Source of the DNA: Zestosphaera sp.
Lineage (GTDB): Archaea > Thermoproteota > Thermoprotei_A > Sulfolobales > NBVN01
Direction of reading: 5' to 3'
Assembly (NCBI GenBank): GCA_038843015.1
Contig: JAWBSH010000004.1
Span: 1 to 64,000, forward strand
Length of the DNA stretch: 64,000 nt
Positions 1 to 64,000 of this stretch are shown here, piece after piece. Each line of letters starts with the position of its first letter. Positions within the stretch are counted from its first letter, which is position 1. Under the pieces are notes generated by a model, which saw only the letters and a program-made list of their open reading frames with translations, was not told where the DNA came from and did not search any database. A program made the translations under genes and the position numbers.

Positions 1-320
1 AACTTAAACCCTTGAAGAAGCTGTTTAAGCATCTCAGGTAAGTCACCAAGATACTTAGGACCCTTGACAGTTTCTACATTAACTGCTTCCTTAATTTCTC
101 GTGCGGAGCCTATGCTTAAACCAGGAACAACTATCAAGTCAAATCTTCTCGCTTTCTCGTAACTTACTAACTCACTAGCTATGAGTTTAGTAGTCGCTAG
201 AGACGCTATAGGGACACTCCTTAACTCGAAGACTTCTAAATCGATAAAATCACGTACCTCCTTAATTACTTCTTCAAGTATAGGTCTAGCCACTCTTGAA
301 GTTACTAGCAGTACTCTCAA
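1..320 (-). CDS. Dihydropteroate synthase-related protein, N-terminal part (cut by window edge)
   Basis: Reading the minus strand from a TTG at 320, with GGTGG four bases upstream, gives 106 open codons running off the left edge, so only the N-terminus is here. Visible segments are a Rossmann-like strand LRVLLVTSRVARPILEEV, then RRFDLIVVPGLSIG and VKGPKYLGDLPEML. From memory this order matches the N-terminal domain of the archaeal dihydropteroate synthase-like family (TIGR00284), whose reaction is not settled: most archaea with it use methanopterin-like cofactors or none. It is divergent from the small gene at 381. The family call is moderately sure because the catalytic barrel lies outside the window. 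Confidence 0.6.
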   Translation of the reverse strand, partial: MRVLLVTSRVARPILEEVIKEVRDFIDLEVFELRSVPIASLATTKLIASELVSYEKARRFDLIVVPGLSIGSAREIKEAVNVETVKGPKYLGDLPEMLKQLLQGFK

Positions 321-335
321 TCCACCACCCTAATC

Positions 336-347
336 AACATTATAAGC
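336..347 (+). promoter_or_regulatory. TATA-like box for the gene at 381
   Basis: CATTATAAGCTC lies about 25-30 bp before the predicted transcript start near 368. It is followed by GGTTGGTG and a TTG start at 381, the usual crenarchaeal layout. Confidence 0.45.
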
Positions 348-380
348 TCACAGCAATTATATTAGGTTGGTGTAGAGTCC

Positions 381-674
381 TTGCCCGAAGTAATTGACGT
401 GCTGACGCTTGAGGGTATGGTGATCAACGGTTTAGTCAAGGAATCTACACTCCTGGACTGCGAGAAGAAAGGCAAGATAAGAATGAGTAAATTAGTGATT
501 AAATCTGTTAATGGGGAAGAATACGAGACCCCGTGTTATGAGTACCCCAGAATTTCGAGAGTTTACGTATTAGTGAGTAAGTATAGAGAGTTGCAACAAG
601 CCACTGACCTCCTCCCCAGAACCCTCACACTTCAGGGCGGGGAGGAGGTCAGGGACTACAGGCTGAACAGCTAA
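381..674 (+). CDS. Small hypothetical protein with an insertion-derived C-terminus
   Basis: 97 codons from a TTG with GGTG seven bases upstream. I do not recognise the family. The first 75 residues look like a compact, charged small protein (LEGMVINGLVKES, then SKLVIKSVNGEEYETP). From about residue 76 the reading frame runs straight through a 47-bp inverted repeat (605-651) that occurs elsewhere in the window in non-coding DNA. The last 22 residues are therefore probably not ancestral: the repeat seems to have landed in or near the original stop codon and extended the protein. Alternatively the ORF is fortuitous. Confidence 0.45.
   Translation: MPEVIDVLTLEGMVINGLVKESTLLDCEKKGKIRMSKLVIKSVNGEEYETPCYEYPRISRVYVLVSKYRELQQATDLLPRTLTLQGGEEVRDYRLNS
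605..651 (+). repeat. Solo IS200/IS605-type right-end hairpin, copy 1
   Basis: TGACCTCCTCCCC (605-617) and GGGGAGGAGGTCA (639-651) are perfect 13-bp inverted repeats around a 21-base loop that includes CTTCAGGGC. The same GGGGAGGAGGTCA end recurs at 17775-17820 (minus) and 55200-55274. From memory, such CTTCAGGGCGGGGAGGAGGTCAG ends border archaeal TnpB-type IS elements. No tnpB is present here. Confidence 0.55.
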
Positions 675-751
675 AAAACGTAGAATAGGGGGATGTTATC
701 CCTCTTTTATTTTCAGGGATTTAATTGATGAAAAACAACTCACTAGTTCTG

Positions 752-1045
752 TTAGTCTTTCTTAGATATTATTATCTCTATTGTCGAGACTCTAGATTGT
801 CTGCCTTCAGCACTAGTAACTACCTGGCTTCCTATCCTTATGTCCTTTATTACTACTTTGTCAGGCAGGAACCTGTTCCTCACTATCTCGACTGTGTCGA
901 CTGCCTTACCTATGGCTCTACCCCTAGCCTTTACTACGATCTCGGGGACTCCCTGGTTTAGTAGGGTTAGTGTTGCTAGCACGTAGTTCATTACAGGTTT
1001 CTTACCTACTAACACTACGTTGCTTGACGTAGGTCCTTGAGACAT
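752..1045 (-). CDS. albA: Alba DNA/RNA-binding chromatin protein
   Basis: 97 residues, the usual Alba length. The N-terminal [13 protein letters not shown] carries the paired lysines (K15, K16) equivalent to K16/K17 of Sulfolobus Alba, which bind the DNA backbone. [20 protein letters not shown] and the C-terminal beta hairpin ([20 protein letters not shown]) complete the IF3-C-like fold. Alba dimers coat DNA and bind RNA and compact the chromosome. The ATG follows GAGGTGGAGTGA, and an ACTTTTAAGG TATA box lies near 1095-1110. The gene is divergent from the Lsm gene at 1189. A diverged paralogue sits at 24144. Confidence 0.95.
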
Positions 1046-1188
1046 TCACTCCACCTCTACACTTAATTTAGTCGTAATTAATGTATGAGTTCGCCCTTAA
1101 AAGTTTTTCGTTTTAATCCTTTTTACTTCTTCCTGAAGACTACGAATTTTTAAAGTTTATTTGAATATATGAAGCTTAGGTAGTAGAA

Positions 1189-1653
1189 ATGAGTGGCGTG
1201 ATCCAGCCAGCAGTAAGGAATCTGATAAGTGAGCTCAATAACTTAATAGGTAACGAAATAGTCGTTAGACTTGTTGATGGCACTACTTACGTCGGTAAGC
1301 TAGTAGGTTTAGACTTGAGTGAGAGATTTACTCTACACTTGGTTCTCGAGAATGCGAGGAATCAGGAGGGCAGGTCTTTCTATAAAGTCTTCGTGAATGG
1401 CTCCCGAATCTCTGAGATAATATTTGAGAGCAAGCCTGTTTTCGACCCGGAGGAATTCAGTAGATATCTTATGATGAAGCTCAACATACCCTCCTCATCT
1501 ATTAAGGTCATTAAAGACATCCACGCCGTCTACGTATACGATAAATTCAAGATAACAGAGTATGGGGTTGAGGGTTCTGGAGCCCTAGCTAGCAAGCTCT
1601 ACAGCGTCCTTCAAGAATACCTGGAACAGAAAAAACGCGGTGCTCAAATCTAA
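1189..1653 (+). CDS. Sm-like protein with C-terminal extension (SmAP3-type)
   Basis: 154 residues. Residues 10-75 form an Sm fold: LNNLIGNEIVVRLVDGTTYVG holds the Sm1 strand pattern with the D-G-T turn, and FYKVFVNGSRISEIIF resembles Sm2 with the N-G-S motif. About 75 further residues (FDPEEFSRYLMMKL onward) make an extra alpha/beta domain, as in the SmAP3 protein of Pyrobaculum, which forms large ring assemblies. Likely role: RNA binding in processing or turnover. It has its own upstream AT-rich promoter and is divergent from albA. The paralogue at 21674 is the short, canonical type. Confidence 0.85.
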   Translation: MSGVIQPAVRNLISELNNLIGNEIVVRLVDGTTYVGKLVGLDLSERFTLHLVLENARNQEGRSFYKVFVNGSRISEIIFESKPVFDPEEFSRYLMMKLNIPSSSIKVIKDIHAVYVYDKFKITEYGVEGSGALASKLYSVLQEYLEQKKRGAQI

Positions 1654-1680
1654 ACATGATATGTCACGACGTTAGGTAGC

Positions 1681-3264
1681 TTGGCTGAACGTAACATGAG
1701 TTTCGAGATCAGAGATAAAGACCTTGCTGGAAGGATAGGGAGGCTTAAGACTAAATCTGGCTATATAGAAACACCAGCTTTTTTCCCGGTAATCAATCCA
1801 GTAAAACAAGATAGAGAAGTACCTGCAGATAAGATAATGAGTATAGGTTTTAACCAAGTAATAACTAACGCTTTCATAATAAAGCAAGTGTTTGGAGACA
1901 GAGCTAGGGAGCTTAGTGTTAAGAAAATAATTAACTTTAGTGGTGTAGTCATGACAGACTCTGGCGCCTACCAACTACTGAGATACGGTAAAGACAGAAT
2001 AAGAATAGAACCAGAAGAGATAGCTACCTACCAAGTAGAAATAGGTTCTGACATAGCAGTGATAGCTGATATTCCTACTAGAGACGACTCTAGCTACGAA
2101 GAAGCGAAAGAAAGTGTTGAGGAGACTTTGAGGAGGGCTCGCTTAACAATAGAGAAAGTTAGAGAAAGTGATGTTTTGTGGGTCTTGCCTATACAGGGTG
2201 GAGTCTACGTAGACCTTGTTGCCAGGTCAGCTAGAGAAGCCAGCAAGATCGAGGGTTACGGAATGTACGCTATAGGATCTCCAGTCACAGTCCTCGAGAA
2301 ATACGGTTTCAGCAAAATAGTTGACATGGTTGCCGTAGCTAAGAGTATACTACCCCTAGATAAGCCAGTCCATTTATTTGGCGGCGGACACCCACTCATA
2401 ATCCCCTTAATGGTGGCGTTAGGTGTAGATACTTTCGACTCAGCTTCTTACATACTCTACGCTAGAGACGGCAGGTACATGACTGAGGAAGGCACTTACA
2501 AGATTACGGACTTAGAGTACTTACCATGTGAGTGTGAGGTCTGCAGTAGATACACACCTAAAGAATTAATAGAGCTCGAAGAAAAAGAAAGAGCGAAAAT
2601 ACTCGCAGTTCATAATCTACACGTAATAAATAGGGAGTTGAAACGAGTTAAGACTGCCTTAAAAGAAGGTAGGTTATGGGAATTAATTGAAGAGCGAGCT
2701 AGAACACACCCGTCACTCAGGGAAGCGCTCAACACCCTAATAAAGTATGTTGACTGGATAGAAAGACTCGACCCAAGATTCAAAGGAGACGCACACGCGA
2801 TATTCCTCTACGATACCACATCATATCACAGACCAGAATTAATACGCCATAGAGGACTTATTAGAAGTATTTTGAAAGAGAGAAGAGGAAAGATAATTCT
2901 ACTACCTGGTAACCCAGACGAGAAACCCTTCAGGAACTCAGAAATATATAGGGTAGCGTTAAGTAGGGGGGTAATTAGTGACGAGTCTCACGTGCTAGTA
3001 TACTTACCCTACTTTAATTTAGTGCCTGTAGAACTAGATCAGGTGTATCCCTACGCGCAATTCGAGATGCCCCTAACTATGGAGAGTCAGCTAATCAACT
3101 ATATGACTGAAGAAATAAGTAAATTAATTTCAGAGAAGACTGCAGAAGCAGAGATCACTATCCTCACGTGTTCGAAGTATGCTTGGAGTAAGCAAGAACT
3201 CTTCAAAAACTTAGTTAAGCAAAGCGGAAAAGTTCAGTTGATTGAGTTATGTCAGGAAACCTAA
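1681..3264 (+). CDS. tgtA: Archaeosine tRNA-ribosyltransferase (tRNA-guanine(15) transglycosylase)
   Basis: 527 residues from TTG 1681; ATG 1696 is an equally good start because family proteins begin near FEIRDKD. The enzyme swaps guanine 15 of tRNA for preQ0, the first step of archaeosine synthesis. Visible: MTDSGAYQ with D93 as proton acceptor, ADIPTRDD with D130 as the probable nucleophile, and a zinc site C283-x-C285-x2-C288 followed by histidine at 311 or 314. The protein ends after the C-terminal C1-like domain and has no PUA domain, unlike the longer euryarchaeal enzyme. A separate PUA protein is encoded at 3997-4494 on the other strand. It ends one base from the PAC2 gene (convergent). 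Confidence 0.95.
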   Translation: MAERNMSFEIRDKDLAGRIGRLKTKSGYIETPAFFPVINPVKQDREVPADKIMSIGFNQVITNAFIIKQVFGDRARELSVKKIINFSGVVMTDSGAYQLLRYGKDRIRIEPEEIATYQVEIGSDIAVIADIPTRDDSSYEEAKESVEETLRRARLTIEKVRESDVLWVLPIQGGVYVDLVARSAREASKIEGYGMYAIGSPVTVLEKYGFSKIVDMVAVAKSILPLDKPVHLFGGGHPLIIPLMVALGVDTFDSASYILYARDGRYMTEEGTYKITDLEYLPCECEVCSRYTPKELIELEEKERAKILAVHNLHVINRELKRVKTALKEGRLWELIEERARTHPSLREALNTLIKYVDWIERLDPRFKGDAHAIFLYDTTSYHRPELIRHRGLIRSILKERRGKIILLPGNPDEKPFRNSEIYRVALSRGVISDESHVLVYLPYFNLVPVELDQVYPYAQFEMPLTMESQLINYMTEEISKLISEKTAEAEITILTCSKYAWSKQELFKNLVKQSGKVQLIELCQET

Positions 3265-3265
3265 T

Positions 3266-4000
3266 CTACATATACAGCTTAGGTCCTTTCTCTTCTTTAG
3301 CTTTCTTACTAGCTTCCTCCATTAGCGTTTCCGCGTAAGCAACTAGTTTAGAGTACTCTATTAAGTCATCAACAGATATACTGAGGTCTAGTATTTCATT
3401 AAGTTTTCTTATGAAGACTGCAGCCGCTGAAGGATCGTACCTGCCAGGTTCTGTGTAGGGCAGTATCAATAACGTAGGTATCTTCCTGAGAGTGAAGATG
3501 GCGTAAAGAGTTGCTAGAGGACCTACTATGTAGTTGCCCTTACCTAGCGTAGGTTCTTTAAAACCCCACCCACAATCCATGTTACAGACCCACCTGAACT
3601 CTTCCCCACCTTCTTTAAGCTTTATATTAAGTCCTCCTGCGAACACCGCTCTGTCACCATTGATCTTCTTGAACCACTCAGCTAGAGCTAGAGAGTAAGG
3701 CACTCTCTCAGGTGTTGAAGGTAACGCATTATTAACTACTATTATTAAATTTTTGTCTTTAGCTAAGAATATCTCGTAGGGGGTCATCACGCCATATTCT
3801 TCCATAGCCACGAAATCGGGCATGTACTTAGTTATGATGTCTCCTATTTTAACGGACTTCGTCTTGCTAGCTACATATCTAGTCGCTATAGTCCCTACGT
3901 AACCAAACCCGGGGAATCCTGTAATTAAGACCCACTTTCTGCCAGACTCTTTAAGTAATGACTCGTATTCTTCGTAGATACATATCTCAACTTGCTTCAT
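3266..4000 (-). CDS. PAC2-family proteasome assembly chaperone homologue with C-terminal HbYX-like end
   Basis: 244 residues. GFPGFGYVGTIATRYV (near 28-43), PYEIFLAKDKNLIIVVNNALP and LPYTEPGRYDPSAAA are hallmark stretches of archaeal PAC2 proteins (COG2047/COG1938), relatives of eukaryotic PAC1/PAC2 and Pyrococcus PbaA/PbaB. The last three residues are L-Y-M, fitting the hydrophobic-Tyr-X motif with which PbaA and PAN dock into the 20S alpha ring. It is the third gene of the run pan - PUA gene - PAC2, overlapping the PUA gene by 4 bp. A proteasome role is inferred from family, C-terminus and context. Confidence 0.88.
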   Translation of the reverse strand: MKQVEICIYEEYESLLKESGRKWVLITGFPGFGYVGTIATRYVASKTKSVKIGDIITKYMPDFVAMEEYGVMTPYEIFLAKDKNLIIVVNNALPSTPERVPYSLALAEWFKKINGDRAVFAGGLNIKLKEGGEEFRWVCNMDCGWGFKEPTLGKGNYIVGPLATLYAIFTLRKIPTLLILPYTEPGRYDPSAAAVFIRKLNEILDLSISVDDLIEYSKLVAYAETLMEEASKKAKEEKGPKLYM

Positions 4001-4494
4001 CTAAATACACACTCCCTAATTTTTAGTGCTGGGCCAGTTAATAACTGGAGTATTTCGTCTGGTGAGAGAAGAAGCTTACCAACACATAAGAGCTCGTCAT
4101 CCTCACTGACTACGAGGGCTTCATCGCCTGCTCTGAGCTCCTCATCTACTGACAGAACATGCTTTGAGAAAACAGAACTCCTAGCCTCAAGCAAGTCTGG
4201 AACTATCTCGTTCACTACGACTAGCCTTAGCCGAGGAGGCGGAACTAGCTTATGCAGTTTTCTAGCCAGGCTTAACCGAATATTTAACGTGTGGGTCTGC
4301 GCTACCACAGTAGCTAGAACCTCCCCATTCTCAGGGTCTATCAAGGCCCTAACTCTACCGGTGTTTTTCGAGACCCCTACTAGGAGGTCGTCTGGGAGTA
4401 TCACGTCAGCAATACTTACTCTCAACTGATAATTGAGGATAGCTCTAAAACTAGTTAATTCCTCTGGTGTTATCCTCCTGACAACATAACTCAA
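3997..4494 (-). CDS. PUA-domain protein, probable detached RNA-binding domain of archaeosine TGT
   Basis: 165 residues. The C-terminal half (about 85-160: PPPRLRLVVVNEIVPDLLEARSS, DEELRAGDEALVV, GKLLLSPDEILQL) has the PUA strand order with the G-D-E turn. The N-terminal half resembles the domain preceding PUA in archaeosine transglycosylase and ArcS-like proteins. The TgtA at 1681 lacks exactly this region, so this is likely the split RNA-binding module or an ArcS-like paralogue with no catalytic part. It starts 4 bp after pan ends and overlaps PAC2 by 4 bp, so it is cotranscribed with proteasome genes. Confidence 0.75.
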   Translation of the reverse strand: MSYVVRRITPEELTSFRAILNYQLRVSIADVILPDDLLVGVSKNTGRVRALIDPENGEVLATVVAQTHTLNIRLSLARKLHKLVPPPRLRLVVVNEIVPDLLEARSSVFSKHVLSVDEELRAGDEALVVSEDDELLCVGKLLLSPDEILQLLTGPALKIRECVFR

Positions 4495-4498
4495 TTCT

Positions 4499-5701
4499 TT
4501 AAACCACCGAAGGCGTCTTGCGTTCTTGAGTCTTGCTACTACTCTCTACATATGGTCTGAAGCGCTCTTTGAGGGTCTTCTTAATAGCCTCGACAAAGTC
4601 TTCCATAATTATGTAGTTTCTGTTATTTCTTAATGCTATGAATCCTGCCTCAGTACATATGGCTCTTATATCGGCTCCTGAAGCTCCCTCAGTCAACCTC
4701 GCTAAACTCTCTAGATCAACGTCCTTCACCTTCATTTTTCTAGTGTGTATCTTGAATATCTCTAGACGACCCTGGAGGTCAGGTAAGGGGACCTCAATTA
4801 TTCTGTCGAATCTCCCCGGCCTTAGTAAGGCCGGGTCTAGGATGTCTATCCTATTTGTAGTAGCTAAAACCTTAACGTTATCTAGGGGTTCAAACCCGTC
4901 TAGTTCTGCTAACAATTGTGTGAGTGTCCTATGAATCTCTCTCTCACCGCTAGTGCCTATGTCAAGTCTTTTCGCCCCGATAGCGTCGAGCTCGTCAATG
5001 AGTATTATTGCTGGAGCTTTCTTCCTAGCAAAACTAAAAACTTCTCTGACTATCCTGGCTCCCTCACCAACGAATTTCTGAGCTAACTCGGAAGCAACTA
5101 AGCTTATGAACGTGGCGTTAGACTCTCCTGCAACAGCCTTAGCTAGTAAAGTCTTGCCGCAACCTGGAGGTCCGTATAGGAGGATCCCCTTAGGAGGCTC
5201 TATACCCATCTCTCTAAATAATTCAGGATTCTTTAAAGGTAGTTCTACAACCTCCCTTAACTCTCTTATCTGTTCTTTAAGGCCCCCAACGTCACTATAC
5301 CTCACTTTAGGTCTTTCAATAACCTCCATAGCCCTCACGTAAGGGTCTTCAAGTGTGGGGAGAATACCGACTACCGCAGAACCTCTCTGATTAAGCATTA
5401 CTCTAGATCCTGGGCGAGCATTCTTTACATCAACATTTCCCAACACCTCAACTACTAGGTTAGGACCTGTAGAGCTTTTGACTACCGCCCTACCATCAGG
5501 CAATATCTCGAGTAAGACACCCTCTATGAGGGGGGTTGAGAGAAGTTTCTCTATTTCTTTCTTATAGTAGTTTATCTCGTTCCTGAGAAACTCTACTTCA
5601 GTTTCTAGTTCTTGAATCCTCATCTCGAGATATCTTACGTAGTCGTCTGCCGAACCCCTCTTACGCGAGCTATACTCAATACCAGACAATAAACACACCA
5701 C
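4499..5701 (-). CDS. pan: Proteasome-activating nucleotidase (PAN)
   Basis: 400 residues from GTG 5701; a TTG at 5689, with GGTG at a better distance, may be the real start. Order: coiled coil (about 20-54), OB domain (58-115), AAA+ ATPase. Walker A GPPGCGKT 177-184, pore loop KFVG 209-212, Walker [10 protein letters not shown] with D236/E237, sensor TTN near 281, arginine finger region LLRPGRFDR 293-300. The hexamer unfolds substrates and feeds the 20S proteasome. Unusually, the C-terminus reads KTPSVV, without the HbYX tripeptide that opens the 20S gate in well-studied PANs. The downstream PAC2 protein does end in such a motif. Confidence 0.95.
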
Positions 5702-5776
5702 TAAGAAACTAGTATTTTGAAAACCTAAAAAGGTATTTGTTTATTAAAATAACTAAAGAGGGGAGTTAACGAGTTG

Positions 5777-7417
5777 TTACTTCTCCTCTTCTTCTTTCTT
5801 CTCTTTCTTTTCTTCCTTGACTTTGCTAGCTGCTACTACATCGTCAATTCTCAATACTAGAGTTGCTGCTTCAGTACCTGCCTTGATCGCGTTAGTCTTT
5901 ACTGTCAGGGGTTCTATGACTCCTAGGACGTCCATATCTTCTATCTTACCTTTGAATACGTTGACTCCGTACTTAACTCCCTCAGGCTTGTTGTGCGCAC
6001 TCCTCAGCTCTGAGATCATGTCTATAGGATCTAGACCAGCATTCTCTACGAGTGCTGAGACTATCCCCTCTAAGGCTTTAGCGAAAGACAGCACAGCTAG
6101 TTGCTCCTTCCCACCAACTTTAGTCGCGTACTCTCTTAAGTGTCTGGCAATCTCTATTTCAAAGCTACCGCCACCATACACTATCTTGGGGACTCTGAGA
6201 ACATCTGCTACAACACTTAAGGCGTCTCTGAAGGACCTCTCAGCCTCATCAACTACTCTCTCAAGTCCTCCTCTAATTATTATGCTGACCGCCTTCGGGT
6301 CTTTAGTCCCTTCAACAAACACCATCTTGTCTTCTCCTATCTTCCTCTCTTCTACTAGTTCTGCGTAGCCTAAGTCGTTAGGTGTTAGGTCTTCAATGTT
6401 GCTCACAATCTTGCCTCCTGTTGCTCTCTCTAGTTTTTCCATGTCTGATCTTTTTACTCTTCTTACTGCTAGTATTCCTTTCTTTGCTAGGAAGTGCTGA
6501 GCTACGTCATCAATACCCTTCTGACAAATAACAACGTTAGCGCCGGCAGTAGCGATCTTCTCAACCATTTCCTTAAGTATGTTTTCTTTCTGTTCTATGA
6601 ATTTCCTCATCATTTCTGGATCGCTTATCCTAATCTCAGCGTCTATCTCTGTCTTCTCGATCTCTAGTGGTGCGTCGATTAAGGCGATCTTAGCTTTCTC
6701 AACTCTCTTAGGCATTCCGGGGTGCACGACCTCCTTGTCTAGTATGACGCCGTAGACTAACTTAGTGTCCGCAAGCGACCCGCCATGCTTCTTAATTATC
6801 TGTATGTTGTCGAGGTCCACGTATATCCTGCCGTCTCTGTCTTCAGCCACCTGCTTGACGGCCTTCACGGCTATCTCGGCAAAGTACTCTCTAACACCGT
6901 GTACTGCTTTGCTAGTTAAGGCGGTTGAGGCTATCTTCTTGAGAGTCTCTAAATCATTTATGTCTACGTCTCTAGCAATGTTTTCAGCATACCTAGTAGC
7001 TTCCTCAAGTGCTTTCTTGTAGCCGTTAATTATTATCGTCGGGTGGACCTCCTTGTTGAGGAGTTCTTCAGCAGCTTTCAGCAACTCGCCAGCAAATATC
7101 ACCGCAGTTTTAGTTCCGTCACCAACCTCGTCGTCTTGACCTTTAGCTATCTGAACAAGCATCTTAGCTGTCGGGTGTTGTACGTCCATCTTATCAAGTA
7201 TTGTGGCGCCGTCGTTAGTTATCGTCACGTCTCCGAGAGTGTCTACCAGCATTTTATCCATCCCTCTAGGTCCATAAGTAGTCCTCAAGATCTCTGCTAT
7301 AGTCATAGCAGCTACCATGTTTGACCTAAGTGCTTCAGCTCCTGTAGTTCTTTGAGTCCCTTCCTTCAAAATCAAGACAGGTATACCTGCGGTAGGAGCA
7401 ACACCTCTCTGAGCCAT
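5777..7417 (-). CDS. ths: Thermosome subunit (group II chaperonin)
   Basis: 546 residues. N-terminal equatorial domain with [16 protein letters not shown] and the ATP loop GDGTKT (99-104), [16 protein letters not shown] in the middle/apical region, then the second half of the ATP site with IIRGG and a [17 protein letters not shown] helix. The tail is Lys/Glu-rich and lacks the GGM repeats of bacterial GroEL. Eight- or nine-membered double rings fold proteins with a built-in lid. A TATA box AAAGCTTAAATAG lies near 7453-7468 on the minus strand. Whether this is the alpha or beta paralogue cannot be told here. Confidence 0.97.
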
Positions 7418-7483
7418 ACACTACTCACCAATAACTCAATATCAACCACTTCTATTTAAGCTTTTCGCTACCCACACATACAT

Positions 7484-7497
7484 AATTATTTAAAGGG
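7484..7497 (+). promoter_or_regulatory. TATA box of the S17e-MoaD-Cgi121 run
   Basis: AATTATTTAAAGGG lies about 35-45 bp before the S17e ATG. GGGGATGAAGTGA follows as ribosome binding region. It is back to back with the thermosome promoter. Confidence 0.5.
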
Positions 7498-7527
7498 CCC
7501 TCCCTAATATGTTAGGGGATGAAGTGA

Positions 7528-7770
7528 ATGGGTAGAGTGAGAACCTCACTAGTCAAGAGAACTGCTAGGAGGTTAATGGAGTTATTTCCTAGCGAAATCT
7601 CTGCAAACTTCGAGGATAATAAGAAGCTAGTTTCTAGGTATGTGTACCTCAGGTCTAAGAAGTTGAGAAATCAGATCGCCGGCTACTTAACACACTTAGT
7701 CAGGGTTAGAGAGAAGAGATTACAAACTCCTCAAGCCGAGGTTAGCGAGAGCGGGGCTCTTGAAGAATGA
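7528..7770 (+). CDS. rps17e: 30S ribosomal protein eS17
   Basis: 80 residues, typical for archaeal S17e. MGRVRTSLVKRTARRLM and FEDNKKLVSRYV are family signatures, followed by RSKKLRNQIAGYLTHL. It is a small-subunit protein shared by archaea and eukaryotes. An acidic 15-residue tail follows. Its stop overlaps the start of the MoaD-like gene (ATGA), giving translational coupling into a three-gene run. Confidence 0.97.
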   Translation: MGRVRTSLVKRTARRLMELFPSEISANFEDNKKLVSRYVYLRSKKLRNQIAGYLTHLVRVREKRLQTPQAEVSESGALEE

Positions 7771-8045
7771 TAGTGAGAGTAAGGCTGGCAGGCGTCTTAA
7801 GGAGCAGGTTAGGTAGAGACGAAATAAGCGTAGAACTCGGTAAGTCAATTAAGCTCAGCGACTTCTTGAGAAAACTTAGGTCTGAAATGCCCGACTTAAG
7901 AGAAGCAGTAGAGGAGGACGGGTCCCTAACTGCATCGTATATTGCTTTCTTAAACAACATAGACTACAGACTCTTAGGAGGCTCAGACTACGAACTCAAA
8001 GACGGTGATGAGATTTCTTTGGTGCCTATAAGTCATGGAGGCTAG
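7767..8045 (+). CDS. MoaD/ThiS-family ubiquitin-like protein
   Basis: 92 residues with a beta-grasp pattern and the C-terminal SHGG. The terminal Gly-Gly is what E1-like enzymes adenylate and thiocarboxylate, for sulfur transfer to molybdopterin or tRNA, or for protein conjugation as in archaeal SAMPs. Middle strand FLNNIDYRLLGGSDYELKDGD has the usual D-G-D turn. Which role applies is unknown: it sits between S17e and Cgi121 (tRNA t6A), which leans to translation or tRNA thiolation rather than molybdopterin. It overlaps Cgi121 by 11 bp. A second MoaD-like gene lies at 59810. Confidence 0.88.
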   Translation: MIVRVRLAGVLRSRLGRDEISVELGKSIKLSDFLRKLRSEMPDLREAVEEDGSLTASYIAFLNNIDYRLLGGSDYELKDGDEISLVPISHGG

Positions 8046-8586
8046 TCAACTAAAGGAAGTGCTAGAAGTAGTTGAGGGAGTCTCTCGCAAAAGCGACTTA
8101 CTAGATTTTGATTACTGCGTATCAGTAAGTGATGAAGTAGTGAATTACGTGAGTAGTTCTCTCAGTCCGCTCTGTGTGACACAGGTAATCCCACTAAAAC
8201 TAGTCATTTCAATACCTCAAATAAGAGTGCCGGCACTACTGACTCTTGAGGCTTTCGCAAGAAAAGAAAACATTAGTAGTAAGCCAGAGATCGAGTACCT
8301 CCTTTACTTGAGGGGTAGCAGACAAATAAAACAAACGCTAGATAAGTTGAAGAAGTACATGGAGAAACCTTACCTAGTAATTAAGTTCTGTGAGAAAGTA
8401 GCTGGAGAGAGCTTCAAGAAACTACCTGAAGAAATGAAATGCGTCACTAAAGAGATAGAGGATGCTCTAGACCCAGACGTAGAGAGCATTAAAGAATTCT
8501 ACGGACTCACAAAAACCTCGGAAGAGAGGCTGGCTAAAGACATCCTAACCCTAATCAATAACTTAAAATTACAGCAAAGACCCTAG
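8035..8586 (+). CDS. cgi121: KEOPS complex subunit Cgi121
   Basis: 183 residues. The core EIEYLLYLRGSRQIKQTLDKL (residues 82-102) contains the family motif in which a helix with an R-Q-I segment precedes tRNA-contacting residues. A further alpha/beta half follows (PYLVIKFCEKVAG). Cgi121 binds the tRNA CCA end and Bud32 in KEOPS, the complex that makes t6A37. Kae1, Bud32 and Pcc1 are not in the window. The roughly 45 residues after IKFCEK are helical and acidic. Confidence 0.85.
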   Translation: MEASQLKEVLEVVEGVSRKSDLLDFDYCVSVSDEVVNYVSSSLSPLCVTQVIPLKLVISIPQIRVPALLTLEAFARKENISSKPEIEYLLYLRGSRQIKQTLDKLKKYMEKPYLVIKFCEKVAGESFKKLPEEMKCVTKEIEDALDPDVESIKEFYGLTKTSEERLAKDILTLINNLKLQQRP

Positions 8587-8610
8587 CGAAGTCGTTTAGG
8601 CTTCGCTAAC
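8585..8610 (+). other. Hairpin at the end of the S17e-Cgi121 run
   Basis: TAGCGAAG and CTTCGCTA form a perfect 8-bp stem around a 9-10 base loop, starting in the Cgi121 stop codon. It may mark the 3' end of the transcript. No T-run follows, so it is not a classical archaeal terminator. Confidence 0.3.
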
Positions 8611-8661
8611 TAAGCTTGAATTGTTGATAACTTGCCTAATGCAGTTATTTAGGGTTTCATG

Positions 8662-8674
8662 AAGGTTTATAAGG
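8662..8674 (+). promoter_or_regulatory. TATA/BRE-like box upstream of element A1
   Basis: AAGGTTTATAAGG is a strong archaeal promoter match. It predicts a transcript start near 8694, at the beginning of the GC-rich element A1. Confidence 0.5.
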
Positions 8675-8693
8675 TTTGGTATGCACGCATTCG

Positions 8694-8850
8694 CCGCGGG
8701 TACACCGAGATATGGAGGGCTTTACCACAGCCTTGAGCCCAAGATAAGGAGCTGTGGGTTGGGGTTACCCTGAAGGGGTGGAGACCAATGACGCGGGTAC
8801 TGATGAAAAGCGCCCTGAAGCTAATGAAACCAAAAGTCAACAACAAGCCA
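8694..8850 (+). ncRNA. Candidate structured RNA, family A copy 1
   Basis: No ORF of substance; a GC-rich island in AT-rich DNA. It aligns with 59600-59745: the blocks GGTTACCCTGAAGG, GTGGAGACC-R-ATGA and AATGAA-R-CCAA-RR-GTC-R-ACAACAA are shared. Between them the two copies have different sequences that fold to the same hairpin. Here GGGTACT (8795-8801) pairs with AGCGCCC (8809-8815), one mismatch, around loop GATGAAA; the other copy keeps loop AATGAAA under a different stem. An ATGA/CTGA pair flanks the hairpin, as in box C/D kink-turns. I cannot match it to a known RNA family. It may be an independent small RNA or part of a mobile element. Confidence 0.5.
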
Positions 8851-8961
8851 CATCAGCCAACATGAAACTCGAGCCTCCCACACATAGAGACCTTATCCAG
8901 GAAGTATAGTAGAGAATGAGAAGAAGTAATTAATTAGCGAGGCCTATCTTCAAGTAGTTGC

Positions 8962-9040
8962 TGGTGCGGCGGCCGGGATTTGAACCCGGGATCTCCGGCT
9001 TGGGAGGCCGGCGTCCTAGACCAGGCTGGACGACCGCCGC
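8962..9040 (-). tRNA. tRNA-Gly (anticodon CCC)
   Basis: Minus strand: acceptor GCGGCGG/CCGCCGC, D stem GTCC/GGAC, anticodon stem CCGGC/GCCGG with loop CTCCCAA (anticodon CCC), T arm CCGGG-TTCAAAT-CCCGG, discriminator A. The CCA is encoded (8962-8964). C2-G71 agrees with glycine identity. There is no intron. The GC-saturated stems suggest a hyperthermophile. Confidence 0.97.
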
Positions 9041-9168
9041 CCCATATAATTTCTTATCCTGCATTAATTTTAAGTTTTTTCGGGGTTATTCTATAATTAC
9101 TTTTTAAAGTTTAATTATTTGCTCTAATTTATTTTCTTTCTCATGTATTTTTGTTGGGTGAGTAGTTC

Positions 9169-9729
9169 TTGGTTTTTGACGACGTTATTGAGATAAGGTT
9201 TCATGGGAGAGGCGGTCAGGGGGTTGTGACGGCGGCTAACACACTTATTGACGCTCTCCTTAAGGCAGGCCTCTACGGTCAGGCAATACCTTTCTTTGGT
9301 GCTGAGAGGAGGGGGGCTCCTGTAGTAGCTTACGCGAGAGTCTCTAAAGAGCCTATAAGGACTAGGTCTTCTATTAAGAGACCTTCTATAGTAGTGGTTT
9401 TAGATGCTAAGCTTAGTGAGTTAGTCAACGTGTTAGAGGGGCTTAAGCCGGGCGGTACAGTACTCATAAACTCTCCTAGAAAGCCGAGCATTAAGGGAGA
9501 TTTTAGAACGTGTTATGTTGATGCTGCAGGGATAGCTTTAAGACACAATCTAGTCTTATCTGGCTGGGCTTTAGTCAATATGCCTATGGTAGGCGCTTTA
9601 GCTAAGATACTCAACATACCTGTTGAGGCAGTTGAGGAATCGATAAAAGAGAGGATTGGAGGTAGGGTAGGAGAGTTAAATGCGGTCGCAGCCAAAGAAG
9701 CTTTTGAGGAGGTGGTCTGTGTTGAGTAG
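9169..9729 (+). CDS. porG: Pyruvate/2-oxoacid:ferredoxin oxidoreductase, gamma subunit
   Basis: 186 residues from TTG 9169, with GGGTGAG upstream. FHGRGGQGVVTAANTL near residue 11 is the G-x-G-G-Q-G signature of the gamma domain, followed by PFFGAERRGAPVVAYARVS. It is the first gene of a compact gamma-delta-alpha-beta operon. The complex decarboxylates pyruvate (or a related 2-oxoacid) with CoA to acyl-CoA and reduced ferredoxin in the cytoplasm. AT-rich sequence with ACTTTTTAAAG upstream (about 9098) is the probable promoter. Confidence 0.95.
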   Translation: MVFDDVIEIRFHGRGGQGVVTAANTLIDALLKAGLYGQAIPFFGAERRGAPVVAYARVSKEPIRTRSSIKRPSIVVVLDAKLSELVNVLEGLKPGGTVLINSPRKPSIKGDFRTCYVDAAGIALRHNLVLSGWALVNMPMVGALAKILNIPVEAVEESIKERIGGRVGELNAVAAKEAFEEVVCVE

Positions 9730-9988
9730 TGAGTTAATGTGGCCCTTAGCTAAGCCAGCAATTGGTGTTTCAGGAAAGACAGGAACTTGGAGGTTGCAGA
9801 GACCAGTATTTGACTCGAGCAAGTGTATTAAGTGTAGGCTTTGCTGGCTTTACTGTCCTGACTCAACAATAGACATAAATGAGGAAGGCGCTAACTTCAT
9901 AACTATAAACTACGACTACTGTAAAGGGTGTGGTATATGCTCGAACGTCTGTCCAGCTAAAGCTATAACGATGTATCCGGAGGAGTGA
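9719..9988 (+). CDS. porD: Pyruvate/2-oxoacid:ferredoxin oxidoreductase, delta subunit
   Basis: About 90 residues from GTG 9719 (TTG 9722 also possible), both served by GAGGAGGTGG at about 9707-9716. A longer ORF starts at 9680 but has no ribosome binding site. Two 4Fe-4S motifs are clear: CIKCRLCWLYCPD and CKGCGICSNVCPA, so the subunit passes electrons from the thiamine site to ferredoxin. The upstream GVSGKTGTWR segment is typical of archaeal PorD. It overlaps the end of porG. Confidence 0.95.
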   Translation: MLSSELMWPLAKPAIGVSGKTGTWRLQRPVFDSSKCIKCRLCWLYCPDSTIDINEEGANFITINYDYCKGCGICSNVCPAKAITMYPEE

Positions 9989-9992
9989 GAAG

Positions 9993-11177
9993 ATGGTCCT
10001 CAAGACTCTTACAGGCAATTACGCGGTAGCTACCGCAGTCAAGCTCGCTAGAGTTAAAGTTGTTTCTGCTTACCCGATAACACCTCAAACCACAATAGTG
10101 GAGAAATTGTCTGAGATGATTGAGTCGGGAGAGCTAGAAGCTGACATGATTAGAGTTGAATCAGAACACTCAGCATTGGCGGCAGTCTACGGCGCTGCCT
10201 CAGGAGGTGTGAGGGTCTTCACAGCGACCTCATCACACGGGCTACTCTATATGCATGAGATGTTGTGGTGGGTTGCAGGCTCTAGAATACCTGTAGTAAT
10301 GGCCGTGGTTACCAGGACTATAGGGCCGCCATGGAACATATGGACTGACCACTCAGACATTATGGACCAGAGAGATACTGGGTGGTTAATAGCTTTCGCA
10401 GAGAATAATCAAGAAGCACTTGACGAGACAATAAAACTCTTCAGGATTACAGAAGATGAGAGAGTGTTTCTCCCAGGTATGGTTACTTTAGACGCTTTCA
10501 TACTCAGCCACACGACGGAGCCTGTAAATGTGCCTGACCAGAATATCGTAGACGCTTTCTTACCGCCTAGGAAGCAGCCATACGTCTTCAGGGCCGGGGA
10601 ACCCATCGTAATGGGTAACATACCAAAAGATCTTAAGTGGAACATGATGATGAGGGAAGACATACATAGAGCTATGGAGAGAGCCAAGAAAGTAGTTGAA
10701 GAGGCAGACTATCTGTGGGAGAAGTTAGTAGGGAGGAGATACGGGGGATTAACCGAGTGTTACAGGTGCGAAGATGCAAAGCACTTCATGGTAGGCGTTG
10801 GTGCGTGGGTAGGAGATATGAGAGAGGCTGTAGACCGCCTGAGAGAGAGGTTCGGTTTGAAGGTAGGTCTAGTCAAGATCAGGTACTTCAGACCGTTCCC
10901 CAGAGAAGACATGATTAAGTGGCTTAATAACGCGATGAGTGTAGTAGTGTTTGACAGATCCGTGTCTCCAAGTATTGGCGGGCCACTATATCTTGAGGTG
11001 CTTGCTTCCATGACTTCAGCAGGGGTCAGAGCACCTGTTAAGAACGTGATAGCGGGTCTTGCAGGAGTTGACGTCACTTACGAGGACCTAACTAACGTGA
11101 TGCTTGCTTCAGTGAGTGAAGTAGAGGAGTTAGGGACCTTTAAACAAAGTACTTTATGGTTTTACGGTGGTGAGTAG
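9993..11177 (+). CDS. porA: Pyruvate/2-oxoacid:ferredoxin oxidoreductase, alpha subunit
   Basis: 394 residues. VVSAYPITPQTTIVEKLSEM is the start of the PYR domain that contacts CoA and the thiamine pyrimidine, and VESEHSALAAVYGAASGGVRVFTATSS contains the conserved glutamate region. Domain II and a transketolase-C-like part (IRYFRPFPREDM, VVFDRSVSPSIGGPLYLEV) follow. Length and order match PorA of archaeal four-subunit enzymes. Pyruvate is favoured over isovalerate or 2-oxoglutarate by overall feel only; substrate cannot be proven from sequence. Confidence 0.95.
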   Translation: MVLKTLTGNYAVATAVKLARVKVVSAYPITPQTTIVEKLSEMIESGELEADMIRVESEHSALAAVYGAASGGVRVFTATSSHGLLYMHEMLWWVAGSRIPVVMAVVTRTIGPPWNIWTDHSDIMDQRDTGWLIAFAENNQEALDETIKLFRITEDERVFLPGMVTLDAFILSHTTEPVNVPDQNIVDAFLPPRKQPYVFRAGEPIVMGNIPKDLKWNMMMREDIHRAMERAKKVVEEADYLWEKLVGRRYGGLTECYRCEDAKHFMVGVGAWVGDMREAVDRLRERFGLKVGLVKIRYFRPFPREDMIKWLNNAMSVVVFDRSVSPSIGGPLYLEVLASMTSAGVRAPVKNVIAGLAGVDVTYEDLTNVMLASVSEVEELGTFKQSTLWFYGGE

Positions 11178-11179
11178 AG

Positions 11180-12070
11180 GTGCCGATAAACATCAAAGAC
11201 TTACCTAAAGAGAAGTTTGTTCTTCCTGGAGATGCTGCTTGTCCAGGATGCCCTGAGAACATGGGTTTAAGATTCGTTGGTATGGCCCTAGGCGATAAAG
11301 CTATCTTAGTGATTCCTGCAGGGTGTACGTCAATTATTCAGGGTTTAGCTCCCGGCTCAGGACTTAAGTTCCCTATACTTAACGTGCCTTTCGCTTCCTC
11401 CGATTCTGTAGCTGCCGGTCTTAGCTCGGCTAAGAAGATTTTAGGGGAGGATGCTGTAGTTGTGGTTTGGGCGGGTGACGGAGGCACTGCCGACATAGGG
11501 TTTGCAACTCTTTCTGGTGCTGCCGAGAGGAATGACGACATAATACATATATGTGTTGATAATGAGGCTTACATGAATACGGGGATCCAAAGATCTTCTC
11601 AAACACCTTTAGGAGCGTGGACCACGACGACGTGGTCGGGCAAGAAAGAAAGAAAAAAGGATTTGCCTCTGATAATGTTAATGCATAGAGTCCCGTATGT
11701 TGCTACCGCAAGTGTGGCGTATCCGATAGATTTCATAGAGAAGCTCAGGAAGGCTTCCACTATGAAGGGCTTTAAGTACATACATCTTCACGCGCCATGC
11801 CCTGTGGGGTGGAGGTTTGACCCGTCACTCACAGTCTTTATGGCTAGGCTAGCCGTCGAGACAGGAATGTGGATTTTGTTCGAGGCTGAAGGAGGCAGAG
11901 TCAATATAAGCCCGCCTAGCAAGCCTTACGCAGATAAGAACAGGAGGAAACCTATTAGAGAGTATCTAGCTATGCAGGGGCGTTTCAGAGACATCACAGA
12001 AGATATCATAAAAGAGCTTGAAAAACAAGTTGAGGATAATTGGTCTTTACTACTTAGGCTAACTACTTAA
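11180..12070 (+). CDS. porB: Pyruvate/2-oxoacid:ferredoxin oxidoreductase, beta subunit
   Basis: 296 residues from GTG 11180, two bases after porA. CPGCPENMGLRF gives two of the Cys ligands of the proximal 4Fe-4S cluster, AGCTS another; AGDGGTADIGFATLSGA with downstream NEAYMNTG is the thiamine diphosphate/Mg motif (GDG...N...NEAYxNTG). Later APCPVGWRF has a fourth cysteine. The last 12 bp overlap the converging MocA-like gene. Confidence 0.96.
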   Translation: MPINIKDLPKEKFVLPGDAACPGCPENMGLRFVGMALGDKAILVIPAGCTSIIQGLAPGSGLKFPILNVPFASSDSVAAGLSSAKKILGEDAVVVVWAGDGGTADIGFATLSGAAERNDDIIHICVDNEAYMNTGIQRSSQTPLGAWTTTTWSGKKERKKDLPLIMLMHRVPYVATASVAYPIDFIEKLRKASTMKGFKYIHLHAPCPVGWRFDPSLTVFMARLAVETGMWILFEAEGGRVNISPPSKPYADKNRRKPIREYLAMQGRFRDITEDIIKELEKQVEDNWSLLLRLTT

Positions 12071-12679
12071 ATAGTTTTTCACATCATCTAACGTATCTAT
12101 ATCTCTTAGTATGCCTATGTCGTCCGTATCATAATAATGTATTCTATCGGAGTGTCTTCTTAAGAATCCCTTAAGCCCTAACTCTTCTTCACTTATTTGG
12201 TAGACCCCCTTCAGCAATCCTTTCCCGATTATGAGTGGGTGACCTCCTCTCATGCTACTAGCTAGTCTAGGAACTACGATGAAGGCATCGCTCTCCTTAA
12301 GTAATTCACCCGCGTACTCAGTCAAGGCCTTCAGAGTCGAGACTCTAACGTAGGGTACGTCGCCAGGATGTATTGCTACTACGTCAGCTTCTTTGCTGAC
12401 GGCTTTAACCCCCTTCACTACAGATGAACTCATTCCCGACTCGTAATTCTCGTTAACAACGAACTTGACGTTTAATCCTGTGAGAGACTTCCTGACTAAC
12501 TCGCTTTGAAAGCCTACAACTACTATAACCTCTTTAAAAATTCCTGACTCAACAAATTTGCTCGTAGTGTGTCTTACTAGAGGCGCTTTAACGCCTTCTA
12601 CTAAGACTTCATATAATAACTTATTAGTAGGAAATCTCGTTGACTTACCTGCCGCGAGTATAACTGCTGAAGCAAACAT
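12059..12679 (-). CDS. MobA/MocA-like nucleotidyltransferase for molybdenum cofactor
   Basis: 206 residues. The N-terminus SAVILAAGKSTRFPTNKLL is the nucleotide-binding loop of this sugar-nucleotidyltransferase-like family, and AIHPGDVPYVRVST has the metal-binding D of the MobA/MocA D-x-P motif (GDxP). MocA adds CMP to molybdopterin for hydroxylases of the xanthine dehydrogenase family; MobA adds GMP. Its neighbours at 12753-17580 are XdhC and a Mo hydroxylase, so cytidylylation is the better guess. It is divergent from xdhC. Confidence 0.85.
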   Translation of the reverse strand: MFASAVILAAGKSTRFPTNKLLYEVLVEGVKAPLVRHTTSKFVESGIFKEVIVVVGFQSELVRKSLTGLNVKFVVNENYESGMSSSVVKGVKAVSKEADVVAIHPGDVPYVRVSTLKALTEYAGELLKESDAFIVVPRLASSMRGGHPLIIGKGLLKGVYQISEEELGLKGFLRRHSDRIHYYDTDDIGILRDIDTLDDVKNYLSS

Positions 12680-12752
12680 TTCATATCATCCACGTAAACG
12701 ACGTTAAAGAGATTTATTAATTCTTAGTGTGTTTTCTGGATTGGTGGGTGTA

Positions 12753-13625
12753 GTGAGCTTACCTAGAAACATAACTGATGAGGAATTTATTCATCTTGCT
12801 AAAGAAAAGCTGAGTAAGGGTCTTAAAGTTGCAGCAGTAGTGGTAGTTAAGAAAGAAGGTTCTGGTCCTAGAGACGTAGGGTCTAAGATGTTAGTAAGCG
12901 AGGGCGGGGAAGTCTATGGAACTCTAGGTGGTGGTTTCTTTGAGAGACATGTTGTAGAGGAAGCTCTGAAAGCTCTTGCCGAGGGAAAGCCTAGAGTCGT
13001 TAAATACTCGTTCACTGGACGCCCGGTAGAAGGAGCTGTAGATACAGGGCTCATATGCGGCGGTGTTTTAGAGGTGTTTATAGACGTGTTAAAGCCTACT
13101 CAAAGAGTGATAATATTCGGTACTGGGAGGGTTGGCAAGCCGTTAGGAGACCTTCTAAGCTTCTTAGGGTTTAAGATAGTAGTTGCTGACCCTAACCCAG
13201 ATTTAGTCAGTAATGACTTATACCCATATGCAACTGTAAGAGCTCACATACCTGTAGAGCAGATTGAAGAGAGACTTCCTGAGCTAGTCTTAGAAGGAGA
13301 TATAGCCTTCATAACGCACGGGGTAGTTGAAGTTGATTATAAGGCTCTAAAGACTCTCCTCAAAACTAACGTTAAGCTAGTAGGACTCTTAGGGAGTAAA
13401 AGAAAAGTTGCAGAGTTCGTTAAGAGACTGTTGCAAGAAGGCATAGATAAGGAAGTAATAAAGAAAAAATTCAGAGCTCCTATAGGAGCTGACATACCTG
13501 CCGACACTCCAGAAGAAATAGCTGTGTCTATAGCTACAGAACTAATAACGTTACTCAAGGGAGGTCATATAAAATCACTAAACATAGTTGAAGAATTGCT
13601 TAATCAACTGGGAGACTCTAAGTAG
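12753..13625 (+). CDS. xdhC: XdhC/CoxI-family Mo-hydroxylase maturation factor
   Basis: About 290 residues from GTG 12753, with GGTGGG five bases upstream; the longer ORF from 12729 lacks such a site. N-terminal XdhC domain: VVVVKKEGSGPRDVGSKMLV and GTLGGGFFERHVVEEA. C-terminal Rossmann half: VIIFGTGRVGKPLGDLL with a G-x-G-x-x-G motif, then ITHGVVEVDYKALKTLL and GLLGSKRKVAEFVKRL. XdhC binds Mo cofactor, promotes its sulfuration and inserts it into xanthine dehydrogenase-type enzymes. It precedes the hydroxylase operon by 150 bp. Confidence 0.9.
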   Translation: MSLPRNITDEEFIHLAKEKLSKGLKVAAVVVVKKEGSGPRDVGSKMLVSEGGEVYGTLGGGFFERHVVEEALKALAEGKPRVVKYSFTGRPVEGAVDTGLICGGVLEVFIDVLKPTQRVIIFGTGRVGKPLGDLLSFLGFKIVVADPNPDLVSNDLYPYATVRAHIPVEQIEERLPELVLEGDIAFITHGVVEVDYKALKTLLKTNVKLVGLLGSKRKVAEFVKRLLQEGIDKEVIKKKFRAPIGADIPADTPEEIAVSIATELITLLKGGHIKSLNIVEELLNQLGDSK

Positions 13626-13778
13626 GATGTTATTGTTATGCTACTCTTTTAACATAAAGTATGTAATTAGTCTCAAGTTGATTAAGGTTTTATTCACATA
13701 GTTAATAAAAATATTAATTAACTCTATTCAATCAATATTTTTATGTAGGAACACTACAGTAGATATTGAGGTGGTTTC
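13626..13778. promoter_or_regulatory. AT-rich promoter region of the Mo-hydroxylase operon
   Basis: A strongly AT-rich stretch with several TATA-like blocks (for example TAATAAAAATATTAATTAA around 13701-13720) precedes the operon. GAGGTGG at 13768-13774 is the ribosome binding site for the TTG start at 13779. Confidence 0.4.
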
Positions 13779-14654
13779 TTGTTCAGATTTGACGTGTATG
13801 TTCCTAGAGACCTGAGAGACGCTTTAGAAGCCTCCAAGATTTACGGGGAGGAATTACTCCCTATTGGAGGAGGCACTGACTTGCTAGTTTTGTATAGACA
13901 GGGCTTAGTCAAGTTCAGAATTTTATTAGATTTGTGGCCTTTAAGGAACGAGTTATCATACGTTAAGTTAGAAGGAGGGTCAGTCAAGATAGGTGCTTTA
14001 ACCACTATTAACGAGCTTGAGTCTTCAGAGTTACTTAAGGATAAGCGTTTTGCGGGATTGAGAGATGCGTGTAGGGGGTTCGCATCGCCATTCATAAAAT
14101 CTGTAGCTACTGTAGGAGGCAATGTCGGTGCTGCCCACCCACTCTCTGACATAGCAATCACTCTCTTGACTTATGACGCGAATGTGAGGCTGAAAAGCCT
14201 AGAGGGTGAGAGAGTGATTCCTCTGAAGAGTTTCTACCTGGATAAGAGGAAGACTGTTAGGAGGTCTGATGAGTTAATTACTGAAGTGATCTTTAAGGAG
14301 CCTCCTAGCAACGCGTCTTCTGCGTACCTCAAGCTAGATAGGAGAATCGGGCATGGCATGGGTTACGTTGCTGTAAGTGTTTACGCTGAGTTAGATGACA
14401 GGTTAATTAGGGAGATCAGGATAGCATTTGATAGTATGGGTAGGGCTTTCCCTGAGAGAGCCTTAAGAACTGAAGATTCATTGAGGGGTAAAGAATTAAG
14501 TGAGGACAATATCAGCAGAGCTGTTCATGATGTTCTGCCGAAAGAAATGAACAGAATAAGTGATTACAGAGCTTCAGCGGAGTACAGGCTTTACCTATCT
14601 CAAGTACTACTGAAAAGAGCTTTATTAGAAGTTGGTAGAAGAGTTGGTGGTTAA
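13779..14654 (+). CDS. Mo hydroxylase, FAD-binding medium subunit
   Basis: 291 residues. The FAD-binding PCMH-type fold is marked by LLPIGGGTDLLVLYRQGL near residue 27 and by VATVGGNVGAAHPLSDIAITLL near 110, both pyrophosphate loops. The C-terminal CO-dehydrogenase-flavoprotein-C domain follows. In this enzyme class the subunit carries electrons from the 2Fe-2S centres to an acceptor. It is followed at 1 bp by the small subunit. Confidence 0.93.
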   Translation: MFRFDVYVPRDLRDALEASKIYGEELLPIGGGTDLLVLYRQGLVKFRILLDLWPLRNELSYVKLEGGSVKIGALTTINELESSELLKDKRFAGLRDACRGFASPFIKSVATVGGNVGAAHPLSDIAITLLTYDANVRLKSLEGERVIPLKSFYLDKRKTVRRSDELITEVIFKEPPSNASSAYLKLDRRIGHGMGYVAVSVYAELDDRLIREIRIAFDSMGRAFPERALRTEDSLRGKELSEDNISRAVHDVLPKEMNRISDYRASAEYRLYLSQVLLKRALLEVGRRVGG

Positions 14655-14655
14655 G

Positions 14656-15195
14656 GTGAGTACCCCCCGCACTTCTTGGGACACTTATAGAGACATAGAA
14701 GTGTCGTTTAAGGTAAATGGGAGAGAGGTCAAGGTGAGGGTCAAGCCTTACGAGAGATTGATTGACGTACTCCGAAACAAGCTCGGCTTGCTGAGTGTTA
14801 AGGAGGGGTGTGGTAGGGGCGAGTGCGGTGCGTGTGTTGTCATAATGAATGGGAAGTTGATTCCCACATGCCTCACGCTAGCTGTTAGAGCTGAGGGTTC
14901 TGAGATACTAACTCTTGAGGGCATAGCTCCTGAAGGCAAGTTACACGCTATTCAGAAAGCATTGCTAGACACTTACTCGATGCAGTGTGGTTTCTGCTTC
15001 CCTGGAGTAATAATGGCTTCTAAATATTTGCTTGACAAGAATCCTGACCCAACAGAGGATGAAATAAGAGACGCTCTAGACGGCAACCTGTGTAGGTGTG
15101 GTTCCTACCTGAGGTTCATTAAGGCCGTCAAGCTTGCTTCAAGATACATCAGAGAAGGTAAGATATTCTTTGATGAGTCTGAGGTTTTGAGGTGA
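14656..15195 (+). CDS. Mo hydroxylase, [2Fe-2S] small subunit
   Basis: About 179 residues from GTG 14656, with GGTGG at 14646-14650; the frame is open further upstream to 14632. Plant-type 2Fe-2S cysteines: CGRGECGACVV plus C at the end of NGKLIPTC. The second, helical 2Fe-2S domain has MQCGFCFPGV and NLCRCGSY. Together they relay electrons from Mo to FAD. Gene order medium-small-large is the common archaeal one. Confidence 0.95.
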   Translation: MSTPRTSWDTYRDIEVSFKVNGREVKVRVKPYERLIDVLRNKLGLLSVKEGCGRGECGACVVIMNGKLIPTCLTLAVRAEGSEILTLEGIAPEGKLHAIQKALLDTYSMQCGFCFPGVIMASKYLLDKNPDPTEDEIRDALDGNLCRCGSYLRFIKAVKLASRYIREGKIFFDESEVLR

Positions 15196-15201
15196 GGTGG
15201 G

Positions 15202-17580
15202 ATGAGTTCGGTTCCTGAATATTACAAGATAATTGAGGAAGTATTTGAGAAGTATAAAGATAAAGAGTTCCTGTTCGTAGGACGTCACTCGCAGCGCTGG
15301 GATTCCGTAGAGAAAATTAAGGGGAGAGCACTCTTCACAGCAGATTTCGCCAAACTCTACAGTAACTTAGTCTACGTACATAGCGTCAGGACTAAGTATG
15401 CTCACGCCCTCATAAAATCTATAGACGTTAGTGAAGCGTCTAAGTACCCCGGTGTTTTGAAGGTCATTACAGCTAAGGATATACCGGGTATTAACGACGT
15501 GGGGTATGTAATACCTGACCAGCCTCTAATAGCTGAGAGGAAAGTCAGGTACGTAGGCGACATAATAGCTTTAGTCGTTGCTGAGAATCCCTTAGTGGCT
15601 AGGGAGGCGAGCGAGTTAATCGAGGTTGAGTACGAACCTCTTCCAGTAATAACTAATCCTCTAGACGTAGTAGATCTCATGACTTTGAGAGAGAAGCCTC
15701 ACACACTAATACATGACGAGAGAGGTAGTGACGTGTTAGTGCATTTCAAGATTAGGAGGGGCGATGTAGAGAGAGCTATGAGAGAAGCTGATGTAAGAGT
15801 TGAGGGCGTTTATAAGACGCCTTTCCAGGAACACGCTTATATGGAGCCTGAAGCCTCAATAGCTATTCCGGAACCTGAGGGTAGCGTTACGGTAATAGCT
15901 TCTACTCAATGTCCCTTCGATGTTAGGAAGGCTGTCGCCAAGGTTTTAGGTCTTACGTTGAATAAGGTCAGGATAGTAGTGCCGGCTGTCGGAGGAGGTT
16001 TTGGAGGTAAGGAGGACGTAGCTAATGAGGTAGCTGCTAAGGCGGCTTTGGCCGCAGTATTAACAGGTAGACCTGCTCTCGTCGTACATACTAGAGAAGA
16101 GTCTATCATAGGACATAGTAAGAGACACCCTGCTATAGCTTGGTACAGGCATGCAGCAAAGAGAGACGGGACTCTATTAGCTGTTGAAGCTAATATCGTC
16201 ATGGATGGAGGTGCTTACGCGTCTCTAGGTCCCTTCGTGCCTTGGAGAGCAACTGTTCATGCTACAGGCCCCTATAAGGTTCAGTCAGCTAGAGTAGATG
16301 TTGTTAGGGTTTACACGAATAACGTGTACTCAGGTGCTTTCAGAGGGTTCGGCAACCCACAAGTAATATTCGCGGTTGAGAGGCAGATGGACCTGCTTGC
16401 TGAGGAGTTGGGGATGGATCCAGTCGAGTTAAGACTTAAAAACATACTCAGAGTAGGTGACGAGACTGTTCACGGACAGAAACTTACTGAGGAACATGGT
16501 GTGGGATTAGAAGAAGCTGTTATTAAGGCTGTAGAAGCTTCTAGATGGTTTGAACTGCGGAGAAGATACAGCGAGATCACAGGACCTATCAGGAGGGGTA
16601 TAGGGATTGCGTTATTCTATCACGGTAATTCTATAGGTGTTGAGGGAGCTGACTACTCTTCAGTGACTTTAATAATAAATAGGGACGGGTCAATCACTAT
16701 TAGGACGGGACTGACAGAGTTTGGGCAGGGCTCTACGTGGGGTCTAGCTTTAATAGCAGCGGAAATTCTGGGAGTACCGCCCAGTTACTTCAAGATAGAG
16801 AATCCAGACACTTCAGCTACTCCCGACGCCGGCCCTACAGTAGCGTCGCGAGCGACTGTCATGGGAGGTGCCGCAACCGTGGTTGCGGCTTACAAGTTAA
16901 GGAAGAGACTTAATGAAGTAGCCTCTCACATACTGGGTTGTGATCCTGATGACGTGGTTATAAGAGCTCCGGACGTCTACTGTTCGTCTGACCCGAGTAG
17001 AAGGACTAAGTGGGCAGACGTTGTTGAGCAGAGTTTCTGGTTGGGAGTGCCTCTCCAGGAATTCGGCTACTACAGAGCTCCTAGAGCTTTATGGGATGAA
17101 GAGACTGGCCAGGGAGCTCCCTACATAACATACACTTTCGGAGCTATAATTGCTGACGTAGAAGTAGATATTGAGACTGGTCTGGTAAGAGTAAACAAGA
17201 TCTATACAGCATACGACATAGGTAAGGTGATAAACAAGATGGGAGCAGAACTCAACGCCGAGGGAGGAGCTATCCAAGCTTTAGGTTACGCGTTAATGGA
17301 GGAGTTAATCCATGATAAAGAAGGCAGAGTAAGCAATCCCAACTTATCTACATACTACATACCGACGATAAAAGACGTGCCAGAAATAATACCTATATGG
17401 GTCGAAGCAAAATACAAGAAAGGACCATTAGGAGCTAAAGGCTTCGGAGAACCCTCATTTAACGCAGTAGCAGCCGCGATAGCGAATGCAGTAGCACACG
17501 CAATAAAAGCAAACGTAACAGAACTGCCAGTCACGCCTGAAAGAGTCTACACAATACTTAAAAGCAAGCAAAAAATATAA
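15202..17580 (+). CDS. Mo hydroxylase, molybdopterin-binding large subunit (xanthine dehydrogenase type)
   Basis: 792 residues. N-terminal a/b hammerhead domain (KGRALFTADF, YVHSVRTKYAHALIKSID), then the Mo-binding domains. VVPAVGGGFGGKEDV is the molybdopterin loop. SGAFRGFGNPQ is the active-site loop as in xanthine and aldehyde dehydrogenases; the CO dehydrogenase loops (AYxCSFR or AYRGAGR) are absent. GAKGFGEPSFNAVAAAI near the end has the catalytic glutamate. Probable substrates are an aldehyde (such as glyceraldehyde) or an N-heterocycle; sequence alone does not decide. Confidence 0.93.
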   Translation: MSSVPEYYKIIEEVFEKYKDKEFLFVGRHSQRWDSVEKIKGRALFTADFAKLYSNLVYVHSVRTKYAHALIKSIDVSEASKYPGVLKVITAKDIPGINDVGYVIPDQPLIAERKVRYVGDIIALVVAENPLVAREASELIEVEYEPLPVITNPLDVVDLMTLREKPHTLIHDERGSDVLVHFKIRRGDVERAMREADVRVEGVYKTPFQEHAYMEPEASIAIPEPEGSVTVIASTQCPFDVRKAVAKVLGLTLNKVRIVVPAVGGGFGGKEDVANEVAAKAALAAVLTGRPALVVHTREESIIGHSKRHPAIAWYRHAAKRDGTLLAVEANIVMDGGAYASLGPFVPWRATVHATGPYKVQSARVDVVRVYTNNVYSGAFRGFGNPQVIFAVERQMDLLAEELGMDPVELRLKNILRVGDETVHGQKLTEEHGVGLEEAVIKAVEASRWFELRRRYSEITGPIRRGIGIALFYHGNSIGVEGADYSSVTLIINRDGSITIRTGLTEFGQGSTWGLALIAAEILGVPPSYFKIENPDTSATPDAGPTVASRATVMGGAATVVAAYKLRKRLNEVASHILGCDPDDVVIRAPDVYCSSDPSRRTKWADVVEQSFWLGVPLQEFGYYRAPRALWDEETGQGAPYITYTFGAIIADVEVDIETGLVRVNKIYTAYDIGKVINKMGAELNAEGGAIQALGYALMEELIHDKEGRVSNPNLSTYYIPTIKDVPEIIPIWVEAKYKKGPLGAKGFGEPSFNAVAAAIANAVAHAIKANVTELPVTPERVYTILKSKQKI

Positions 17581-17640
17581 ACGAATAAGCAATAGGTTAA
17601 CCTCCAGCCACCATCTCCCGCTCTAGGTTTTTGCTAGGGT

Positions 17641-17704
17641 GGGTTGTGCTTCTGCTCCACGATTTATCGTGGCTACTAGCCACTCTACGACCAGCACAAA
17701 ACCC
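17641..17704 (-). ncRNA. Candidate hairpin RNA with two mutually exclusive inner stems
   Basis: Outer arms GGGTTGTGCT (17641-17650) and AGCACAAAACCC (17693-17704) are complementary apart from two extra bases. Inside, CCACGA-TTTA-TCGTGG (17657-17672) and GTGGCT-ACT-AGCCAC (17669-17683) are both perfect 6-bp hairpins that share the GTGG at 17669-17672, so only one can form. On the minus strand a TATA-like GTGTAAAAGGTATG lies at about 17718-17731, some 25 bp before the outer arm. No protein is encoded. The RNA reading is inference. Confidence 0.4.
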
Positions 17705-17774
17705 TACAAAAACTTAATCATACCTTTTACACTAAAACAGTTTCCCACCCTACTAGGTTTTATCAAGTCTTAAT

Positions 17775-17820
17775 CTGACCTCCTCCCCGTTCTGAAGGGC
17801 GAGGCTTTCAGGTTGTAAAC
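17775..17820 (-). repeat. Solo IS200/IS605-type right-end hairpin, copy 2
   Basis: Read on the minus strand: CTGAAAGCCTCGCCCTTCAG, then AACGGGGAGGAGGTCAG. The first part forms CTGAA/TTCAG, the second is the shared GGGGAGGAGGTCA end. Copy 3 at 55200 has both parts, copy 1 at 605 the second only. No transposase gene is adjacent. Confidence 0.55.
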
Positions 17821-17997
17821 CCTTAAATGTCTAACGTGTTTATTCAGTATTTTCTTTATCTTTTTTAACTCAAGTAGTCAGCGTCCATATTTTTAGTGAG
17901 GTCTTCGTTTATGTGCTGAAGTTGCCTAAGGGGCTTGACTATATTCTAGCGTCATACCTCCATGACATCAGCGGCTTGATAAGGGGTTTGTATGGGT

Positions 17998-18074
17998 TGG
18001 TGGACCGGCCGGGATTTGAACCCGGGGCCTCTCGGTTGCAAGCCGAGCGCTCTTCCAGGCTGAGCTACCGGCCC
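17998..18074 (-). tRNA. tRNA-Ala (anticodon TGC)
   Basis: Minus strand: acceptor GGGCCGG/CCGGTCC with the G3-U70 wobble pair that alanyl-tRNA synthetase reads, D stem GCTC/GAGC, anticodon stem CTCGG/CCGAG with loop CTTGCAA (anticodon TGC), T arm CCGGG-TTCAAAT-CCCGG, discriminator A, encoded CCA at 17998-18000. There is no intron. A spurious ORF runs through it on the plus strand into the CDF transporter gene. Confidence 0.97.
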
Positions 18075-18131
18075 ACCAATAAATGTTTAAGTATGTGGAG
18101 ACTTATAAGGATTTTTAAGTTTTTTGATTTG

Positions 18132-19025
18132 ATGGTTGGGATGAATTCAGCTGTTAAGCGTAAAGTTGCTGGCCTTACAGAGGGGTTAGTTTCAGTCTTC
18201 ATCAATGTCGTTCTCTTTGCTCTTAAGTATTATTTTGGTTTGATTCATAATTCGATAGCTGTCGTGGCTGATGCTGTGCATACCTTGTCTGACGCGGGAA
18301 CTTCAGTAGTAGTGATCATTGGTTTTTGGATTGCATACAGACCTCCTGATGAAGAGCATCCTTTTGGTCATGGTAGGGCTGAACAAATAGGTGCAGTAGT
18401 TATAGGAACTCTATTAGGCGTCGCTGGCTTCGAGTTTCTTATGAGTAGTTATGGAAAGCTAGTTTCTAGGGAGGCGCTGACTTTTAGTTGGGTTTTAGTA
18501 GGTGTCTTGCTGTTCTCATCTGTGGTTAAAGAATTACTTGCTAGATGGGCTTTAAGACTTGGTAAAAGTTATGAGTCGAGATCTATAGTTGGTGACGCAT
18601 GGCATCACAGGAGTGACGCAATAGCTACAACTCTACTAGCCTTAGGAGTGTTGATAGGTGCTAACTACTGGTGGGTTGATGGGTTTTTAGGTGTGCTAGT
18701 ATCACTCATAATAATATACACTTCCATAAAGATAGTTCTTGAAGCATCTAGAGATTTACTCGGTTCTAGACCAACCAGGCGCGAGAAAGACTTACTAAAT
18801 AATCTAGTTCGTGAAGTATCACCTCTCATAGAAGACGTGCATCACATACACGTCCATAAGTACGGAGACCACGTTGAAGTATCACTACACATAAGACTCC
18901 CTAAAACAATAAAGCTTGAAGAAGCTCATGAAATAGCTACAAAATTAGAAGACAAGATCAAGAACACACTAGGGTGGGAAGCTACCGTACATCCCGAACC
19001 AGAAGACGAGAAAGAATCAGAGTGA
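18132..19025 (+). CDS. Cation diffusion facilitator (CDF) transporter
   Basis: 298 residues from ATG 18132 (18141 is possible). The ORF is open back to 17913, but that part is antisense tRNA-Ala and is not coding. About six membrane segments. Metal-site motifs VVADAVHTLSDAG in TM2 and DAWHHRSDAIATTLLALG in TM5, with HPFGHGRAEQIGA between, are typical of the Zn/Fe/Mn-exporting CDF family. The cytoplasmic C-terminal domain has HHIHVHKYGDHVEVSLHIRL. It exports divalent metal in exchange for protons; the metal cannot be assigned. Confidence 0.9.
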   Translation: MVGMNSAVKRKVAGLTEGLVSVFINVVLFALKYYFGLIHNSIAVVADAVHTLSDAGTSVVVIIGFWIAYRPPDEEHPFGHGRAEQIGAVVIGTLLGVAGFEFLMSSYGKLVSREALTFSWVLVGVLLFSSVVKELLARWALRLGKSYESRSIVGDAWHHRSDAIATTLLALGVLIGANYWWVDGFLGVLVSLIIIYTSIKIVLEASRDLLGSRPTRREKDLLNNLVREVSPLIEDVHHIHVHKYGDHVEVSLHIRLPKTIKLEEAHEIATKLEDKIKNTLGWEATVHPEPEDEKESE

Positions 19026-19137
19026 GTTACCTCTAGTAGACGGTACTTCGTCAGCCCTGAACGTTCACTTCCTAACGGGTATCCTAAGATACCGTTTTGT
19101 CCTTGGATATTCATCCTTGTTTGTTTATGTTCTTTTG

Positions 19138-19283
19138 TGTCCAGGGATTTCCACTTTGTTCACGTGGATTTGGGTATTCGTGCGGGTTCATGAGTGGCTG
19201 TCGAGCCCAACGGCACGAGGCTCCCATCTAGTTCAATCCCTGGGTGGCTTGGAGTACTGCTTCCATTACCACCCAGATTCATC
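19138..19283 (-). ncRNA. Candidate multi-hairpin RNA in the 19-kb gap
   Basis: Complementary pairs: CTGGGTGG (19240-19247) with CCACCCAG (19269-19276), GAGCC (19203-19207) with GGCTC (19219-19223), and CCAGGGATT (19141-19149) with AATCCCTGG (19235-19243). The first and third compete at 19240-19243. On the minus strand a TATA-like AAGCGTTTATAAGTG (19303-19317) predicts a start near 19283. There is no convincing ORF on either strand. Family unknown. Confidence 0.4.
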
Positions 19284-19344
19284 ACAAAAGCAAACAGAAA
19301 CACACTTATAAACGCTTCCTAAAAACGTCGAGAAGAAAACAGTC

Positions 19345-19440
19345 CACCGTAAACCGTTCCCTGGAGCGACTCATCACGGCTTCTCCAGACCTCTCCCTAC
19401 GGTTTACCGCAGGTCTCGGAAACCCGGAGTCACCAATAGC
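19345..19440 (-). repeat. Dispersed hairpin element, family B copy 3
   Basis: On the minus strand CTCCGGGTTTCCGAG (19429-19415) folds as CTC-C-GG-GTTT-CC-GAG and is followed by GACCTGCGG. GTAAACCGT and ACGGTTTAC, further along, are perfect 9-bp complements, enclosing CTGGAG/CTCCAG. The same leading hairpin occurs at 24634 and 40662. A TTATAAAG box abuts it (19441). A degenerate partner with similar GCAGGTCTC-R-GAA lies at 19554-19578. Confidence 0.5.
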
Positions 19441-19696
19441 TTATAAAGCTGTGAAGGCTGTGAATCTTGCTGGAATACATGCCTAGTCACATTAAGAGTT
19501 CTAAGAACTCTTGAGAAACCTACAAACTAGAGAAAGAAGCAGACACAGACCACGCAGGTCTCAGAACCCAGGACCTGCCGGCGAATACGTAGACACGGGA
19601 TTCATAGCTCGGGCATGCGGGTAAGACTCGAAGAAGGTTAGGAAAGAAACATGATTTGATAAGAATATGATGACGGACACGTATGTTGTGATAATG
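19441..19696. other. Non-coding stretch with short palindromes
   Basis: No gene is supported. AAGAGTTC-TAA-GAACTCTT (19494-19512) is a perfect 8-bp palindrome, and GCAGGTC/GACCTGC (about 19554-19579) makes another 7-bp hairpin. Short reading frames here vaguely recall TnpB C-termini but are not convincing. Confidence 0.35.
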
Positions 19697-20638
19697 TTAT
19701 ATTGACACGGAATATATGTAGATTCTCCAAGACCTTCTTCCTAATCCTGCTATGAACTCGAGTGCTTCTTTACCGTTGAGAACTGTCCCGTCTTTCTTCT
19801 CCACTCTAAAACCAGTTAAGGTACCGTCACGTACTAGAGCCTTAGCTCTGTTGCCTTCCTCGTCAACCCAATTAGTGTACATCACACTTATTTTGCCTTC
19901 CTTATAGATACTCATGATTACTGGGATTATACTCTCACCACTAACTTCTCGCTTTAAGCTACTAACTAATTGAGACTTAAGTATTATCATGCTTAAAAGA
20001 ACTTCATCTTCAAGTTCTCTTGGGTCTCCAAACTCTTTGAAAGGCTCAACGGGTTTTAACGGCTTAGGGGGCGGCGCGGGAGGAGGCTTCACTTCTTCAG
20101 CGACTGCTTTGACTTCTTCCTTAGGAGGTGCTGCGGTAGGAGCGGGCTTCACGGGTTCGACCGCGGGCGGCGTCGGTTGTGGTGGCACCGCCTTACCTCT
20201 CTTTAGAGGTTCTACTATGACTGGCAACTCGTATATCATCTTCCTGCGGAGATTATCTAAAAACTTGACTAAGGGTCCCTCAATCCTCCTCTCCTTAAAG
20301 AAGGAAGACTTCACAGTCAGCCTTCCCGTAAGCAAAGTGAATAGGCCTCGCACACTCACGTCTAGCCTGAAAAGCAAGTAAATGTCTCCCTGACCTTCTA
20401 ACTCAATAACTTTAGTCTCGTTTGTGCTGGTTATCTTTAACTTTACGTTTAACCTGTTAGTTGTATCACCTACGACTAAGTCTATCACACCTTCATTATT
20501 TCGCACCTCGTGTATCTTATCAACGTAAACCTCACTAAAACTCCATAAACTTAAGTAAAGTCTTAAGTCACCTAACACTAGCATCACGTCCTCGGGAGAT
20601 AAGGGAATCACTGCTTCAAAACTTCTAATTATAGCCAC
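19697..20638 (-). CDS. Conserved hypothetical: SRPBCC-like N-domain, Pro-rich linker, C-terminal domain
   Basis: About 314 residues from GTG 20638, chosen because GGTGGGG lies just upstream; the frame is open to 20668. Residues 1-140 have alternating strands and a helix that could be an SRPBCC/START-like lipid-binding fold (RSFEAVIPLSPEDVM, then VIDLVVGDTTNRLNVKLKIT). Residues 150-200 form a Pro/Ala/Lys linker. The last 110 residues (SMIILKSQLVSSLKREVSG, ISVMYTNWVDEEGNRAKALV) form a second, mixed domain. No signal peptide. I do not recognise it; the SRPBCC reading is weak. Confidence 0.6.
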   Translation of the reverse strand: MAIIRSFEAVIPLSPEDVMLVLGDLRLYLSLWSFSEVYVDKIHEVRNNEGVIDLVVGDTTNRLNVKLKITSTNETKVIELEGQGDIYLLFRLDVSVRGLFTLLTGRLTVKSSFFKERRIEGPLVKFLDNLRRKMIYELPVIVEPLKRGKAVPPQPTPPAVEPVKPAPTAAPPKEEVKAVAEEVKPPPAPPPKPLKPVEPFKEFGDPRELEDEVLLSMIILKSQLVSSLKREVSGESIIPVIMSIYKEGKISVMYTNWVDEEGNRAKALVRDGTLTGFRVEKKDGTVLNGKEALEFIAGLGRRSWRIYIYSVSI

Positions 20639-20716
20639 TCGTCCCCCCACCAAATAGACTACACACACTAGAATTTATAAAAAGCTTTAGAATAAAGAAT
20701 GACTTAGTTGCTCTAA

Positions 20717-20727
20717 CCTTTAAAAGG
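20717..20727 (+). promoter_or_regulatory. TATA-like box upstream of the 20.75-kb hairpin
   Basis: CCTTTAAAAGG, itself palindromic, lies about 26 bp before the base of the hairpin at 20749. Confidence 0.4.
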
Positions 20728-20748
20728 AGTCTCTTACAGTGAAGTCTT

Positions 20749-20800
20749 GACTGACGCGAGTGAACCTTCTCTTTAGGTCGGGAGAAGAAGTCAGTCACGC
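20749..20800 (+). ncRNA. Candidate small hairpin RNA
   Basis: GACTGAC (20749-20755) pairs with GTCAGTC (20790-20796) and CTTCTC (20766-20771) with GAGAAG (20782-20787). Between them is an asymmetric internal loop (10 bases against 2), and ACGCACCC follows. The two-stem layout recalls archaeal H/ACA guides, but no clear ACA box or kink-turn is seen. It stands in the AT-rich gap between two divergent genes. Confidence 0.4.
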
Positions 20801-20864
20801 ACCCAACTAAAACAATAAAGTTTTTAAACGGTCTTAGTGGGTTATACTTTAAGGGTTTCGAGGA

Positions 20865-21146
20865 ATGAAGTTCTGTCCTAAGTGTGGAACTATGTTGATT
20901 CCTGTGAGAGAGGAAGACAAGACATATCTAGTGTGCTCTAGATGTGGTTATAAAGAGCCGCTAAAAGAAGGTTCTAAGTATAAGTTAGAAAGCAAGACTA
21001 GCAACGAGAGCAAAGTGAAGACTACGTCTGTTGTTAGTTCTGAAGGGGAAAAACTGAGAAAGTCTGAGGAGTTAGAGCAAGAGAAAGAAAACTACTACGA
21101 GATTTTCTTAGAGTTGATGAGTGAAGAAGAGGGAGGAAGCCAATAA
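20865..21146 (+). CDS. TFS/RPB9-like N-terminal zinc ribbon protein lacking the second ribbon
   Basis: 93 residues. MKFCPKCGTMLIPV and TYLVCSRCGYKEPL make a four-cysteine zinc ribbon (C4, C7, C26, C29 approximately) as at the N-terminus of archaeal TFS and RNA polymerase subunit M/RPB9. The C-terminal TFIIS-type ribbon with its acidic hairpin, needed for RNA cleavage, is absent; a Ser/Lys then Glu-rich tail replaces it. It could be a polymerase-binding regulator or an unrelated small zinc protein. The ATG follows TTTCGAGGA, and a GTTTTTAAACGG TATA box lies near 20820. Confidence 0.7.
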   Translation: MKFCPKCGTMLIPVREEDKTYLVCSRCGYKEPLKEGSKYKLESKTSNESKVKTTSVVSSEGEKLRKSEELEQEKENYYEIFLELMSEEEGGSQ

Positions 21147-21179
21147 AGAACCTCTAGCAAGGATAGTTTGTGAAAAAGC

Positions 21180-21539
21180 TTAAGTCTTTGAGAGCTCATC
21201 TATTATATCGTCAATGAGTTTCTTCCGGAATTCCTGGTCTTTAATCTTATCTATTAAGAGCACCCTAGCTATTAACTCTACAGATTTCCTTAAGTTATCT
21301 ACCTGAGACATTAGTTGCTTTATGTTCTGGTTCAGAGAACTAAGATCGCTCTCAACATGACCTAGAGTGTGAGCTATCGTGTTCATGAGCAGAAGGCTGT
21401 AGTCTTCTGGGCTGATCTCTTCATGTCTATGCTCGTGATGATGCTCTTCTAACTCAGAAGGCTCTTCGCGCTCTATCTCAATATCTTCTCCTCTCTTAGG
21501 TAACTTCATCCTACGCTTACTGCTTTCCTCGCCACTCAT
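21180..21539 (-). CDS. Hypothetical protein with His-rich patch and coiled coil
   Basis: About 119 residues from ATG 21539; the frame is open to 21581. The basic N-terminus (SSKRRMKLPKRG) is followed by an acidic stretch and a histidine cluster, ELEEHHHEHRHEE. Then comes a helical region with heptad-like spacing (VESDLSSLNQNIKQLMSQVDNLRKSVELIARVLL is visibly amphipathic in parts) and a charged end. I do not recognise a family. The His cluster could bind metal. It is convergent with the TFS-like gene. Confidence 0.6.
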   Translation of the reverse strand: MSGEESSKRRMKLPKRGEDIEIEREEPSELEEHHHEHRHEEISPEDYSLLLMNTIAHTLGHVESDLSSLNQNIKQLMSQVDNLRKSVELIARVLLIDKIKDQEFRKKLIDDIIDELSKT

Positions 21540-21673
21540 CTTTAAGACCCCTGAGACATGACCTATTAATAAGTAGCTCAACCTTTAATAAACGCTAAAT
21601 CAACTCACGCCCTTGGTAAGTTCTTTTAAGTATTTTATGTGTTGAGACGTTTGATGTATTACTAGAGACGAAC

Positions 21674-21922
21674 TTATTTCTCGTAATCAACAACTACGTA
21701 GAGTATTTGACTACCTCTTATTAAGATAGTCCCGTATCTAGCTATAGGCTTTAAGTCTTCGTCAGAGACTTCCTCAGCATTTATCATTACTAGATTCATC
21801 GTATTGTCTGCAAAGATTAACTGACCTGTGTAGGAACTGCCTTCCTTCACCTTAACCAGCACGTTCTTATTTATGGAAGACCTCAACACTCTTAAAGGGC
21901 TTTCCAGCCTCGATACCTCCAT
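21674..21922 (-). CDS. Sm-like archaeal protein (canonical LSm)
   Basis: 82 residues, the length of a minimal archaeal LSm. Sm1: SSINKNVLVKVKEGSSYTGQL then FADNTMNLVM with the D-x-x-x-N-x-x motif that binds uridine. Sm2: YGTILIRGSQILYV with the I-R-G signature. It should form a heptameric ring that binds U-rich RNA. It lies in the same direction as the 21180 gene, upstream of it. Confidence 0.93.
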   Translation of the reverse strand: MEVSRLESPLRVLRSSINKNVLVKVKEGSSYTGQLIFADNTMNLVMINAEEVSDEDLKPIARYGTILIRGSQILYVVVDYEK

Positions 21923-22129
21923 ACTCCAACACCGTAACTTTCTTACCTAGAAGTAAGTGGGTGAATAAATATAAATTTAAGATCGGACTAGAATGGTAAT
22001 CCCTCACACGGTCTCACTTTTCTTGAGTGGTAGTCTTTCTTATCTTTCTTTAGAATTGAGCAACCATATAATTTAAAACGACGCAAAACACCATGAAAAC
22101 AGAACCCTCGTAGATAGCTTTTAGTCGTG

Positions 22130-22186
22130 GCGGTCAGTATTGGAGTTACTAGTCACTAGTCCTTGCCGTCACCACTCATCATTCCA
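22130..22186 (-). ncRNA. Candidate box C/D guide sRNA
   Basis: On the minus strand: box C TGATGA (22181-22176), a 16-base guide, CTAG as a degenerate D' box (22159-22156), TGACTA as a C' box (22155-22150), a 12-base guide GTAACTCCAATA (22149-22138), and box D CTGA (22137-22134). The 12-base C'-D spacing is standard for archaeal C/D sRNAs that direct 2'-O-methylation at the fifth base from D. D' and C' are imperfect. It lies just upstream of and divergent from abce1, with AT-rich CACTTATTAACG some 25 bp upstream. Confidence 0.5.
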
Positions 22187-22246
22187 CTTAGTTGTCGCTC
22201 TTTACGTTAATAAGTGTTCTTATTTTTCTTGTTTTGGTGTGTGAGG

Positions 22247-24079
22247 ATGGTTAGAGTAGCCGTAATAGACTATGATCTCTGCAAGCCGCATAGGTGTCGT
22301 TTAGAGTGTGTAAGGTTCTGTCCAATTAATCGGAGCGGTGGCAAAGCCATAGAGATTTCTGAGTCTGTTGGTGGTAAGGCCTTCATCTACGAGGTCGCGT
22401 GCGTCGGTTGTGGTATATGCGTTAAGAAGTGTCCTTACTACGCCATAAACGTAGTTAATCTGCCTGACGAGCTAGAGAAGCGCGTAGTACATAGGTATGG
22501 GCCTAACGCATTCAAACTTTATGGTCTGCCAGTACCTCAGACAGGGATGGTCATAGGCATATTAGGTAAGAACGGGTCTGGAAAGACTACTGTTTTAAGA
22601 ATACTCTCAGGTGACTTAATACCTAACTTAGGAGTCTTTGATGCAGAGCCTTCCTGGGATAAAGTACTTGAAAGGTTTAGAGGTACGGAACTCTATAACT
22701 ACATTAAAACAATAGCTGACAACAGCTTGAGGAGAGTTCATAAAATACAGCACGTAGACCTAGTAAGGAAGTACGTGAGAGGTCGTGTGGGTGAAGTCTT
22801 AACAAAGATAGATGAGAGAGGACTACTAAATGAAGTCAAGAAGATGTTGTCTTTAGAAAGTGCTTGGGATAATAAAGTCAGTAACTTAAGTGGCGGAGAA
22901 CTCCAGAGGTTTACGGTGGGTGCTGCTCTACTCAGGGAAGCGAAAGCTTACTTCTTTGATGAACCTTCTAGTTACTTAGACGTCAAGGAGAGATTAGCTG
23001 TAGCAAACGCTATCAGAGAATTAACGCCTAGATCTGCCTACGTCATGGTAGTAGAGCACGACCTGGCAGTACTAGATTACGTCTCAGATAGCGTAGTCGT
23101 AATGTATGGGGAGCCAGGTGTTTACGGGCTTTGCTCGAAGCTTTACTCGGTAGGGTCTGGAATAAACCACTTCTTAGAAGGCTTCCTTCCAGCAGAGAAC
23201 ATGAGAATAAGAAACGAGAAAATAACTTTCTACTTTAGAGCAGGACCTACAGAGATTACCGAGTCTAGAAAACCTTACTTGTACTGGCCTCACATGACGA
23301 AGAACCTCGACAACTTCAAGCTGGTTGTTGAGGAGGGCACCTCATATGTGGGCGAGATAATAGGTATATTAGGGCCTAATGCGATAGGCAAGACCACGTT
23401 TATAAGACTTCTTGCAGGAGAACTTAAGCCCGAAGAAGGATATGTGACCACGGAAGGACTCAAAATATCTTATAAGCCACAATACATAAGAGCTGAGAAC
23501 TATCCCTGGACAACAGTTGAGGAAGCTCTAAATGAACTTAGAAAGGAGGGCATGGCATCTACGGAATGGTTCGAGACTGACGTGATCAGGAAGTTAGGTC
23601 TTCATAAATTAGGAGATAAAGAAATAGTGAGTCTCAGTGGAGGAGAATTACAGAAATTTGCTGTGGCAGTGTCTTTAGCTAGAGAAGCCGACTTATACTT
23701 AATTGACGAGCCGTCAGCATTCATAGATGTGGAAGAGAGACTAACCGTTGCTAAAGCTATAAAGAAAGTAGCGGAAGTACGTAAGACCACTATATTCGTC
23801 GTAGATCACGACCTGCTCGTCACTGACTACATCTCGGATAGAGTCATAGTCTTTGAGGGCATTCCAGGTAAGGAAGGGCACGCTAGACCGCCAGCAGACC
23901 TCAGATCAGGCATGAATAAGTTCCTAGAAGGAGTGCAAGTAACTTTCAGGAGAGACCCGAGAACGTATAGGCCTAGAATAAATAAGCCAGGTTCTTACTT
24001 AGACAGACAGCAGAAGATGTCAGGAGAATACTACTATGTCACCCCTCTGCAGCACACGACCGAAAAGACTGAAGATTGA
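22247..24079 (+). CDS. abce1: ABCE1/Rli1 ribosome-recycling ATPase
   Basis: About 610 residues from ATG 22247 (after GTGAGG). Two N-terminal 4Fe-4S motifs: CKPHRCRLECVRFCP and CVGCGICVKKCP. First ABC domain: Walker A GKNGSGKTT, signature LSGGELQRF, Walker B AYFFDEPSSYLD. Second: GPNAIGKTTF, LSGGELQKF, DLYLIDEPSAFID. ABCE1 splits 70S/archaeal ribosomes after termination together with aRF1 or Pelota. Length and order are standard. It has no operon partners here. Confidence 0.98.
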   Translation: MVRVAVIDYDLCKPHRCRLECVRFCPINRSGGKAIEISESVGGKAFIYEVACVGCGICVKKCPYYAINVVNLPDELEKRVVHRYGPNAFKLYGLPVPQTGMVIGILGKNGSGKTTVLRILSGDLIPNLGVFDAEPSWDKVLERFRGTELYNYIKTIADNSLRRVHKIQHVDLVRKYVRGRVGEVLTKIDERGLLNEVKKMLSLESAWDNKVSNLSGGELQRFTVGAALLREAKAYFFDEPSSYLDVKERLAVANAIRELTPRSAYVMVVEHDLAVLDYVSDSVVVMYGEPGVYGLCSKLYSVGSGINHFLEGFLPAENMRIRNEKITFYFRAGPTEITESRKPYLYWPHMTKNLDNFKLVVEEGTSYVGEIIGILGPNAIGKTTFIRLLAGELKPEEGYVTTEGLKISYKPQYIRAENYPWTTVEEALNELRKEGMASTEWFETDVIRKLGLHKLGDKEIVSLSGGELQKFAVAVSLAREADLYLIDEPSAFIDVEERLTVAKAIKKVAEVRKTTIFVVDHDLLVTDYISDRVIVFEGIPGKEGHARPPADLRSGMNKFLEGVQVTFRRDPRTYRPRINKPGSYLDRQQKMSGEYYYVTPLQHTTEKTED

Positions 24080-24143
24080 TTCTATGAATTACATTCCTAG
24101 TCCTTAGCATTACTGTAGGGAGAGCGTATTACTAAGGTTCACA

Positions 24144-24416
24144 CTAACGAAGAATCTCTAGCTCTAGTTCTATGTAGGAAAACCTTCTTCCACCATACTC
24201 TACAGTACCTATATTGACTTTAGAGAGCTTTACTAAACCCTCTAGTCTCTTACTAATGAGGTTATAGAGATCTACTGCTCTAACTATGTTATCACCCCTA
24301 CCGTAGAGCACTACCTTCTTGATACCCTGGTTAACATAATTATTAAATAGTAGCATGTAGGTCTCCATAGCTTTATTACCCACATTTAATTTCTTAACAG
24401 CTACTGAGTTCATCAC
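24144..24416 (-). CDS. Alba-family paralogue (Alba2-type)
   Basis: 90 residues aligning along its whole length with the Alba at 752: KKLNVGNKAMETYMLLFN matches [38 protein letters not shown] matches [20 protein letters not shown], and the final YIELELEI the last strand. Only one lysine of the DNA-binding pair remains (VGNK). Alba2 proteins form heterodimers with Alba and change how DNA is bridged. It is divergent from the repeat-rich accessory stretch that follows and convergent with abce1. Confidence 0.85.
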   Translation of the reverse strand: MMNSVAVKKLNVGNKAMETYMLLFNNYVNQGIKKVVLYGRGDNIVRAVDLYNLISKRLEGLVKLSKVNIGTVEYGGRRFSYIELELEILR

Positions 24417-24633
24417 CTAACATCCATTAACTTTTGCTAGTGCCCCAAATAAGTTTAATTCTTCTTAGTTATGCTTCACTCACGAGCATGAGGAGAAACT
24501 AACTCTCATCACATCGTTGGTCTTGTGCGGGGTCTCTCAACACGTACGTCCATAAGATAAAACACAACTTTTAATTGAATGTTGTTTCTTTTTGGTTTTT
24601 TCTAGGGTTTGTAAAAATTGTGAATGTGGTGGT

Positions 24634-24900
24634 CTCGGGGTTTCCGAGACTTACGGCGGCTCATGAGGAGGCTCGGTCTTGATGTAGGGATGAGTTCTGT
24701 GAGCTTGGTAGGGGACCTAAACACACCCCTGCTTTGTCGTAGGGTGGTGAGTGAACTGCTGGCGACAGCTGGAGACGTGCTCTCGCAGGCAGGGCGGGAG
24801 AAGAATAAGCTGTTGAGAAATGGATGGCTGGGAGGCTGAATACGAAAGAAAGTGAAAGCCTATAAACAGCCATTTACCGAGAAACGGTTGAGAGCTCTCC
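24634..24900 (+). repeat. Dispersed hairpin element, family B copy 1
   Basis: CTCGGGGTTTCCGAG (24634-24648) folds as CTC-G-GG-GTTT-CC-GAG and is followed by GACTTACGG. AGAAACGGTTGAGAG near 24880-24893 matches the 3' block of the other copies (GGGAAACGGTT at 40755, AGGGAACGGTT on minus at 19351). The middle is longer than in the other copies. A TATA-like GGGTTTGTAAAAA sits at 24606-24618. Its 3' end runs into the TnpB remnant, so it may be the left part of that element or an independent RNA. Confidence 0.5.
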
Positions 24901-25155
24901 CGAGGATAGCGGTGACTACGAAGCTCTTGTTGGGTTCCTGAGGCTCTACCATTATGCTGTTGTACAACTAGTGGTGAACAGACTGTGGAGTTTAGAGGAG
25001 ATGTCTTCTATAAGCACTCTCCACAGGATGTTCTACTCAGAGCATACCACGTGAAACAAGTCCATGTCTGCTCAAAACAGTAGTTAAAGCATGTAAGAAA
25101 AACGGTAGGAGAAAGCCTAGTCCTTTAGAGCGGGGAGAAAAATTAGTGACTTAAA
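24886..25155 (+). pseudogene. TnpB (IS200/IS605-type) N-terminal remnant, frameshifted
   Basis: From 24911 the frame reads GDYEALVGFLRLYHYAVVQL then VVNRLWSLEEMSS and TLHRMFYSEHTT before a stop at about 25052. This strongly recalls the N-terminus of crenarchaeal TnpB/OrfB proteins (FLRLYRDAVQLVVNRLW, ...LHRMFY...). A second frame continues with HVKQVHVCSK, and a third with VVKACKKNGRRKPSPLERG to a stop at 25155. At least two frameshifts and a stop separate them, and the catalytic RuvC and zinc parts are missing. TnpB is an RNA-guided nuclease of IS elements; this copy is dead. Confidence 0.75.
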
Positions 25156-25190
25156 AAGAAGTATACTACTTGATTACTACTTTTTTAGAA

Positions 25191-25199
25191 AATATTTAA
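25191..25199 (+). promoter_or_regulatory. TATA box of the Glu/Trp microprotein gene
   Basis: AATATTTAA, within AAAATATTTAAAACC. Its centre is about 25 bp before the ATG at 25220, which predicts a leaderless transcript starting at or next to the start codon. Confidence 0.55.
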
Positions 25200-25219
25200 A
25201 ACCCTCCACACACATAAAC

Positions 25220-25318
25220 ATGGTGTGCCTTATGTTTGAGGAAGAGTGGTGGGAAGAAGAAGAGGAGGAATGGTGGGAAGAAGAGTGGGAAGAGAGTGAA
25301 GAAGAGGAGTGGGAGTAA
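25220..25318 (+). CDS. 32-residue Glu/Trp-rich microprotein
   Basis: ATG 25220 to TAA 25316-25318. After MVCLM the protein reads FEEEWWEEEEEEWWEEEWEE and ends SEEEEWE: by my count 19 Glu and 6 Trp in 32 residues, no Lys or Arg. WW pairs at 10-11 and 18-19 and single W at 23 and 31 lie 4-8 residues apart, which would give an amphipathic acidic helix with a Trp stripe. It has a good TATA box at leaderless distance and its own stop before AT-rich DNA. Low-complexity purine-rich DNA could also produce such a frame by chance, so expression needs showing. No known family comes to mind. Confidence 0.55.
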   Translation: MVCLMFEEEWWEEEEEEWWEEEWEESEEEEWE

Positions 25319-25510
25319 ACCCACCTTCTCACTCGATTTTTAAGTTAAGACTTTATGAAGTGTTACAATGTGTTTGCTTCAATAACACGTTAGCTTAGTT
25401 CTTCCAACTACTAAGAGCAAGGCTTTTAGTTGTAAGTAGGAGAAGAAACGCGTGCTTTAACGACATATGAAGGCTGAGTGTCTAGCTTCTGATCATATTG
25501 ATAAATTTTA

Positions 25511-26425
25511 GTGAGTGAGTTGATGATAAATTTGGTGATTCACGTGAGGTTTAAGTCAGCGTCAATTCCTGTAGACGAGTCGGGAAGGCAGTATCACCTA
25601 AATTTGAGGAAGGGTGATGTGCCTAGGTACGTCTTACTTCCTGGTGATCCAGACAGGGTACCGTTCATAGCTAGTTTCTGGGATGAGAGTAAACTACTGA
25701 GCTCGCATAGGGAGTACGTTACCTACGTGGGCAAGTATAGAGGCGTTGATATAGCAGCTGTCTCTACCGGCATAGGAAGTCCTGCGACAGCCATAGCTGT
25801 TGAGGAATTATTGAGGGTAGGTGCTGACACGTTCATAAGAGTTGGAACGACTGGTGCTTTAAAGAAAGAAATTGAGTTAGGCGACCTGATAATAACGTCG
25901 GCTGCGGCAAGGTATGACGGGGTTAGTAAGATTTATGTTGATCTGGAGTACCCTGCCACAGCTTCATTAGATGTTCTCCTAGCTTTAATAGAAGCAGCAG
26001 AAGAACTCAGGGTCAGGTACCATGTTGGGATAACAGCAAGTAGTGACTCATTTTACGTAGGTCAGGGGAGACCGGGCTTCAAGAATTACTTACCTAGGCA
26101 ATGGTCTGATATACACTTAAGACTCGCTGAAGTAAACGTGCTTAATTTTGAGATGGAGGCCGCAACAATATTCACTCTAGCTAACATATATGGTGGTAGG
26201 GGAGGAGCCGTATGCGCGGTCATAGCTAATAGAGCTACGGACGAGTTCGCTCCTGGAGCAGGTATTGAGAACGCGGTTAGGGTGGCTAACGAAGCTGTGA
26301 AGATTTTGAAAGAGTGGGATGATTTAAAAGCAGAAAAGAAAGTTAGTTACTTGTCGGTAAGCACTCTGAGTGAGTGGTATTTGAAGAGTCGTAAACTAGA
26401 GAGGCGAGAACAAGGCGGTGGATAA
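25511..26425 (+). CDS. udp: Uridine/purine nucleoside phosphorylase
   Basis: 304 residues from GTG 25511 (ATG 25523 is an alternative). YVLLPGDPDRVPFIASFW holds the phosphate loop G-D-P-x-R, STGIGSPATAIAVEELLRVG is the PNP/UDP signature, FIRVGTTGALK the second phosphate motif, and VLNFEMEAATIFTLANIYG the nucleoside ribose-binding M-E. It splits uridine or a related nucleoside with phosphate to base and ribose 1-phosphate. The C-terminus has about 30 extra, charged residues. Two bases separate it from the amidohydrolase-like gene, so they are surely cotranscribed. Confidence 0.92.
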   Translation: MSELMINLVIHVRFKSASIPVDESGRQYHLNLRKGDVPRYVLLPGDPDRVPFIASFWDESKLLSSHREYVTYVGKYRGVDIAAVSTGIGSPATAIAVEELLRVGADTFIRVGTTGALKKEIELGDLIITSAAARYDGVSKIYVDLEYPATASLDVLLALIEAAEELRVRYHVGITASSDSFYVGQGRPGFKNYLPRQWSDIHLRLAEVNVLNFEMEAATIFTLANIYGGRGGAVCAVIANRATDEFAPGAGIENAVRVANEAVKILKEWDDLKAEKKVSYLSVSTLSEWYLKSRKLERREQGGG

Positions 26426-26427
26426 CT

Positions 26428-27528
26428 TTGGTTAAGGTCTTAGTAAGTAACGCGACGATAATGACTTTTTCTATGAAAGAGAAAATGTTGATAAATGAGG
26501 GGTTTGTCTTCTCAGATGATGGGAGAGTAGTTGTTGTTGGTTCTGGCGAACCTCCCGAGGAATTAAAATATCCTGAGTTACTCCTTACTGGAAAGGAGAG
26601 GCTAGTTATGCCAGGCTTTAGTAGCGCTTTCACGAATCTCTCGCTTTATTTGCTGAGATATAGGGAAGGTTTGCGAGACTTAAGCTCTGATATAGAGTAC
26701 TTGAAGAAAATAACGAGAGTCGACATGTACTTCCTTGCTGCTATGGCTTTCGCAGAGTTGATTTCTAGAGGGGTCACGACAGCTTTAGTAGTAGATGTTT
26801 ACTTGGATGAGGTTGCTAGAGCAGCTCATGATTTAAGCTTTAATGCTGTTTTAGCACCACCATTTAATTGCGGCTTAGAAGAGTTTGCTCCTGAGGCTGA
26901 ATTAAGGTTGCTGTTGAGTAGGTGGCATGAGAAAGTTGAGGGGATCAAGGCAGGGATTGCCGTGTGTGACGAGGCGAGTGAGAAGGTAGTCTCTTTAGCT
27001 AAGGAGCATAACCTAAGAATATTTCAGGTTGGTGGGCCGGTGAGTGATTATGAGGGGGCAGAAGTAGTTTTCGTGAACCCCTCGAAAGGTTCTGGGAAAA
27101 ACGTGATTAGGTGGGGACCTCAGCTAAGTGAGTGGAAACCTGAGGAAGGGTTAGGCGTGGGGGTGAGGCCCTCATACGATATGAGAGATGTAGTTAGGGA
27201 AGTCTCATACAAGACTTCTAGACACCCGATAGACGTGCTTTACTCAGCAATAGTTAGAAACCCTGTATTGATAGGCTTTAAAGACGTGGGACCGCTAGAG
27301 AGAAACCTGAAAACGAACTTGTTAATGCTAAACGCATCAGAACCTCCTGGCTGGCCGTTACCTAAGAATCTTGGCGGAGTAGCTAAGGCTGTAGTTGAAG
27401 GTAACCTAAGAGTAGAGACTGTTATACTTGATGACGAAATACTCGTAGACGGTGGTGAAACCATGACTATAGGCAATGACCTCATAAATAAGGCTAAGAA
27501 GCGCCTAGCTAGTCTTGTCCACGAATAA
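26428..27528 (+). CDS. Amidohydrolase-superfamily homologue lacking the metal ligands
   Basis: 366 residues from TTG 26428. Layout follows cytosine deaminase/ATZ-TRZ proteins: an N-terminal beta sandwich (LVSNATIMTF), RLVMPGFSSAFTNLSLYL at the start of the barrel, and a C-terminal return to the sandwich (VETVILDDEILVDGG). In active members the barrel start is PGxxNxHxH; here SAFTNLS has no histidine. The later GxD motif reads GVGVRPSYDMRDVV, without the aspartate in place. The Zn/Fe site is therefore gone. It may be a regulator, a scaffold or a decaying enzyme. Coupling with the phosphorylase suggests a link to nucleoside salvage. Confidence 0.75.
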   Translation: MVKVLVSNATIMTFSMKEKMLINEGFVFSDDGRVVVVGSGEPPEELKYPELLLTGKERLVMPGFSSAFTNLSLYLLRYREGLRDLSSDIEYLKKITRVDMYFLAAMAFAELISRGVTTALVVDVYLDEVARAAHDLSFNAVLAPPFNCGLEEFAPEAELRLLLSRWHEKVEGIKAGIAVCDEASEKVVSLAKEHNLRIFQVGGPVSDYEGAEVVFVNPSKGSGKNVIRWGPQLSEWKPEEGLGVGVRPSYDMRDVVREVSYKTSRHPIDVLYSAIVRNPVLIGFKDVGPLERNLKTNLLMLNASEPPGWPLPKNLGGVAKAVVEGNLRVETVILDDEILVDGGETMTIGNDLINKAKKRLASLVHE

Positions 27529-27648
27529 TAGATTCTTCTTCAAGAAAGACTACGTAGGAGGTAATGCAGCATAAGAGGTAGCGTCAAAAAAATTCAGGGG
27601 TATTGCGTTATTGAGAGGTTCTGCTACGAGTGTCAATTAATAGTTGAT

Positions 27649-27963
27649 GTGGTTAACAAGACCTTAGAAATTAATATCGGTTCTAGAGTTAGGGGGTCCT
27701 TAATTAAGGTTAGGGGGGAACTCCCTCTAGAGTCTCTAAACATGCTTAGGAAATCTCGAACTCTTAAGATGCCGCTAGAGAAGCTTAGGTCTATTAACAA
27801 GTACCGAGTTAGCAAGAAAGATACTAGCGTGTTTAAGTGCCTAGAAGACGAGGATTTGCAGCATAACTTGGCGGTAGTAGAGATAATCTATGAGGAGGGA
27901 GAAATAAAACTCTTAATAAACGATAACGAGGCATCAAAACTTACTAGAGTCTTTAGTAAATGA
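27649..27963 (+). CDS. Small hypothetical protein with uncertain start
   Basis: 104 residues from GTG 27649. The open frame continues upstream to about 27565 with protein-like sequence (IRGSVKKIQGYCVIERFCYE, then CQLIVDVVNK) that includes a CYEC pair, but no ATG, GTG or TTG lies there. GGAGGT (27557-27562) sits before an ATA in frame and an out-of-frame ATG (five codons). Either a rare start codon or a sequence frameshift is involved, or the upstream reading is chance. The body is basic then acidic (LRKSRTLKMPLEKLRSINKY). Family unknown. Confidence 0.55.
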   Translation: MVNKTLEINIGSRVRGSLIKVRGELPLESLNMLRKSRTLKMPLEKLRSINKYRVSKKDTSVFKCLEDEDLQHNLAVVEIIYEEGEIKLLINDNEASKLTRVFSK

Positions 27964-27982
27964 CTTGTAATGCAGTTAGTTA

Positions 27983-28456
27983 TTACTTCATTGCTACGTA
28001 GAGGGTTGACCTAGTCGCTTTAAGTCCGGGCTCGCCGTGCTTAACGTATTTAGTAGTCGGTGCGTACTCTCCAAGGTAATGACCTATCATTTCAGGAACT
28101 ATCTTGACCGGAATAAATTCTTTTCCGTTATAAACCTCGATTGTTAATCCAATCATCTCCGGTAATATGACCATATCTCTTACGTGGGTTCTTATTCTGA
28201 CGTTCTTACCTTGAGCCATCAGCTCTCTAGCTTTCCTAACTTCTCTAAGTAGCTTTATTCTGGGCGATTCTTCAATCCCATACTCTCTGCGTTTACGCAT
28301 TATCTCCGTAGAAGACTCTCGTAATAATGACCGTCTAGCTCTTGCAGGCAGGACCTGGATTAACTGATCCATTGGCATACTAAGTAATTCTTCCAATGTC
28401 TTGCCCCTATACTTGAAGCGCTTCCATTCTGGGGGTATCTCTATACTCGTCGTCAC
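27983..28456 (-). CDS. rps19: 30S ribosomal protein uS19
   Basis: 157 residues. [19 protein letters not shown]-type N-terminus is archaeal/eukaryotic; [20 protein letters not shown] and [20 protein letters not shown] are the universal S19 motifs, with C-terminal [12 protein letters not shown]. It lies at the head of the small subunit contacting S13. In most archaea rps19 stands between rpl2 and rpl22 in the S10-type operon; here it is alone between a hypothetical gene and a redox protein. Confidence 0.97.
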
Positions 28457-28605
28457 TGATTACACCTAAAATAAGGAATATCCAGAGCTTAAAAACTAAA
28501 TATCCTTAAGTAATTACGTTTAGTTATGTTGTTTCTGGGTCTTAATAAGGGCAGGCAAGCTTATAATTTGGGAACTCTTGTATTAATCTTAGAGGGTGTT
28601 AAGGC

Positions 28606-29385
28606 ATGGGGTACGAATGGATCGATGAGATGTTTAAGGTTGGCATAAGTAAAGAAGACTTAGAAGAGCTTGAAGCAACGTTGAAAGACATGAGGGAGCC
28701 CGTAGAAGTCTACACTTTCGTTGACAGTGCCTGCAGATACTGCTCTAACACTATAAGACTTATTGATACCCTATCAAGCGTTAGCCCCAAGATAGGTGGG
28801 TCTAGCTTAATAAAACATAAAGTTGTTAAGAGAGAAGCAGACGCTGAAGGGTTCTTCAAGAGATTCAACGTCTCGAGAGTCCCTACAGTCTTAATGATTG
28901 AAGGTCACATAAAGTATACTGGAATGCCGGCAGGCGAGGAGATTAGGGGATTAATTGAGACTTTAATTAGGTTAAGTACTGGCGACTCAGGACTAAACGA
29001 AAATACGGTGAAGGGAGTAGCAAATCTGAAGGCCCCTGTTAAAATAGACGTCATAGTCACGCCAACATGTCCTTACTGTCCTTATGCCGCCTTACTAGCT
29101 AATATGTTTGCTTTCGAATCATATAGGTCGGGAGGTAAGCTAATCACGGCTGACATTATAGAAGCTTACGAGAATCCAGACATAGCAGACAAGTACGGAG
29201 TCATGTCAGTTCCGACAATAGCAGTAAATGGTGAGGTAGAGTTCATAGGTGTGCCTTATGAGGACCAGCTACTAGAGAGGGTATTAGAACACTCAAAGAG
29301 AGAGTACCTGAAGAAAATTAAGAAAGAAGAGTACATGAGAATACTGAGAGAATTAGCAGAGGACACGGAAAGCAAGAAAGAGTAG
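28606..29385 (+). CDS. pdo: Protein disulfide oxidoreductase (tandem thioredoxin folds)
   Basis: 259 residues, two thioredoxin-like halves. The first active site is SACRYCSNTIR (C-R-Y-C, near residues 43-46), the second TPTCPYCPYAALLAN (C-P-Y-C). cis-Pro motifs VSRVPTVLMI and VMSVPTIAVNG follow each. Such PDOs make, break or shuffle disulfides in the cytoplasm of hyperthermophiles, whose proteins are disulfide-rich. It ends 7 bp from the converging ribonucleotide reductase gene, whose C-terminal CxxC would be a plausible client. Confidence 0.93.
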   Translation: MGYEWIDEMFKVGISKEDLEELEATLKDMREPVEVYTFVDSACRYCSNTIRLIDTLSSVSPKIGGSSLIKHKVVKREADAEGFFKRFNVSRVPTVLMIEGHIKYTGMPAGEEIRGLIETLIRLSTGDSGLNENTVKGVANLKAPVKIDVIVTPTCPYCPYAALLANMFAFESYRSGGKLITADIIEAYENPDIADKYGVMSVPTIAVNGEVEFIGVPYEDQLLERVLEHSKREYLKKIKKEEYMRILRELAEDTESKKE

Positions 29386-29392
29386 TGTTTCA

Positions 29393-31978
29393 TCAATACT
29401 CGCATGTGAAGCAGTCTCCTAACTCGCCTTCCTGGAGAGCGTACCTGGTAGCAATCCTATACCTCACTTGAGTTTTTCTCTCAGCTTCTGGAGTAGCTTC
29501 AGTGACTCTCGCGGCGCTTTCCGTGGCTTCACTCTCCCTGCGTGTGGCTTCTGGGGTAGCTTCAGTAACTCCCTCTACTTTTCTTTCTCTAGCTATTCTG
29601 CGGGTCAATTTAGCACCGAAGTATATGACTTGCTGTGTCTTACTCCTATCTCTATAGATTGTTATCCCCTTACAACCCAGCTTCCAGGCAAGCAAGTACA
29701 CGTTTTTCACATCATCTACGCTGACTTCAGCCCTCATGTTGACCGTTTTACTTACTCCAGCATCAACCCATTGCTGCCACGTAGCTTGATGTAACACGTG
29801 CCACGAAGGCTCTACGTCATGAGCAGTCGCGAATATTTCTCTAAGCTTCTTAGGCATGTACGGGTTATGTCTTATAGAGCCTGACTCAGCTATGAGGTTG
29901 ACAACTTCCGGGTCGTCAAGACCGTATCCCCTCAACGCGTCAAGGAATAACGTATTGACTTCAATGAATGTCCCTACAGTTACTACTCGAGTGAACGCTA
30001 AAGCAAATATAGGTTCTATAGATGATGAGGTTCCAGCTATTATTGAGATAGTTCCGGTCGGAGCTATAGAAAGTAGCGTGGCATTCCTTAAACCGTGTTT
30101 AGTCATCTCTGAGCGTAACTCATCCCAACTAACTTGAGGTCTCATCTTAACGAGCGTCTTAACATGGTCTGAGACCTTAAATTCAATGCCTGCAGTCGCG
30201 AGCAACTCATCAAGTGACTTGGTAGTTAACCAGAAGGGTCTGTAGAGTTTGGGATTCCAGGCAGGGAACGCTCCTTTCTCAGCAGCTAACTCTATTGAGG
30301 CTTTATAAGCGTTGTAAGCTATCCACTCACCCAGGTAGTAAGCTAGATACAGCGCGTCAACGGAATCGAAGGGGATGCCCAGCCTTATGAGCATATGAGC
30401 CCAGCCCATCACGCCTAAACCAACCTTCCTCGTACGCTTAGTAGCTTTCTCGAGTTGTGGTAACGGCCACTTAGCAACATCAATAACGTTGTCTAAGAAC
30501 CTCACAGCAACTCTAACGTCATAACCTAAGCTATCCCAATCAATGACTGGATTGCCGTTTACGTAGTGTACGTATCTCTCTAGGTTAATACTACCAAGAT
30601 TGCACGATTCCCACTCTAGCAGAGGTTCCTCTCCACACGGGTTAGTAGCGTTTATCTTGCCTATGTACCATGTGGGGTGTCTCCTATTGATTGTGTCTAT
30701 GAAGAGTAGACCTGGATCCCCCGAATCCCAAGCATTCTTGACTATCTCTTGAAAGAGTGTCTTAGGGTCTTCCCAACTAACTATAGCATTTTCTCTCTCA
30801 GCTATTGCAAGAGCTTCATCCCAAGTTATTATGACGGACTCGTCTAGAGGTATTGACCCACCATGTTCTTCAAGCTCATCAAGTATAACTTCCTGAACCC
30901 ACTCTTCACTCATGTAATGCCTCGCCCAAACAACCGCATATTTTCTAGAGTCGCTACTACCGTCGATAGAAGTCTTGCGCGGGTTAATCAAGGGTACTGG
31001 CCTATTCTCGGCTAAGTGCTTGAAGAACCAGTCATAAACACCCACTGATATATTAAAGTTTTGGAGTGCCTTATCTTTAAGTTCTCCTGACTTACTCTTA
31101 ATAAACTTCATTATGTCAGGATGCCACACATGTAAAGTACCCATATTAGCTCCTCTTCTGCGTCCTCCCTGCTTCACCACATCCGTGTTCACGTCGAAGA
31201 GCTTCATGAACGAGAGAGGTCCTGAAGCCACGCTAGCAGTGGTAGAGACTACATCTCCTTCAGGTCTGAGCTCAGAAAATGAAAAACCAGTACCGCCACC
31301 TTGCTGGAAAACTATAGCCTGAGCTCTAATAGCGTCGTATATTCCCTCACCCTCGGGCGTCACCATAGAGTCTCTAACAGGTAGAACGAAACACGCTGAA
31401 AGGATGCCTAATCTAGTTCCAGCATTCATTAAGGTTGGTGAGTTTGGTATAAACTTTAATTCAGACATTAGCCTGTAAAATTCATTAAACCACTTTTCAC
31501 GATCTTTCGTCTCAGCACTAGCTATGTGTTTAGCTACTCTCTCAAAAAGCTTCTTTGGGGTCTCAACAAATTTTCCACTCGAAGGGTCCTTAAGTAGGTA
31601 CCTGCTCGACAAAACTTTTAGCGAGTAGTAACTCAGTCGAGAGTCCTCGGGGCTGAATTCAGTCCATGCGTTCTTCCCATACACGTCGTTATAGATCCTT
31701 GCAAGAAGATAGTGCCGTGCGGCTAACTCATACCTGGAATCCAGCACGACCTTACTAATGAAGGTCTTCTCTACTAGGTCAGCTATCTTACTCGTAGTTA
31801 GCTTATCTGTCACCTTTAAAATCTCAGACATTAACTCATCCATAACTCCAGATATAGCTGACGGGTCATTGAGACCGGCAGAACCCATAGCTAGGTGAAC
31901 AGACCTGGTAAGCTTATCTAGCTTAAAAGACTCAATAACGCCACTTCTCTTAGTAACGCGTAAAGTCTCCAAATCCAT
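29393..31978 (-). CDS. nrdJ: Adenosylcobalamin-dependent (class II) ribonucleotide reductase
   Basis: 861 residues. N-terminal ATP-cone (about 1-90: [20 protein letters not shown]), then the ten-stranded barrel. [16 protein letters not shown] holds one redox cysteine, [14 protein letters not shown] the thiyl radical N-x-C-x-E plus the following cysteine region CNLGSINL, and [18 protein letters not shown] the finger-loop/substrate phosphate site. The C-terminal tail ends GDCFTCEY, the mobile CxxC that re-reduces the active site. Before it a linker carries an imperfect repeat ([22 protein letters not shown]). It makes dNTP precursors without oxygen and needs B12. A TATA box CTTCTTAAGATATT lies near 32010. 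Confidence 0.96.
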
Positions 31979-32134
31979 TCACCAAGTTTTCTTATTTCTC
32001 CCCCAATATCTTAAGAAGTTTGGGAACTCATAAAGCCTAACCTTCTTAGAATTAACGTATTACTAAACATTAATCAAGTCAGAATACTGAAATAGTCCGC
32101 TAAGTAAAGAAGATAATACTATACTCACTATGTC
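31979..32134. other. Promoter region of nrdJ and spacer behind cdvC
   Basis: AT-rich. It holds the nrdJ promoter on the minus strand and GGTGA before its ATG. Nothing else is recognised. Confidence 0.35.
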
Positions 32135-33283
32135 TTAAACAGCCTTAAACTTGGAATCCCATGTTTCGTAAACCTTAACTAACTCTTTATTAACGCTAGG
32201 CCTTCTCTCCTTTATAGCTTCTATGAAGTCCTCCTTACTTATTGGTCTCGGGCTTCCTGAACCGCCACCCTTCGCGAAAAACTCTCGCACGGTCCTTAGA
32301 TGCGCGCTCATAACTATGTCTCTTATGTCACTAGCTGTGTAGCCGTCTAACGAATCAGCTAATTCGTCTAAGTTAACGTCAGGCGATAAATTCAGGGGCG
32401 AGGTATAGAGCTTGAGTAGTTGTCTTCTAGACTCTTTGTCAGGTAGCGGGACGTAAATCCTCTTCTGAAATCTTCTTATGAATGCTTCATCAAGTTTCCA
32501 AGGTTTGTTAGTAGCAGCTATTACGTAAACTAGTCTCTGCTCATTACCCTTGTCTTGCAATCCGTCCATCTCTTTAAGGAATTGAGTCCTGACTCTTACT
32601 TCTCCGCCAATCTCGCTACTAAAGATTCCGAAAAGTGAATCTACTTCATCAATGAATATTATGACTGGCTTAGACTCGCTTGATGAGACTTCCCTTGCCT
32701 TACTAAACAGTAAGGCAACCTTACGCTCAGACTCCCCAAGCCATTTAGACATTATCGAAGCAGCATCAACATGTATAAAAACTCCCTCAATCTCGTTAGC
32801 TACGGCTGCTGCAATGTATGTCTTGCCGCACCCTGGCGGGCCGTAGAGGAGTATTGCTCTAGGCCACCCTAGAGGGAACAAGTCAGGTCTTTTGGTCGGA
32901 TATATTATGGACTCGTATAAAGCTCTCTTCACTTCATCTAGTCCTGCAACCTCGTTGAAGCGTACCTTAGGCTTCTCTCTAACTATTAAATCTTCAATCT
33001 CTTGATCGTAGTTCTCCTCTCTAACAGACCCTGATGAAGGGAGGGGTGAGGTTCTGAAACGTTCTAAGTCTCTTATCCTTTTCTGGTATTGTTTGATCCA
33101 GTCCTTATATATTGTGTTTAGGGGGTTCTCAGGATACAGTTGTATTATTTTAGTCAGTACTTCTATAGCGTTCTTATAGTTTTTTACTGCTTCACCGTAG
33201 TTCCCTTCTCTATCATTCATTACTGCCTGTACTGCATAATGCCTAGCAATATTCTCTAGGTAAGGCAATGAATTACTGCTCAC
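32135..33283 (-). CDS. cdvC: CdvC, Vps4-like AAA+ ATPase
   Basis: 382 residues from GTG 33283. N-terminal MIT domain (about 1-75: ENIARHYAVQAVMNDREGNY then AVKNYKNAIEVLTKIIQLYP) that grips CdvB tails. AAA+ part: Walker [15 protein letters not shown], Walker B VIIFIDEVDSLFG, ATNKPWKLDEAFIRRFQKR with the sensor and arginine fingers, and a Vps4-type C-terminal helix region. It pulls apart ESCRT-III filaments during cell division and vesicle release. Last gene of the cdvABC operon, 24 bp after cdvB. Confidence 0.97.
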   Translation of the reverse strand: MSSNSLPYLENIARHYAVQAVMNDREGNYGEAVKNYKNAIEVLTKIIQLYPENPLNTIYKDWIKQYQKRIRDLERFRTSPLPSSGSVREENYDQEIEDLIVREKPKVRFNEVAGLDEVKRALYESIIYPTKRPDLFPLGWPRAILLYGPPGCGKTYIAAAVANEIEGVFIHVDAASIMSKWLGESERKVALLFSKAREVSSSESKPVIIFIDEVDSLFGIFSSEIGGEVRVRTQFLKEMDGLQDKGNEQRLVYVIAATNKPWKLDEAFIRRFQKRIYVPLPDKESRRQLLKLYTSPLNLSPDVNLDELADSLDGYTASDIRDIVMSAHLRTVREFFAKGGGSGSPRPISKEDFIEAIKERRPSVNKELVKVYETWDSKFKAV

Positions 33284-33307
33284 ATCTAATCACCTTAACC
33301 TAAAAAC

Positions 33308-34183
33308 TCAAAATACTATCTTGTTTTGTTCTCGCAACCTATTCAGTGCTTTATAGACTTCTTCCTTGCTCACGCCCAGCATATCTTTAAAATGATTCAC
33401 GTCTACGAAGCCGTTATGAGTTATTATGTACTCGAGTAGTGCTTTCTCTAGCAGATTCTGGTCAACCATCTTGGACCTGTCTGATTGCTTACTTGGTTGT
33501 GTAATAGCTTCTACCTCCTTCTTAATCTTATCTTCGAGATTCCCTCTAACCTTAACTGGTAGCAGTATGTCTACAGGTATTTCAGGCAGTTGAGATTTTA
33601 TTGTTTCCTCAGCGGCTTTCTCTATTTCTTGAAGTAGCTTCTTAGCTTCAGGTGTGTGCTCAATTATTTCTTCAGGTTTTAACTTGGTGTAGTCTGTCGT
33701 AGACGCTATGACTCTCCTAGACTCGCTAATTAAGCTATCTATATTGTAGGCCAGGTTAGGTACTAAGTCTTTCACGTAGTCTTTAGCGACTACCAGAAGA
33801 TTAGAAACTTCTATCAAGTGGTGCGACAAGTTACTTACGTCTTCTAGAGTCTCAAGCCTTAGCTTCACCTGCTCAAGCACCTTCTCTACGACAACTAACT
33901 TAGTAGTCATTTCCCTAACTTGAGTAGCCTCGTTAGCGTATATGAGCGCACGGTCTTTCTCCTTACCTATACTGGCCGAAATAGTTGCTTTAACTAAGTG
34001 GTCGTACCTGCTTTTTAATCTAGCTACGGTATCTGAGACTTCCTGCTTAGCTGAATCGACGTGTACTATGAGGAGCGAGATAAACTTCTTAGGATCTACT
34101 TTAGACCCTCCTTTAATTCTTCCTACGAGGCTACTAAACCACTTAAAGACCCCTACATCCCCGCCTCCGCTAGCGATGCTCAA
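33308..34183 (-). CDS. cdvB: CdvB, ESCRT-III (Snf7-domain) protein with winged helix
   Basis: 291 residues from TTG 34183, with GGGGTGAG just upstream. Residues 30-200 are the helical ESCRT-III core (KKFISLLIVHVDSAKQEVSD, ATQVREMTTKLVVVEKVLEQ). QLPEIPVDILLPVKV resembles the proline-rich MIM2 that binds the CdvC MIT domain. The C-terminal 55 residues (NLLEKALLEYIITHNGFVDV, GVSKEEVYKALNRLREQNK) form the winged helix that binds CdvA. It polymerises at mid-cell. Further CdvB paralogues are not in the window. Confidence 0.96.
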   Translation of the reverse strand: MSIASGGGDVGVFKWFSSLVGRIKGGSKVDPKKFISLLIVHVDSAKQEVSDTVARLKSRYDHLVKATISASIGKEKDRALIYANEATQVREMTTKLVVVEKVLEQVKLRLETLEDVSNLSHHLIEVSNLLVVAKDYVKDLVPNLAYNIDSLISESRRVIASTTDYTKLKPEEIIEHTPEAKKLLQEIEKAAEETIKSQLPEIPVDILLPVKVRGNLEDKIKKEVEAITQPSKQSDRSKMVDQNLLEKALLEYIITHNGFVDVNHFKDMLGVSKEEVYKALNRLREQNKIVF

Positions 34184-34202
34184 ACCTCACCCCTCCATGA
34201 CG

Positions 34203-34916
34203 TTACGTTACGTCTATTACTTGTACTTGTATCGGTTGTTCTGCCTTACCTTGTTCTTTGGGGGAAGGCTTAGCAGGCGGTGGAGTCACCTCTGTAACAG
34301 GCTTTATTTCACCGGCTTCACTCTCCAACTTCGTGATTAGTTCTAAGTGTTTCTCAACATCTCTTTTCTCATCGAGTGCCTTAGCTTTGTTATTTCTGAG
34401 AAGTTCTGAGGCTGCCTTATACGCTTGATCACTTATTTCGTTACCCATGTAGAGTATCTGCATGTTAGTCATGTCTTTCTCAAGTCTTATTACGAGATCC
34501 TCTAACTCACCTGCTCTCTTCCTAAGAAGCTCCTTAACCTTACTAACTTCTTCCTTGAGTGCTCTAAACTCACTATCTAGTTTCTTCTTTAATTCCTCGT
34601 ATGCGTGTGCAGGTATAGAAGCCTTCCTAAACAACTCTTCAGTAGCTCTTAATCTTCTCTTAACTCTGTCGAGCTTGTTCTCAGCTTCTATCGCTAGAAC
34701 TTTCCACTCAGGCATTACGACAGGTCCGTCAGGCGTTAGCTTGACTCTGCTGACCGGGACATTCTCGTATATAGCGTCATTAATCACTACTTCTAGAGTT
34801 TCTACCTCTCCAGAAACGTTGCTGAACGTAGCTACTAACCTGCCAATGACTCTCCCATACTCATCTTTTATTAACTGACCCACATACTTATCAACTTGAT
34901 CTAAAGTTATTACCAC
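34203..34916 (-). CDS. cdvA: CdvA, membrane-binding division protein
   Basis: 238 residues from GTG 34916. The ORF is open to 35021, but that part lies at and before a TATA box (34954-34967), so it is not coding. N-terminal PRC-barrel-like beta domain (LDQVDKYVGQLIKDEYGRVI), a long coiled coil (about 90-200: KLDRVKRRLRATEELFRKAS, LKEEVSKVKELLRKRAGELE), a Pro-rich linker, and a short C-terminal IQVQVIDVT strand that fits the E3B peptide pairing with the CdvB winged helix. CdvA recruits CdvB to the membrane. First gene of the operon, 19 bp before cdvB. Confidence 0.95.
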   Translation of the reverse strand: MVITLDQVDKYVGQLIKDEYGRVIGRLVATFSNVSGEVETLEVVINDAIYENVPVSRVKLTPDGPVVMPEWKVLAIEAENKLDRVKRRLRATEELFRKASIPAHAYEELKKKLDSEFRALKEEVSKVKELLRKRAGELEDLVIRLEKDMTNMQILYMGNEISDQAYKAASELLRNNKAKALDEKRDVEKHLELITKLESEAGEIKPVTEVTPPPAKPSPKEQGKAEQPIQVQVIDVT

Positions 34917-34953
34917 TGCATTCAACACCTCACAGTAATACTGACAAACATAG

Positions 34954-34967
34954 AAATACTTAAAAGG
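34954..34967 (-). promoter_or_regulatory. TATA box of the cdvABC operon
   Basis: On the minus strand CCTTTTAAGTATTT. It predicts a start near 34935, with GAGGTG then GTG 34916. This places the start codon 35 codons inside the longest frame. Confidence 0.55.
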
Positions 34968-35226
34968 AGTCGGGGGGTGTTTTTCGGGTTTCTGAAAGAA
35001 CTTCACTAATTTCTCAAGCACTTTTCTTCAGGTCTAGCAATGTCGTGTTGGATTTTGTGCAGTTCTCATCACATGGTGAATAGTTCACGAACCCCCTATA
35101 TCTGAGACTATAGTTGCAGGGCAAACTCTATTAATGTAAACTACCGATAGACGTCATTCAAGAGTTCTGTGTAGTAGGAGTTAAGAAGGATTTGAATTAA
35201 AAATAAAAAGAGATTAGGATTTGAGT

Positions 35227-35427
35227 TTACTCTTTAATTAGTCCCTTCTTCTTGAGGTCCTCGACTTCTTTCTTGCTTAAGAACCTAACTACCTTGATCT
35301 TAGTCTCGGGGCTAGTGCCTACTACTGCCCATCTGTTGTTCTTCAGCTTCATGAATTGCGGGTTCTGAATCTCTACTTTCTTCTTGGCTTTTACATCAAA
35401 AGCCATCCACTTCTCCATAGTTTTCAC
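35227..35427 (-). CDS. Small zinc-ribbon-like protein that has lost all four cysteines
   Basis: 66 residues. MAFDVKAKKKVEIQNPQFMK and VGTSPETKIKVVRF line up, from memory, with small archaeal zinc ribbons of the DUF5679 type (YCVKCRKKVEIKNP... KGTCPECGTKVFR). At the four ligand positions this protein has Asp, Ala, Ser and Thr. The fold may now be held by other contacts, perhaps nucleic acid or ribosome binding given the basic pI. A true start at MEKWM is possible. Stand-alone gene. Confidence 0.65.
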   Translation of the reverse strand: MKTMEKWMAFDVKAKKKVEIQNPQFMKLKNNRWAVVGTSPETKIKVVRFLSKKEVEDLKKKGLIKE

Positions 35428-35706
35428 CGCACTAATAATATCTACTAGGAAGTATATAAACTTATTGAAGGTTGTCTCATTGTATTCTTCAGGTAAATCT
35501 TTATAATAATGTGTAAGTAATTTTATTGAAGTGTGTACAGTGTGTTATAGGTAAAAAATCTCATGAAATACAAAAATTACATTTGCCTTATAAAGTGAGT
35601 GAATCTAGAGTGGGCAGTTAGTTGAGTTATCAAGTGATTAACCAGCATAATAAGTTTGCAGCCTGATTACCTTACAGAGTTTTCTCCGTCAGAATTGCGG
35701 TACTAT
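35428..35706. other. AT-rich intergenic region
   Basis: No gene is supported. GCCTTATAAAGTG (about 35585-35597) is a TATA-like box without a clear product. No repeat from elsewhere in the window is found. Confidence 0.35.
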
Positions 35707-36228
35707 CTAGAGTATCGTTGAGGGCTCTTTTCCTGTTTTCGTCTTGGGAGGAATTACTGGAAAGTCTTCGTTAAAAGTGGAAACTATGGTGAAGAAAGTG
35801 TTTATTAACGTGTAGAGGTGTTCTACGAATTTAGGCTTATAATCCTCACTCAACTCACTTCTGAACACTACTCGCGCTACCGTAATCGCTTGAAGGTCTA
35901 CGGGACTTGGTTGTAGTCCAGTATTACATGTTGGACACACAGTAATGATTCTGTACATGAGCTTCGACGAGAACCTTAATGCCTCCTCAGCACTCAACTC
36001 ACTTAGTTTTTTCTTATGTTCTGGGGATACAGCAACACCTAATAAGAGGACATAACGGTCTTCCCTACCCTCAGGCCTGAAAATCTTGAGATTCACGTGG
36101 AGTGGGGGTTGCGTGAAGACGTCGAGACCCCAAGCAATCCTGAAATGTGGCTGTGTCTCAAGCTTCCTAATATTAAAGCCCTCCTCTATAAGCCACTTAC
36201 TTATTAGCTCGTCCTCTTGAAGACTCAC
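35707..36228 (-). CDS. DUF2299-like hypothetical protein
   Basis: 173 residues. ISKWLIEEGFNIRKLETQPH with the following FRIAW and LHVNLKIFRPEGREDRYVLL suggests the DUF2299 fold, resembling type III secretion chaperone-like domains found in several archaea. A CPTCNTG pair in the middle might bind metal or form a disulfide. The C-terminal 25 residues are Pro/Lys-rich and probably disordered. Function unknown; family assignment is tentative. Confidence 0.55.
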   Translation of the reverse strand: MSLQEDELISKWLIEEGFNIRKLETQPHFRIAWGLDVFTQPPLHVNLKIFRPEGREDRYVLLLGVAVSPEHKKKLSELSAEEALRFSSKLMYRIITVCPTCNTGLQPSPVDLQAITVARVVFRSELSEDYKPKFVEHLYTLINTFFTIVSTFNEDFPVIPPKTKTGKEPSTIL

Positions 36229-36438
36229 TTAACGCCACCAACTATATGAGTGTTGAGGACATTATTATACACTTATTAATAAGCTATTAATAAGCATTCT
36301 CTTTAAGTGGTTGCCCGTGTCCGTTAGCTAGTTTTTGGTTGTTTTAGCTGTTTTTGGTTTTTCTGGGTACGGGTTCATCCCACCTGTTTATCTCTTTTCT
36401 CCCCGCTTACGGCTCCAGGGGTGTCGTAGGGATCCCTA

Positions 36439-36510
36439 GAGTCATCGGCGAAGAGTGGTTCACAGAGTCTCGTCCCTCGCCAACGACTCATCAGCTCATC
36501 GGCTCCCAGC
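36439..36510 (-). ncRNA. Candidate structured RNA with strong TATA box
   Basis: GAGTC (36439-36443) pairs with GACTC (36485-36489) and GGCGA (36447-36451) with TCGCC (36477-36481), separated by symmetric 3-base internal loops. On the minus strand AAGGTATATAAG (36529-36540) is a near-perfect TATA box predicting a start near 36508. The 5' part reads GCCGATGAGCTGATGAGTC, with two box-C-like ATGA motifs. GC-rich against AT-rich flanks. The RNA may extend down to about 36380. No ORF is convincing. Confidence 0.45.
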
Positions 36511-36661
36511 TATTAAAACACGTGGATGCTTATATACCTTTACGTTAGCTCCCGAAACCCACAGAGGTAACCCAAATAACCAAAAAACCAAAACTAAACA
36601 ACATACAAACAGCCACATTAAGTATTTAATCCTTCTAGTAAGATGTTATAGGGGTGTTAGT

Positions 36662-37753
36662 TTGCTTGGTAAACATCCTCTAGAGTTACCGCAACCCAGA
36701 AAGCTTAGTAAGGAGGAAGTAGCTGAAGCTTTGAGACTCTCTATAATAGCTGAGCTAGACGCTATAAACCTGTACCTACAGCTAGCCAGGTATTCTGAAG
36801 ACGAAAACGTTAGGAAGGTATTTGAAGACATAGCTAAGGAAGAGAAGACTCATGTAGGCGAGTTCCTCACCTTACTTAAGTCTTTAGACCCTGAGCAAGT
36901 AGCTGAGCTTAAAGCGGGTGCTAAGGAAGTGAAAGAATTAACTGGGATTACGGTATCGGATAACGACCCACCGATTCAGGAGACTACAGAAGATGAAACA
37001 TTAAAGAAGCTGAGTATTAAAGCTAAGGAGATTGTTGACTCGGTTAGGAAGTTACGTAAAGTGCTAGGAGTTGTTCATGTAGGTAGGGGGGTTGAGGCTC
37101 TCCCACTAGAAGAAGCAGTAGTGGAAGAAACTGCTAGGTCCAAGATTAGTAAGGTGGTGATGCTTAGCGAGATTAGCACTCAATTCAGTATTAAAGTGAG
37201 GATATTAGATTACTGGAGTAAGACAGGGATTCAGCCAGACCTGGCGCCACTCTCACTAGCTTCAACAAAGCTCGCTCTGGCTGAAGATAAAATAATTCTT
37301 GAGGGAGACCTAGAGAGGGGGTGGCCCGGACTCCTCACTTGTAAGATGAGTATTAAGGACGAATTAAGTGACTGGAGCATACCAGGAAATCCAGTAGCAG
37401 ATGTCTCGAAAGCAGTTAAGAGCTTAATTAATGAAGCTATACCACCACCCTACGTGCTGTTAGTGAGTCCGGCAAGATATGCCGACCTATTAAGATACAC
37501 TGAGAGGGCAGGCGTCATGGAACTAGAGAGAGTTAAAGCTCTAGTGAGTGAGGTTGTGCAGACCCCTCTATTAACTGATAATGATGTCTTAGTAATTTCA
37601 ACAAACAAGTACATGATAGATTTAGTTGTCGGAGCTGATACAGTCTTAGACTACCTAGGACCCTCAGCTGACGAACACTTATACAGACTTTGGGAAACTC
37701 TCGTATTAAGGATAAAGAATCCTAAAGCGATAGTGCATCTTATGAAAAAATAA
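36662..37753 (+). CDS. Encapsulin shell protein with fused N-terminal ferritin-like domain
   Basis: About 364 residues from TTG 36662, with GGGGTG five bases upstream; the longer frame crosses the RNA-like region and the promoter and is rejected. Residues 1-75: encapsulated-ferritin (EncFtn) helix pair with AELDAINLYLQLARYSED and AKEEKTHVGEFLTLLKSLDP, carrying the E...ExxH iron ligands. A linker follows, then a HK97-fold Linocin-M18/encapsulin domain (about 120-364) ending HLYRLWETLVLRIKNPKAIV. As in Pyrococcus, the fusion would put ferroxidase domains inside a protein cage for iron storage. TATA box AAGTATTTAATCC at about 36620. Confidence 0.93.
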   Translation: MLGKHPLELPQPRKLSKEEVAEALRLSIIAELDAINLYLQLARYSEDENVRKVFEDIAKEEKTHVGEFLTLLKSLDPEQVAELKAGAKEVKELTGITVSDNDPPIQETTEDETLKKLSIKAKEIVDSVRKLRKVLGVVHVGRGVEALPLEEAVVEETARSKISKVVMLSEISTQFSIKVRILDYWSKTGIQPDLAPLSLASTKLALAEDKIILEGDLERGWPGLLTCKMSIKDELSDWSIPGNPVADVSKAVKSLINEAIPPPYVLLVSPARYADLLRYTERAGVMELERVKALVSEVVQTPLLTDNDVLVISTNKYMIDLVVGADTVLDYLGPSADEHLYRLWETLVLRIKNPKAIVHLMKK

Positions 37754-38112
37754 CTATCTGTATTTTCAACTACCAATATTTTAAATTCTCTCACTTCTGA
37801 AATTTTGGATAATTCATTGGTTTGAGAGCAACTTAATGATTTAATGCGTTTTAACTTCTGTACTAAGTCTTAAACACCTCATCATTATTTAGCTGATAGT
37901 AATGCCTGAGATTATGAATTTAGGAATCATTGCTCTCGGAAAGCCTAGCCCCTGAGAGTAGGGGAAAACGCGTCCTATCCAGGTAATTAATAACTAAAGA
38001 CTTGAATACCTGCTTAGTTAGTGCATTAACATGCTTTAAGTTCTCGTTGTGAGATTTAAAGAGTACTAATATGAATTAAAGCTTTTTTAATTTTAGTTGA
38101 GAAGATATTCGG
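37754..38112. other. AT-rich intergenic region with a small GC-rich hairpin
   Basis: Mostly AT-rich, including the promoter of the aminotransferase (AATTAAAGCTTTTTTAATTT near 38075-38095). CCCC-TGAGAGTA-GGGG (about 37949-37964) lies in a short GC-rich patch after a TATA-like GATTATGAATTTAG. It might be a small RNA; evidence is thin. Confidence 0.3.
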
Positions 38113-39330
38113 GTGATATTTACGAGAAAGATTTCGTTAAGGTCTTCAAAAATAAAGCCTTCACCTCATAGAAGGCTTGTAGCTAAAGTTGACGAGCTCC
38201 TTAAGTCTGGAAGAACTGTTTATAATTACTCTGCTGGTCAGCCAGGCCTCCCACCCGATGAAGACTTAATTAATGACTTCTACAGCAGGCTCGTTAAGAA
38301 TCCTTTTAATCATTTTAGATACCTATCTACGAAGGGGTTGTACGAACTACGTGAAGCTATCAAGGATGATTTAAAGAAGTATGGTGGCTTTGAAGTAGAT
38401 CCTGAAAATATTGTTGTGACTTCAGGCGGTGTTGAGGGAATGAACTTGTCGCTAATAACTACTACAGACCCTGGCGACGAGATAGTTTTACTAGATCCGA
38501 CATATAGCGTATACTGGGATTTAGCAGAACTGTATGACCTGAGAATAAAAAGATGTAGTCAAGTAATCGATAATGATTTCCAGCCCGAGGAAGAATGTTT
38601 AAAGAACTCTATAAGCAGGAATACAGCTGCTGTCATAGTAGTTAGTCCTGACAACCCGACTAGCAGAGTAATACGAGAAGACTTAATGAAGCTCATAGCT
38701 GATTTATGTGTAGACAATGATGTGTGGCTCATATATGATGAAGCTTATAAGCATGTCATATATGAGGGCGAGCATGTGTGGATTCAGAGATACTCTAGAA
38801 CCATGGAGAAGCTAATAAGTATCAACTCATTCTCAAAAGATGTCGCTATACCTGGCTTTAGAGTTGGGTACACGTACGCACCAAAAGAAGTGATATCTGA
38901 GATGGTCAAGATTAAAGGACTCTTAAGTATTACCTCACCTGTTCCTGGACAGTGGTTTGCTTACTACGCACTCACTTCAGGCATAAAAGAAAAATACTTG
39001 GGTAAAGTACTCCCGATATATAGGTCTAGGAGAGACGCACTATACGACGCTATAAGAAAGTATTTACCTGAAGCAAGAGTGTGGAAACCACCAGCTTCTA
39101 TGTATTTATTCCCTGACATGTCGCCTTACCTAGGAAAACTTAAGATGAACGACATCGATTTCACGTATCAACTAGCAGATCAGAAAGGAGTAGTAATGTT
39201 ACCGGGCTCCATATTCGGTAATTACGGAAACAACTACCTTAGAATAACTTTCGTAACACAGCCAGAAGATAAGCTTAGAAAAGGCATCGAGATAATGGCG
39301 GAATTCATAAATGAACTAGAAAAGCAATAA
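38113..39330 (+). CDS. Class I/II pyridoxal-phosphate aminotransferase
   Basis: 405 residues from GTG 38113. YNYSAGQPGLPPDEDLINDF is the substrate-gate N-terminus, VVTSGGVEGMNLSL the cofactor phosphate loop, SPDNPTSRVI the N-P-x-S motif, WLIYDEAYKHVIYEG the D/Y pair, and INSFSKDVAIPGFRVGY holds the Schiff-base lysine with the R for the carboxylate. It belongs to the aspartate/aromatic aminotransferase group (fold type I, subgroup I gamma). The amino donor cannot be fixed from sequence. Stand-alone gene. Confidence 0.9.
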   Translation: MIFTRKISLRSSKIKPSPHRRLVAKVDELLKSGRTVYNYSAGQPGLPPDEDLINDFYSRLVKNPFNHFRYLSTKGLYELREAIKDDLKKYGGFEVDPENIVVTSGGVEGMNLSLITTTDPGDEIVLLDPTYSVYWDLAELYDLRIKRCSQVIDNDFQPEEECLKNSISRNTAAVIVVSPDNPTSRVIREDLMKLIADLCVDNDVWLIYDEAYKHVIYEGEHVWIQRYSRTMEKLISINSFSKDVAIPGFRVGYTYAPKEVISEMVKIKGLLSITSPVPGQWFAYYALTSGIKEKYLGKVLPIYRSRRDALYDAIRKYLPEARVWKPPASMYLFPDMSPYLGKLKMNDIDFTYQLADQKGVVMLPGSIFGNYGNNYLRITFVTQPEDKLRKGIEIMAEFINELEKQ

Positions 39331-39607
39331 TTCCAGATTCTGTTAAGCCGCGATCAATTATTATTTTAGACTTAGGCTGAACTGAATTTATAGACTTTCA
39401 CACTTTCCGCTAATGTTTAGTCTCACGTGAACAAAACTAAAACAAGAAGAAAACAATAGCACGTCTTATCAAGCATAATATTATGGGAGAGCAGGTTGTT
39501 AAGCGTTAGTCTGCTATTAAGAGCTTGGGCAGAAGTTTTCTTTAATCTAGTAAAAAAGCTTATTAACTCTCTAACAAGAGTTTTTAAGGTTTACGGAGGT
39601 GGTCTAG
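39331..39607. promoter_or_regulatory. Intergenic region with the TFB promoter
   Basis: Two TATA-like blocks, AAAAAAGCTTATTAAC (about 39555-39570) and GTTTTTAAGG (39580-39589), precede GGAGGTGG and the tfb ATG. The rest is AT-rich, without a supported gene. Confidence 0.4.
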
Positions 39608-40534
39608 ATGGCAGAGCATGAGAAGCAGGAGGATAGATGTCCTCCGGGTAAGATTATTTACGATGAGGTCAGGGGAGAGTATATATGTACTGAGAGTGGT
39701 GAAGTCATTGAGGAGAGGGTCGTAGATCAGGGTCCTGAGTGGAGAGCGTTTACTCCTGAAGAGAAGGAGAGGAGGTCACGTTCTGGCTCTCCACTCTCAC
39801 AGACTTTACATGATAGCGGCATAGCTACCATGATTGATTGGCGTGATAGGGATGCTTCAGGCAAGAAGCTTGAGCTAGAGCGTAAGTTAGAAGCTATGCG
39901 TATGCGTAAGTGGCAGATAAGGACTAGGATACAGAATAGCATAGACAGGAACATAACTCAAGCAGCTGAAGAGCTCGATAGGTTAGCTGTGGAGTTGGGT
40001 CTTCCTGAAGCTATCAAGGACGAGGCCGCAAGTATCTATAGGAAAGCTGTCGAGAGAGGTGTGGTTAGGGGTAGGGCTGTAGAAGCCGTTGTCGCTGCTT
40101 GCCTCTACATAGCTTGTAGACTCTACAAACTGCCCAGGTCTCTTGACGACATCGCAGAATACACTAAGACTCAAAAGAAGGAAATAGCCAGGTGTTTCAG
40201 GTTACTAGTTCGTGAACTCAACATTAAGATACCTGTCTCAGGAGCTAGTGATTACATACCGCAAATGATTTCAGCGTTAGGGCTCGGCGGGAAAGTAGAA
40301 GCCAAGGCTAAGGAAATACTTGAGTTAGCTAAAAGTACTGGAATCACTGCAGGTAAAGACCCGGCAGGAGTAGCCGCGGCAGCGGTCTACATAGCTGCCA
40401 GACTTTGCGGTATAAAGAAGACCCAAAAAGACATAGCTCAAGTAGCTGGCGTGACTGAAGTTACAGTGAGAAACAGATATAGAGAGATAACACAACAACT
40501 AAATCTTAAAGTTCCGGAAGACGAGGAAGATTAA
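39608..40534 (+). CDS. tfb: Transcription initiation factor TFB
   Basis: 308 residues. The N-terminal ribbon reads [20 protein letters not shown] then [19 protein letters not shown]: only the first cysteine of each pair is kept, as in Sulfolobus TFB1, so zinc binding is altered or lost. B-reader/linker segment [20 protein letters not shown] follows. Two cyclin folds (about 110-200 and 205-300) bind TBP and [20 protein letters not shown] and [13 protein letters not shown] are typical of the second. It places RNA polymerase at promoters. Confidence 0.97.
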
Positions 40535-40661
40535 TTTCCTCTCACTTTTTAGGGTTAGGGAGTTGTTTCTTGTCTGTGGTTTTAGGTTTTTCAAAGCTTT
40601 TAATGTGATTGGGTGTGGGCAAGGACTTCTAAGCCTCTGAAGCTTATGAACGTTTTGGTAA

Positions 40662-40775
40662 CTCTGGGTTTCCGAGACTCGCGGCAGACCGTGAGGAGGG
40701 GACTCAGGAAAACCCTAACGACCTGTCCTAAGAAGAACTACGAAAACCTAAGACGGGAAACGGTTAGGTATCTGT
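40662..40775 (+). repeat. Dispersed hairpin element, family B copy 2
   Basis: CTCTGGGTTTCCGAG (40662-40676) folds as CTC-T-GG-GTTT-CC-GAG, followed by GACTCGCGGCAGACCGTGAGGA. GGGAAACGGTTAGGT (40755-40769) is the 3' block. The 5' flank also shares GTTGTTTCTT and GGTTTTTC-type T-rich sequence with copy 1. AAGCTTATG (40640-40648) resembles a TATA box. It is the shortest well-preserved copy and has no transposase remains nearby. Confidence 0.5.
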
Positions 40776-40800
40776 CTCTTATTCTATAGTTAAAAGAATT

Positions 40801-41133
40801 TTATTCGGTTTCTATGAATATTATACTCTCTGCAGGAATACCGAACTCCTCGACAAGTATATTTTTGGCTTTCTGTCTTTGATCACCCTGTATTTCTATA
40901 TGGTTATTCTTGACCGTACCGCCAGTCGCTAATCTACTCTTGAGAACAGAAGCTACTTTCTTTAAGTCATAAGTTGATGGGTCTATACCCTCTATAATAG
41001 TGACCTCCTTACCGAACTTCCTCTTCTCTAACCTGATCTTAATGAGTTGCTCCTCAGCACCTAACTGAACACAAAGTTCCTCTGGTAACCCACCACATAG
41101 AGAGACTATATCCACCTTGCTTTTCTTGCTCAT
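40801..41133 (-). CDS. Translation initiation factor aIF1 (SUI1 family)
   Basis: 110 residues. [20 protein letters not shown] is the archaeal lead-in; [40 protein letters not shown] and [20 protein letters not shown] are the SUI1/eIF1 core that sits in the P site and checks start codons. Length is standard for archaeal aIF1. No partner genes. Confidence 0.95.
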
Positions 41134-41191
41134 CTCACACCCTACTTCATGTAATAAACTCTCAAAAGTTTATAAAGGTTTCTGGAGGAAG

Positions 41192-42616
41192 CTAATCCGA
41201 GCTAGTTAGCGTTACTGATTCGGAAGCTACTGCGGTTAACTCTCTTATGAGACTCACGGTCTCTTCAATACATTCGTACATTTCTTTGCTAATTGCTACG
41301 TAAGGTTGCTTGAATCTCCTCCATAAGTAAGCTCTAAAGCCGATATTACCTTCTGAGCCCTCGTACTCGAATCTTACTATGACATCAGCAACTCTCGATT
41401 CTAGTTTATAACTAAAATCGTCTGTGTAAGCCCCGATCCTAACAACTATCTTCCCTAACTTTCTCAAGTAATTCATCTGATTATAGAGTTCTCGAATATG
41501 GTCGCTAACGCTTGTAGTATGTCGAGGTATCTCAACTCCGTGGAAAACTACTATGTGTGGGTCTAGCTCCTCAATTATTGATAATTCACGTGCTACGAGT
41601 TGTGAAACACTATATGAGAATGGGTTAACACTCTTGAATACTACGTGGTTCTTAACTAGCCTCTCACTCAAATCTTTGTTGAAGCCCTTATTAACGAGAC
41701 TACGTACTAGAGCTTCTCGTATCGAGACTGGCGGGTATTTATAGCTTATAAAGAGTAGCTTCATATTCTCCTTCACGGCCAAACCAAGTAGCATTATGGC
41801 TAAATCTATGTAATCACTGTCTGGCGGGTAAGTGATATTTATAACCATACCCTTATGTATGTGATTTAGTGTCTTGCGAAGTAGACTGCAAGGCAATTCG
41901 AGTTCTTCGCCTGCTTCAACAACTTCATCTAATATCGTCGGCACCCAAACCTCAATTCCTTTACCCTCACGTATTGAAATAGGTATTTCTGCCAGCAGTA
42001 TCGGAGCTCCTCTAGCTTTCCTGATCTCAAGCGTCCTAACCAAGAAGCCTTCTTCCTTCCTATGCTTCAGTATTAAGACTGCGTCGGAAACGAATTCAAT
42101 ACTCCCTAATTCTAGGGATTCAGAACCATAAGGCATCTCAGCAATCAGTATGAGTAAACCGTTAATTACTCGCGATATCGTGTAGAAGAAGTTTTGAAGC
42201 CAAGACCTCTTCTCACTATCTTTCTCGAGTATATCTAAAAGAGGATTTACAGAATCTAACACCACCACATCATAATCTTCAGAAACAAACTTGCTTATTG
42301 CTTCAGAAACCCCCTCTATATCGAGTGTCATAGGTATCTTAACAAATCTTAAAGACCCTGCAGACTCAGTCTTCTCTAGGTCAAGCCCTAACATACTCAT
42401 GTATTTATAGAGCTTCTCTCTGTCCTCCTGCAGGGATACGTACAGGCATCTATACCCCTTAAGAGCATTAGAGTAGCATATAGTAGAAGCCATAGTAGTC
42501 TTTCCAGATCCTGGATGTCCTGCTATAACCATAGTATACGGGGGAGAAATAAAGTCCCCTAAAATCTTATCTAATCCCTCTATACCAAGTCTTAGAAACT
42601 TGTTTGATTCCCTCAC
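41192..42616 (-). CDS. KaiC-like RecA-superfamily ATPase with a degenerate second domain
   Basis: 474 residues. N-terminal domain: FLRLGIEGLDKILGDFISPP (KaiC start), Walker A VIAGHPGSGKTTMAST, SLQEDREKLYKYM with the catalytic glutamates, Walker B DVVVLDSVNPLLDI. The second half (about 240-474) follows the same strand order (KGMVINITYPPDSDYIDLAI, HIVVFHGVEIPRHTTSVSDH) but has no Walker A, so only one ATP site is expected. Archaeal KaiC-like proteins are linked to motility, signalling or redox control; no partner kinase is nearby. Function open. Confidence 0.8.
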   Translation of the reverse strand: MRESNKFLRLGIEGLDKILGDFISPPYTMVIAGHPGSGKTTMASTICYSNALKGYRCLYVSLQEDREKLYKYMSMLGLDLEKTESAGSLRFVKIPMTLDIEGVSEAISKFVSEDYDVVVLDSVNPLLDILEKDSEKRSWLQNFFYTISRVINGLLILIAEMPYGSESLELGSIEFVSDAVLILKHRKEEGFLVRTLEIRKARGAPILLAEIPISIREGKGIEVWVPTILDEVVEAGEELELPCSLLRKTLNHIHKGMVINITYPPDSDYIDLAIMLLGLAVKENMKLLFISYKYPPVSIREALVRSLVNKGFNKDLSERLVKNHVVFKSVNPFSYSVSQLVARELSIIEELDPHIVVFHGVEIPRHTTSVSDHIRELYNQMNYLRKLGKIVVRIGAYTDDFSYKLESRVADVIVRFEYEGSEGNIGFRAYLWRRFKQPYVAISKEMYECIEETVSLIRELTAVASESVTLTSSD

Positions 42617-42754
42617 GACATCAACCTCCCAGTTGATCTCGTTGCTTCTTAATATAATTAAGTATCTCTCCTAAATAAAAATTATAATGATCGAACTCAC
42701 TAACTAGGAATTTAAATACGGCAAAACCTTCTTTAAGTCTTTTCTCGGCTTAAT

Positions 42755-42967
42755 TCACAAGAGAGGTACGAGTTCTGAGCGGCAGTAGGGGCACTTACCA
42801 TTTAAGGCTTTATAGTCTCCAGAACAAATGATTACTTTATCCATGCCGCACTTACTGCAAGTGTATAAGATGTCTCTCCCAACATGTAGTGATTTCCTAC
42901 ATATAGTGCAATTTTTAGTTACCCAGCCTAAGTGTCCTGACGCGTTAATGCCTCTCAACATGCCCAT
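42755..42967 (-). CDS. Small zinc-ribbon protein
   Basis: About 70 residues from ATG 42967, preferred for GGTGGTG seven bases upstream; the frame opens at 42991. Cysteine pairs CTICRKSL, YTCSKCGMD and GKCPYCRSELVPLL, plus IIC, allow two zinc ribbons. The layout resembles the archaeal small zinc-ribbon RNA-binding proteins linked to translation (COG2888-like), but the match is loose. It stands between the KaiC-like gene and a divergent phosphoesterase gene. Confidence 0.65.
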   Translation of the reverse strand: MGMLRGINASGHLGWVTKNCTICRKSLHVGRDILYTCSKCGMDKVIICSGDYKALNGKCPYCRSELVPLL

Positions 42968-43099
42968 CGAGTTCACCACCACATTTTTCATATTTTAGTT
43001 AATAAGCTAATATCGCTCTTAATTACTTTGTCACACGTTCTTCTAGGAAATCTGTTATTAACCCCTCAAACTACTTTGTGTCTTAGAGGTTGGTGTGGG

Positions 43100-43837
43100 G
43101 TGCAGCCTATCAAGATATGTGCTGTTGGCGATGTACACGGGAGGAGGTATATCCACATTTTTCAAGCCTCACTCAGGTCTATGGTTTTGTTTAAGCCGGA
43201 CGTGTGTGTCTTTGCTGGTGACATGGTTGATGAGGGTAAGGCTGACGAGCTAGAAGTCATAGTTGATGAAGTCAAGACAAAATTCCCTAACACGCCAATC
43301 ATATCAGTGTTCGGTAACGAGGAGTATCACGAGTATGAAGATGTCTTCATGAGTAGATATCCTGAACTGCTATGGCTGAATGATTCAATGACTTTAATGA
43401 ATATTAGGGGTGTAAATATCGCTTTCATAGGCTCTAGAGGTTCTTTAGATAGGCTGACTTACTGGCAGAAGAGAAATAAGCCGGAACTCAGGCTAGTCTA
43501 TATAGAGAGACCGAGAATACTGAAATCTCTTATTGATGAGGCCAGGAGACATGCTGAGCTCGTAGTACTGATAACCCACTACGCCCCAACCTTCTTAACT
43601 GTTAAAGGAGAGCCAGAAAGAATCTACCCTTTCATGGGCTCTCAGCTAATGGAGAAAGTAGTGAAGGAAGCTAAGCCAGACATAGTAATTCACGCTCACG
43701 CGCATAACGCTAGAGTAGTTGAGGCGTCGATGGGGAATACGAAAATTTACAACGTGTCTTTACCGGCTAGAAAAGGCTTAACACAAGTTGAAATACAGCC
43801 TAGGAAAACTCTGGAAAACTATAGAGTGAGCAAGTAG
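43100..43837 (+). CDS. Calcineurin-like metallophosphoesterase
   Basis: About 246 residues from GTG 43100 (GGTGTGGG upstream); the frame opens at 43028. Metal motifs: VGDVHGRRYI (D-x-H), VFAGDMVDEGK (G-D-x-x-D), SVFGNEEYHEY where the usual GNHD/E is GNEE, LITHYAP and IVIHAHAHNARV (H-x-H). This is the archaeal subgroup of the class with broad phosphoesterase activity. Substrate unknown. The GNEE change keeps the asparagine ligand and loses the catalytic histidine of GNH, as in several archaeal relatives. Confidence 0.85.
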   Translation: MQPIKICAVGDVHGRRYIHIFQASLRSMVLFKPDVCVFAGDMVDEGKADELEVIVDEVKTKFPNTPIISVFGNEEYHEYEDVFMSRYPELLWLNDSMTLMNIRGVNIAFIGSRGSLDRLTYWQKRNKPELRLVYIERPRILKSLIDEARRHAELVVLITHYAPTFLTVKGEPERIYPFMGSQLMEKVVKEAKPDIVIHAHAHNARVVEASMGNTKIYNVSLPARKGLTQVEIQPRKTLENYRVSK

Positions 43838-43934
43838 TTGCTATGCAGCGGCTTTCAAATCTTTTTAAAATACTCGAGCAAGTCTTACTTAGTTTATTAG
43901 AGCTTCATTAAGTTATGCTTAGGAGCGGGGAGAG

Positions 43935-44498
43935 ATGATGCTTATATGCGTGACTGGAATGCCGGGAGCTGGTAAGTCGGAAGTTGCTAGGAGATTAGCG
44001 AAATACTTGAATGCTAAGTTACTAAATATGGGCGACTTCGTGAGATCAGAGGCTCTTAAAAGAGGACTTCCAGTGAATAGAGATAATTTAATGAAGTTGG
44101 CCAGTGAGTTGAGGGAGGAGTTGGGTCCTGATGTAATAGCTAAGTTAGTCTTAGCCAACATTAGTGAAGACTCTCTTTACGTAGTTGACGGCGTCAGAAG
44201 CTTAGAAGAAATTAATACGTTCAGAAGCAGGACTCAAGTCATTTTAATCGCTGTTCACGCATCACCTAAAGAAAGATTTAAGAGACTGTTAAGTAGAGGT
44301 AGGAAAGACGATCCCAAAAATTATCAAGAATTTCTTGAGAGAGACCTTAAGGAACTGAAGTTGGGTCTAGGGAATGTTATAGCGATGGCTGACTTAATAA
44401 TAGTGAATGAAGGGAAAGACATAGAACTAGTCGTTGGGGAAGCGCTGAAGATGATTAAGGAGGCTATGAAAGATGTTCACGCTGACTGTAACGTGTGA
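43935..44498 (+). CDS. UPF0200-family nucleotide kinase-like protein
   Basis: 187 residues. MMLICVTGMPGAGKSEVARR is the P-loop; LLNMGDFVRSEALKRGLP and YVVDGVRSLEEINTFRS follow the adenylate kinase/dephospho-CoA kinase-like layout of UPF0200. HASPKERFKRLLSRGRKDDP is the lid region. It probably phosphorylates a nucleotide or related small molecule; reaction unproven. It overlaps the UPF0201 gene by 26 bp. This pairing is common in archaea and suggests a joint role. Confidence 0.88.
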   Translation: MMLICVTGMPGAGKSEVARRLAKYLNAKLLNMGDFVRSEALKRGLPVNRDNLMKLASELREELGPDVIAKLVLANISEDSLYVVDGVRSLEEINTFRSRTQVILIAVHASPKERFKRLLSRGRKDDPKNYQEFLERDLKELKLGLGNVIAMADLIIVNEGKDIELVVGEALKMIKEAMKDVHADCNV

Positions 44499-44907
44499 GG
44501 TAAGACCTACTGAAGACAAAGATAAAGTTATGAAAGCCGTAACTAATCTCTTCGATCTAGATAAGGTTGAAGTAATAGAAGACTATCCTTACAGTAAGTT
44601 AGTTGGTGAAAGTAGTAAGATAGAGTCCCTAGCAAAGCTTCATAGAATCTTAAGACAGGAGAGAATCCTTGACACATTCAGAAGTGTTCTACTCAGTAAC
44701 AAGATAGGTAACACTACAGAGTTTAGACTTAACAAGCAGAGTGCTTACGTAGGTAGAGCTACTTTAGTAACCTTAGATAGTGAGTCGCCACTAGGACCTA
44801 TAACGGTCAGGATAACCAGCGACAAGATAGATGAAGTGATAGATTGGCTAGCTCCGAAGACTGTAGGGGGACGCCCGATACAGGAGAGGAGTATCCCAAA
44901 AGTGTAG
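44473..44907 (+). CDS. UPF0201-family RNA-binding-like protein
   Basis: 144 residues. LTVTCEVRPTEDKDKVMKAV, LAKLHRILRQERILDTFRSV and SPLGPITVRITSDKIDEVID with GGRPIQERSIPKV at the end match UPF0201 (PF01877), whose structures resemble L5-type RNA-binding folds. It is translationally coupled to the UPF0200 kinase. Role unknown. Confidence 0.88.
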   Translation: MFTLTVTCEVRPTEDKDKVMKAVTNLFDLDKVEVIEDYPYSKLVGESSKIESLAKLHRILRQERILDTFRSVLLSNKIGNTTEFRLNKQSAYVGRATLVTLDSESPLGPITVRITSDKIDEVIDWLAPKTVGGRPIQERSIPKV

Positions 44908-45220
44908 GTGTAGATAAATAAGTCAGGTAACTCGATATAGGGGTTCAACTCTTATGTTCGGTTTTCGGTTTGCGTTATCCTTGAGAGTGTTCGGGGCGTT
45001 CCTAAACCCTCACATCTTGAGTAGCTTGGGGGGAGCTCGCTTTACAGGGCTCTCAAACCCTCATCAAACTATTCCCACGCATGAAGCACTAGAAACACTT
45101 ACAAGCGTCCCCACCTACATCAACCAACATGAACAGATACGAAACCCGAAACAGTTGCGTTAGGCAATATCATCACTTAGTTTATTATCTTTAACGCGCA
45201 GTATTCATTAGGTCGAGAAA
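44908..45220. other. Gap between UPF0201 and the next gene
   Basis: About 310 bases without a supported protein gene. The central GC-rich part (44970-45075) is listed as a candidate minus-strand RNA. The right end, AT-rich with TTTATTATCTTTAACG, is probably the promoter of the gene at 45221. Confidence 0.4.
44970..45075 (-). ncRNA. Candidate GC-rich RNA in the 45-kb gap
   Basis: On the minus strand GACGCTTGTAAGTGTTTC (45108-45091) is a TATA-like box similar in sequence to that before the 19.2-kb RNA candidate (AAGCGTTTATAAGTGTGTTTC). The predicted product starts near 45074 with TTTGATGAGGG (box-C-like), then AGGG-TTTGAG-AGCCCT and a run of GC-rich segments to AGGAACGCCCC. Structure is less clear than in the other candidates. 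Confidence 0.3.
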
Positions 45221-45553
45221 TTGAGTGATGAGATAAAATACACGTTGAGTTTTGAGGGTTACGGCGAGATAGAGAAGGTTCTGATTAACATAGCTAAGGG
45301 ATTAGCTGAAGTGAGGCTGTCTCCCCAAGACCTAAGTGATCCAGTATCTTTTCAGATAGCTGTTTCGAGAATGTATGATGCTCTCATGAAAGCTATTGAG
45401 GGAGGCGGTAGGTACTCTTACGTAGCTAAGATAAGGTTTGTGGATAGCTTAGGTAATAATGTCTCGGCCGTTGTTGACTTAGGTGAAGAGCCGCCCCCCT
45501 TCGCAAGTAAGAATATCAGAGCAAGGATTACTGTGGAGCTGTATGAGGAGTAG
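45221..45553 (+). CDS. Conserved-looking hypothetical protein
   Basis: 110 residues from TTG 45221. EIKYTLSFEGYGEIEKVLIN opens a beta-alpha unit, and RYSYVAKIRFVDSLGNNVSA, VVDLGEEPPPFASKNIRARI suggests a beta hairpin domain. No cysteines, no membrane segment. Family unknown to me. It heads the run that leads to the XPB helicase. Confidence 0.55.
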   Translation: MSDEIKYTLSFEGYGEIEKVLINIAKGLAEVRLSPQDLSDPVSFQIAVSRMYDALMKAIEGGGRYSYVAKIRFVDSLGNNVSAVVDLGEEPPPFASKNIRARITVELYEE

Positions 45554-45561
45554 GTATTTTG

Positions 45562-45636
45562 ATGGGGGCGATAACTCCTACGGTTAGGAACGAGAACAGT
45601 AAGTGCTTTGAGTGCGACTTTAGGGGGTCGGGATGA
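45562..45636 (+). CDS. Possible 24-residue CxxC microprotein overlapping the XPB start
   Basis: ATG 45562 encodes MGAITPTVRNENSKCFECDF then RGSG, with its TGA overlapping the helicase ATG (ATGA at 45633-45636). The CFEC pair and the coupling overlap suggest a short leader or microprotein. It could equally be chance in an 80-base spacer. Upstream GAGGAG is 13 bases away. Confidence 0.3.
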   Translation: MGAITPTVRNENSKCFECDFRGSG

Positions 45637-47300
45637 GTTCTTCTGATGACTTGATTGTCAGGTATAGGGGCTGGATGAGCGAAGAAGACTTCAGGAAAGT
45701 CGTGGAGATTGCTGAGTATCTGGGTAGGGAGGGTGACGAATTAATTTTCAGGATATCGAAACACAAATTAGTTAGTAAGAGGCTTACAGTAGATGACGTG
45801 TTGGGGGTTCTTGACGAGGTCGGGCTAGAATATGATGAGTTTTTTGAAGAGAGATTAAGAGAATTTTTCGGCAGGGTTAGAGGGAATGCAACTATCTATC
45901 TCAAGGAAGGTAAGTTAGTGCTGTCTTTTAATAGGTACTTAGGAGATATATATCAGTCTCGCTTGAAAGAACTCTTGAAATATGATAAAGTAGGTAAGTA
46001 TTTCTATACGCATCCATTTAAATATCATGAACTTAAGAAAGTCCTCACTAGCTTAGGTTTCAGCGTAAATGATCTGACGGGTTTAAAAGACTCGATCCCC
46101 TTACCAGTAAAGATAAGCTTTAGGGGTAATCTTAGAGAGTACCAGTTGGAAGCGTTGAATGCATGGTTAGGTAACTCAGGTCGCGGGATAATAGCACTAC
46201 CTACCGGGTCAGGGAAGACACACATAGGTATAGCAGCCATATCAAAGATTAATGAAGCGACACTCATAATAACTTACACGAAAGAGCAACTACTGCAGTG
46301 GGAGAAGTTCATAAAGACATTCACTGATATACCGTCGTCACACATAGGTCTCTACTACAGCAGAGAAAAGAAAATATCGTCAGTGACTCTAGCTACCTAC
46401 CAGACGGCGTTTAAGTACATAGAGAAGTTAGCACCGTACTTCAACTTACTCATAATTGACGAGGTCCATCACCTGCCGGCAGAGAAGTTCAAGCATATAG
46501 CCATAACATCGCCAGCTAAGTACAGGCTAGGTCTCTCCGCAACACCGTACAGGGAAGACGGGAAGCACACAGAATTATTTCCTCTCATGGGTGGGGTAGT
46601 GTACTATAAGACTACGCAGGAACTAGCTGAAAAAGGATTTCTAGCTAAGTTTAAGATAGAAACTATTAAGGTAGACCTGAAAAGTGATGAGAGAAAAGAA
46701 TACCTGAAGTTGAGAAAACAGTTTCGTGAGTTAGTTGGTGGCTTAGATTTCAAGACTTTAGTAGATCTGGCTAAGCGAGGTGACGCGAGGGCCATCAGAG
46801 CTCTCGAAATACATAGTGAAATACTGAAGATATTGTCTATGAGTGACTCAAAGCTAGAGAAAGTTAAAGAGATAGTTGAGCGCGAGCTGAACGAAGGCAA
46901 GAAAATAATAGTATTCGCTCATTACGTGACGTTAGCAGAGAAAATAGCTGACGTGTTAGGAGCTTATTTACTTACTGGGGAAATGGAGGAGGCTAAGAGG
47001 AGGTCTATACTAGACCAGTTTAGGAAAGCTGAAAGAGGAGTGTTAGTAGTGACTACAGTCGGTGATGAGGGTCTAGACATACCTGACGCCTCAGTAGGGG
47101 TTTTAGTTGCCGGAACTGGGTCACGCAGACAATTTATTCAGAGACTGGGGAGGTTGTTAAGACCTAAACCAGGTAAGGAAGCTATATTGTATGAGATAGT
47201 AGTCAGAGGAAGTAGCGAGGAATTTCAGGCTAAGAAAAGAAAAACTGTGAGTCTAGACGACCTAGCAGGTATATATGAGGGACCTGACCAAGATTTCTGA
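45633..47300 (+). CDS. xpb: XPB/Rad25-type superfamily 2 helicase
   Basis: 555 residues. N-terminal damage-recognition-like part, then LREYQLEALNAWLGNSGRGI (Q-motif area), Walker A ALPTGSGKTH, DEVHH box LLIIDEVHHLPAEKF, GLSATPYREDGK with the XPB-specific R-E-D element, and motif VI RQFIQRLGRLLRP. The archaeal enzyme is a 3'-5' translocase in repair and perhaps transcription. Archaeal xpb is often followed by the nuclease gene bax1; here the next gene converges, overlaps its last 39 bp and does not look like Bax1. Confidence 0.93.
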   Translation: MSSSDDLIVRYRGWMSEEDFRKVVEIAEYLGREGDELIFRISKHKLVSKRLTVDDVLGVLDEVGLEYDEFFEERLREFFGRVRGNATIYLKEGKLVLSFNRYLGDIYQSRLKELLKYDKVGKYFYTHPFKYHELKKVLTSLGFSVNDLTGLKDSIPLPVKISFRGNLREYQLEALNAWLGNSGRGIIALPTGSGKTHIGIAAISKINEATLIITYTKEQLLQWEKFIKTFTDIPSSHIGLYYSREKKISSVTLATYQTAFKYIEKLAPYFNLLIIDEVHHLPAEKFKHIAITSPAKYRLGLSATPYREDGKHTELFPLMGGVVYYKTTQELAEKGFLAKFKIETIKVDLKSDERKEYLKLRKQFRELVGGLDFKTLVDLAKRGDARAIRALEIHSEILKILSMSDSKLEKVKEIVERELNEGKKIIVFAHYVTLAEKIADVLGAYLLTGEMEEAKRRSILDQFRKAERGVLVVTTVGDEGLDIPDASVGVLVAGTGSRRQFIQRLGRLLRPKPGKEAILYEIVVRGSSEEFQAKKRKTVSLDDLAGIYEGPDQDF

Positions 47301-48017
47301 GAAGAGATACTCTAAGTTCTCGTTAGTGACTTGTGAGTAATTAATCACGAGAGACTTGTTTAGCGGTAGTTCACCCAAAATAACATGCTCATTAATACTT
47401 AGGAGAGGTTTCAAGAGTATCTTCAGCTTAGGTATGCTGTCAACTCTTAAGCAGACTTCTAGAGATAACTCCTCTGGAGGTACCTCAAGACCTGATAAAA
47501 TAAAGTGAGTTGTCCAGAAACTCTTTAGAGAACCTCTCGTAATCTCTGCCTTAGTTTCCTTCAGCGAGTGAGTAATTAGTATATGCCTTGTGTTAATGAG
47601 TTTGCTTAAATACTCGTTTAACCCCACCGAGTTTTCTAAGTCCAGAACAACACACTCACTAACTCCCGCAAAACTTATTCCCTTACTTAGTTTACTCAGG
47701 AACGGGAACTTCCTAATTATGAAATCGCCTGAAAAGACTACTCTTCCAGACTCAATGAATTTCTTGGCATCTGCCCACACATCTTCATTAAGTACAAAAT
47801 CTGGTTCTCTACTCGTTAGGGACTCTTTAGTGAATATTGAAGCTACAGGTATTCCTACCCTCAACACAGAGTTTTTTATTCGGACTTGCGCGACTAGAGG
47901 TTTCAGCAGAACATAACTCTCTACCCATTTCTCAGACCTTATTATTTCTTCAATAACTTGCAGATTCTCAAGATACTTACTTAAAACATATACGTTAGCT
48001 CCTTTTTCAATCCTCAT
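47262..48017 (-). CDS. Hypothetical protein coupled to TiaS
   Basis: 251 residues; I do not recognise it. Mixed alpha/beta with many hydrophobic strands (VAQVRIKNSVLRVGIPVASI, ISFAGVSECVVLDLE) and a moderately conserved-looking middle (NTRHILITHSLKETKAEI). No cysteine cluster, P-loop or membrane segment. Its start overlaps the tiaS stop by 4 bp, so the two are cotranscribed. Its 3' end overlaps the XPB gene by 39 bp on the opposite strand. Confidence 0.6.
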   Translation of the reverse strand: MRIEKGANVYVLSKYLENLQVIEEIIRSEKWVESYVLLKPLVAQVRIKNSVLRVGIPVASIFTKESLTSREPDFVLNEDVWADAKKFIESGRVVFSGDFIIRKFPFLSKLSKGISFAGVSECVVLDLENSVGLNEYLSKLINTRHILITHSLKETKAEITRGSLKSFWTTHFILSGLEVPPEELSLEVCLRVDSIPKLKILLKPLLSINEHVILGELPLNKSLVINYSQVTNENLEYLFSEILVRSLIYTC

Positions 48018-49384
48018 AAAGAGATCGACCTGTTTTTACGCACATGAATCCACTCGCTTACTAATTCTTTATCACAGGGACTCCTCCTGCCGACCCTGGA
48101 CTGCGGCATTATCAAGTGCTTGATTGCATGGTCTACCGGCCTATAAGTACCGACAGTAATTTTTCTATTTATCTTCACTTTATCTTTACTTAAAGTAAGA
48201 GATTTATATCCACAAGCAGGACATTTCCAACCTTTTCTTACACCAGCTGACTTCATTCTATGACCACATATAGGGCATAGAGGATTCTTGAATGTCTCAC
48301 TAACTAACTCTATTACTTCTAGCAAATCACCGTGTATTACTAATCCTAGACCCTCCCACCACTTCCCACCACCACACACTCTGACCACGTCTCCCCTCAT
48401 TAAGTACCTGGCTATCTTCCCTAGTCCAGTCTCACTAAAGAATACCGCCCATAACGAGTATTCGTTCTCAAGACTACTAAGCTTTAAGAGGACGTCGCCG
48501 CCCAGACGGATGCTTGGGTTCTCGACGACTCTGCCCTTAACACAGCCAGTTTGATAAGGCCTGAATTCCTCAATACTTCTCTCTACATGATGTACGTTGA
48601 GGGCTTGGTTAGTCTTATATATTAACCAGCCTTCAAAATCTTCGCACAGACTCAGTGTTTTCAGCGCTTTCACTAAAGCTACTGGATCTTCTCCTCTAAT
48701 GCCTAGTAATACTGGGTTACGACCAGAAGGCATTATTAGAGGTTTGTTATTTTCGTAATCGTAGTTCAGGAATGTCTGGTCACGAAACACTTTATCCATT
48801 GCTTTAATAGACTCCTCATTAACGCACCTATCACGTGAGTAATTGTCTCTGACCCTGTATACTAATATCTCGTACGTGCACTCGACTAAAGTATTTGACG
48901 CGCCTATAGCGGCTAGCGCCCCTACTAAGCCTCTTGAGTAACCAAGGGGTGTCTCGATAAATTCCTTATATCTGTTAATTATTTCAGTAACGTAGTCTTT
49001 ATGAACATAGTCTGTCAACGCCTTTCTGTAGAGCCTACTAAGCTCGTCTGGAATATTTCCATACAGAAAAGCTATACCTGGCTCAACGCCGCCGCCCTTA
49101 ATAGTTTCTAAGTATTCAAGGAACTCACTAATCACTAGATTCTTCAAAGTGCTTAAATCATTCTCAGGTATTTTGAGAGAGAAGGAGGTAGCGGCGTTTC
49201 CTCTAGTCTTAAAAGGTATTACTGGATTCAACCTAATTAGTAAGGGATAATCCGAGAAAAACGCTTTAGAGACTTCACTTAGTATTTTACTTAAGATTCT
49301 GAACGTTAGGTGTGTAGTACATCCTTCTAGGTCTGTGTCTGTATCGTCTAACCCCACATGTACCTCTATATGAGTCTCATGCAC
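48014..49384 (-). CDS. tiaS: tRNA(Ile2) 2-agmatinylcytidine synthetase
   Basis: 456 residues. The N-terminus VHVGLDDTDTDLEGCTTHLT is the TiaS start with the D-D-T-D cluster, followed by FKTRGNAATSFSL and GYSRGLVGALAAIGAS. An OB-fold segment (GCVKGRVVENPSIRLGGDVL) and a C-terminal zinc ribbon CPICGHRM / KCPACGYKSL complete it. The enzyme joins agmatine to C34 of the CAU tRNA-Ile so that it reads AUA. It overlaps the small RAM-domain gene by 8 bp. Confidence 0.95.
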   Translation of the reverse strand: MHETHIEVHVGLDDTDTDLEGCTTHLTFRILSKILSEVSKAFFSDYPLLIRLNPVIPFKTRGNAATSFSLKIPENDLSTLKNLVISEFLEYLETIKGGGVEPGIAFLYGNIPDELSRLYRKALTDYVHKDYVTEIINRYKEFIETPLGYSRGLVGALAAIGASNTLVECTYEILVYRVRDNYSRDRCVNEESIKAMDKVFRDQTFLNYDYENNKPLIMPSGRNPVLLGIRGEDPVALVKALKTLSLCEDFEGWLIYKTNQALNVHHVERSIEEFRPYQTGCVKGRVVENPSIRLGGDVLLKLSSLENEYSLWAVFFSETGLGKIARYLMRGDVVRVCGGGKWWEGLGLVIHGDLLEVIELVSETFKNPLCPICGHRMKSAGVRKGWKCPACGYKSLTLSKDKVKINRKITVGTYRPVDHAIKHLIMPQSRVGRRSPCDKELVSEWIHVRKNRSISL

Positions 49385-49634
49385 TCTTCTTAGTAATTTC
49401 CTTACCCTCCACGACTATCATGGTTAGAGTAGATCTGACGTTAGATATCTTCCTTATCTTGCTAGATATTATTTCTTTAAGCGCCTCGGTAGTAGGTGCT
49501 TTAATCTTCACTACGATATCATAGACTCCATACACTATATAGGCCTCAGAGACTCCCTCTATCTTAAGTAGCTCGTTCATGACTTCCTCCTCAGTTCCTA
49601 TGTTGGTGTTTATCAGTACTATAGCTTCGGGCAC
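49377..49634 (-). CDS. Stand-alone Lrp/AsnC ligand-binding (RAM) domain protein
   Basis: 85 residues. AIVLINTNIGTEEEVMNELL, VYGVYDIVVKIKAPTTEALK and ISNVRSTLTMIVVE match the C-terminal effector domain of Lrp regulators. There is no DNA-binding helix-turn-helix. Such stand-alone RAM proteins bind amino acids and may modify full-length Lrp. First gene of a run with tiaS. Confidence 0.88.
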   Translation of the reverse strand: MPEAIVLINTNIGTEEEVMNELLKIEGVSEAYIVYGVYDIVVKIKAPTTEALKEIISSKIRKISNVRSTLTMIVVEGKEITKKSA

Positions 49635-49756
49635 CTATACATCACCAAAATTAACTTTACGCTGCGAGAATATAAATTTAATGCTTTAAATTAAGAGATA
49701 CAGACTTAGTTTCGGGAAGCTCTCTGGAACTAGAAGCAAAACCTAGAATATATGTT

Positions 49757-50269
49757 GTGAGGCTTGGTGGCGATAATCCTAAGTTATCGACAGCTCTAAA
49801 ACTCGTTAGGTTAGGTTATGCGGTGAGGATACATGCTAAAGAGATCCCGCCTCACTCGGTCGTTCTCAATCCTTTTAGTCAAGAGATTCTCAAACCATCT
49901 GATTCCGCCTTACTACGGAGGTATGGTGTAGTAGTTTTAGATACATCGTGGAATTCCGGACTTGAAGACTTAAGAAGCATGGTTGGTAGGCGTAGATACG
50001 AGCAAAGAGTTCTACCAGTTCTTAAGGCAGGGAATCCAATAAATTATGGGGTCCTAACCAAGTTAAGTAGTGTTGAAGCGGTTGCCGCAGCTCTCTATAT
50101 AACCGGGTTTAAGAGATACTCGCTAGAGATTCTGAGTAAGTTTAAGTGGGGCCTGACCTTCTATGAGTTAAACAAAGAATACCTAGAGAGATACTCCAGC
50201 ACAAAATCCGCGGAAGAATTAATTAAGGTCCAGAACGAAATTTTAAGGTCTATGGGTCTTCAACCGTGA
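49757..50269 (+). CDS. tsr3: Tsr3 rRNA aminocarboxypropyltransferase, probable non-standard start
   Basis: 170 residues from GTG 49757. VRLGGDNPKLSTALKLVRLG, ILKPSDSALLRRYGVVVLDTSW and VLPVLKAGNPINYG-KLSSVEAVAAALYI are Tsr3 (DUF367) motifs; it transfers acp from SAM to small-subunit rRNA. Family proteins have a strand before this start. Here the frame upstream reads KPRIYVV, matching that strand, but holds no ATG, GTG or TTG back to the predicted transcript start near 49713; a CTG at 49724 is in frame. The real start is thus probably upstream and unusual. Confidence 0.88.
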   Translation: MRLGGDNPKLSTALKLVRLGYAVRIHAKEIPPHSVVLNPFSQEILKPSDSALLRRYGVVVLDTSWNSGLEDLRSMVGRRRYEQRVLPVLKAGNPINYGVLTKLSSVEAVAAALYITGFKRYSLEILSKFKWGLTFYELNKEYLERYSSTKSAEELIKVQNEILRSMGLQP

Positions 50270-50292
50270 TGATTAATTATTTTGAGTAGGTA

Positions 50293-50691
50293 GTGAAGTG
50301 TCTTTATTCCCTGAAAGCCAGATTACATATTGGTGGGAGATTGAGTAAAGAAGAAAAGAACAATGTTGTAAAGAAGATGAGTGATTTAATGCGATCTGGC
50401 GCCATAATGCTCGAGCAAACATGTCCTCTATGTGGGCTACCTTTATTCAGGGCCAGGAGTGGCGAGATTGTTTGTCCCGTCCATGGTCCTGTTAAGATAG
50501 TCAAGAGTGAGGAAGAAGCTGTTGAAGCAGTATCTTCAGCTGTTTTGAGAGAGCTTGAAAAAGCTGTTGCTAGGAAGCTCCACACATACGTAGAACTCTT
50601 CTTAAAAGAAGACATTAACTCAAGCGAGATGAAGGACTTAATTTACCTACTAGATATTCTAGAGAGAGTTAGAAGAATAAGAAAGACTTGA
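50293..50691 (+). CDS. Autoantigen p27-type zinc-ribbon protein (SSSCA1 family)
   Basis: 132 residues from GTG 50293. MSDLMRSGAIMLEQTCPLCG then LPLFRARSGEIVCPVHG is the four-ligand ribbon of this small family (PF06677), shared with the human protein ZNRD2. The rest is helical (KAVARKLHTYVELFLKEDIN). Function is unknown in archaea. It overlaps or abuts the next gene. Confidence 0.85.
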   Translation: MKCLYSLKARLHIGGRLSKEEKNNVVKKMSDLMRSGAIMLEQTCPLCGLPLFRARSGEIVCPVHGPVKIVKSEEEAVEAVSSAVLRELEKAVARKLHTYVELFLKEDINSSEMKDLIYLLDILERVRRIRKT

Positions 50692-50702
50692 GGGGACTTA
50701 AC

Positions 50703-51038
50703 TTGAGTAAACCTAAGAGTGGCAAGTCTCTTCCCCCACTAACAGACATTATTACGATGTTAGAACACATAAGCGAGGCAAGAGGTGTTTTCTACTTAAA
50801 TTTATTCATTACATGCTTAGCAGGCTACGCAGTCAATCTGTGGTTAGGCGGGTTAATTAGCTCTGAAGAACTGCGTAAGTACTTCAGCAAATTATGTGAA
50901 GTGCTGATCTCAGAGTCTTACGAGCTAGATAAAGACGTTATGGAGATCGTGACTACTTTAGGTAGTGACACAATTACTGAAGCCACATACGACGAGATAA
51001 TAAACAAGATACTAATGATTTTCAAAGATATGCCTTAG
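50703..51038 (+). CDS. Hypothetical helical protein
   Basis: About 111 residues from TTG 50703, favoured over TTG 50688 for GAGGGG seven bases upstream. Largely helical (SEARGVFYLNLFITCLAGYA, SEELRKYFSKLCEVLISESY). The hydrophobic stretch FYLNLFITCLAGYAVNLWLG could be membrane-associated or a buried helix. No family recognised. It is coupled to the p27-type gene. Confidence 0.55.
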   Translation: MSKPKSGKSLPPLTDIITMLEHISEARGVFYLNLFITCLAGYAVNLWLGGLISSEELRKYFSKLCEVLISESYELDKDVMEIVTTLGSDTITEATYDEIINKILMIFKDMP

Positions 51039-51093
51039 TGTGAGTAATCCTCGCTTATGAGGTGATGGAATCCTGCCTTCAACTATCAGCTCC

Positions 51094-51870
51094 TTGAGAG
51101 TTTTATGTACTACGTGCGGGAAGAGAGGAGCTTTCTACTACAGGCAAAGCTCGGGAGAGAAGCTGTGTCCATTCTGTCTGGAGGAATCTCTTGAAAATCA
51201 CGTGAAACACAGTTTTTCTAAGAAAGTCAAGCTAGGTAAGAGTCCAGTGATAATGACTTACATACCTATTGAGAGAATATTAGAAGGCTTCTTACTAGCT
51301 TACATGCTCTCGAAAATCGAGAAAAAATTTGGAGGTACAGTTTCTATAGTGTCTTCTAGAAGAGTACTTAACGTAATTAAGGGAGGAAAGCTAGGCGAGT
51401 ATCTAGAGAGAAACGAGAACGTGAGATATAGTGTTCTCGAAAAAATAATTGAGGTAGTTGAATGCTATACTATAAAGTCTTTAGAGAACGCTCTTAAAAA
51501 TATAGAAGAAAATCTCTGGTTAATTGAGGGCGCCCAAGCAGTACTACTCCCTTACACTTTAACAGACCTTAACGAGGCTTTCTTAGAACACGTAATATTA
51601 GGTGTGGGAGATTTGAAGGTCCTGAAGATGGAGGGGCGTCTAATTAGCGGGGTTCCTCTTATACTTCCCTACGCGCGAGTGGATAGGGTAGATGTGATGG
51701 CTCTCTCATACATACTTAAGTTTACAGAATTACTTGATGTAGAGCTCATCTTTCCTAAGACGGCCTGCGAAGCTAGCAAGATAATAAAAGATTTAGTTAT
51801 TCAAGCAACTCTGAGACACCCTGAATTAACCCACACAATGCTTAAATCTGTTGAGTTCTTCTCTGAGTGA
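51094..51870 (+). CDS. TtuA/Ncs6-family homologue without a PP-loop (Ncs2-like)
   Basis: 258 residues from TTG 51094. N-terminal ribbon CTTCGKRGAFYYRQSSGEKL then CPFCLEES matches the TtuA/Ncs6 zinc finger. Where active enzymes have the ATP PP-loop SGGxDS, this reads KSPVIMTYIPIERILEGFLL, with no such motif. The end, ARVDRVDVMALSYILKFTEL and ATLRHPELTHTMLKSVEFF, follows the family C-terminus. In eukaryotes Ncs2/Ctu2 is the inactive partner of Ncs6/Ctu1 in tRNA 2-thiolation; an analogous role is proposed. The active partner is not in the window. Confidence 0.7.
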   Translation: MRVLCTTCGKRGAFYYRQSSGEKLCPFCLEESLENHVKHSFSKKVKLGKSPVIMTYIPIERILEGFLLAYMLSKIEKKFGGTVSIVSSRRVLNVIKGGKLGEYLERNENVRYSVLEKIIEVVECYTIKSLENALKNIEENLWLIEGAQAVLLPYTLTDLNEAFLEHVILGVGDLKVLKMEGRLISGVPLILPYARVDRVDVMALSYILKFTELLDVELIFPKTACEASKIIKDLVIQATLRHPELTHTMLKSVEFFSE

Positions 51871-51915
51871 AAAATCAATGTTAAGAAGCTAAAGCTTTTT
51901 AAGTAATCACGTGAT

Positions 51916-52188
51916 ATGAGGTCTATCTTGGTGAAGCGATTGGGGACTGAAGTACTTGAAGTATTAAATAATATATTCGCACCTCTCCAGAACTTAGGAA
52001 CAAGTAGTTTAACTACAGTGCTAGCAGTCATTGGTGTAACCCTGATAATTTTAGTAGCTGTTGGATATGCTGTGTACGGCTTAATAAGACTAGGTAAACT
52101 TCTCTTCAGCATGCGTGTGAAGGAGTTCTCACTAATAATGCTAGGTTTAGGTATAGTGTTTCTAGTAGTTGCTATCATAATGCCTTAA
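51916..52188 (+). CDS. Small two-helix membrane protein
   Basis: 90 residues. Two hydrophobic segments, TTVLAVIGVTLIILVAVGYA (about 33-56) and SLIMLGLGIVFLVVAIIMP at the C-terminus, with a basic loop between (RLGKLLFSMRVKE). No family recognised. Convergent with enolase. Confidence 0.6.
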   Translation: MRSILVKRLGTEVLEVLNNIFAPLQNLGTSSLTTVLAVIGVTLIILVAVGYAVYGLIRLGKLLFSMRVKEFSLIMLGLGIVFLVVAIIMP

Positions 52189-52237
52189 GGATAGCATGAA
52201 ACTAATCACGTTCTTTTAAGTATTCTTGAAGAGATTA

Positions 52238-53527
52238 TTACTTGAGTAGTGGCCTCGCGCCAGCAAATAATGCTTCCTCACCTAAATAATCTTCAATCCT
52301 GAGAAGCTCGTTATACTTTGCTGTTCTTTCCCCCCTAGCCGGAGCACCTGTTTTTATTAGTCCCGTCTCTAATCCTACTGCGATATGTGCTATTGTGTTA
52401 TCTTCTGTCTCTCCACTCCTGTGACTGATTATGGCTTTACCGCCGTTGCTTAAGAGAGCTCTTACAGAATCTTCGGCTTCTGAGTAAGTACCTACTTGAT
52501 TAACTTTAATTATTGCTCCGTCTATGACGCCTCCCCTAAGATACTGTGTTACTAGGTCTTCTCGTGTTACGGTCAAGTCATCACCTACTACTAGAGTCTT
52601 GCTTTTGAGGCTTTTGCGTAACTCGCCGAAAGCTGCCGGTGATTCCTCATGGAATGGGTCTTCAAGATAAGCTATAGGGTATCTGGTCGCGAGATCGAGA
52701 TACATACTCAGTAATTCTTCAGTACTTAGTGACTTCTTGTCTACTATATACTTATTGCTTCTCTCGTCATAAAACTGGCTTGCGGCAGAGTCTATCCCTA
52801 TCAGCACGTCATTACCTAACGAGTACCCGGCTAGCTTAACGGCTTCGGAGAGTGCTTCCAGAGCTTCTTCAACTTTCTTGAGTGGTGGTGCGAAGCCCCC
52901 CTCATCACCTACGTTGATAGCGCTAGGCCCGTACTTCTCTTTAAGGAACTTCTTTAGACTCCAGTAAACCTCGACACCTATCCTCAAAGCCTCGCTAAAC
53001 TTGTCAGCTCCTACAGGTATTATCATGAATTCCTGGAAGGCCAGTTCATTACCTGCATGAGCACCGCCGTTAATTATGTTCATGAGTGGTGTTGGGAGGA
53101 GCCTTGCTTTAAAACCCCCTATGAAGGTGAACAAGGGCACGCCTATGGTGTCGGCCGCAGCCTTAATATTCGCTAATGAGGTAGCTACGCAGGCGTTACC
53201 GCCTATCCTCGACTTATTCTGCGTACCGTCAGCTTCTAATATCTTTTTGTCAACGTGCCTGTAGTCAGAAGAATTGAGTCCTACTAAAACTGAACTCAGT
53301 ATCTTATTAACAGCCTCTACGGCTTTAGAGACTCCCATCCCGAAAAATCTAGTGCCTCCATCTCTAAGATCTACGGCTTCTTTCTTGCCTCTAGAGGCTC
53401 CTGCAGGAGCTATTGACCTCCCGTATCCACCCCCCTCAGTAATCACTACTACCTCTACTGTTGGATTACCTCTTGAGTCAAGTACCTGAAGAGCTTTAAC
53501 GTAGGTTATGTCAAACTCCATGTACAC
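52238..53527 (-). CDS. eno: Enolase (phosphopyruvate hydratase)
   Basis: 429 residues. VLDSRGNPTVEVVVITEGG and GAIVRRFAPAGAS-like GRSIAPAGASRGKKEAVDLRDG at the N-terminus, NVGDEGGFAPPLKKVEEALE, GIDSAASQFYD with metal ligand D, IAYLEDPFHEES, VVGDDLTVTR, KVNQVGTYSEA and the end motif ISHRSGETEDNTIAHIAVGL with the catalytic lysine and histidine. It converts 2-phosphoglycerate to phosphoenolpyruvate. Length is standard. Confidence 0.98.
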   Translation of the reverse strand: MYMEFDITYVKALQVLDSRGNPTVEVVVITEGGGYGRSIAPAGASRGKKEAVDLRDGGTRFFGMGVSKAVEAVNKILSSVLVGLNSSDYRHVDKKILEADGTQNKSRIGGNACVATSLANIKAAADTIGVPLFTFIGGFKARLLPTPLMNIINGGAHAGNELAFQEFMIIPVGADKFSEALRIGVEVYWSLKKFLKEKYGPSAINVGDEGGFAPPLKKVEEALEALSEAVKLAGYSLGNDVLIGIDSAASQFYDERSNKYIVDKKSLSTEELLSMYLDLATRYPIAYLEDPFHEESPAAFGELRKSLKSKTLVVGDDLTVTREDLVTQYLRGGVIDGAIIKVNQVGTYSEAEDSVRALLSNGGKAIISHRSGETEDNTIAHIAVGLETGLIKTGAPARGERTAKYNELLRIEDYLGEEALFAGARPLLK

Positions 53528-53709
53528 ACCTCTTATATGTTTAAGTGTGTAACAACGTAATAAACCTTAAGACATTGAGTGTTTTCATGACTTATGCTTA
53601 ATAGCGAAACATTCTATTTAGTCCTAAACACTTTACGATATTACTTAAGCAATTCACGTATAAACGCTTATGAGACTTAAAATACCTCGTGCGTAGACCA
53701 AAGAAGAAA
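53528..53709. promoter_or_regulatory. Enolase promoter region
   Basis: AT-rich spacer between the enolase start and the AGOG gene end, both on the minus strand. TATA-like CTTTACGATATTACTTAAG lies in the middle. No gene or repeat seen. Confidence 0.35.
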
Positions 53710-54576
53710 CTAACTAGTTCTTAACACGTAAGTCAGTTCGTTAACTAAACGCGTCAAGAGCAATTCATCGACTAGCAAGCCTAATCTTCTCAGACTCTTA
53801 ACTATTTCGTCTGCTTTCAGCATCTTGATTCGTCCTCCTATCAGCCAGAGCGGCGTGTCAATAAGTAGTGCTGGAATTCCAGACTCTTCGCTAACAGCAT
53901 CCCAAACTACTCTAACGTTTTGGGGATGTTTTAACAGCTCTTTAGCCAAGTTTTCTAATTTCTCAAGAGTATTTTTACTCTTCTTAAGAGGGGATAGAAG
54001 ACCTGATGTAAGAGTTACTAAAGCGACCCTCCTGTCTACAGGTATTGATATTTTTGTGAGGTCTGCGTTTACTTCAGCAGACCTAAGAGTGTAGTAAGCC
54101 ATCTTAGCAGAGAAAACCACGGTTTTAGATTCTCTCTCTGTGTCAATACATAGAGACAGCCTACTCAAGTATTCTTTGATTTGTCCTCTCTTCAAACTCT
54201 CAAACGCGTCAGCACATCTTAGAACCTTATTCAGTCTTCTTATTTTAGCATCTAAATAAAGCTTATTATATCTGCGCGTAAATTCCTCAACAAGTTCTAC
54301 TGTTTTCTTAAAGTCTTTTACCCCACTACACTTACTCGTGATAAAGTCTGCGAATAAACTCCAGAATTCCTCACCTTTCATGTTTAGCATGTAAGAAACT
54401 AGACCATTTATTGCGGCGAGCTCTACGGAGACCGCGCCGCAGGAGCTCTGTAGTCTACTTAGAGATACGTACTGAGGATCAACACGTATAAATTCTTCGC
54501 AACCATCGCGCCCTAGAGACTTGAAAACTGTGCTTACAGCCTTGACTCTCTCTTCGTTAACTAAGTAAATACTCAC
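53710..54576 (-). CDS. Archaeal 8-oxoguanine DNA glycosylase/lyase (AGOG)
   Basis: 288 residues. TVVFSAKMAYYTLRSAEVNA has the catalytic lysine region and ISIPVDRRVALVTLTSGLL the catalytic aspartate (V-D-R), both as in Pyrobaculum AGOG. IPALLIDTPLWLIGGR is the DNA-contacting helical end. The enzyme removes 8-oxoguanine and nicks the strand. Stand-alone gene, upstream of enolase. Confidence 0.88.
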   Translation of the reverse strand: MSIYLVNEERVKAVSTVFKSLGRDGCEEFIRVDPQYVSLSRLQSSCGAVSVELAAINGLVSYMLNMKGEEFWSLFADFITSKCSGVKDFKKTVELVEEFTRRYNKLYLDAKIRRLNKVLRCADAFESLKRGQIKEYLSRLSLCIDTERESKTVVFSAKMAYYTLRSAEVNADLTKISIPVDRRVALVTLTSGLLSPLKKSKNTLEKLENLAKELLKHPQNVRVVWDAVSEESGIPALLIDTPLWLIGGRIKMLKADEIVKSLRRLGLLVDELLLTRLVNELTYVLRTS

Positions 54577-54644
54577 TAAAGCCTCTCCCCCGAAAAAGTA
54601 TCAAGGAGGTTTTAAAGTTTTTCTAGCTCATTATTTAGTTTTTC

Positions 54645-54661
54645 AAGATGAGTATTTAAGG
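54645..54661 (+). promoter_or_regulatory. Ferritin gene promoter
   Basis: GATGAGTATTTAAGGTTT holds a clear TATA box about 35 bp before the ATG at 54695; GGTGAGATAGC follows as ribosome binding site. Confidence 0.5.
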
Positions 54662-54694
54662 TTTCTACTACTAATATTATTTCGGTGAGATAGC

Positions 54695-55189
54695 ATGTCT
54701 TTACTGAGTCCCAGAATACAGGAGTTACTCAACAAGCAATTAAACCAGGAATTAAGGAACGCATACTTATATCTCTCGATGTCTTCATATTTTGATGACT
54801 TAGGTTTGAAGGGCTTCGCGCACTATTTTAGGGTTCAAGCTAGAGAAGAGTTAGGCCATGCCATGAAGATCTACGAGTTTATCTATGATGCTGGTGGTAA
54901 GGTAGTCTTATCAGAAATTCCTCAACCAAAGACTTCATGGGGGGCTGTAAGTGAAGCTATTGAGGACTTTTATGTTGCCGAGGTAGAGAACACCAAGAGA
55001 TTTTATGAGTTAATAGATGTAGCAAGAGAGGAAGGTAATAAAGCTGTGGAGACTTTCCTTAAATGGTTTATAGATGAGCAAGTAGAGGAAGTAAGTAGTG
55101 CTAACGATCTCTTAACGAAGATTAAGATGATAGGAGATCATAAGCCCACGCTTTTAATGCTCGACGCTAAACTAGCTGAAAGAAAATAA
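54695..55189 (+). CDS. ftn: Ferritin (non-haem)
   Basis: 164 residues, four-helix bundle. LNQELRNAYLYLSMSSYFDD holds the first ferroxidase glutamate (NxE), VQAREELGHAMKIYEFI the ExxH, and FIDEQVEEVSSANDLL the C-terminal EQVEE. AEVENTKRFYELIDVAREEG is helix C. It forms 24-mers that oxidise and store iron. A second, unrelated iron system, the ferritin-encapsulin fusion, is encoded at 36662. Confidence 0.96.
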   Translation: MSLLSPRIQELLNKQLNQELRNAYLYLSMSSYFDDLGLKGFAHYFRVQAREELGHAMKIYEFIYDAGGKVVLSEIPQPKTSWGAVSEAIEDFYVAEVENTKRFYELIDVAREEGNKAVETFLKWFIDEQVEEVSSANDLLTKIKMIGDHKPTLLMLDAKLAERK

Positions 55190-55199
55190 AATTTTATAA

Positions 55200-55274
55200 C
55201 TGAAAGCCTCGTCTTTCAGGACAGGGATGTAGCTCTGAACCTCCCCGCAATCCTCAGGACGGGGGAGGAGGTCA
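55200..55274 (+). repeat. Solo IS200/IS605-type right-end hairpins, copy 3
   Basis: CTGAAAGCCTCGTCTTTCAG starts ten bases after the ferritin stop and is followed by GACAGGGATG. CCTCCCC (55240-55246) then pairs with GGGGAGG (55262-55268), ending GGGGGAGGAGGTCA (55261-55274). Both parts match copy 2 at 17775, and the second part matches copy 1 at 605. It may now serve as the ferritin transcript's 3' structure. Confidence 0.55.
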
Positions 55275-55304
55275 ATTGTCACTACATTTGGTTTTCTTTA
55301 TCTA

Positions 55305-56564
55305 TTAATGGAGAGTTAATATTATGTAGTAGTATGAGATAGCTACAGAGAAGGTAAGTATTATTGCTGGAATTAAATATTTATAGACTTTGAATAGGCT
55401 TTCTCTAAAGTATTGTACCGTGAAAACTAGACACAAGTGTACTGGCGATGCAACGTAAAATAAGAAAGCCGAGAGATATATGAGAGACGCGTCGCCGAGA
55501 CTAAACGTTTTAAGACCTGCTAGTAACGGTACTGACGAAGTCACGCCAACTATTGGGGAGCCTGATATTAAGCTCATGAAGCCCGGTAGCAACACTTCTG
55601 TCATCACTACAGGAAACTTAATGCTACTTACTGCAGAACCTATAGAACTTGAGATTCCAGTAGTTATCATAGCGTAGTATATCAGCATAGCTCCCAAACT
55701 TGATAAAACCATGTTCATAACTCTATCGCTCTTTAAAGCAATAAAGAACTTACTCGAACTCACGTGTTCCTCACTTCTAGAAAACGATAAATAAGTGATT
55801 AGGGCAACTCCGAAGAAGCCGCCGATGGAAACGCTATAGTCACTGTAGTAATTTAGTGTGTCTAATATTTGACGTGCTATCAAGGCTACTATTATAGAGC
55901 CAAGTATGGGAGATAAGAAAGTCAGTAATCCTCCTAAGCTAGATTTTCTAGGGATAAGACCTTCTAGTGCAGAAGCTTGCTTACTGTTTTTGCGAGTTAC
56001 GTAGAGTCCCGTCAGCACCATCAAAACCATTATAGGTACCTGATACATTGCTAGCTCTATGACAGAGTGGCCTGTTAAGGCTGCTGCTGTCATTAGGACT
56101 TGACTCATTGGGTATACCAAGAATATCGTGTGTCTGAACCATACGTTAAGAAAGGACATTAAGGTAGTGCTTAATCCTATAACAGCTCCTACGCTTGCTA
56201 TCACAGGCGCTGACATTAATGCTCCTCCGGCAATAGGTAGCAGACCCATAACAGCCGGCACTATAGCTATTATCAGAACAGGTCTCCTAATATATCCTAG
56301 AAGCTCGTCACTCAGCTTATTAATCATGCGGGTCGAGCTATAGAGCTCAACTAATAAAGAGATAGAAAATGAGGCTAGAACTAGAGATAAGGTCCTGTCA
56401 CTAGTTAAGGTTTGTAAGAATACGTCAGGTAGTAATAAGGGGTTCATTAAGATGACTATAAGTATGCCCTCTATCACTAGCGCGACGCCCACACTAATTC
56501 TGAGTCTCACCAGCGTGAGGAGAGTGACTAACGACACTGTAACGACCACGAATTCCCACATCAT
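55305..56564 (-). CDS. DUF401-family integral membrane protein
   Basis: 419 residues with about ten or eleven hydrophobic segments. VPAVMGLLPIAGGALMSAPV and NVWFRHTIFLVYPMSQVLMT near residues 104-165, and LLPGFMSLISGSPIVGVTSS later, are the conserved G/P-rich loops of DUF401, an archaeal group in the ion-transporter superfamily. Substrate unknown. Stand-alone gene. Confidence 0.82.
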   Translation of the reverse strand: MMWEFVVVTVSLVTLLTLVRLRISVGVALVIEGILIVILMNPLLLPDVFLQTLTSDRTLSLVLASFSISLLVELYSSTRMINKLSDELLGYIRRPVLIIAIVPAVMGLLPIAGGALMSAPVIASVGAVIGLSTTLMSFLNVWFRHTIFLVYPMSQVLMTAAALTGHSVIELAMYQVPIMVLMVLTGLYVTRKNSKQASALEGLIPRKSSLGGLLTFLSPILGSIIVALIARQILDTLNYYSDYSVSIGGFFGVALITYLSFSRSEEHVSSSKFFIALKSDRVMNMVLSSLGAMLIYYAMITTGISSSIGSAVSSIKFPVVMTEVLLPGFMSLISGSPIVGVTSSVPLLAGLKTFSLGDASLIYLSAFLFYVASPVHLCLVFTVQYFRESLFKVYKYLIPAIILTFSVAISYYYIILTLH

Positions 56565-56638
56565 TTTGTCCAGACCGACTCAATATAACCAAGACATACT
56601 AATTAAGTCTTAAGACTTAGTATTAATGTTGGTCGAGC

Positions 56639-57526
56639 ATGAAAGCACTGATAATAGGCTCAACAACTATTGACATGCTCGATGATACTTCCAGGATTGG
56701 CGGTTCCACGTATTACGGAGGATTAACACTATCTAAGTATTTAGGGGATGAGACACATGTTTTGACAACGGTAGACGATAACGTGTCGAGCTATTTCCAC
56801 GAGACTTTCTCTAATTTAAGGATTTCTCTGCATGTTGTTAAGTGTGGTAAAGTCCCTCACTTCATAATAAGACACGGCAAAGCAGTTGATGTTCTCGTTA
56901 GTGAGTGCAGGATACCAGCTCTAGTAGCAAGAGAGCTAATAAACATTATTAAACCAGACATCATATTTTTAGCACCTGTTTACAGAGAAATAGATGTTGA
57001 AGAGTATGTCAGCCTGCTAAGATCATTGAGGGAACTTACAGCGTTTAAAGCTCTCGATATTCAAGGTCTCGTCAGAGTTTCTACTAGTAAGGGTATTGAG
57101 TGTCGTTGGCGTGAGGATTTACTGGACCTGATGAGTTTAGTAAACTTCACTCACGGAAATCTTAGAGAGTTTTGTTTTTCAGGTAACACTAATCAAATAA
57201 TTGAGGTCTTGGTAAAATCAGAGAAGTTGAGGAATACGGCCGTAGCTATAACCACGGACTCTTTAGGTGTGTACTTGCTCTCTAATGGTAAGTGTTTTAA
57301 AGCAACTCCACTTAAAGTAGTTAGTGTAGACGAAGTGGGAGCCGGAGACGTATTTACCGCATCTGTAGCGCACTACGCAGCTGGAGGGAAAGACCTCTTC
57401 TATGCTGTGAGAGCTGGAGTCGTGAGTGCGTCGCTCAAGGTATGGAGAGCTTCTGATGTGTGGTTCACTGAGGAAGACCTCGAACGTTACTTGCCTCAAG
57501 TAGTCTTTGAGGAGCCGTGTTTCTGA
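56639..57526 (+). CDS. PfkB/ribokinase-family sugar kinase
   Basis: 295 residues. ALIIGSTTIDMLDDTSRIGG then STYYGG is the N-terminal substrate region, and VSVDEVGAGDVFTASVAHYA the G-A-G-D anion hole with the catalytic aspartate. NFTHGNLREFCFSG and VAITTDSLGVYLL fit the nucleotide half. The sugar is not evident; archaeal relatives phosphorylate inositol, nucleosides or ribose. It is 66 bp upstream of the AOR gene, same direction. Confidence 0.85.
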   Translation: MKALIIGSTTIDMLDDTSRIGGSTYYGGLTLSKYLGDETHVLTTVDDNVSSYFHETFSNLRISLHVVKCGKVPHFIIRHGKAVDVLVSECRIPALVARELINIIKPDIIFLAPVYREIDVEEYVSLLRSLRELTAFKALDIQGLVRVSTSKGIECRWREDLLDLMSLVNFTHGNLREFCFSGNTNQIIEVLVKSEKLRNTAVAITTDSLGVYLLSNGKCFKATPLKVVSVDEVGAGDVFTASVAHYAAGGKDLFYAVRAGVVSASLKVWRASDVWFTEEDLERYLPQVVFEEPCF

Positions 57527-57592
57527 GTTAATCTTCAGTTGCTTCAGAAAATATTTATCTAGTTCTTTGAAAGTATTTTATGGTGATTCTTT

Positions 57593-59458
57593 GTGAAGGG
57601 TTGGTGGGGTAAGATATTAAGAGTTAACTTAAGTAGTGGTACTATTAAGGTTCATGAATACCCTCAGGAGGATGCACTCAACTTTATAGGGGGTAGAGGA
57701 TTAGCTGCCAAGATATTGTGGGATGAGGTTAGGGGAGTCGATCCTTTAAGTCCTGATAATAAGTTGATATTCGCGTGCGGACCCTTTAACGGGCTCCCAA
57801 CACCTAGTGGAGGCAAGATGGTCGTAGCATCTAAGAGTCCTTTGACAGGCGGCTACGGCGACGGCAACTTAGGCACCATGGCTAGCGTTCATTTAAGGAA
57901 GGCAGGATATGACGCCCTAGTTGTTGAGGGTGCTGCTAAGAAGCCCGTCTATATCTACATAGAAAACGATAACGTGAGTATACTGAGTGCTGAGGGTCTG
58001 TGGGGTAAGACTACATTCGACGCTGAAAAAATACTTAAGGAGACTCACGGTAGAGACGTAGGAATTCTGAGTATAGGTCCTGGTGGAGAGAATCTAGTTA
58101 GATATGCGGTCGTGATATCTCAGGAGGGTAGGTCTGGCGGCAGACCAGGCATGGGTGCTGTGATGGGTAGTAAAAAACTTAAGGCAGTCGTCGTGAGAGG
58201 AACTAAGGAGATACCTGTCGCCGACAAGGAAGTTTTAACTAAGCTCTCGCAAGAAGCTTACAGAGCCATACTAGACTCGCCTGCCTACACATTCTGGCGC
58301 AGGCAGGGAACCATGGCTGCTGTTGAGTGGTGTAACGAGAACTCAGCGCTACCCGTCAGGAACTTTAGTGATGGGATATTCGAGTTCTCCAGAAGCATTG
58401 ATGGGTACACGATGGAAGGTATGAAGGTCGGTCAGAGAGGGTGTCCCTACTGCAACATGATATGCGGTAACGTAGTCTTAGATGCTGAAGCTAGGGAGAG
58501 CGAGCTTGATTACGAGAACGTGGCGTTGTTAGGCTCTAACCTAGGCATAGGCAAACTGAATGAGGTGGCCGTGCTTAATAGACTAGCTGATGAGTTAGGG
58601 CTAGACACTATATCTCTAGGTGGGGTCATAGGTTTCGTTATGGAAGCAAAGGAAAAGAAGTTAATAAAAGATGACGAAGCCCCAGAATTCGGTGATTTCA
58701 AGAAAGCGAGAGAATTCGTGATTAACATAGCATACAAGAAGACTGAGCTAGGTAGGCTCGCAGCCGAGGGTGTCATGAGATTAAGTGAGTCTTTAGGTGG
58801 TAAGGAGTTCGCCATGCACGTCAAAGGTCTTGAAGTCAGCGGCTACAACTGCTTCGCATACCCTGCTATGGCATTAGCTTACGGGACCTCCTCTATAGGC
58901 GCTCATCATAAGGAAGCCTGGGTTATTGCCTGGGAGATAGGCACAGCACCAATAGAAGGTGAGAAGAGAAAGAGCGTGGAGTATAGAGTGACTTACGGCC
59001 CCGAGAAAGCAGCTAAGGTAGTAGAGCTACAGAGGTTGAGGGGAGGCATGTACGAGGTACTCACTGCTTGTAGGTTGCCCTGGGTTGAGGTAGGACTGAG
59101 CATAGAGTATTATCCGAAGCTCCTAGAAGCAATAACGGGAGTGAAATACACTTGGGAAGACCTCTACAGAGTAGCTGACAGGATCTACACCTTAATAAGA
59201 GCGTACTGGGTTAGGGAATTTAATGGGAGATGGGATAGAACTATGGATTACCCGCCTATCAGGTGGTTTAGTGAGGGACTTAAGAAGGGGCCTCTAAGAG
59301 GACAACATCTGGATAAAGACAAGTACGACGCATTACTTAGTGAGTATTATAAGTTAAGAGGCTGGGACGAGAGAGGAATACCTAAAAAAGAAACATTAAA
59401 GAAGTTAAGTCTTGAGTATGTAGTGCCCGAGCTAGAAAAACACGTCACACTAGAGTAA
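57593..59458 (+). CDS. aor: Tungsten aldehyde:ferredoxin oxidoreductase
   Basis: 621 residues from GTG 57593. [20 protein letters not shown] and [17 protein letters not shown] are the family start; [20 protein letters not shown] and [20 protein letters not shown] the pterin loops. The 4Fe-4S site is CPYCNMIC (C-x2-C-x3-C) with a distant cysteine in [11 protein letters not shown]. The enzyme oxidises aldehydes (from 2-oxoacid decarboxylation, or glyceraldehyde 3-phosphate in the GOR branch) to acids with ferredoxin. Length suits AOR/FOR. A MoaD-like gene follows after family A element 2. Confidence 0.94.
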
Positions 59459-59500
59459 CACTGGTATACCTGCCTAGTGCAACTGTTTTGGTTTTTATAA

Positions 59501-59512
59501 AGGTTTGTAAGG
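59501..59512 (+). promoter_or_regulatory. TATA-like box upstream of element A2
   Basis: AGGTTTGTAAGG, preceded by TTTTTATAAAGG (59491-59502); both resemble the AAGGTTTATAAGG before element A1. Confidence 0.4.
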
Positions 59513-59599
59513 GGTTGATGTAGGTTATTTTATTGTGGGTTGAGCTCGCTCACGATGTGGGTGTGTGGTGAAGACTCGAGTGGGTGGGGTGTCTAAAGC

Positions 59600-59745
59600 C
59601 AGTATGTGGGGGTTTCCCCACAGCTATGAGCCAAATGAGGGTGAGCCGTGGGTGAGGTTACCCTGAAGGAGTGGAGACCGATGATAAGGCTTCCAATGAA
59701 AGGAGGCCTGAGGTCAATGAAGCCAAGGGTCGACAACAAACATGA
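59600..59745 (+). ncRNA. Candidate structured RNA, family A copy 2
   Basis: It aligns with 8712-8845. AGGCTTCC (59687-59694) and GGAGGCCT (59702-59709) form an 8-bp stem (one G-U) around loop AATGAAA, inside GACC-GATGA ... CTGA-GGTC, which is a good box C/D kink-turn layout. GTGGGG-GTTT-CCCCAC (59606-59621) is a second hairpin. The flanks GGTTACCCTGAAGG-R-GTGGAGACC and AATGAAGCCAAGGGTCGACA are shared with copy 1. It separates aor from a MoaD-like gene that usually directly follows such genes. Confidence 0.5.
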
Positions 59746-59809
59746 AACCCAAACCCTGATTTTTATCCTTAATTAAGTTTCGGACCTCAAGTATTTTGGG
59801 AATGATAGA

Positions 59810-60040
59810 GTGGTTAGGTTGAGACTTCATGGAGTTTTTGCTCATTTGGCCGGCCAAGATGAGGTCTACGTAGAAGTGAATGAACCTACACCCGTAAGTG
59901 AATTACTGAAGAACATAATACCAAGATACGAAGAATTCGAGACAAAGATAATACTAATTAATGGGAAGCCGTCAGGAGAAGAAACTCTGGTGAGTGGCGA
60001 CGACGAGGTTAAAGTGCTTCCAGTTCTTAGTGGTGGTTAG
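59810..60040 (+). CDS. MoaD-family protein, probable tungstopterin sulfur carrier
   Basis: 76 residues from GTG 59810. Beta-grasp fold with LRLHGVFAHLAGQDEVYVEV, LINGKPSGEETLVSGDDEVK and C-terminal LPVLSGG; the Gly-Gly is thiocarboxylated to supply sulfur for the pterin dithiolene. In many archaea a MoaD gene follows aor, so it probably serves tungstopterin synthesis. Here 350 bp with family A element 2 lie between. Confidence 0.9.
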   Translation: MVRLRLHGVFAHLAGQDEVYVEVNEPTPVSELLKNIIPRYEEFETKIILINGKPSGEETLVSGDDEVKVLPVLSGG

Positions 60041-60049
60041 CTAGAGAAG

Positions 60050-60280
60050 TTATGAGCCTAGGTTCTTGACCTTCTTCACAAGCTCCTCAAACGAGGAGAT
60101 GGCTTTTTCTTCGTTATAGTCGTTCATGCTTACGCAAAAAGTATTGAACCCTTCTTTTTCGTATGTTTTCTGTGTACCGCATTTAGTTATTCTGCACCGA
60201 GAGATTCTAGGGCAGAAAATAATAACTATTTTTCGTTCTTTCAAAACTAAGACCCTAGACTTCCTATTACGCTTAATCAA
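60050..60280 (-). CDS. Small Cys-containing hypothetical protein
   Basis: 76 residues from TTG 60280. The basic N-terminus (KRNRKSRVLVLKERK) is followed by IIFCPRISRCRITKCGTQKT with three cysteines and a fourth in NTFCVSMND, then an acidic helix. The four cysteines might bind zinc or iron-sulfur. No family recognised. It converges with the MoaD gene and follows the cupin gene on the same strand. Confidence 0.45.
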   Translation of the reverse strand: MIKRNRKSRVLVLKERKIVIIFCPRISRCRITKCGTQKTYEKEGFNTFCVSMNDYNEEKAISSFEELVKKVKNLGS

Positions 60281-60311
60281 GTCTTCTCATCATCTTCTAA
60301 GCTGTCATTAT

Positions 60312-60653
60312 TTATTTGAGGAAGTCTTCCCTTGGCGGAGAGAAAACCTCTATTATTATGGTTTTCCCCGGACCTGGGTTATAGACCTCGTGAGGCTCGT
60401 TAGATTCAAAGACGTATGACTCTCCCTCAGACACTATGAGTTCCTTACTCGGTGTTTTAAATACCATCCTGCCTTTTATTATGTATCCTGCTTGCTCATG
60501 AATGTGTGAATGCATAGGGAATCTAGCACCTTCATCTATCTCGAAGTAAACTAACATTACTTTGTCTCCGTAAGCTAGAACCCATCTTTTCACTCCCTTT
60601 ACTGGTTCTTGAGGTTCTACCTGAAGTCTTGAGACATGCTTCAAGGTTCTCAC
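60312..60653 (-). CDS. Small cupin-domain protein
   Basis: 113 residues, one cupin barrel. Motif 1 is GARFPMHSHIHEQAGYIIKG with the H-x-H...E/Q ligands, motif 2 GESYVFESNEPHEVYNPGPG with the last histidine. It should bind one divalent metal. Function (sugar or small-molecule binding, or dioxygenase-like) cannot be told. Confidence 0.88.
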   Translation of the reverse strand: MRTLKHVSRLQVEPQEPVKGVKRWVLAYGDKVMLVYFEIDEGARFPMHSHIHEQAGYIIKGRMVFKTPSKELIVSEGESYVFESNEPHEVYNPGPGKTIIIEVFSPPREDFLK

Positions 60654-60721
60654 ATAATAGACGTCCGTTCTACGTATTTAAGCTTAATACGAAGTGTTTC
60701 TTGTCTGAGTAGCCCTACTCA

Positions 60722-61384
60722 TTATATGGAGAGTAGCGCTATGCTTCTAAGAGTGTCTGCCACGTCCTCACACTTATCAGCAGAATTCTCTATAGAGTCC
60801 ATTACTTCCTTTAACATCAGACATTGTGATATCTTTGATTCTTCGCAGTAGTTTAGGATCTCCTTAAATACTTCATGCCTTATATCATCCGTTTCTTCTT
60901 CGAGCCTCTCTATCTCGTTAGATATGCTGAGGACTTCTTTAGGGTTAACTAGGAGTTTTTCTGCCGCGTTCTTCATAAGTAGTGTTGATTTATGAACATT
61001 CTCGGCCATCTCACGCAGTCTATTGAGTATGTTTTCAGGTAGGTTTGTTGGTTCTATTAGTGATAGTCTCCTGCTCCAGCCCTTCGCGTAAGCTGCTACG
61101 TCATCAGATGTTAAAACAAGTCTAACGAGTTCTTCTCTGTCAATAGGGTGGAATATTTCCTTAGATAATTCTGAAAGTATTTTTCTTTTTACTTCATCAG
61201 CTTCTTTCTCATATTTGAAGACCTTATGCCACTCATCTTTTATGCCTTCAAGATCTTTTGTTAGGAAAAGTTCTATCATTTTCTTGGCGTGGTCAACTAC
61301 CTCGATGATCTTGTCTACGTGCTCGATATAGAATCTAATAACGTCCCATTGTCTCCTTCTCGAGATCCAGGACCAGAGGGTCAT
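60722..61384 (-). CDS. DUF47 (PhoU-like) partner of the phosphate transporter
   Basis: 220 residues, all helical with repeated E/D-x-x-x-D metal-binding positions: FKYEKEADEVKRKILSELSK, RLEEETDDIRHEVFKEILN, LKEVMDSIENSADKCEDVAD. This is the DUF47/TIGR00153 group, related to PhoU, almost always paired with Pit. Likely role: gating or phosphate-dependent control of the transporter. Its start overlaps the pit stop by 4 bp. Confidence 0.93.
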   Translation of the reverse strand: MTLWSWISRRRQWDVIRFYIEHVDKIIEVVDHAKKMIELFLTKDLEGIKDEWHKVFKYEKEADEVKRKILSELSKEIFHPIDREELVRLVLTSDDVAAYAKGWSRRLSLIEPTNLPENILNRLREMAENVHKSTLLMKNAAEKLLVNPKEVLSISNEIERLEEETDDIRHEVFKEILNYCEESKISQCLMLKEVMDSIENSADKCEDVADTLRSIALLSI

Positions 61385-62400
61385 GCTCTCACCCCTACAA
61401 TATAAGTTAGCACGTAATAAATAGCGATACTAAGTCCTGAAGTTATGGGTAATGTGAGAAGCCATGAAGTCACTATGAATATCACGGTCTTTAAGTTGAC
61501 ACCCCGCCACCCACTCTTAGCCACACCAACACCTATTATAGAGCCTGCAGCTACGTAGGTAGTCGATATTGGCAGACCATAACCGAAAAGTATGTAGGGT
61601 ATGGTAGTGAAGACCCAGACAGTAAGAGCGTTAGCGAATCCCGCGGCTAGAGCCATATTAAGGTCTAGCCTAGTTACTTTATACGCCAGCGTAGTAACGA
61701 CTTTATAACCGATTGTGAGACCTCCTAAGGCTATGAAGACTGAGGCTAGGAGAGCCAGAAACCTCATGCTCTCCTCATCAGGTATCCCAAAACTGCTTGA
61801 AGTGACCGTTATGTAGACACCTGTAGCGTTAGCTACGTCATTAGCTCCAAAAGAATAAGCCGCGAAAGCCGCGAAGCCGAGTAATAATAACTTGTAGGTT
61901 CTACTATTGTTACTTGTTCCTAAACTTTTTGTAGCTCTATACATCGGTATCGCTAAAACCATAGACGCTATAGGTGAGATCATCCAACTAATTATTATGT
62001 CTCTAATTCTTTGGTAATTAATCATTGTTTCTTGAAAACCAAAAAGCATGTAGCTTAGTCCTACACCTACTACAGCACCTGTAATACTGTGTGTAGTCGA
62101 TATTGGGGCACCAATTAACGTAGCTATAGTTATCCACAGAAAAGCTGATGCTGAAGCAGAGATTGCTCCTATGATCTCGATGTTTGACACTATCCCTTTA
62201 CCAAGAGTCTTCATAACCATATAACCCTGCAGTAAAGCACCTAGCAACTGGAAAATCAGGAAAAGAATGAATGCTTGTCTAAACTTAAGTGTGCCGGAGC
62301 CGACGAGGACGCTAGTAGAGTTAGCCATATCGTTAGCTCCTATAGACCAGGCCAGGCATGCGGCAGTAGTAAGGCCTATAAAGAGCAGCAAATCATTCAA
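61381..62400 (-). CDS. pit: Low-affinity inorganic phosphate transporter (Pit family)
   Basis: 339 residues with ten or so membrane helices in two inverted repeats. Signatures: SIGANDMANSTSVLVGSG in the first half and YSFGANDVANATGVYI in the second, plus IGAPISTTHSITGAVVGVG and GLPISTTYVAAGSIIGVGVA. It imports phosphate with protons or sodium. The length is short for the family, as is common in archaea. It is in an operon with the DUF47 gene and divergent from the HisC-like gene. Confidence 0.95.
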   Translation of the reverse strand: MNDLLLFIGLTTAACLAWSIGANDMANSTSVLVGSGTLKFRQAFILFLIFQLLGALLQGYMVMKTLGKGIVSNIEIIGAISASASAFLWITIATLIGAPISTTHSITGAVVGVGLSYMLFGFQETMINYQRIRDIIISWMISPIASMVLAIPMYRATKSLGTSNNSRTYKLLLLGFAAFAAYSFGANDVANATGVYITVTSSSFGIPDEESMRFLALLASVFIALGGLTIGYKVVTTLAYKVTRLDLNMALAAGFANALTVWVFTTIPYILFGYGLPISTTYVAAGSIIGVGVAKSGWRGVNLKTVIFIVTSWLLTLPITSGLSIAIYYVLTYIVGVRA

Positions 62401-62499
62401 GCTAGCCCTACAAAAATTACGAGAGAGGCAAAATAAGTTGTTAAGTTAATTATTAAAGCTAATATAGCAAGTCGAGTAATCGTATTAGGGGACCGCAAA

Positions 62500-63495
62500 A
62501 TGCTGAGACTTCACATGAATGAATCACCATACCCTCCTTCAAAGACTTCACTTGAGTACATCAATAAATACAGTAATCTCCTGAACTTATATCACGTTGA
62601 GCAATTATATGAAGAGCTACTCAACGAGTTAAGCAGTTATGCAGGCATTGACGAGAAGTTTATTGAGGTGTTCGCTGGTTCATCACCGATACTAGCCATC
62701 ATGCTGACTTACGCCAAGATTACTGACTCAGGACTCATATTAACTCATCCAACATTTCACGTCATGTACAACCTAGTAGATAATTATAGTATCCGACACG
62801 CTTACGTAGAGTTAAGCAAGGAAGACTTTACTTTAGACATAAGTAGGCTTATAGAAGTATCTGAGGGGCACGTAGTCTACTTAATAAACCCTAACAACCC
62901 TACAAGCAATATTCTCCTAGAAGACCCTGAAGTACTGAAGAAGGTTGCTAAGAGAGCTAAGACGGTCTTCATAGATGAAGCTTACTACGAGTTTTCTGGG
63001 CTGACATTCAAAGACTTAGTCATGGAATATGATAATGTGGTGATCATAAGAACAGTCTCTAAAGCGTTTAGCTTAGCTGGAGCTAGGTTCGGGTACATAA
63101 TCACTAGTGAGAAGATGAAGAAGGTTTTAAATAGCCTCAGAGTAGGATATGAGGTACCCATAACTACTCAAGCCGCAGCGTTAGGGGCGCTTAGAGACCC
63201 TTATTACATGAAAGAAGTAGTTAGTAAGATTATTGAGACTAGAGAGGGGGTCAAGAAAGCACTTATTGATGCAGGCATAAAGGTCGTAGAGAGCAGAACT
63301 AACTTTCTTTTCATTGATTTAGGCAAGCCTTGCAGAAAATATTGGGAGCTTCTTAAGAAGGATGGAATTCTGACCTTGTGTCTAGAAAACATAGAAAGAC
63401 TTAAAGAATTTGGGAGTTGCTTCAGAGTCACTGTAGGCAGACCTGAAGAAATGAACTTATTCATTAAGAAATTGCTGGAGATCCTCAGTAGTTAA
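62500..63495 (+). CDS. HisC-like class I/II aminotransferase
   Basis: 331 residues. LRLHMNESPYPPSKTSLEYI is the N-terminal gate, VFAGSSPILAIMLTYA the phosphate loop, INPNNPTSNIL and VFIDEAYYEFSG the PLP ring contacts, IIRTVSKAFSLAGARFGYI the Schiff-base lysine. It most resembles histidinol-phosphate aminotransferase and cobalamin-pathway CobD/CobC-like relatives. There are no histidine genes around. Given the B12-dependent reductase at 29393, a cobalamin role is an idea only. Confidence 0.85.
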   Translation: MLRLHMNESPYPPSKTSLEYINKYSNLLNLYHVEQLYEELLNELSSYAGIDEKFIEVFAGSSPILAIMLTYAKITDSGLILTHPTFHVMYNLVDNYSIRHAYVELSKEDFTLDISRLIEVSEGHVVYLINPNNPTSNILLEDPEVLKKVAKRAKTVFIDEAYYEFSGLTFKDLVMEYDNVVIIRTVSKAFSLAGARFGYIITSEKMKKVLNSLRVGYEVPITTQAAALGALRDPYYMKEVVSKIIETREGVKKALIDAGIKVVESRTNFLFIDLGKPCRKYWELLKKDGILTLCLENIERLKEFGSCFRVTVGRPEEMNLFIKKLLEILSS

Positions 63496-63519
63496 AATAA
63501 TGCTTGTAAGCTCTCCGGA

Positions 63520-64000
63520 TTATTGGGTTGGTTTCAGAACGTAATTTACTGAGACTAAAAGTATAGATAATGTCGTTGCTATTGTTACTACGTACCCTAA
63601 GAAATCCGTGTCTAAGCCGGGATTCGCCAGCAGAGGCAGCAACATTAGCCCACCTAAAGCGTTAAAGAATATGGTTACGCCAAAACCCGCAGTCATGACT
63701 TCTTTAGGTATTTGTTTCGCTATGTATGTGTTAATAGCTGTGTCTAGGAATGGGTAGAGAGGTATTTGCCAGATGAGTAGAGTTAGTAAGCCTTCAGACT
63801 TAACGAGCGCCCAGTAAACAAGCATGTATGCCAGTGTTGTCATAGAGAAGAGCGTTAACGGGTTGTACTTATCTGTTAGCCTTCCTGCGGCTATTCTTGC
63901 AGGAATAGAAAGGAGAGCTGTGAAACCCCCGTAAACAATTCCGAATAGTAGGTACTCTAACCACTCAGAGGAAGTATCTAAGATATTCTCAAGTTCTAGA
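63520..64000 (-). CDS. Major facilitator superfamily transporter, C-terminal part (cut by window edge)
   Basis: The minus-strand frame is open from the right window edge to the stop at 63520, 160 codons. GGFTALLSIPARIAAGRLTD then KYNP is the MFS loop 2-3/8-9 type motif (G-R-L-T-D-K). Further membrane helices follow (TLLIWQIPLYPFLDTAINTY, GFGVTIFFNALGGLMLLPLL). Substrate unknown. ATG 63843 is internal and not the start. Confidence 0.8.
   Translation of the reverse strand, partial: LELENILDTSSEWLEYLLFGIVYGGFTALLSIPARIAAGRLTDKYNPLTLFSMTTLAYMLVYWALVKSEGLLTLLIWQIPLYPFLDTAINTYIAKQIPKEVMTAGFGVTIFFNALGGLMLLPLLANPGLDTDFLGYVVTIATTLSILLVSVNYVLKPTQ

Follow-up and report, generated by a model that had tools for sequence, protein, structure and literature searches.

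Can an open reading frame that spells little other than glutamate and tryptophan be a gene, and what would its product do? The question was raised by a frame at positions 25220-25318 (+ strand) of the window, the 64,000-nt stretch of Zestosphaera DNA analyzed here. Its translation, MVCLMFEEEWWEEEEEEWWEEEWEESEEEEWE followed by a stop, contains 32 residues, of which 19 are Glu and 6 are Trp, and no Lys, Arg or His. ORFs of 18-60 aa with at least 55% acidic residues and at least 3 Trp were absent from 2.56 Mb of third-order Markov sequence modelled on the window, which itself contains only this one, and the DNA motif of the gene occurs once in its own 1.55 Mb genome. The initial annotation read the frame as a microprotein driven by a TATA box of its own, and both points are borne out by the comparisons below: the frame encodes a genuine microprotein, hereafter EW, that is conserved in the genus and in the phylum. 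That EW is a real conserved protein we regard as virtually certain.

Signals and start of the EW gene

Table 1. Features of the EW locus, numbered by window position
Feature	Coordinates	Strand	Remark
abce1/rli1, ribosome-recycling ATPase	22247..24079	+	Pfam Fer4_RLI and ABC_tran
alba-like gene	24144..24416	-	relative in cluster c11 matches Pfam Alba
TATA-like box AATATTTAA of the EW gene	25191..25199	+	similarly placed box in 5/5 genus genomes
First in-frame ATG and MVCL codons (start as initially annotated), probably 5' leader	25220..25231	+	private to the window genome
GGTG Shine-Dalgarno motif	25222..25225	+	6 nt upstream of ATG 25232
EW microprotein, 28 aa, MFEEEWWEEEEEEWWEEEWEESEEEEWE	25232..25318	+	conserved in 4/4 other genus genomes
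TTTTT run after the EW stop, possible U-rich terminator	25337..25341	+	read by eye

The centre of the TATA-like box lies 25 bp before the ATG at 25220, from which a leaderless mRNA had been predicted. The other four genomes of the genus speak for a different start (Table 1). All four carry an in-frame TAA or TAG at or near the position of the first ATG, just upstream of the conserved one, and the EW proteins of these relatives begin with MFEEEWW or similar at the position equivalent to 25232. In the same genomes, the EW ATG follows GGTG at 6-8 nt and an AT-rich box at 30-40 bp. Judged from this comparison, the true start is the second ATG, 12 nt downstream of the one initially chosen. Because this conserved start lies behind GGTG, the mRNA is predicted to carry a short Shine-Dalgarno leader. 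The product is thus 28 aa long in the genus (29 aa in two relatives). After the stop codon, the window has CTCGATTTTTAAGTTAAGACTT in common with two relatives, and variants such as CTCGCTCGATTTTTAAG occur (both read by eye). The window member ends in WE instead of W; otherwise it has the properties by which we define the EW family (18 to about 60 aa, 50% or more of them acidic, recurring Trp/Phe, a Shine-Dalgarno motif and TATA box for the gene alone, W or F at the C-terminus), including the abce1/cgi121 neighbourhood, with abce1 about 1.15 kb upstream.

Selection on the protein and composition of the family

The EW peptide is under protein-level purifying selection. Ten pairwise comparisons within the genus yielded 76 synonymous versus 4 non-synonymous codon differences, and 78 of the 82 nucleotide changes fell on codon position 3. 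Across the wider family, 87 close pairs, which are not independent of one another, gave 612 synonymous versus 165 non-synonymous differences. The gene was to be dismissed if close relatives did not conserve it or if indels disrupted the frame; instead, the frame is found phylum-wide and its indels are whole codons. Since positions 1 and 2 are fixed and GAY, TTY and CTN codons appear in divergent members, it is the acidic and large hydrophobic residues that are kept, not purines.

Statistics were compiled from 144 distinct ORFs, which encode 127 proteins; promoter and ribosome-binding signals were counted over 143. Members range from 18 to about 60 residues (median, 28 aa) and consist of 70.3% E, 17.8% W, 3.0% F, 2.2% L and 2.1% D, with a median net charge of -19 and no K or R in 107 members. 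The chain ends with W in 120 members and with F in 8, and the final five residues are EEEEW in 92. A Shine-Dalgarno-like motif precedes 106 of the 143 (18 +/- 4 in shuffles) and a TATA-like box 78 (17 +/- 3.5 in shuffles). Composition, not sequence, is conserved. The large hydrophobic residues of the 127 proteins are evenly spaced, with a period of 4.5-6 residues (z 7-10 at 60-80 degrees), and show no alpha-helical periodicity at 100 degrees (z = -1.3), which does not support the Trp-striped helix first envisaged. AlphaFold draws EW as a helix, with a mean pLDDT of 55 to 87 over five models; the program leans to helices for Glu-rich peptides.

EW microproteins form an ancient, unannotated archaeal family whose genes have a promoter and a ribosome-binding site of their own, and they have probably gone unannotated because they are shorter than 60 residues and of low complexity. 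Searches of Pfam, NCBIfam and PDB sequences (phmmer) with the EW peptide returned no match. A Pfam search with the EW proteins at E up to 10 returned no family except one irrelevant hit, and Rfam had no match for the locus. Among the papers covered, a literature search found none on such a peptide, and a text search for EW motifs found one unrelated yeast paper. As background, an atlas of S. acidocaldarius gives 95 putative small protein genes (PMC12817955).

Distribution and gene neighbourhood

Protein searches found EW in only 8 of 41 genomes, though many of the others have it, and back-translated DNA patterns were used because of this under-detection. The pattern EWWEEEE occurred in 26 of the 31 genomes of the taxonomic family, including 11 of 11 high-quality ones, and a control pattern in none. 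EWWEEE occurred in 90 of the order's 214 genomes, with few exceptions at one locus, while the reversed control matched 4 genomes. A DNA scan of 84,980 species with EEWWEEEE matched 76 contigs. Their titles assign them to Thermoproteota MAGs, with the exception of one Njordarchaeota bin, and they represent mostly hyperthermophile lineages (Desulfurococcales, Pyrodictiaceae, Ignisphaera, Zestosphaera, Staphylothermus, Fervidicoccus and others). Genomes that the strict pattern does not pick up hold a divergent EW in the same slot before abce1, for example MILEEEWDEEWDEELEEEWEEEDLLEEEEW in group f11, which is probably Sulfolobaceae, and looser patterns reach EW forms across the phylum (MVFEEEEEWEEEDWEEEEWEEEEW, MREEEEWEEEEWEEEEWEEEEW, MPFEEEWEEEEELWDEFEEEWEEEEEW). 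Translation confirmed an EW ORF in 48 family-level groups, standalone in all but two (f36 and f69). By pattern search, which favours E/W-rich members and which divergent forms can escape, EW is seemingly absent from f6, most f5 genomes, f18 and f54; we infer that f5 is Acidilobaceae-like and f18 Nitrosopumilaceae-like. These absences are soft. EEEWEEE matches in f18 yielded no EW ORF at any of the four places fetched, and the three that were translated lie inside a long unrelated protein.

The phylum of the Njordarchaeota bin also served as a specificity control: among its 227 genomes, two contained clear EW-type ORFs and one contained clustered, unread hits (2-3/227). Most of the matches read there are an acidic loop of a longer, apparently CdhC-like protein (by eye). 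The bin's 3-kb contig JAHKLG010000194.1 (L080) has the order rps17e-PRTase-cgi121-EW-tfs-abce1, the same as in Thermoproteota group f13; given this synteny it is probably mis-binned. Common descent of all EW groups rests on synteny and composition, as the sequence is too simple to prove homology.

At the level of the order, EW occupies a slot that runs thermosome - rps17e - urm1-like - cgi121 - EW - (tfs) - abce1 - fructose-bisphosphatase/aldolase - tpiA. The CGI-121, Ribosomal_S17e, RPB9-type Zn ribbon and RLI genes were assigned by Pfam on single representatives, and those for thermosome, FBPA and TIM by eye. The urm1-like gene (L063:2131-2458, with similar genes in L026, L035 and L046) encodes a Urm1/SAMP-like ubiquitin-fold protein ending in GG, whose Urm1/SAMP1 NCBIfam match is below the cut-off. 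Among the 144 ORFs, 109 have abce1 and 78 have cgi121 within 1.5 kb, and rps17e lies near 60, tfs near 31 and alba near 4. When groups are counted with a 2-kb limit, abce1 accompanies EW in 29 of the 48 and cgi121 in 14; about 19 groups have no abce1 near EW. In other classes, EW is often found 50-150 bp upstream of abce1. The strand of EW relative to its neighbours flips while its position is kept, as in Staphylothermus-like genomes, and EW is therefore an independent gene that probably acts in trans.

Relocated EW genes sit mostly beside unrelated, largely metabolic genes (most named by eye), and sometimes beside aEF2 (f60) or enzymes of tRNA position 37. In L277 (f63), EW directly follows the KEOPS genes kae1 and bud32. 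In L298 and L299 (f5), a longer EW protein lies between a t6A methylthiotransferase (MtaB-like; TIGR01578, 382 bits, cut-off 314.7) and an ATPase judged by eye to be CdvC/Vps4-like. In f40, a Taw2/Trm5-like methyltransferase, whose match is below the cut-off, adjoins EW. As the position-37 neighbours were seen among about 20 relocations, we treat them as a post-hoc hint. In f25, the EW gene is divergent from a gene for a conserved protein, some 190 aa long, that matches nothing in NCBIfam (L293:2615-3184, L294:2623-3228).

EW has no standalone form in groups f36 and f69, where it trails a Zn-binding domain. In f36 the domain ahead of the EW tail is a Zn ribbon of LysW-like type, which scores 29.3 bits against PF21344 (cut-off 27), and in f69 the tail follows a Cys-rich, Zn-finger-like segment with no Pfam match at the cut-off. 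The f36 genes (L228:2786-3061, - strand; L246:2827-3108, + strand) have a long Glu/Trp tail, and a TldD/PmbA-like gene adjoins them (by eye). A 219-aa open segment (L306, - strand) from the phylum of the Njordarchaeota bin likewise encodes a Cys-rich protein with a long Glu/Trp tail. EW tails on Zn-binding or Cys-rich proteins may be convergent.

Candidate functions and significance

We lean, by a little, towards a function of EW in translation or tRNA maturation. EW would be a soluble polyanion, in large part disordered or with transient helix, and its Trp residues, set at even distances, would act as exposed stickers in fuzzy binding to a surface of the translation machinery that is basic in part and hydrophobic in part. 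Its likeliest target would be ABCE1, or a subunit bound by ABCE1, and EW may in this way tune ribosome splitting in trans, by analogy with the stalk protein aP1, whose C-terminal tail binds ABCE1 and translational GTPases. The C-terminal region of aP1 binds aEF1A, aEF2, aIF5B and aABCE1, in a conformation that differs with each (PMC6791870). Like EW, the aP1 tail is short and combines acidic residues with exposed large hydrophobic ones; however, it is part of a ribosomal protein with an N-terminal domain and uses Leu, Met and Phe (for example SEEEALAGLSALFG), whereas EW comes from a gene of its own (28 aa), is much the more acidic of the two and relies on Trp, and its binding to ABCE1 is a prediction. 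We prefer a stalk-tail-like ligand of ABCE1 or the ribosome because EW is a free peptide with extreme charge, regularly exposed Trp and linkage to abce1. Even so, action specifically through ABCE1 and ribosome recycling is a tentative first choice, drawn by analogy and more doubtful than the general link to translation: the neighbourhood itself is old and the linkage may be inherited rather than functional, the groups without nearby abce1 and the relocated genes do not fit, aP1 uses no Trp in its tail, and some lineages seem to do without EW, which is then not universally needed.

The neighbours of EW also allow it to be read as a tRNA mimic or partner of KEOPS and the position-37 enzymes, filling the tRNA surface of Cgi121/Kae1 and regulating t6A synthesis or product release. 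The frequency of cgi121, its direct contact with EW in f9 g51 where abce1 is further off, and the adjoining genes in f63, f5 and f40 favour this reading; yet abce1 linkage is the broader of the two and the position-37 pattern is post hoc, with one of its matches below cut-off, and we think it unlikely. A similarly small chance goes to EW as a general polyanionic chaperone that shields basic ribosomal or chromatin proteins and has no dedicated partner. Its conserved composition, its charge and the proximity of rps17e suit such a role, but a pure polyanion needs neither some 18% evenly spaced Trp nor a conserved C-terminal aromatic residue. The initial annotation had a peptide capping a basic surface such as Alba or the ribosome; the extreme acidity fits and the ribosome is still a candidate, while the rarity of alba among the neighbours argues against Alba, as it does against the chaperone reading. 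A ligand of the transcription apparatus (TFS or the RNA polymerase channel) is improbable: tfs adjoins EW in many groups, but in most, the window's included, the slot lacks tfs while EW and abce1 stay.

It is very improbable that the locus is a cis-acting leader peptide or uORF of abce1, or an RNA element with a purine tract. In most groups EW does precede abce1 closely and on the same strand, but in the window it lies downstream, in Staphylothermus-like genomes it opposes its neighbours, it has its own TATA box and Shine-Dalgarno motif, variation is concentrated on the third codon position while positions 1 and 2 are held, divergent members abandon the purine-only codons, and Rfam is silent. 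We give marginally less credence still to an amino-group carrier of the LysW/ArgW type or a relative of one. The ribbon-EW fusion of f36 and an EDWGE-like string in f26 members point that way; the Zn domain, however, is missing from all other members, the usual C-terminus is W, where EDWGE ends in Glu, the f36 gene stands outside any lysine or arginine operon, and NF041070 matched below cut-off. LysW and ArgW resemble EW in their small size and acidic, Trp-containing C-terminal end, whereas the Zn ribbon and terminal EDWGE are both absent from standalone EW proteins, the window member among them. The anti-TnpB or anti-mobile-element mimic initially proposed, on account of putative TnpB remains just upstream in the window, has next to no likelihood left: these remains seem local to the window genome, EW is chromosomal, usually single-locus and vertically conserved, sits elsewhere mostly in a housekeeping slot whose conserved neighbours are abce1, cgi121, rps17e and tfs, and the sole match in a viral scan (IMG/VR) was an unrelated short ORF, MVDPPTAQELEEEWWEEEESLYLMDIGANPITGY, without the family composition.

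Other small acidic proteins offer looser parallels. DSS1/SEM1 is a small acidic protein of about 70 aa of the eukaryotic proteasome lid, BRCA2 and RPA; like EW, it is tiny, very acidic and equipped with aromatic anchors (Trp/Phe), and it is a disordered hub, but it is longer, has a distinct motif order and its Pfam family does not match EW. Acidic activation domains, as described by the acidic-exposure model (PMC10550315), share with EW the acidic and hydrophobic clusters and the tolerance of sequence change; they are segments of transcription factors, whereas EW is a stand-alone archaeal peptide.

Taken together, a whole conserved family in a translation neighbourhood, with members through the greater part of an archaeal phylum, has apparently escaped notice so far. 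EW is a core-gene neighbour that annotation passed over, being short, of low complexity and easily lost to similarity-search filters. That EW is a pan-Thermoproteota, ancestrally inherited translation factor of essentially two amino acids, which binds to ABCE1, to KEOPS or to the ribosome and controls recycling or tRNA maturation, is a serious possibility, although one we hold to be somewhat short of probable. The retention of an essentially two-amino-acid protein across a phylum near ABCE1 and t6A genes points to a function carried by composition rather than sequence, and EW provides a natural test of partner binding by a polyanion with evenly spaced Trp. As a small, synthesizable candidate regulator that is also present where genetic tools exist (in f11, probably Sulfolobaceae), EW may be of use to research on archaeal translation.

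Follow-up and report, generated by a model that had tools for sequence, protein, structure and literature searches.

Why would an archaeon with a ferritin gene also carry a ferritin-like domain built into an encapsulin, and do the two halves of such a protein stay together in its relatives? The first question, the coexistence of ferritin and encapsulated ferritin in certain organisms, has been raised in print (PMC5012862). We took up both at one locus of Zestosphaera sp., in a contig stretch of 64,000 nucleotides (hereafter the window; JAWBSH010000004.1, positions 1 to 64,000, forward strand), and in genomes of its order and of its phylum, the Thermoproteota.

The window encodes an Flp-fusion encapsulin

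The open reading frame of interest encodes an N-terminal EncFtn-type domain (Flp) with the E...ExxH pattern and, in the same frame, an HK97-type family-1 shell (Table 1). A six-frame list of open reading frames places its start at a GTG at 36455; we took the TTG at 36662 as the start because this TTG and the GGTG just before it are conserved, as is AAGTATTTAA further upstream, the latter in a comparison of five genomes of the window's genus. By Pfam, the shell matches Linocin_M18 (PF04454) at 135.7 bits against a cut-off of 24.3 (residues 118-347), and the Flp domain matches Rubrerythrin (PF02915) at 38 bits against 22.8 (residues 22-93). By NCBIfam, encap_f1 scores 143.3 bits (cut-off 100, residues 124-360) and EncB_fam 86.8 bits, 3.2 bits short of its cut-off of 90. 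The closest solved relative by sequence is the P. furiosus virus-like particle 2e0z, which matches residues 2-360 at E = 1.8e-53, and the Flp domain matches the P. furiosus Flp 5n5e at E = 1.8e-34. E31, E60, E61 and H64 are invariant in a 41-row alignment of fused relatives. An AlphaFold2 model made from 41 fused relatives (mean pLDDT 89, pTM 0.68) has residues 101-108, between the domains, at pLDDT below 50, as are residues 1-6, and begins a helix at residue 110; a Foldseek search with this model retrieves M. xanthus EncA at E = 1.8e-24, other encapsulin shells near it, and 2e0z at rank 20 (E = 2.6e-21). PF04454 matches nowhere else in the assembly (1.55 Mb, 95.9% complete), and the nearest named fused proteins in a scan of genome contigs come from an uncultured Sulfolobales MAG (86% identity) and from Zestosphaera tikiterensis (61%).

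An initial sequence-only reading had described this frame as an E...ExxH ferritin-like domain joined to an HK97-type encapsulin shell, a description that PF02915, PF04454, encap_f1, 5n5e and Foldseek bear out; it was also correct in pointing to a similar fusion from Pyrococcus. The window frame is a sound and unremarkable example of the Flp-fusion family-1 encapsulins, a class already described.

Table 1. Features of the window, with their coordinates and the evidence for each.
Feature	Position	Strand	Location	Evidence
MIT/Vps4-type ATPase	32135	-	upstream of encapsulin gene	Pfam
ORF without Pfam match	33308	-	upstream of encapsulin gene	
CdvA	34203	-	upstream of encapsulin gene	Pfam
Small protein, DUF5679 match below cut-off	35227	-	upstream of encapsulin gene	Pfam
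DUF2299	35707	-	upstream of encapsulin gene	Pfam
TATA-like promoter element of encapsulin gene, AAGTATTTAA + TTCTA	36620..36637	+		upstream conservation in genus
Flp-fusion family-1 encapsulin, 363 aa, TTG start	36662..37753	+		Pfam, NCBIfam, PDB sequence match, AlphaFold2, Foldseek
Flp (EncFtn-type) two-helix ferroxidase domain; E31, E60, E61, H64	36662..36952	+	residues 1-97	Pfam/NCBIfam/5n5e; conservation
Linker and start of first shell helix	36953..37012	+	residues 98-117	AlphaFold2 model
HK97-fold shell domain	37013..37741	+	residues 118-360	PF04454, encap_f1, Foldseek to encapsulin shells
Aminotransferase	38113		downstream of encapsulin gene	Pfam
TFB	39608		downstream of encapsulin gene	Pfam
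Promoter element of ferritin gene, similar to that of encapsulin gene	54650..54667	+		upstream comparison, pattern match
Non-haem ferritin of 164 aa, 24-mer-type (assembly state from homology only)	54695..55189	+		PF00210, solved ferritins

Flp without shell is common in the order and the phylum

With the full fusion protein as query, matches were found in 124 of the 214 genomes of the order. Setting aside three in which only the shell part matched leaves 121 genomes with the Flp part. PF04454 is present at E ≤ 0.01 in 79 of these, where a few copies are broken and G058 has no more than a remnant, and is missing from 42, where a few of the Flp matches are fragments; the PF04454 search still reported remnants of about 60 residues. 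PF04454 without a matching Flp part occurs in five genomes of the order. The 29 single-contig genomes with a match comprise 19 with both parts, nine with Flp only and one, G181, with a shell and a degenerate Flp. These counts come from typed lists of genomes and carry along the gaps of drafts, which most Flp-only genomes are; in the order, Flp without shell is far commoner than shell without Flp.

In an even sample of the phylum the Flp domain matched in 150 of 398 genomes and, once ten weak matches are removed, 78 of 140 are without PF04454 and 62 have it. Flp and PF04454 shell are separate genes in two genomes of this sample (G496 and G443), where encapsulation of the free Flp by the unfused shell encoded elsewhere is possible. 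PF05065, the family of other HK97 capsids, was found in none of 17 genomes, namely 15 Flp-only genomes plus G055 and G058.

Comparison with relatives suggests shell loss with Flp kept

Gene order and sequence in the relatives suggest that the Flp half is sometimes retained after the shell half has been lost. In genus g29, G055 and G057 encode fused proteins of 358 residues and G056, assembled as one closed contig, a 105-residue Flp at the corresponding locus, flanked left and right by the same genes and with 78 and 69% identity to the Flps of the other two. In nine of ten flanking proteins, by our count, no pair is closer than G055 and G056, and a rubrerythrin-like gene beside the Flp is common to both and missing in G057. 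The shells of G055 and G057 are sisters in the shell tree (100% SH-aLRT), and their ancestor was therefore fused; since G055 and G056 are closest in their flanks, fusion is the ancestral condition and the shell was lost in G056. Used as a query, the G055 shell found nothing in G056 at E ≤ 1, and across 17 genomes it matched in G055 and G057 only. Beside this one syntenic loss stands one decay in place: G058 has an intact 103-residue Flp frame that ends in its own stop; behind it come a shell remnant of 68 residues (41% identity, E = 1.6e-14) and, by eye, another shell piece in a different frame. Together with the conserved and selected Flps described below, the synteny of G056 and the decayed shell of G058 argue that the shell was lost and the Flp retained at least twice, and probably more often.

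The Flp tree (102 rows, 98 columns) is short and poorly resolved; it needs 14 changes between the fused and stand-alone forms, and its well-supported branches force at least three. With 11 rows removed, two outgroups and nine on or beside long branches that were dropped after the first tree had been seen, it needs 12 changes, and a single clade of all stand-alone Flps is rejected (p-AU 0.027). Gene transfer may also have played a part in the fused and free pattern. The shell tree mixes the families of the order and has shells of other orders nested inside, in one case within a clade supported at 97%. Shell loss was considered and set aside for genus g117, in which the fused and the free form occupy different places in the genome, so that loss is not needed there.

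An alternative is that stand-alone Flps are mostly an older, separate archaeal family, to which a shell was added once, the fusion then spreading by gene transfer; we give it real but minority weight. It is consistent with the phylum sample, in which Flp-only genomes outnumber those with both parts outside the order too (64 against 29), with the two loci in g117, and with five complete-looking unfused archaeal shells that form one clade apart from the fused shells (100% SH-aLRT), a topology that fits a single fusion. The synteny of G056 and the remnant in G058 point the other way, and a second, Flp-only place occurs in only one fused genome of the order (G153), where it carries a stop, in a count that sets aside pieces of one gene and the two fused copies of G145.

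Several further loci are recorded here in their own right. The second Flp piece of G153, which also has a fused gene, is truncated (L133, contig C29, 1698-1886, plus strand). The unfused family-1 shells (L184, L185, L187, L188 and L189, from G496, G214, G466 and G443) have frames of 263-338 residues; two of them reach a contig end, and in G496 and G443 stand-alone Flps are encoded at other places as well. Two more rows without Flp fall inside the fused shell group, one with a stop and one cut by a contig end. A decoupling in reverse is seen in a fused encapsulin of the single-contig genome G181 (L123, contig C1, frame 5260-6297, minus strand), from family f9 with Sulfolobaceae-like genomes, which keeps its shell while its Flp domain scores 36 bits and has, by eye, lost E61 and H64. 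A 72-residue shell remnant in G018, a single-contig genome of family f3 (L096, 5518-5733, minus strand), is 71% identical to the shell of G190, of family f9, and is perhaps a trace of gene transfer.

Stand-alone Flps are conserved and short

E31 is present in every one of the 55 fused rows, among them P. furiosus, and of the 45 stand-alone rows; E60, E61 and H64 are each present in 55/55 fused and 44/45 stand-alone rows. These counts take rows of at least 70 bits only, and lower rows, the degenerate L123 among them, were dropped. For 12 pairs of stand-alone Flps, dN/dS is 0.03-0.19 in nine, and dS is saturated in three; judged by these ratios, stand-alone Flps are under purifying selection. 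The 56 stand-alone frames, among which L091 and L180 are the same place, have at most ten residues past the domain and no GSL-type motif, and one of the 56 matches the loose targeting consensus [LF]x[VI]xx[LI]. The stand-alone Flps of the relatives are thus short Flps without a recognisable C-terminal targeting peptide, as in the s-FLP class; as to their encapsulation, which we judged by two shell families only, Flp occurs without PF04454 in 42/214 genomes and PF05065 occurs in 0/15 Flp-only genomes.

A search for a conserved partner, covering 54 loci with a stand-alone gene and 64 with a fused one (some of them near-duplicates), found local ones only. At three stand-alone loci and at 11 of the 64 fused ones the next gene downstream, on the same strand, is rubrerythrin-like (some Pfam matches being below cut-off). 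A short-chain dehydrogenase lies by the Flp at seven stand-alone loci, every one from family f3; g117 has a NUDIX protein, and ABC ATPases are scattered over both forms.

We favour, with somewhat better than even confidence, the reading that in Thermoproteota the Flp and not the cage is the conserved unit: fused encapsulins would repeatedly have shed their shell, free and selected Flps would persist without encapsulin, and an EncFtn without shell would have a role other than caged iron storage. Shell loss matters in light of R. rubrum, where EncFtn is reported to oxidise iron and to need housing in a shell for storage, being unable to store iron without it (PMC5012862). Sister species that share their gene order, some with the shell and some without, are natural experiments in which the contribution of the cage and the role of uncaged EncFtn can be tested, and the parting of Flp and shell in the relatives is the part of this work that deserves specialist attention.

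Ferritin and the question of two stores

The separate 24-mer-type ferritin that the sequence-only reading had placed at 54695 holds up: it matches PF00210 at 140.4 bits and the best solved ferritins at E = 1.6e-45, and is an ordinary ferritin with a four-helix ferritin domain, a 24-mer by homology only. Ferritin is patchy in the order, with 45 of 214 genomes matching at E ≤ 1e-20, a cut-off of our own choice, and 55 at E ≤ 1e-3. It is found in three of the five genomes of the window's genus and in 26 of 78 fused genomes, against 11 of 94 with neither form (Fisher p 0.0007, uncorrected for kinship or completeness). Ferritin as a replacement for the shell was considered and rejected, the direction being opposite to replacement (26/78 fused against 8/42 Flp-only genomes, p 0.14).

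We regard as doubtful the idea that fusion protein and ferritin serve as separate stores for different conditions, oxidative or metal stress as against routine storage. The encapsulin and ferritin genes are both present and apparently intact, and the greater frequency of ferritin in fused genomes than in those with neither form speaks for it; two of the five genomes of the genus have no ferritin, one of them 81% complete, and the resemblance between the promoter elements of the two genes, seen in the three genus members with both, argues weakly against it.

Each of the five genomes of the genus has AAGTATTTAA upstream of its encapsulin gene; G155, from the same family, does not. An element of the form RAGTATTTAANNNTTCYA stands at both promoters in the three genus members with both genes (that of the window, G154 and G151). 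Exact RAGTATTTAANNNTTCTA, a pattern derived from the very two promoter sites it then matched, has two matches in the assembly, those at the 36620 and 54650 promoters, and five more with one mismatch. When the window's upstream regions were compared in 1653 pairs, 27 pairs were at least as alike at 18 bases, and 140, 16, 2, 16, 10, 58 and 29 were so at 12, 16, 20, 24, 30, 36 and 42 bases. The element was not seen in the ferritin promoters of G131, G134, G056, G055, G116 and G117, two of which are from the same family. The likeness hints at shared rather than opposite expression, with weak statistics. Shared regulation of encapsulin and ferritin as a firm result was rejected, given the self-derived pattern, the other pairs that are at least as alike and the six ferritin promoters without the element; we treat it as a weak lead only.

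Locus neighbourhood

Gene order around the encapsulin gene is kept in G154, and close by lies a Cdv cell-division cluster (32135-35021, minus strand) whose order is also the same there; its frame without Pfam match, between CdvA and the MIT/Vps4 ATPase, presumably holds the CdvB position. By Pfam, no rubrerythrin gene adjoins the encapsulin gene among the neighbouring frames. That the frame is a domesticated or recent proviral capsid and not a cellular compartment is hardly credible: the HK97 fold found by Foldseek would suit it, but encap_f1 scores above its cut-off, Pfam matched no phage family in the seven neighbouring frames, CdvA, the Vps4-type ATPase, TFB and the aminotransferase among them, and these neighbours are the same in G154.

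A model for the fused cage, and known systems

We are largely confident in the explanation as a whole, namely an iron cage made of Flp-fusion encapsulin, ferritin as a second store, and a shell lost in at least two lineages that kept the Flp. For cage assembly, activity, mineral storage and free-Flp function we infer the following. If it behaves like its P. furiosus counterpart, the fusion protein is predicted to form a T=3 HK97-type cage of about 180 copies, whose assembly would leave the N-terminal Flp domains inside; there they would pair into E/E/H di-iron sites, predicted from the conserved site residues to oxidise Fe(II), and ferric mineral would build up in the lumen. Ordinary ferritin would serve as a second iron store, in some members of the group only. 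The free Flp, about 100 residues long and under selection, would presumably act as a ferroxidase without shell or as an iron or peroxide detoxifier, not as a store.

Flp-fusion encapsulins are reported to be all archaeal and mostly crenarchaeal, P. furiosus and S. solfataricus included, and the cages of these two to be T=3 with the Flp internalised (PMC8346489); shell and cargo are described as fused in most archaeal systems (PMC8229669). The crenarchaeal architecture is thus already described (PMC8346489), and the window gene carries it into one more genus. The literature searched yielded no paper that joins 'encapsulin' with 'Desulfurococcales'; archaeal shell loss was found in no paper among the matches listed, by titles and the starts of abstracts, and Flp-only relatives are not mentioned in the passages of PMC8346489 consulted. 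Fusion-FLP and s-FLP classes have been defined, with s-FLPs predominantly bacterial and their encapsulation left undecided (PMC11202242), a Non-EncFtn group without encapsulin sequence has been named (PMC5012862), and a cultivated lineage of Thermoproteota is reported to have ferritin-like genes, particles of 35-40 nm and no detectable shell gene (PMC12542729).

The window protein shares with the P. furiosus Flp-fusion encapsulin (2e0z; 5n5e) its domain order, a similar length (345 aa in P. furiosus) and an Flp domain that aligns without gaps over window residues 2-97, whereas the P. furiosus shell is strongly diverged, its best identity to any sampled shell being 33%. No specific link between the two shells was found, P. 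furiosus being a long branch without a firm position among the shells; the Flp tree puts it close to the window's genus, without strong support. Architecture and phylum are the same as in the crenarchaeal Flp-fusion encapsulins, including that of Sulfolobus solfataricus, as described by Andreas and Giessen (2021, PMC8346489), but the window gene has no adjacent rubrerythrin, unlike the systems with such a neighbour reported there. The archaeal stand-alone Flps resemble the s-FLPs (N. europaea 3k6c; PMC11202242) and the Non-EncFtn group (PMC5012862) in being short and without a recognisable targeting peptide; unlike the s-FLPs, reported as predominantly bacterial (PMC11202242), they are common in the window's archaeal phylum, mostly in genomes where no PF04454 was found. 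Finally, M. xanthus EncA is among the nearest shells by Foldseek and EncC matches the Flp domain at E = 3.2e-13, but the cargo of M. xanthus (EncB and EncC), in contrast to the window fusion, is encoded separately and carries targeting peptides (PMC11202242, table 2).
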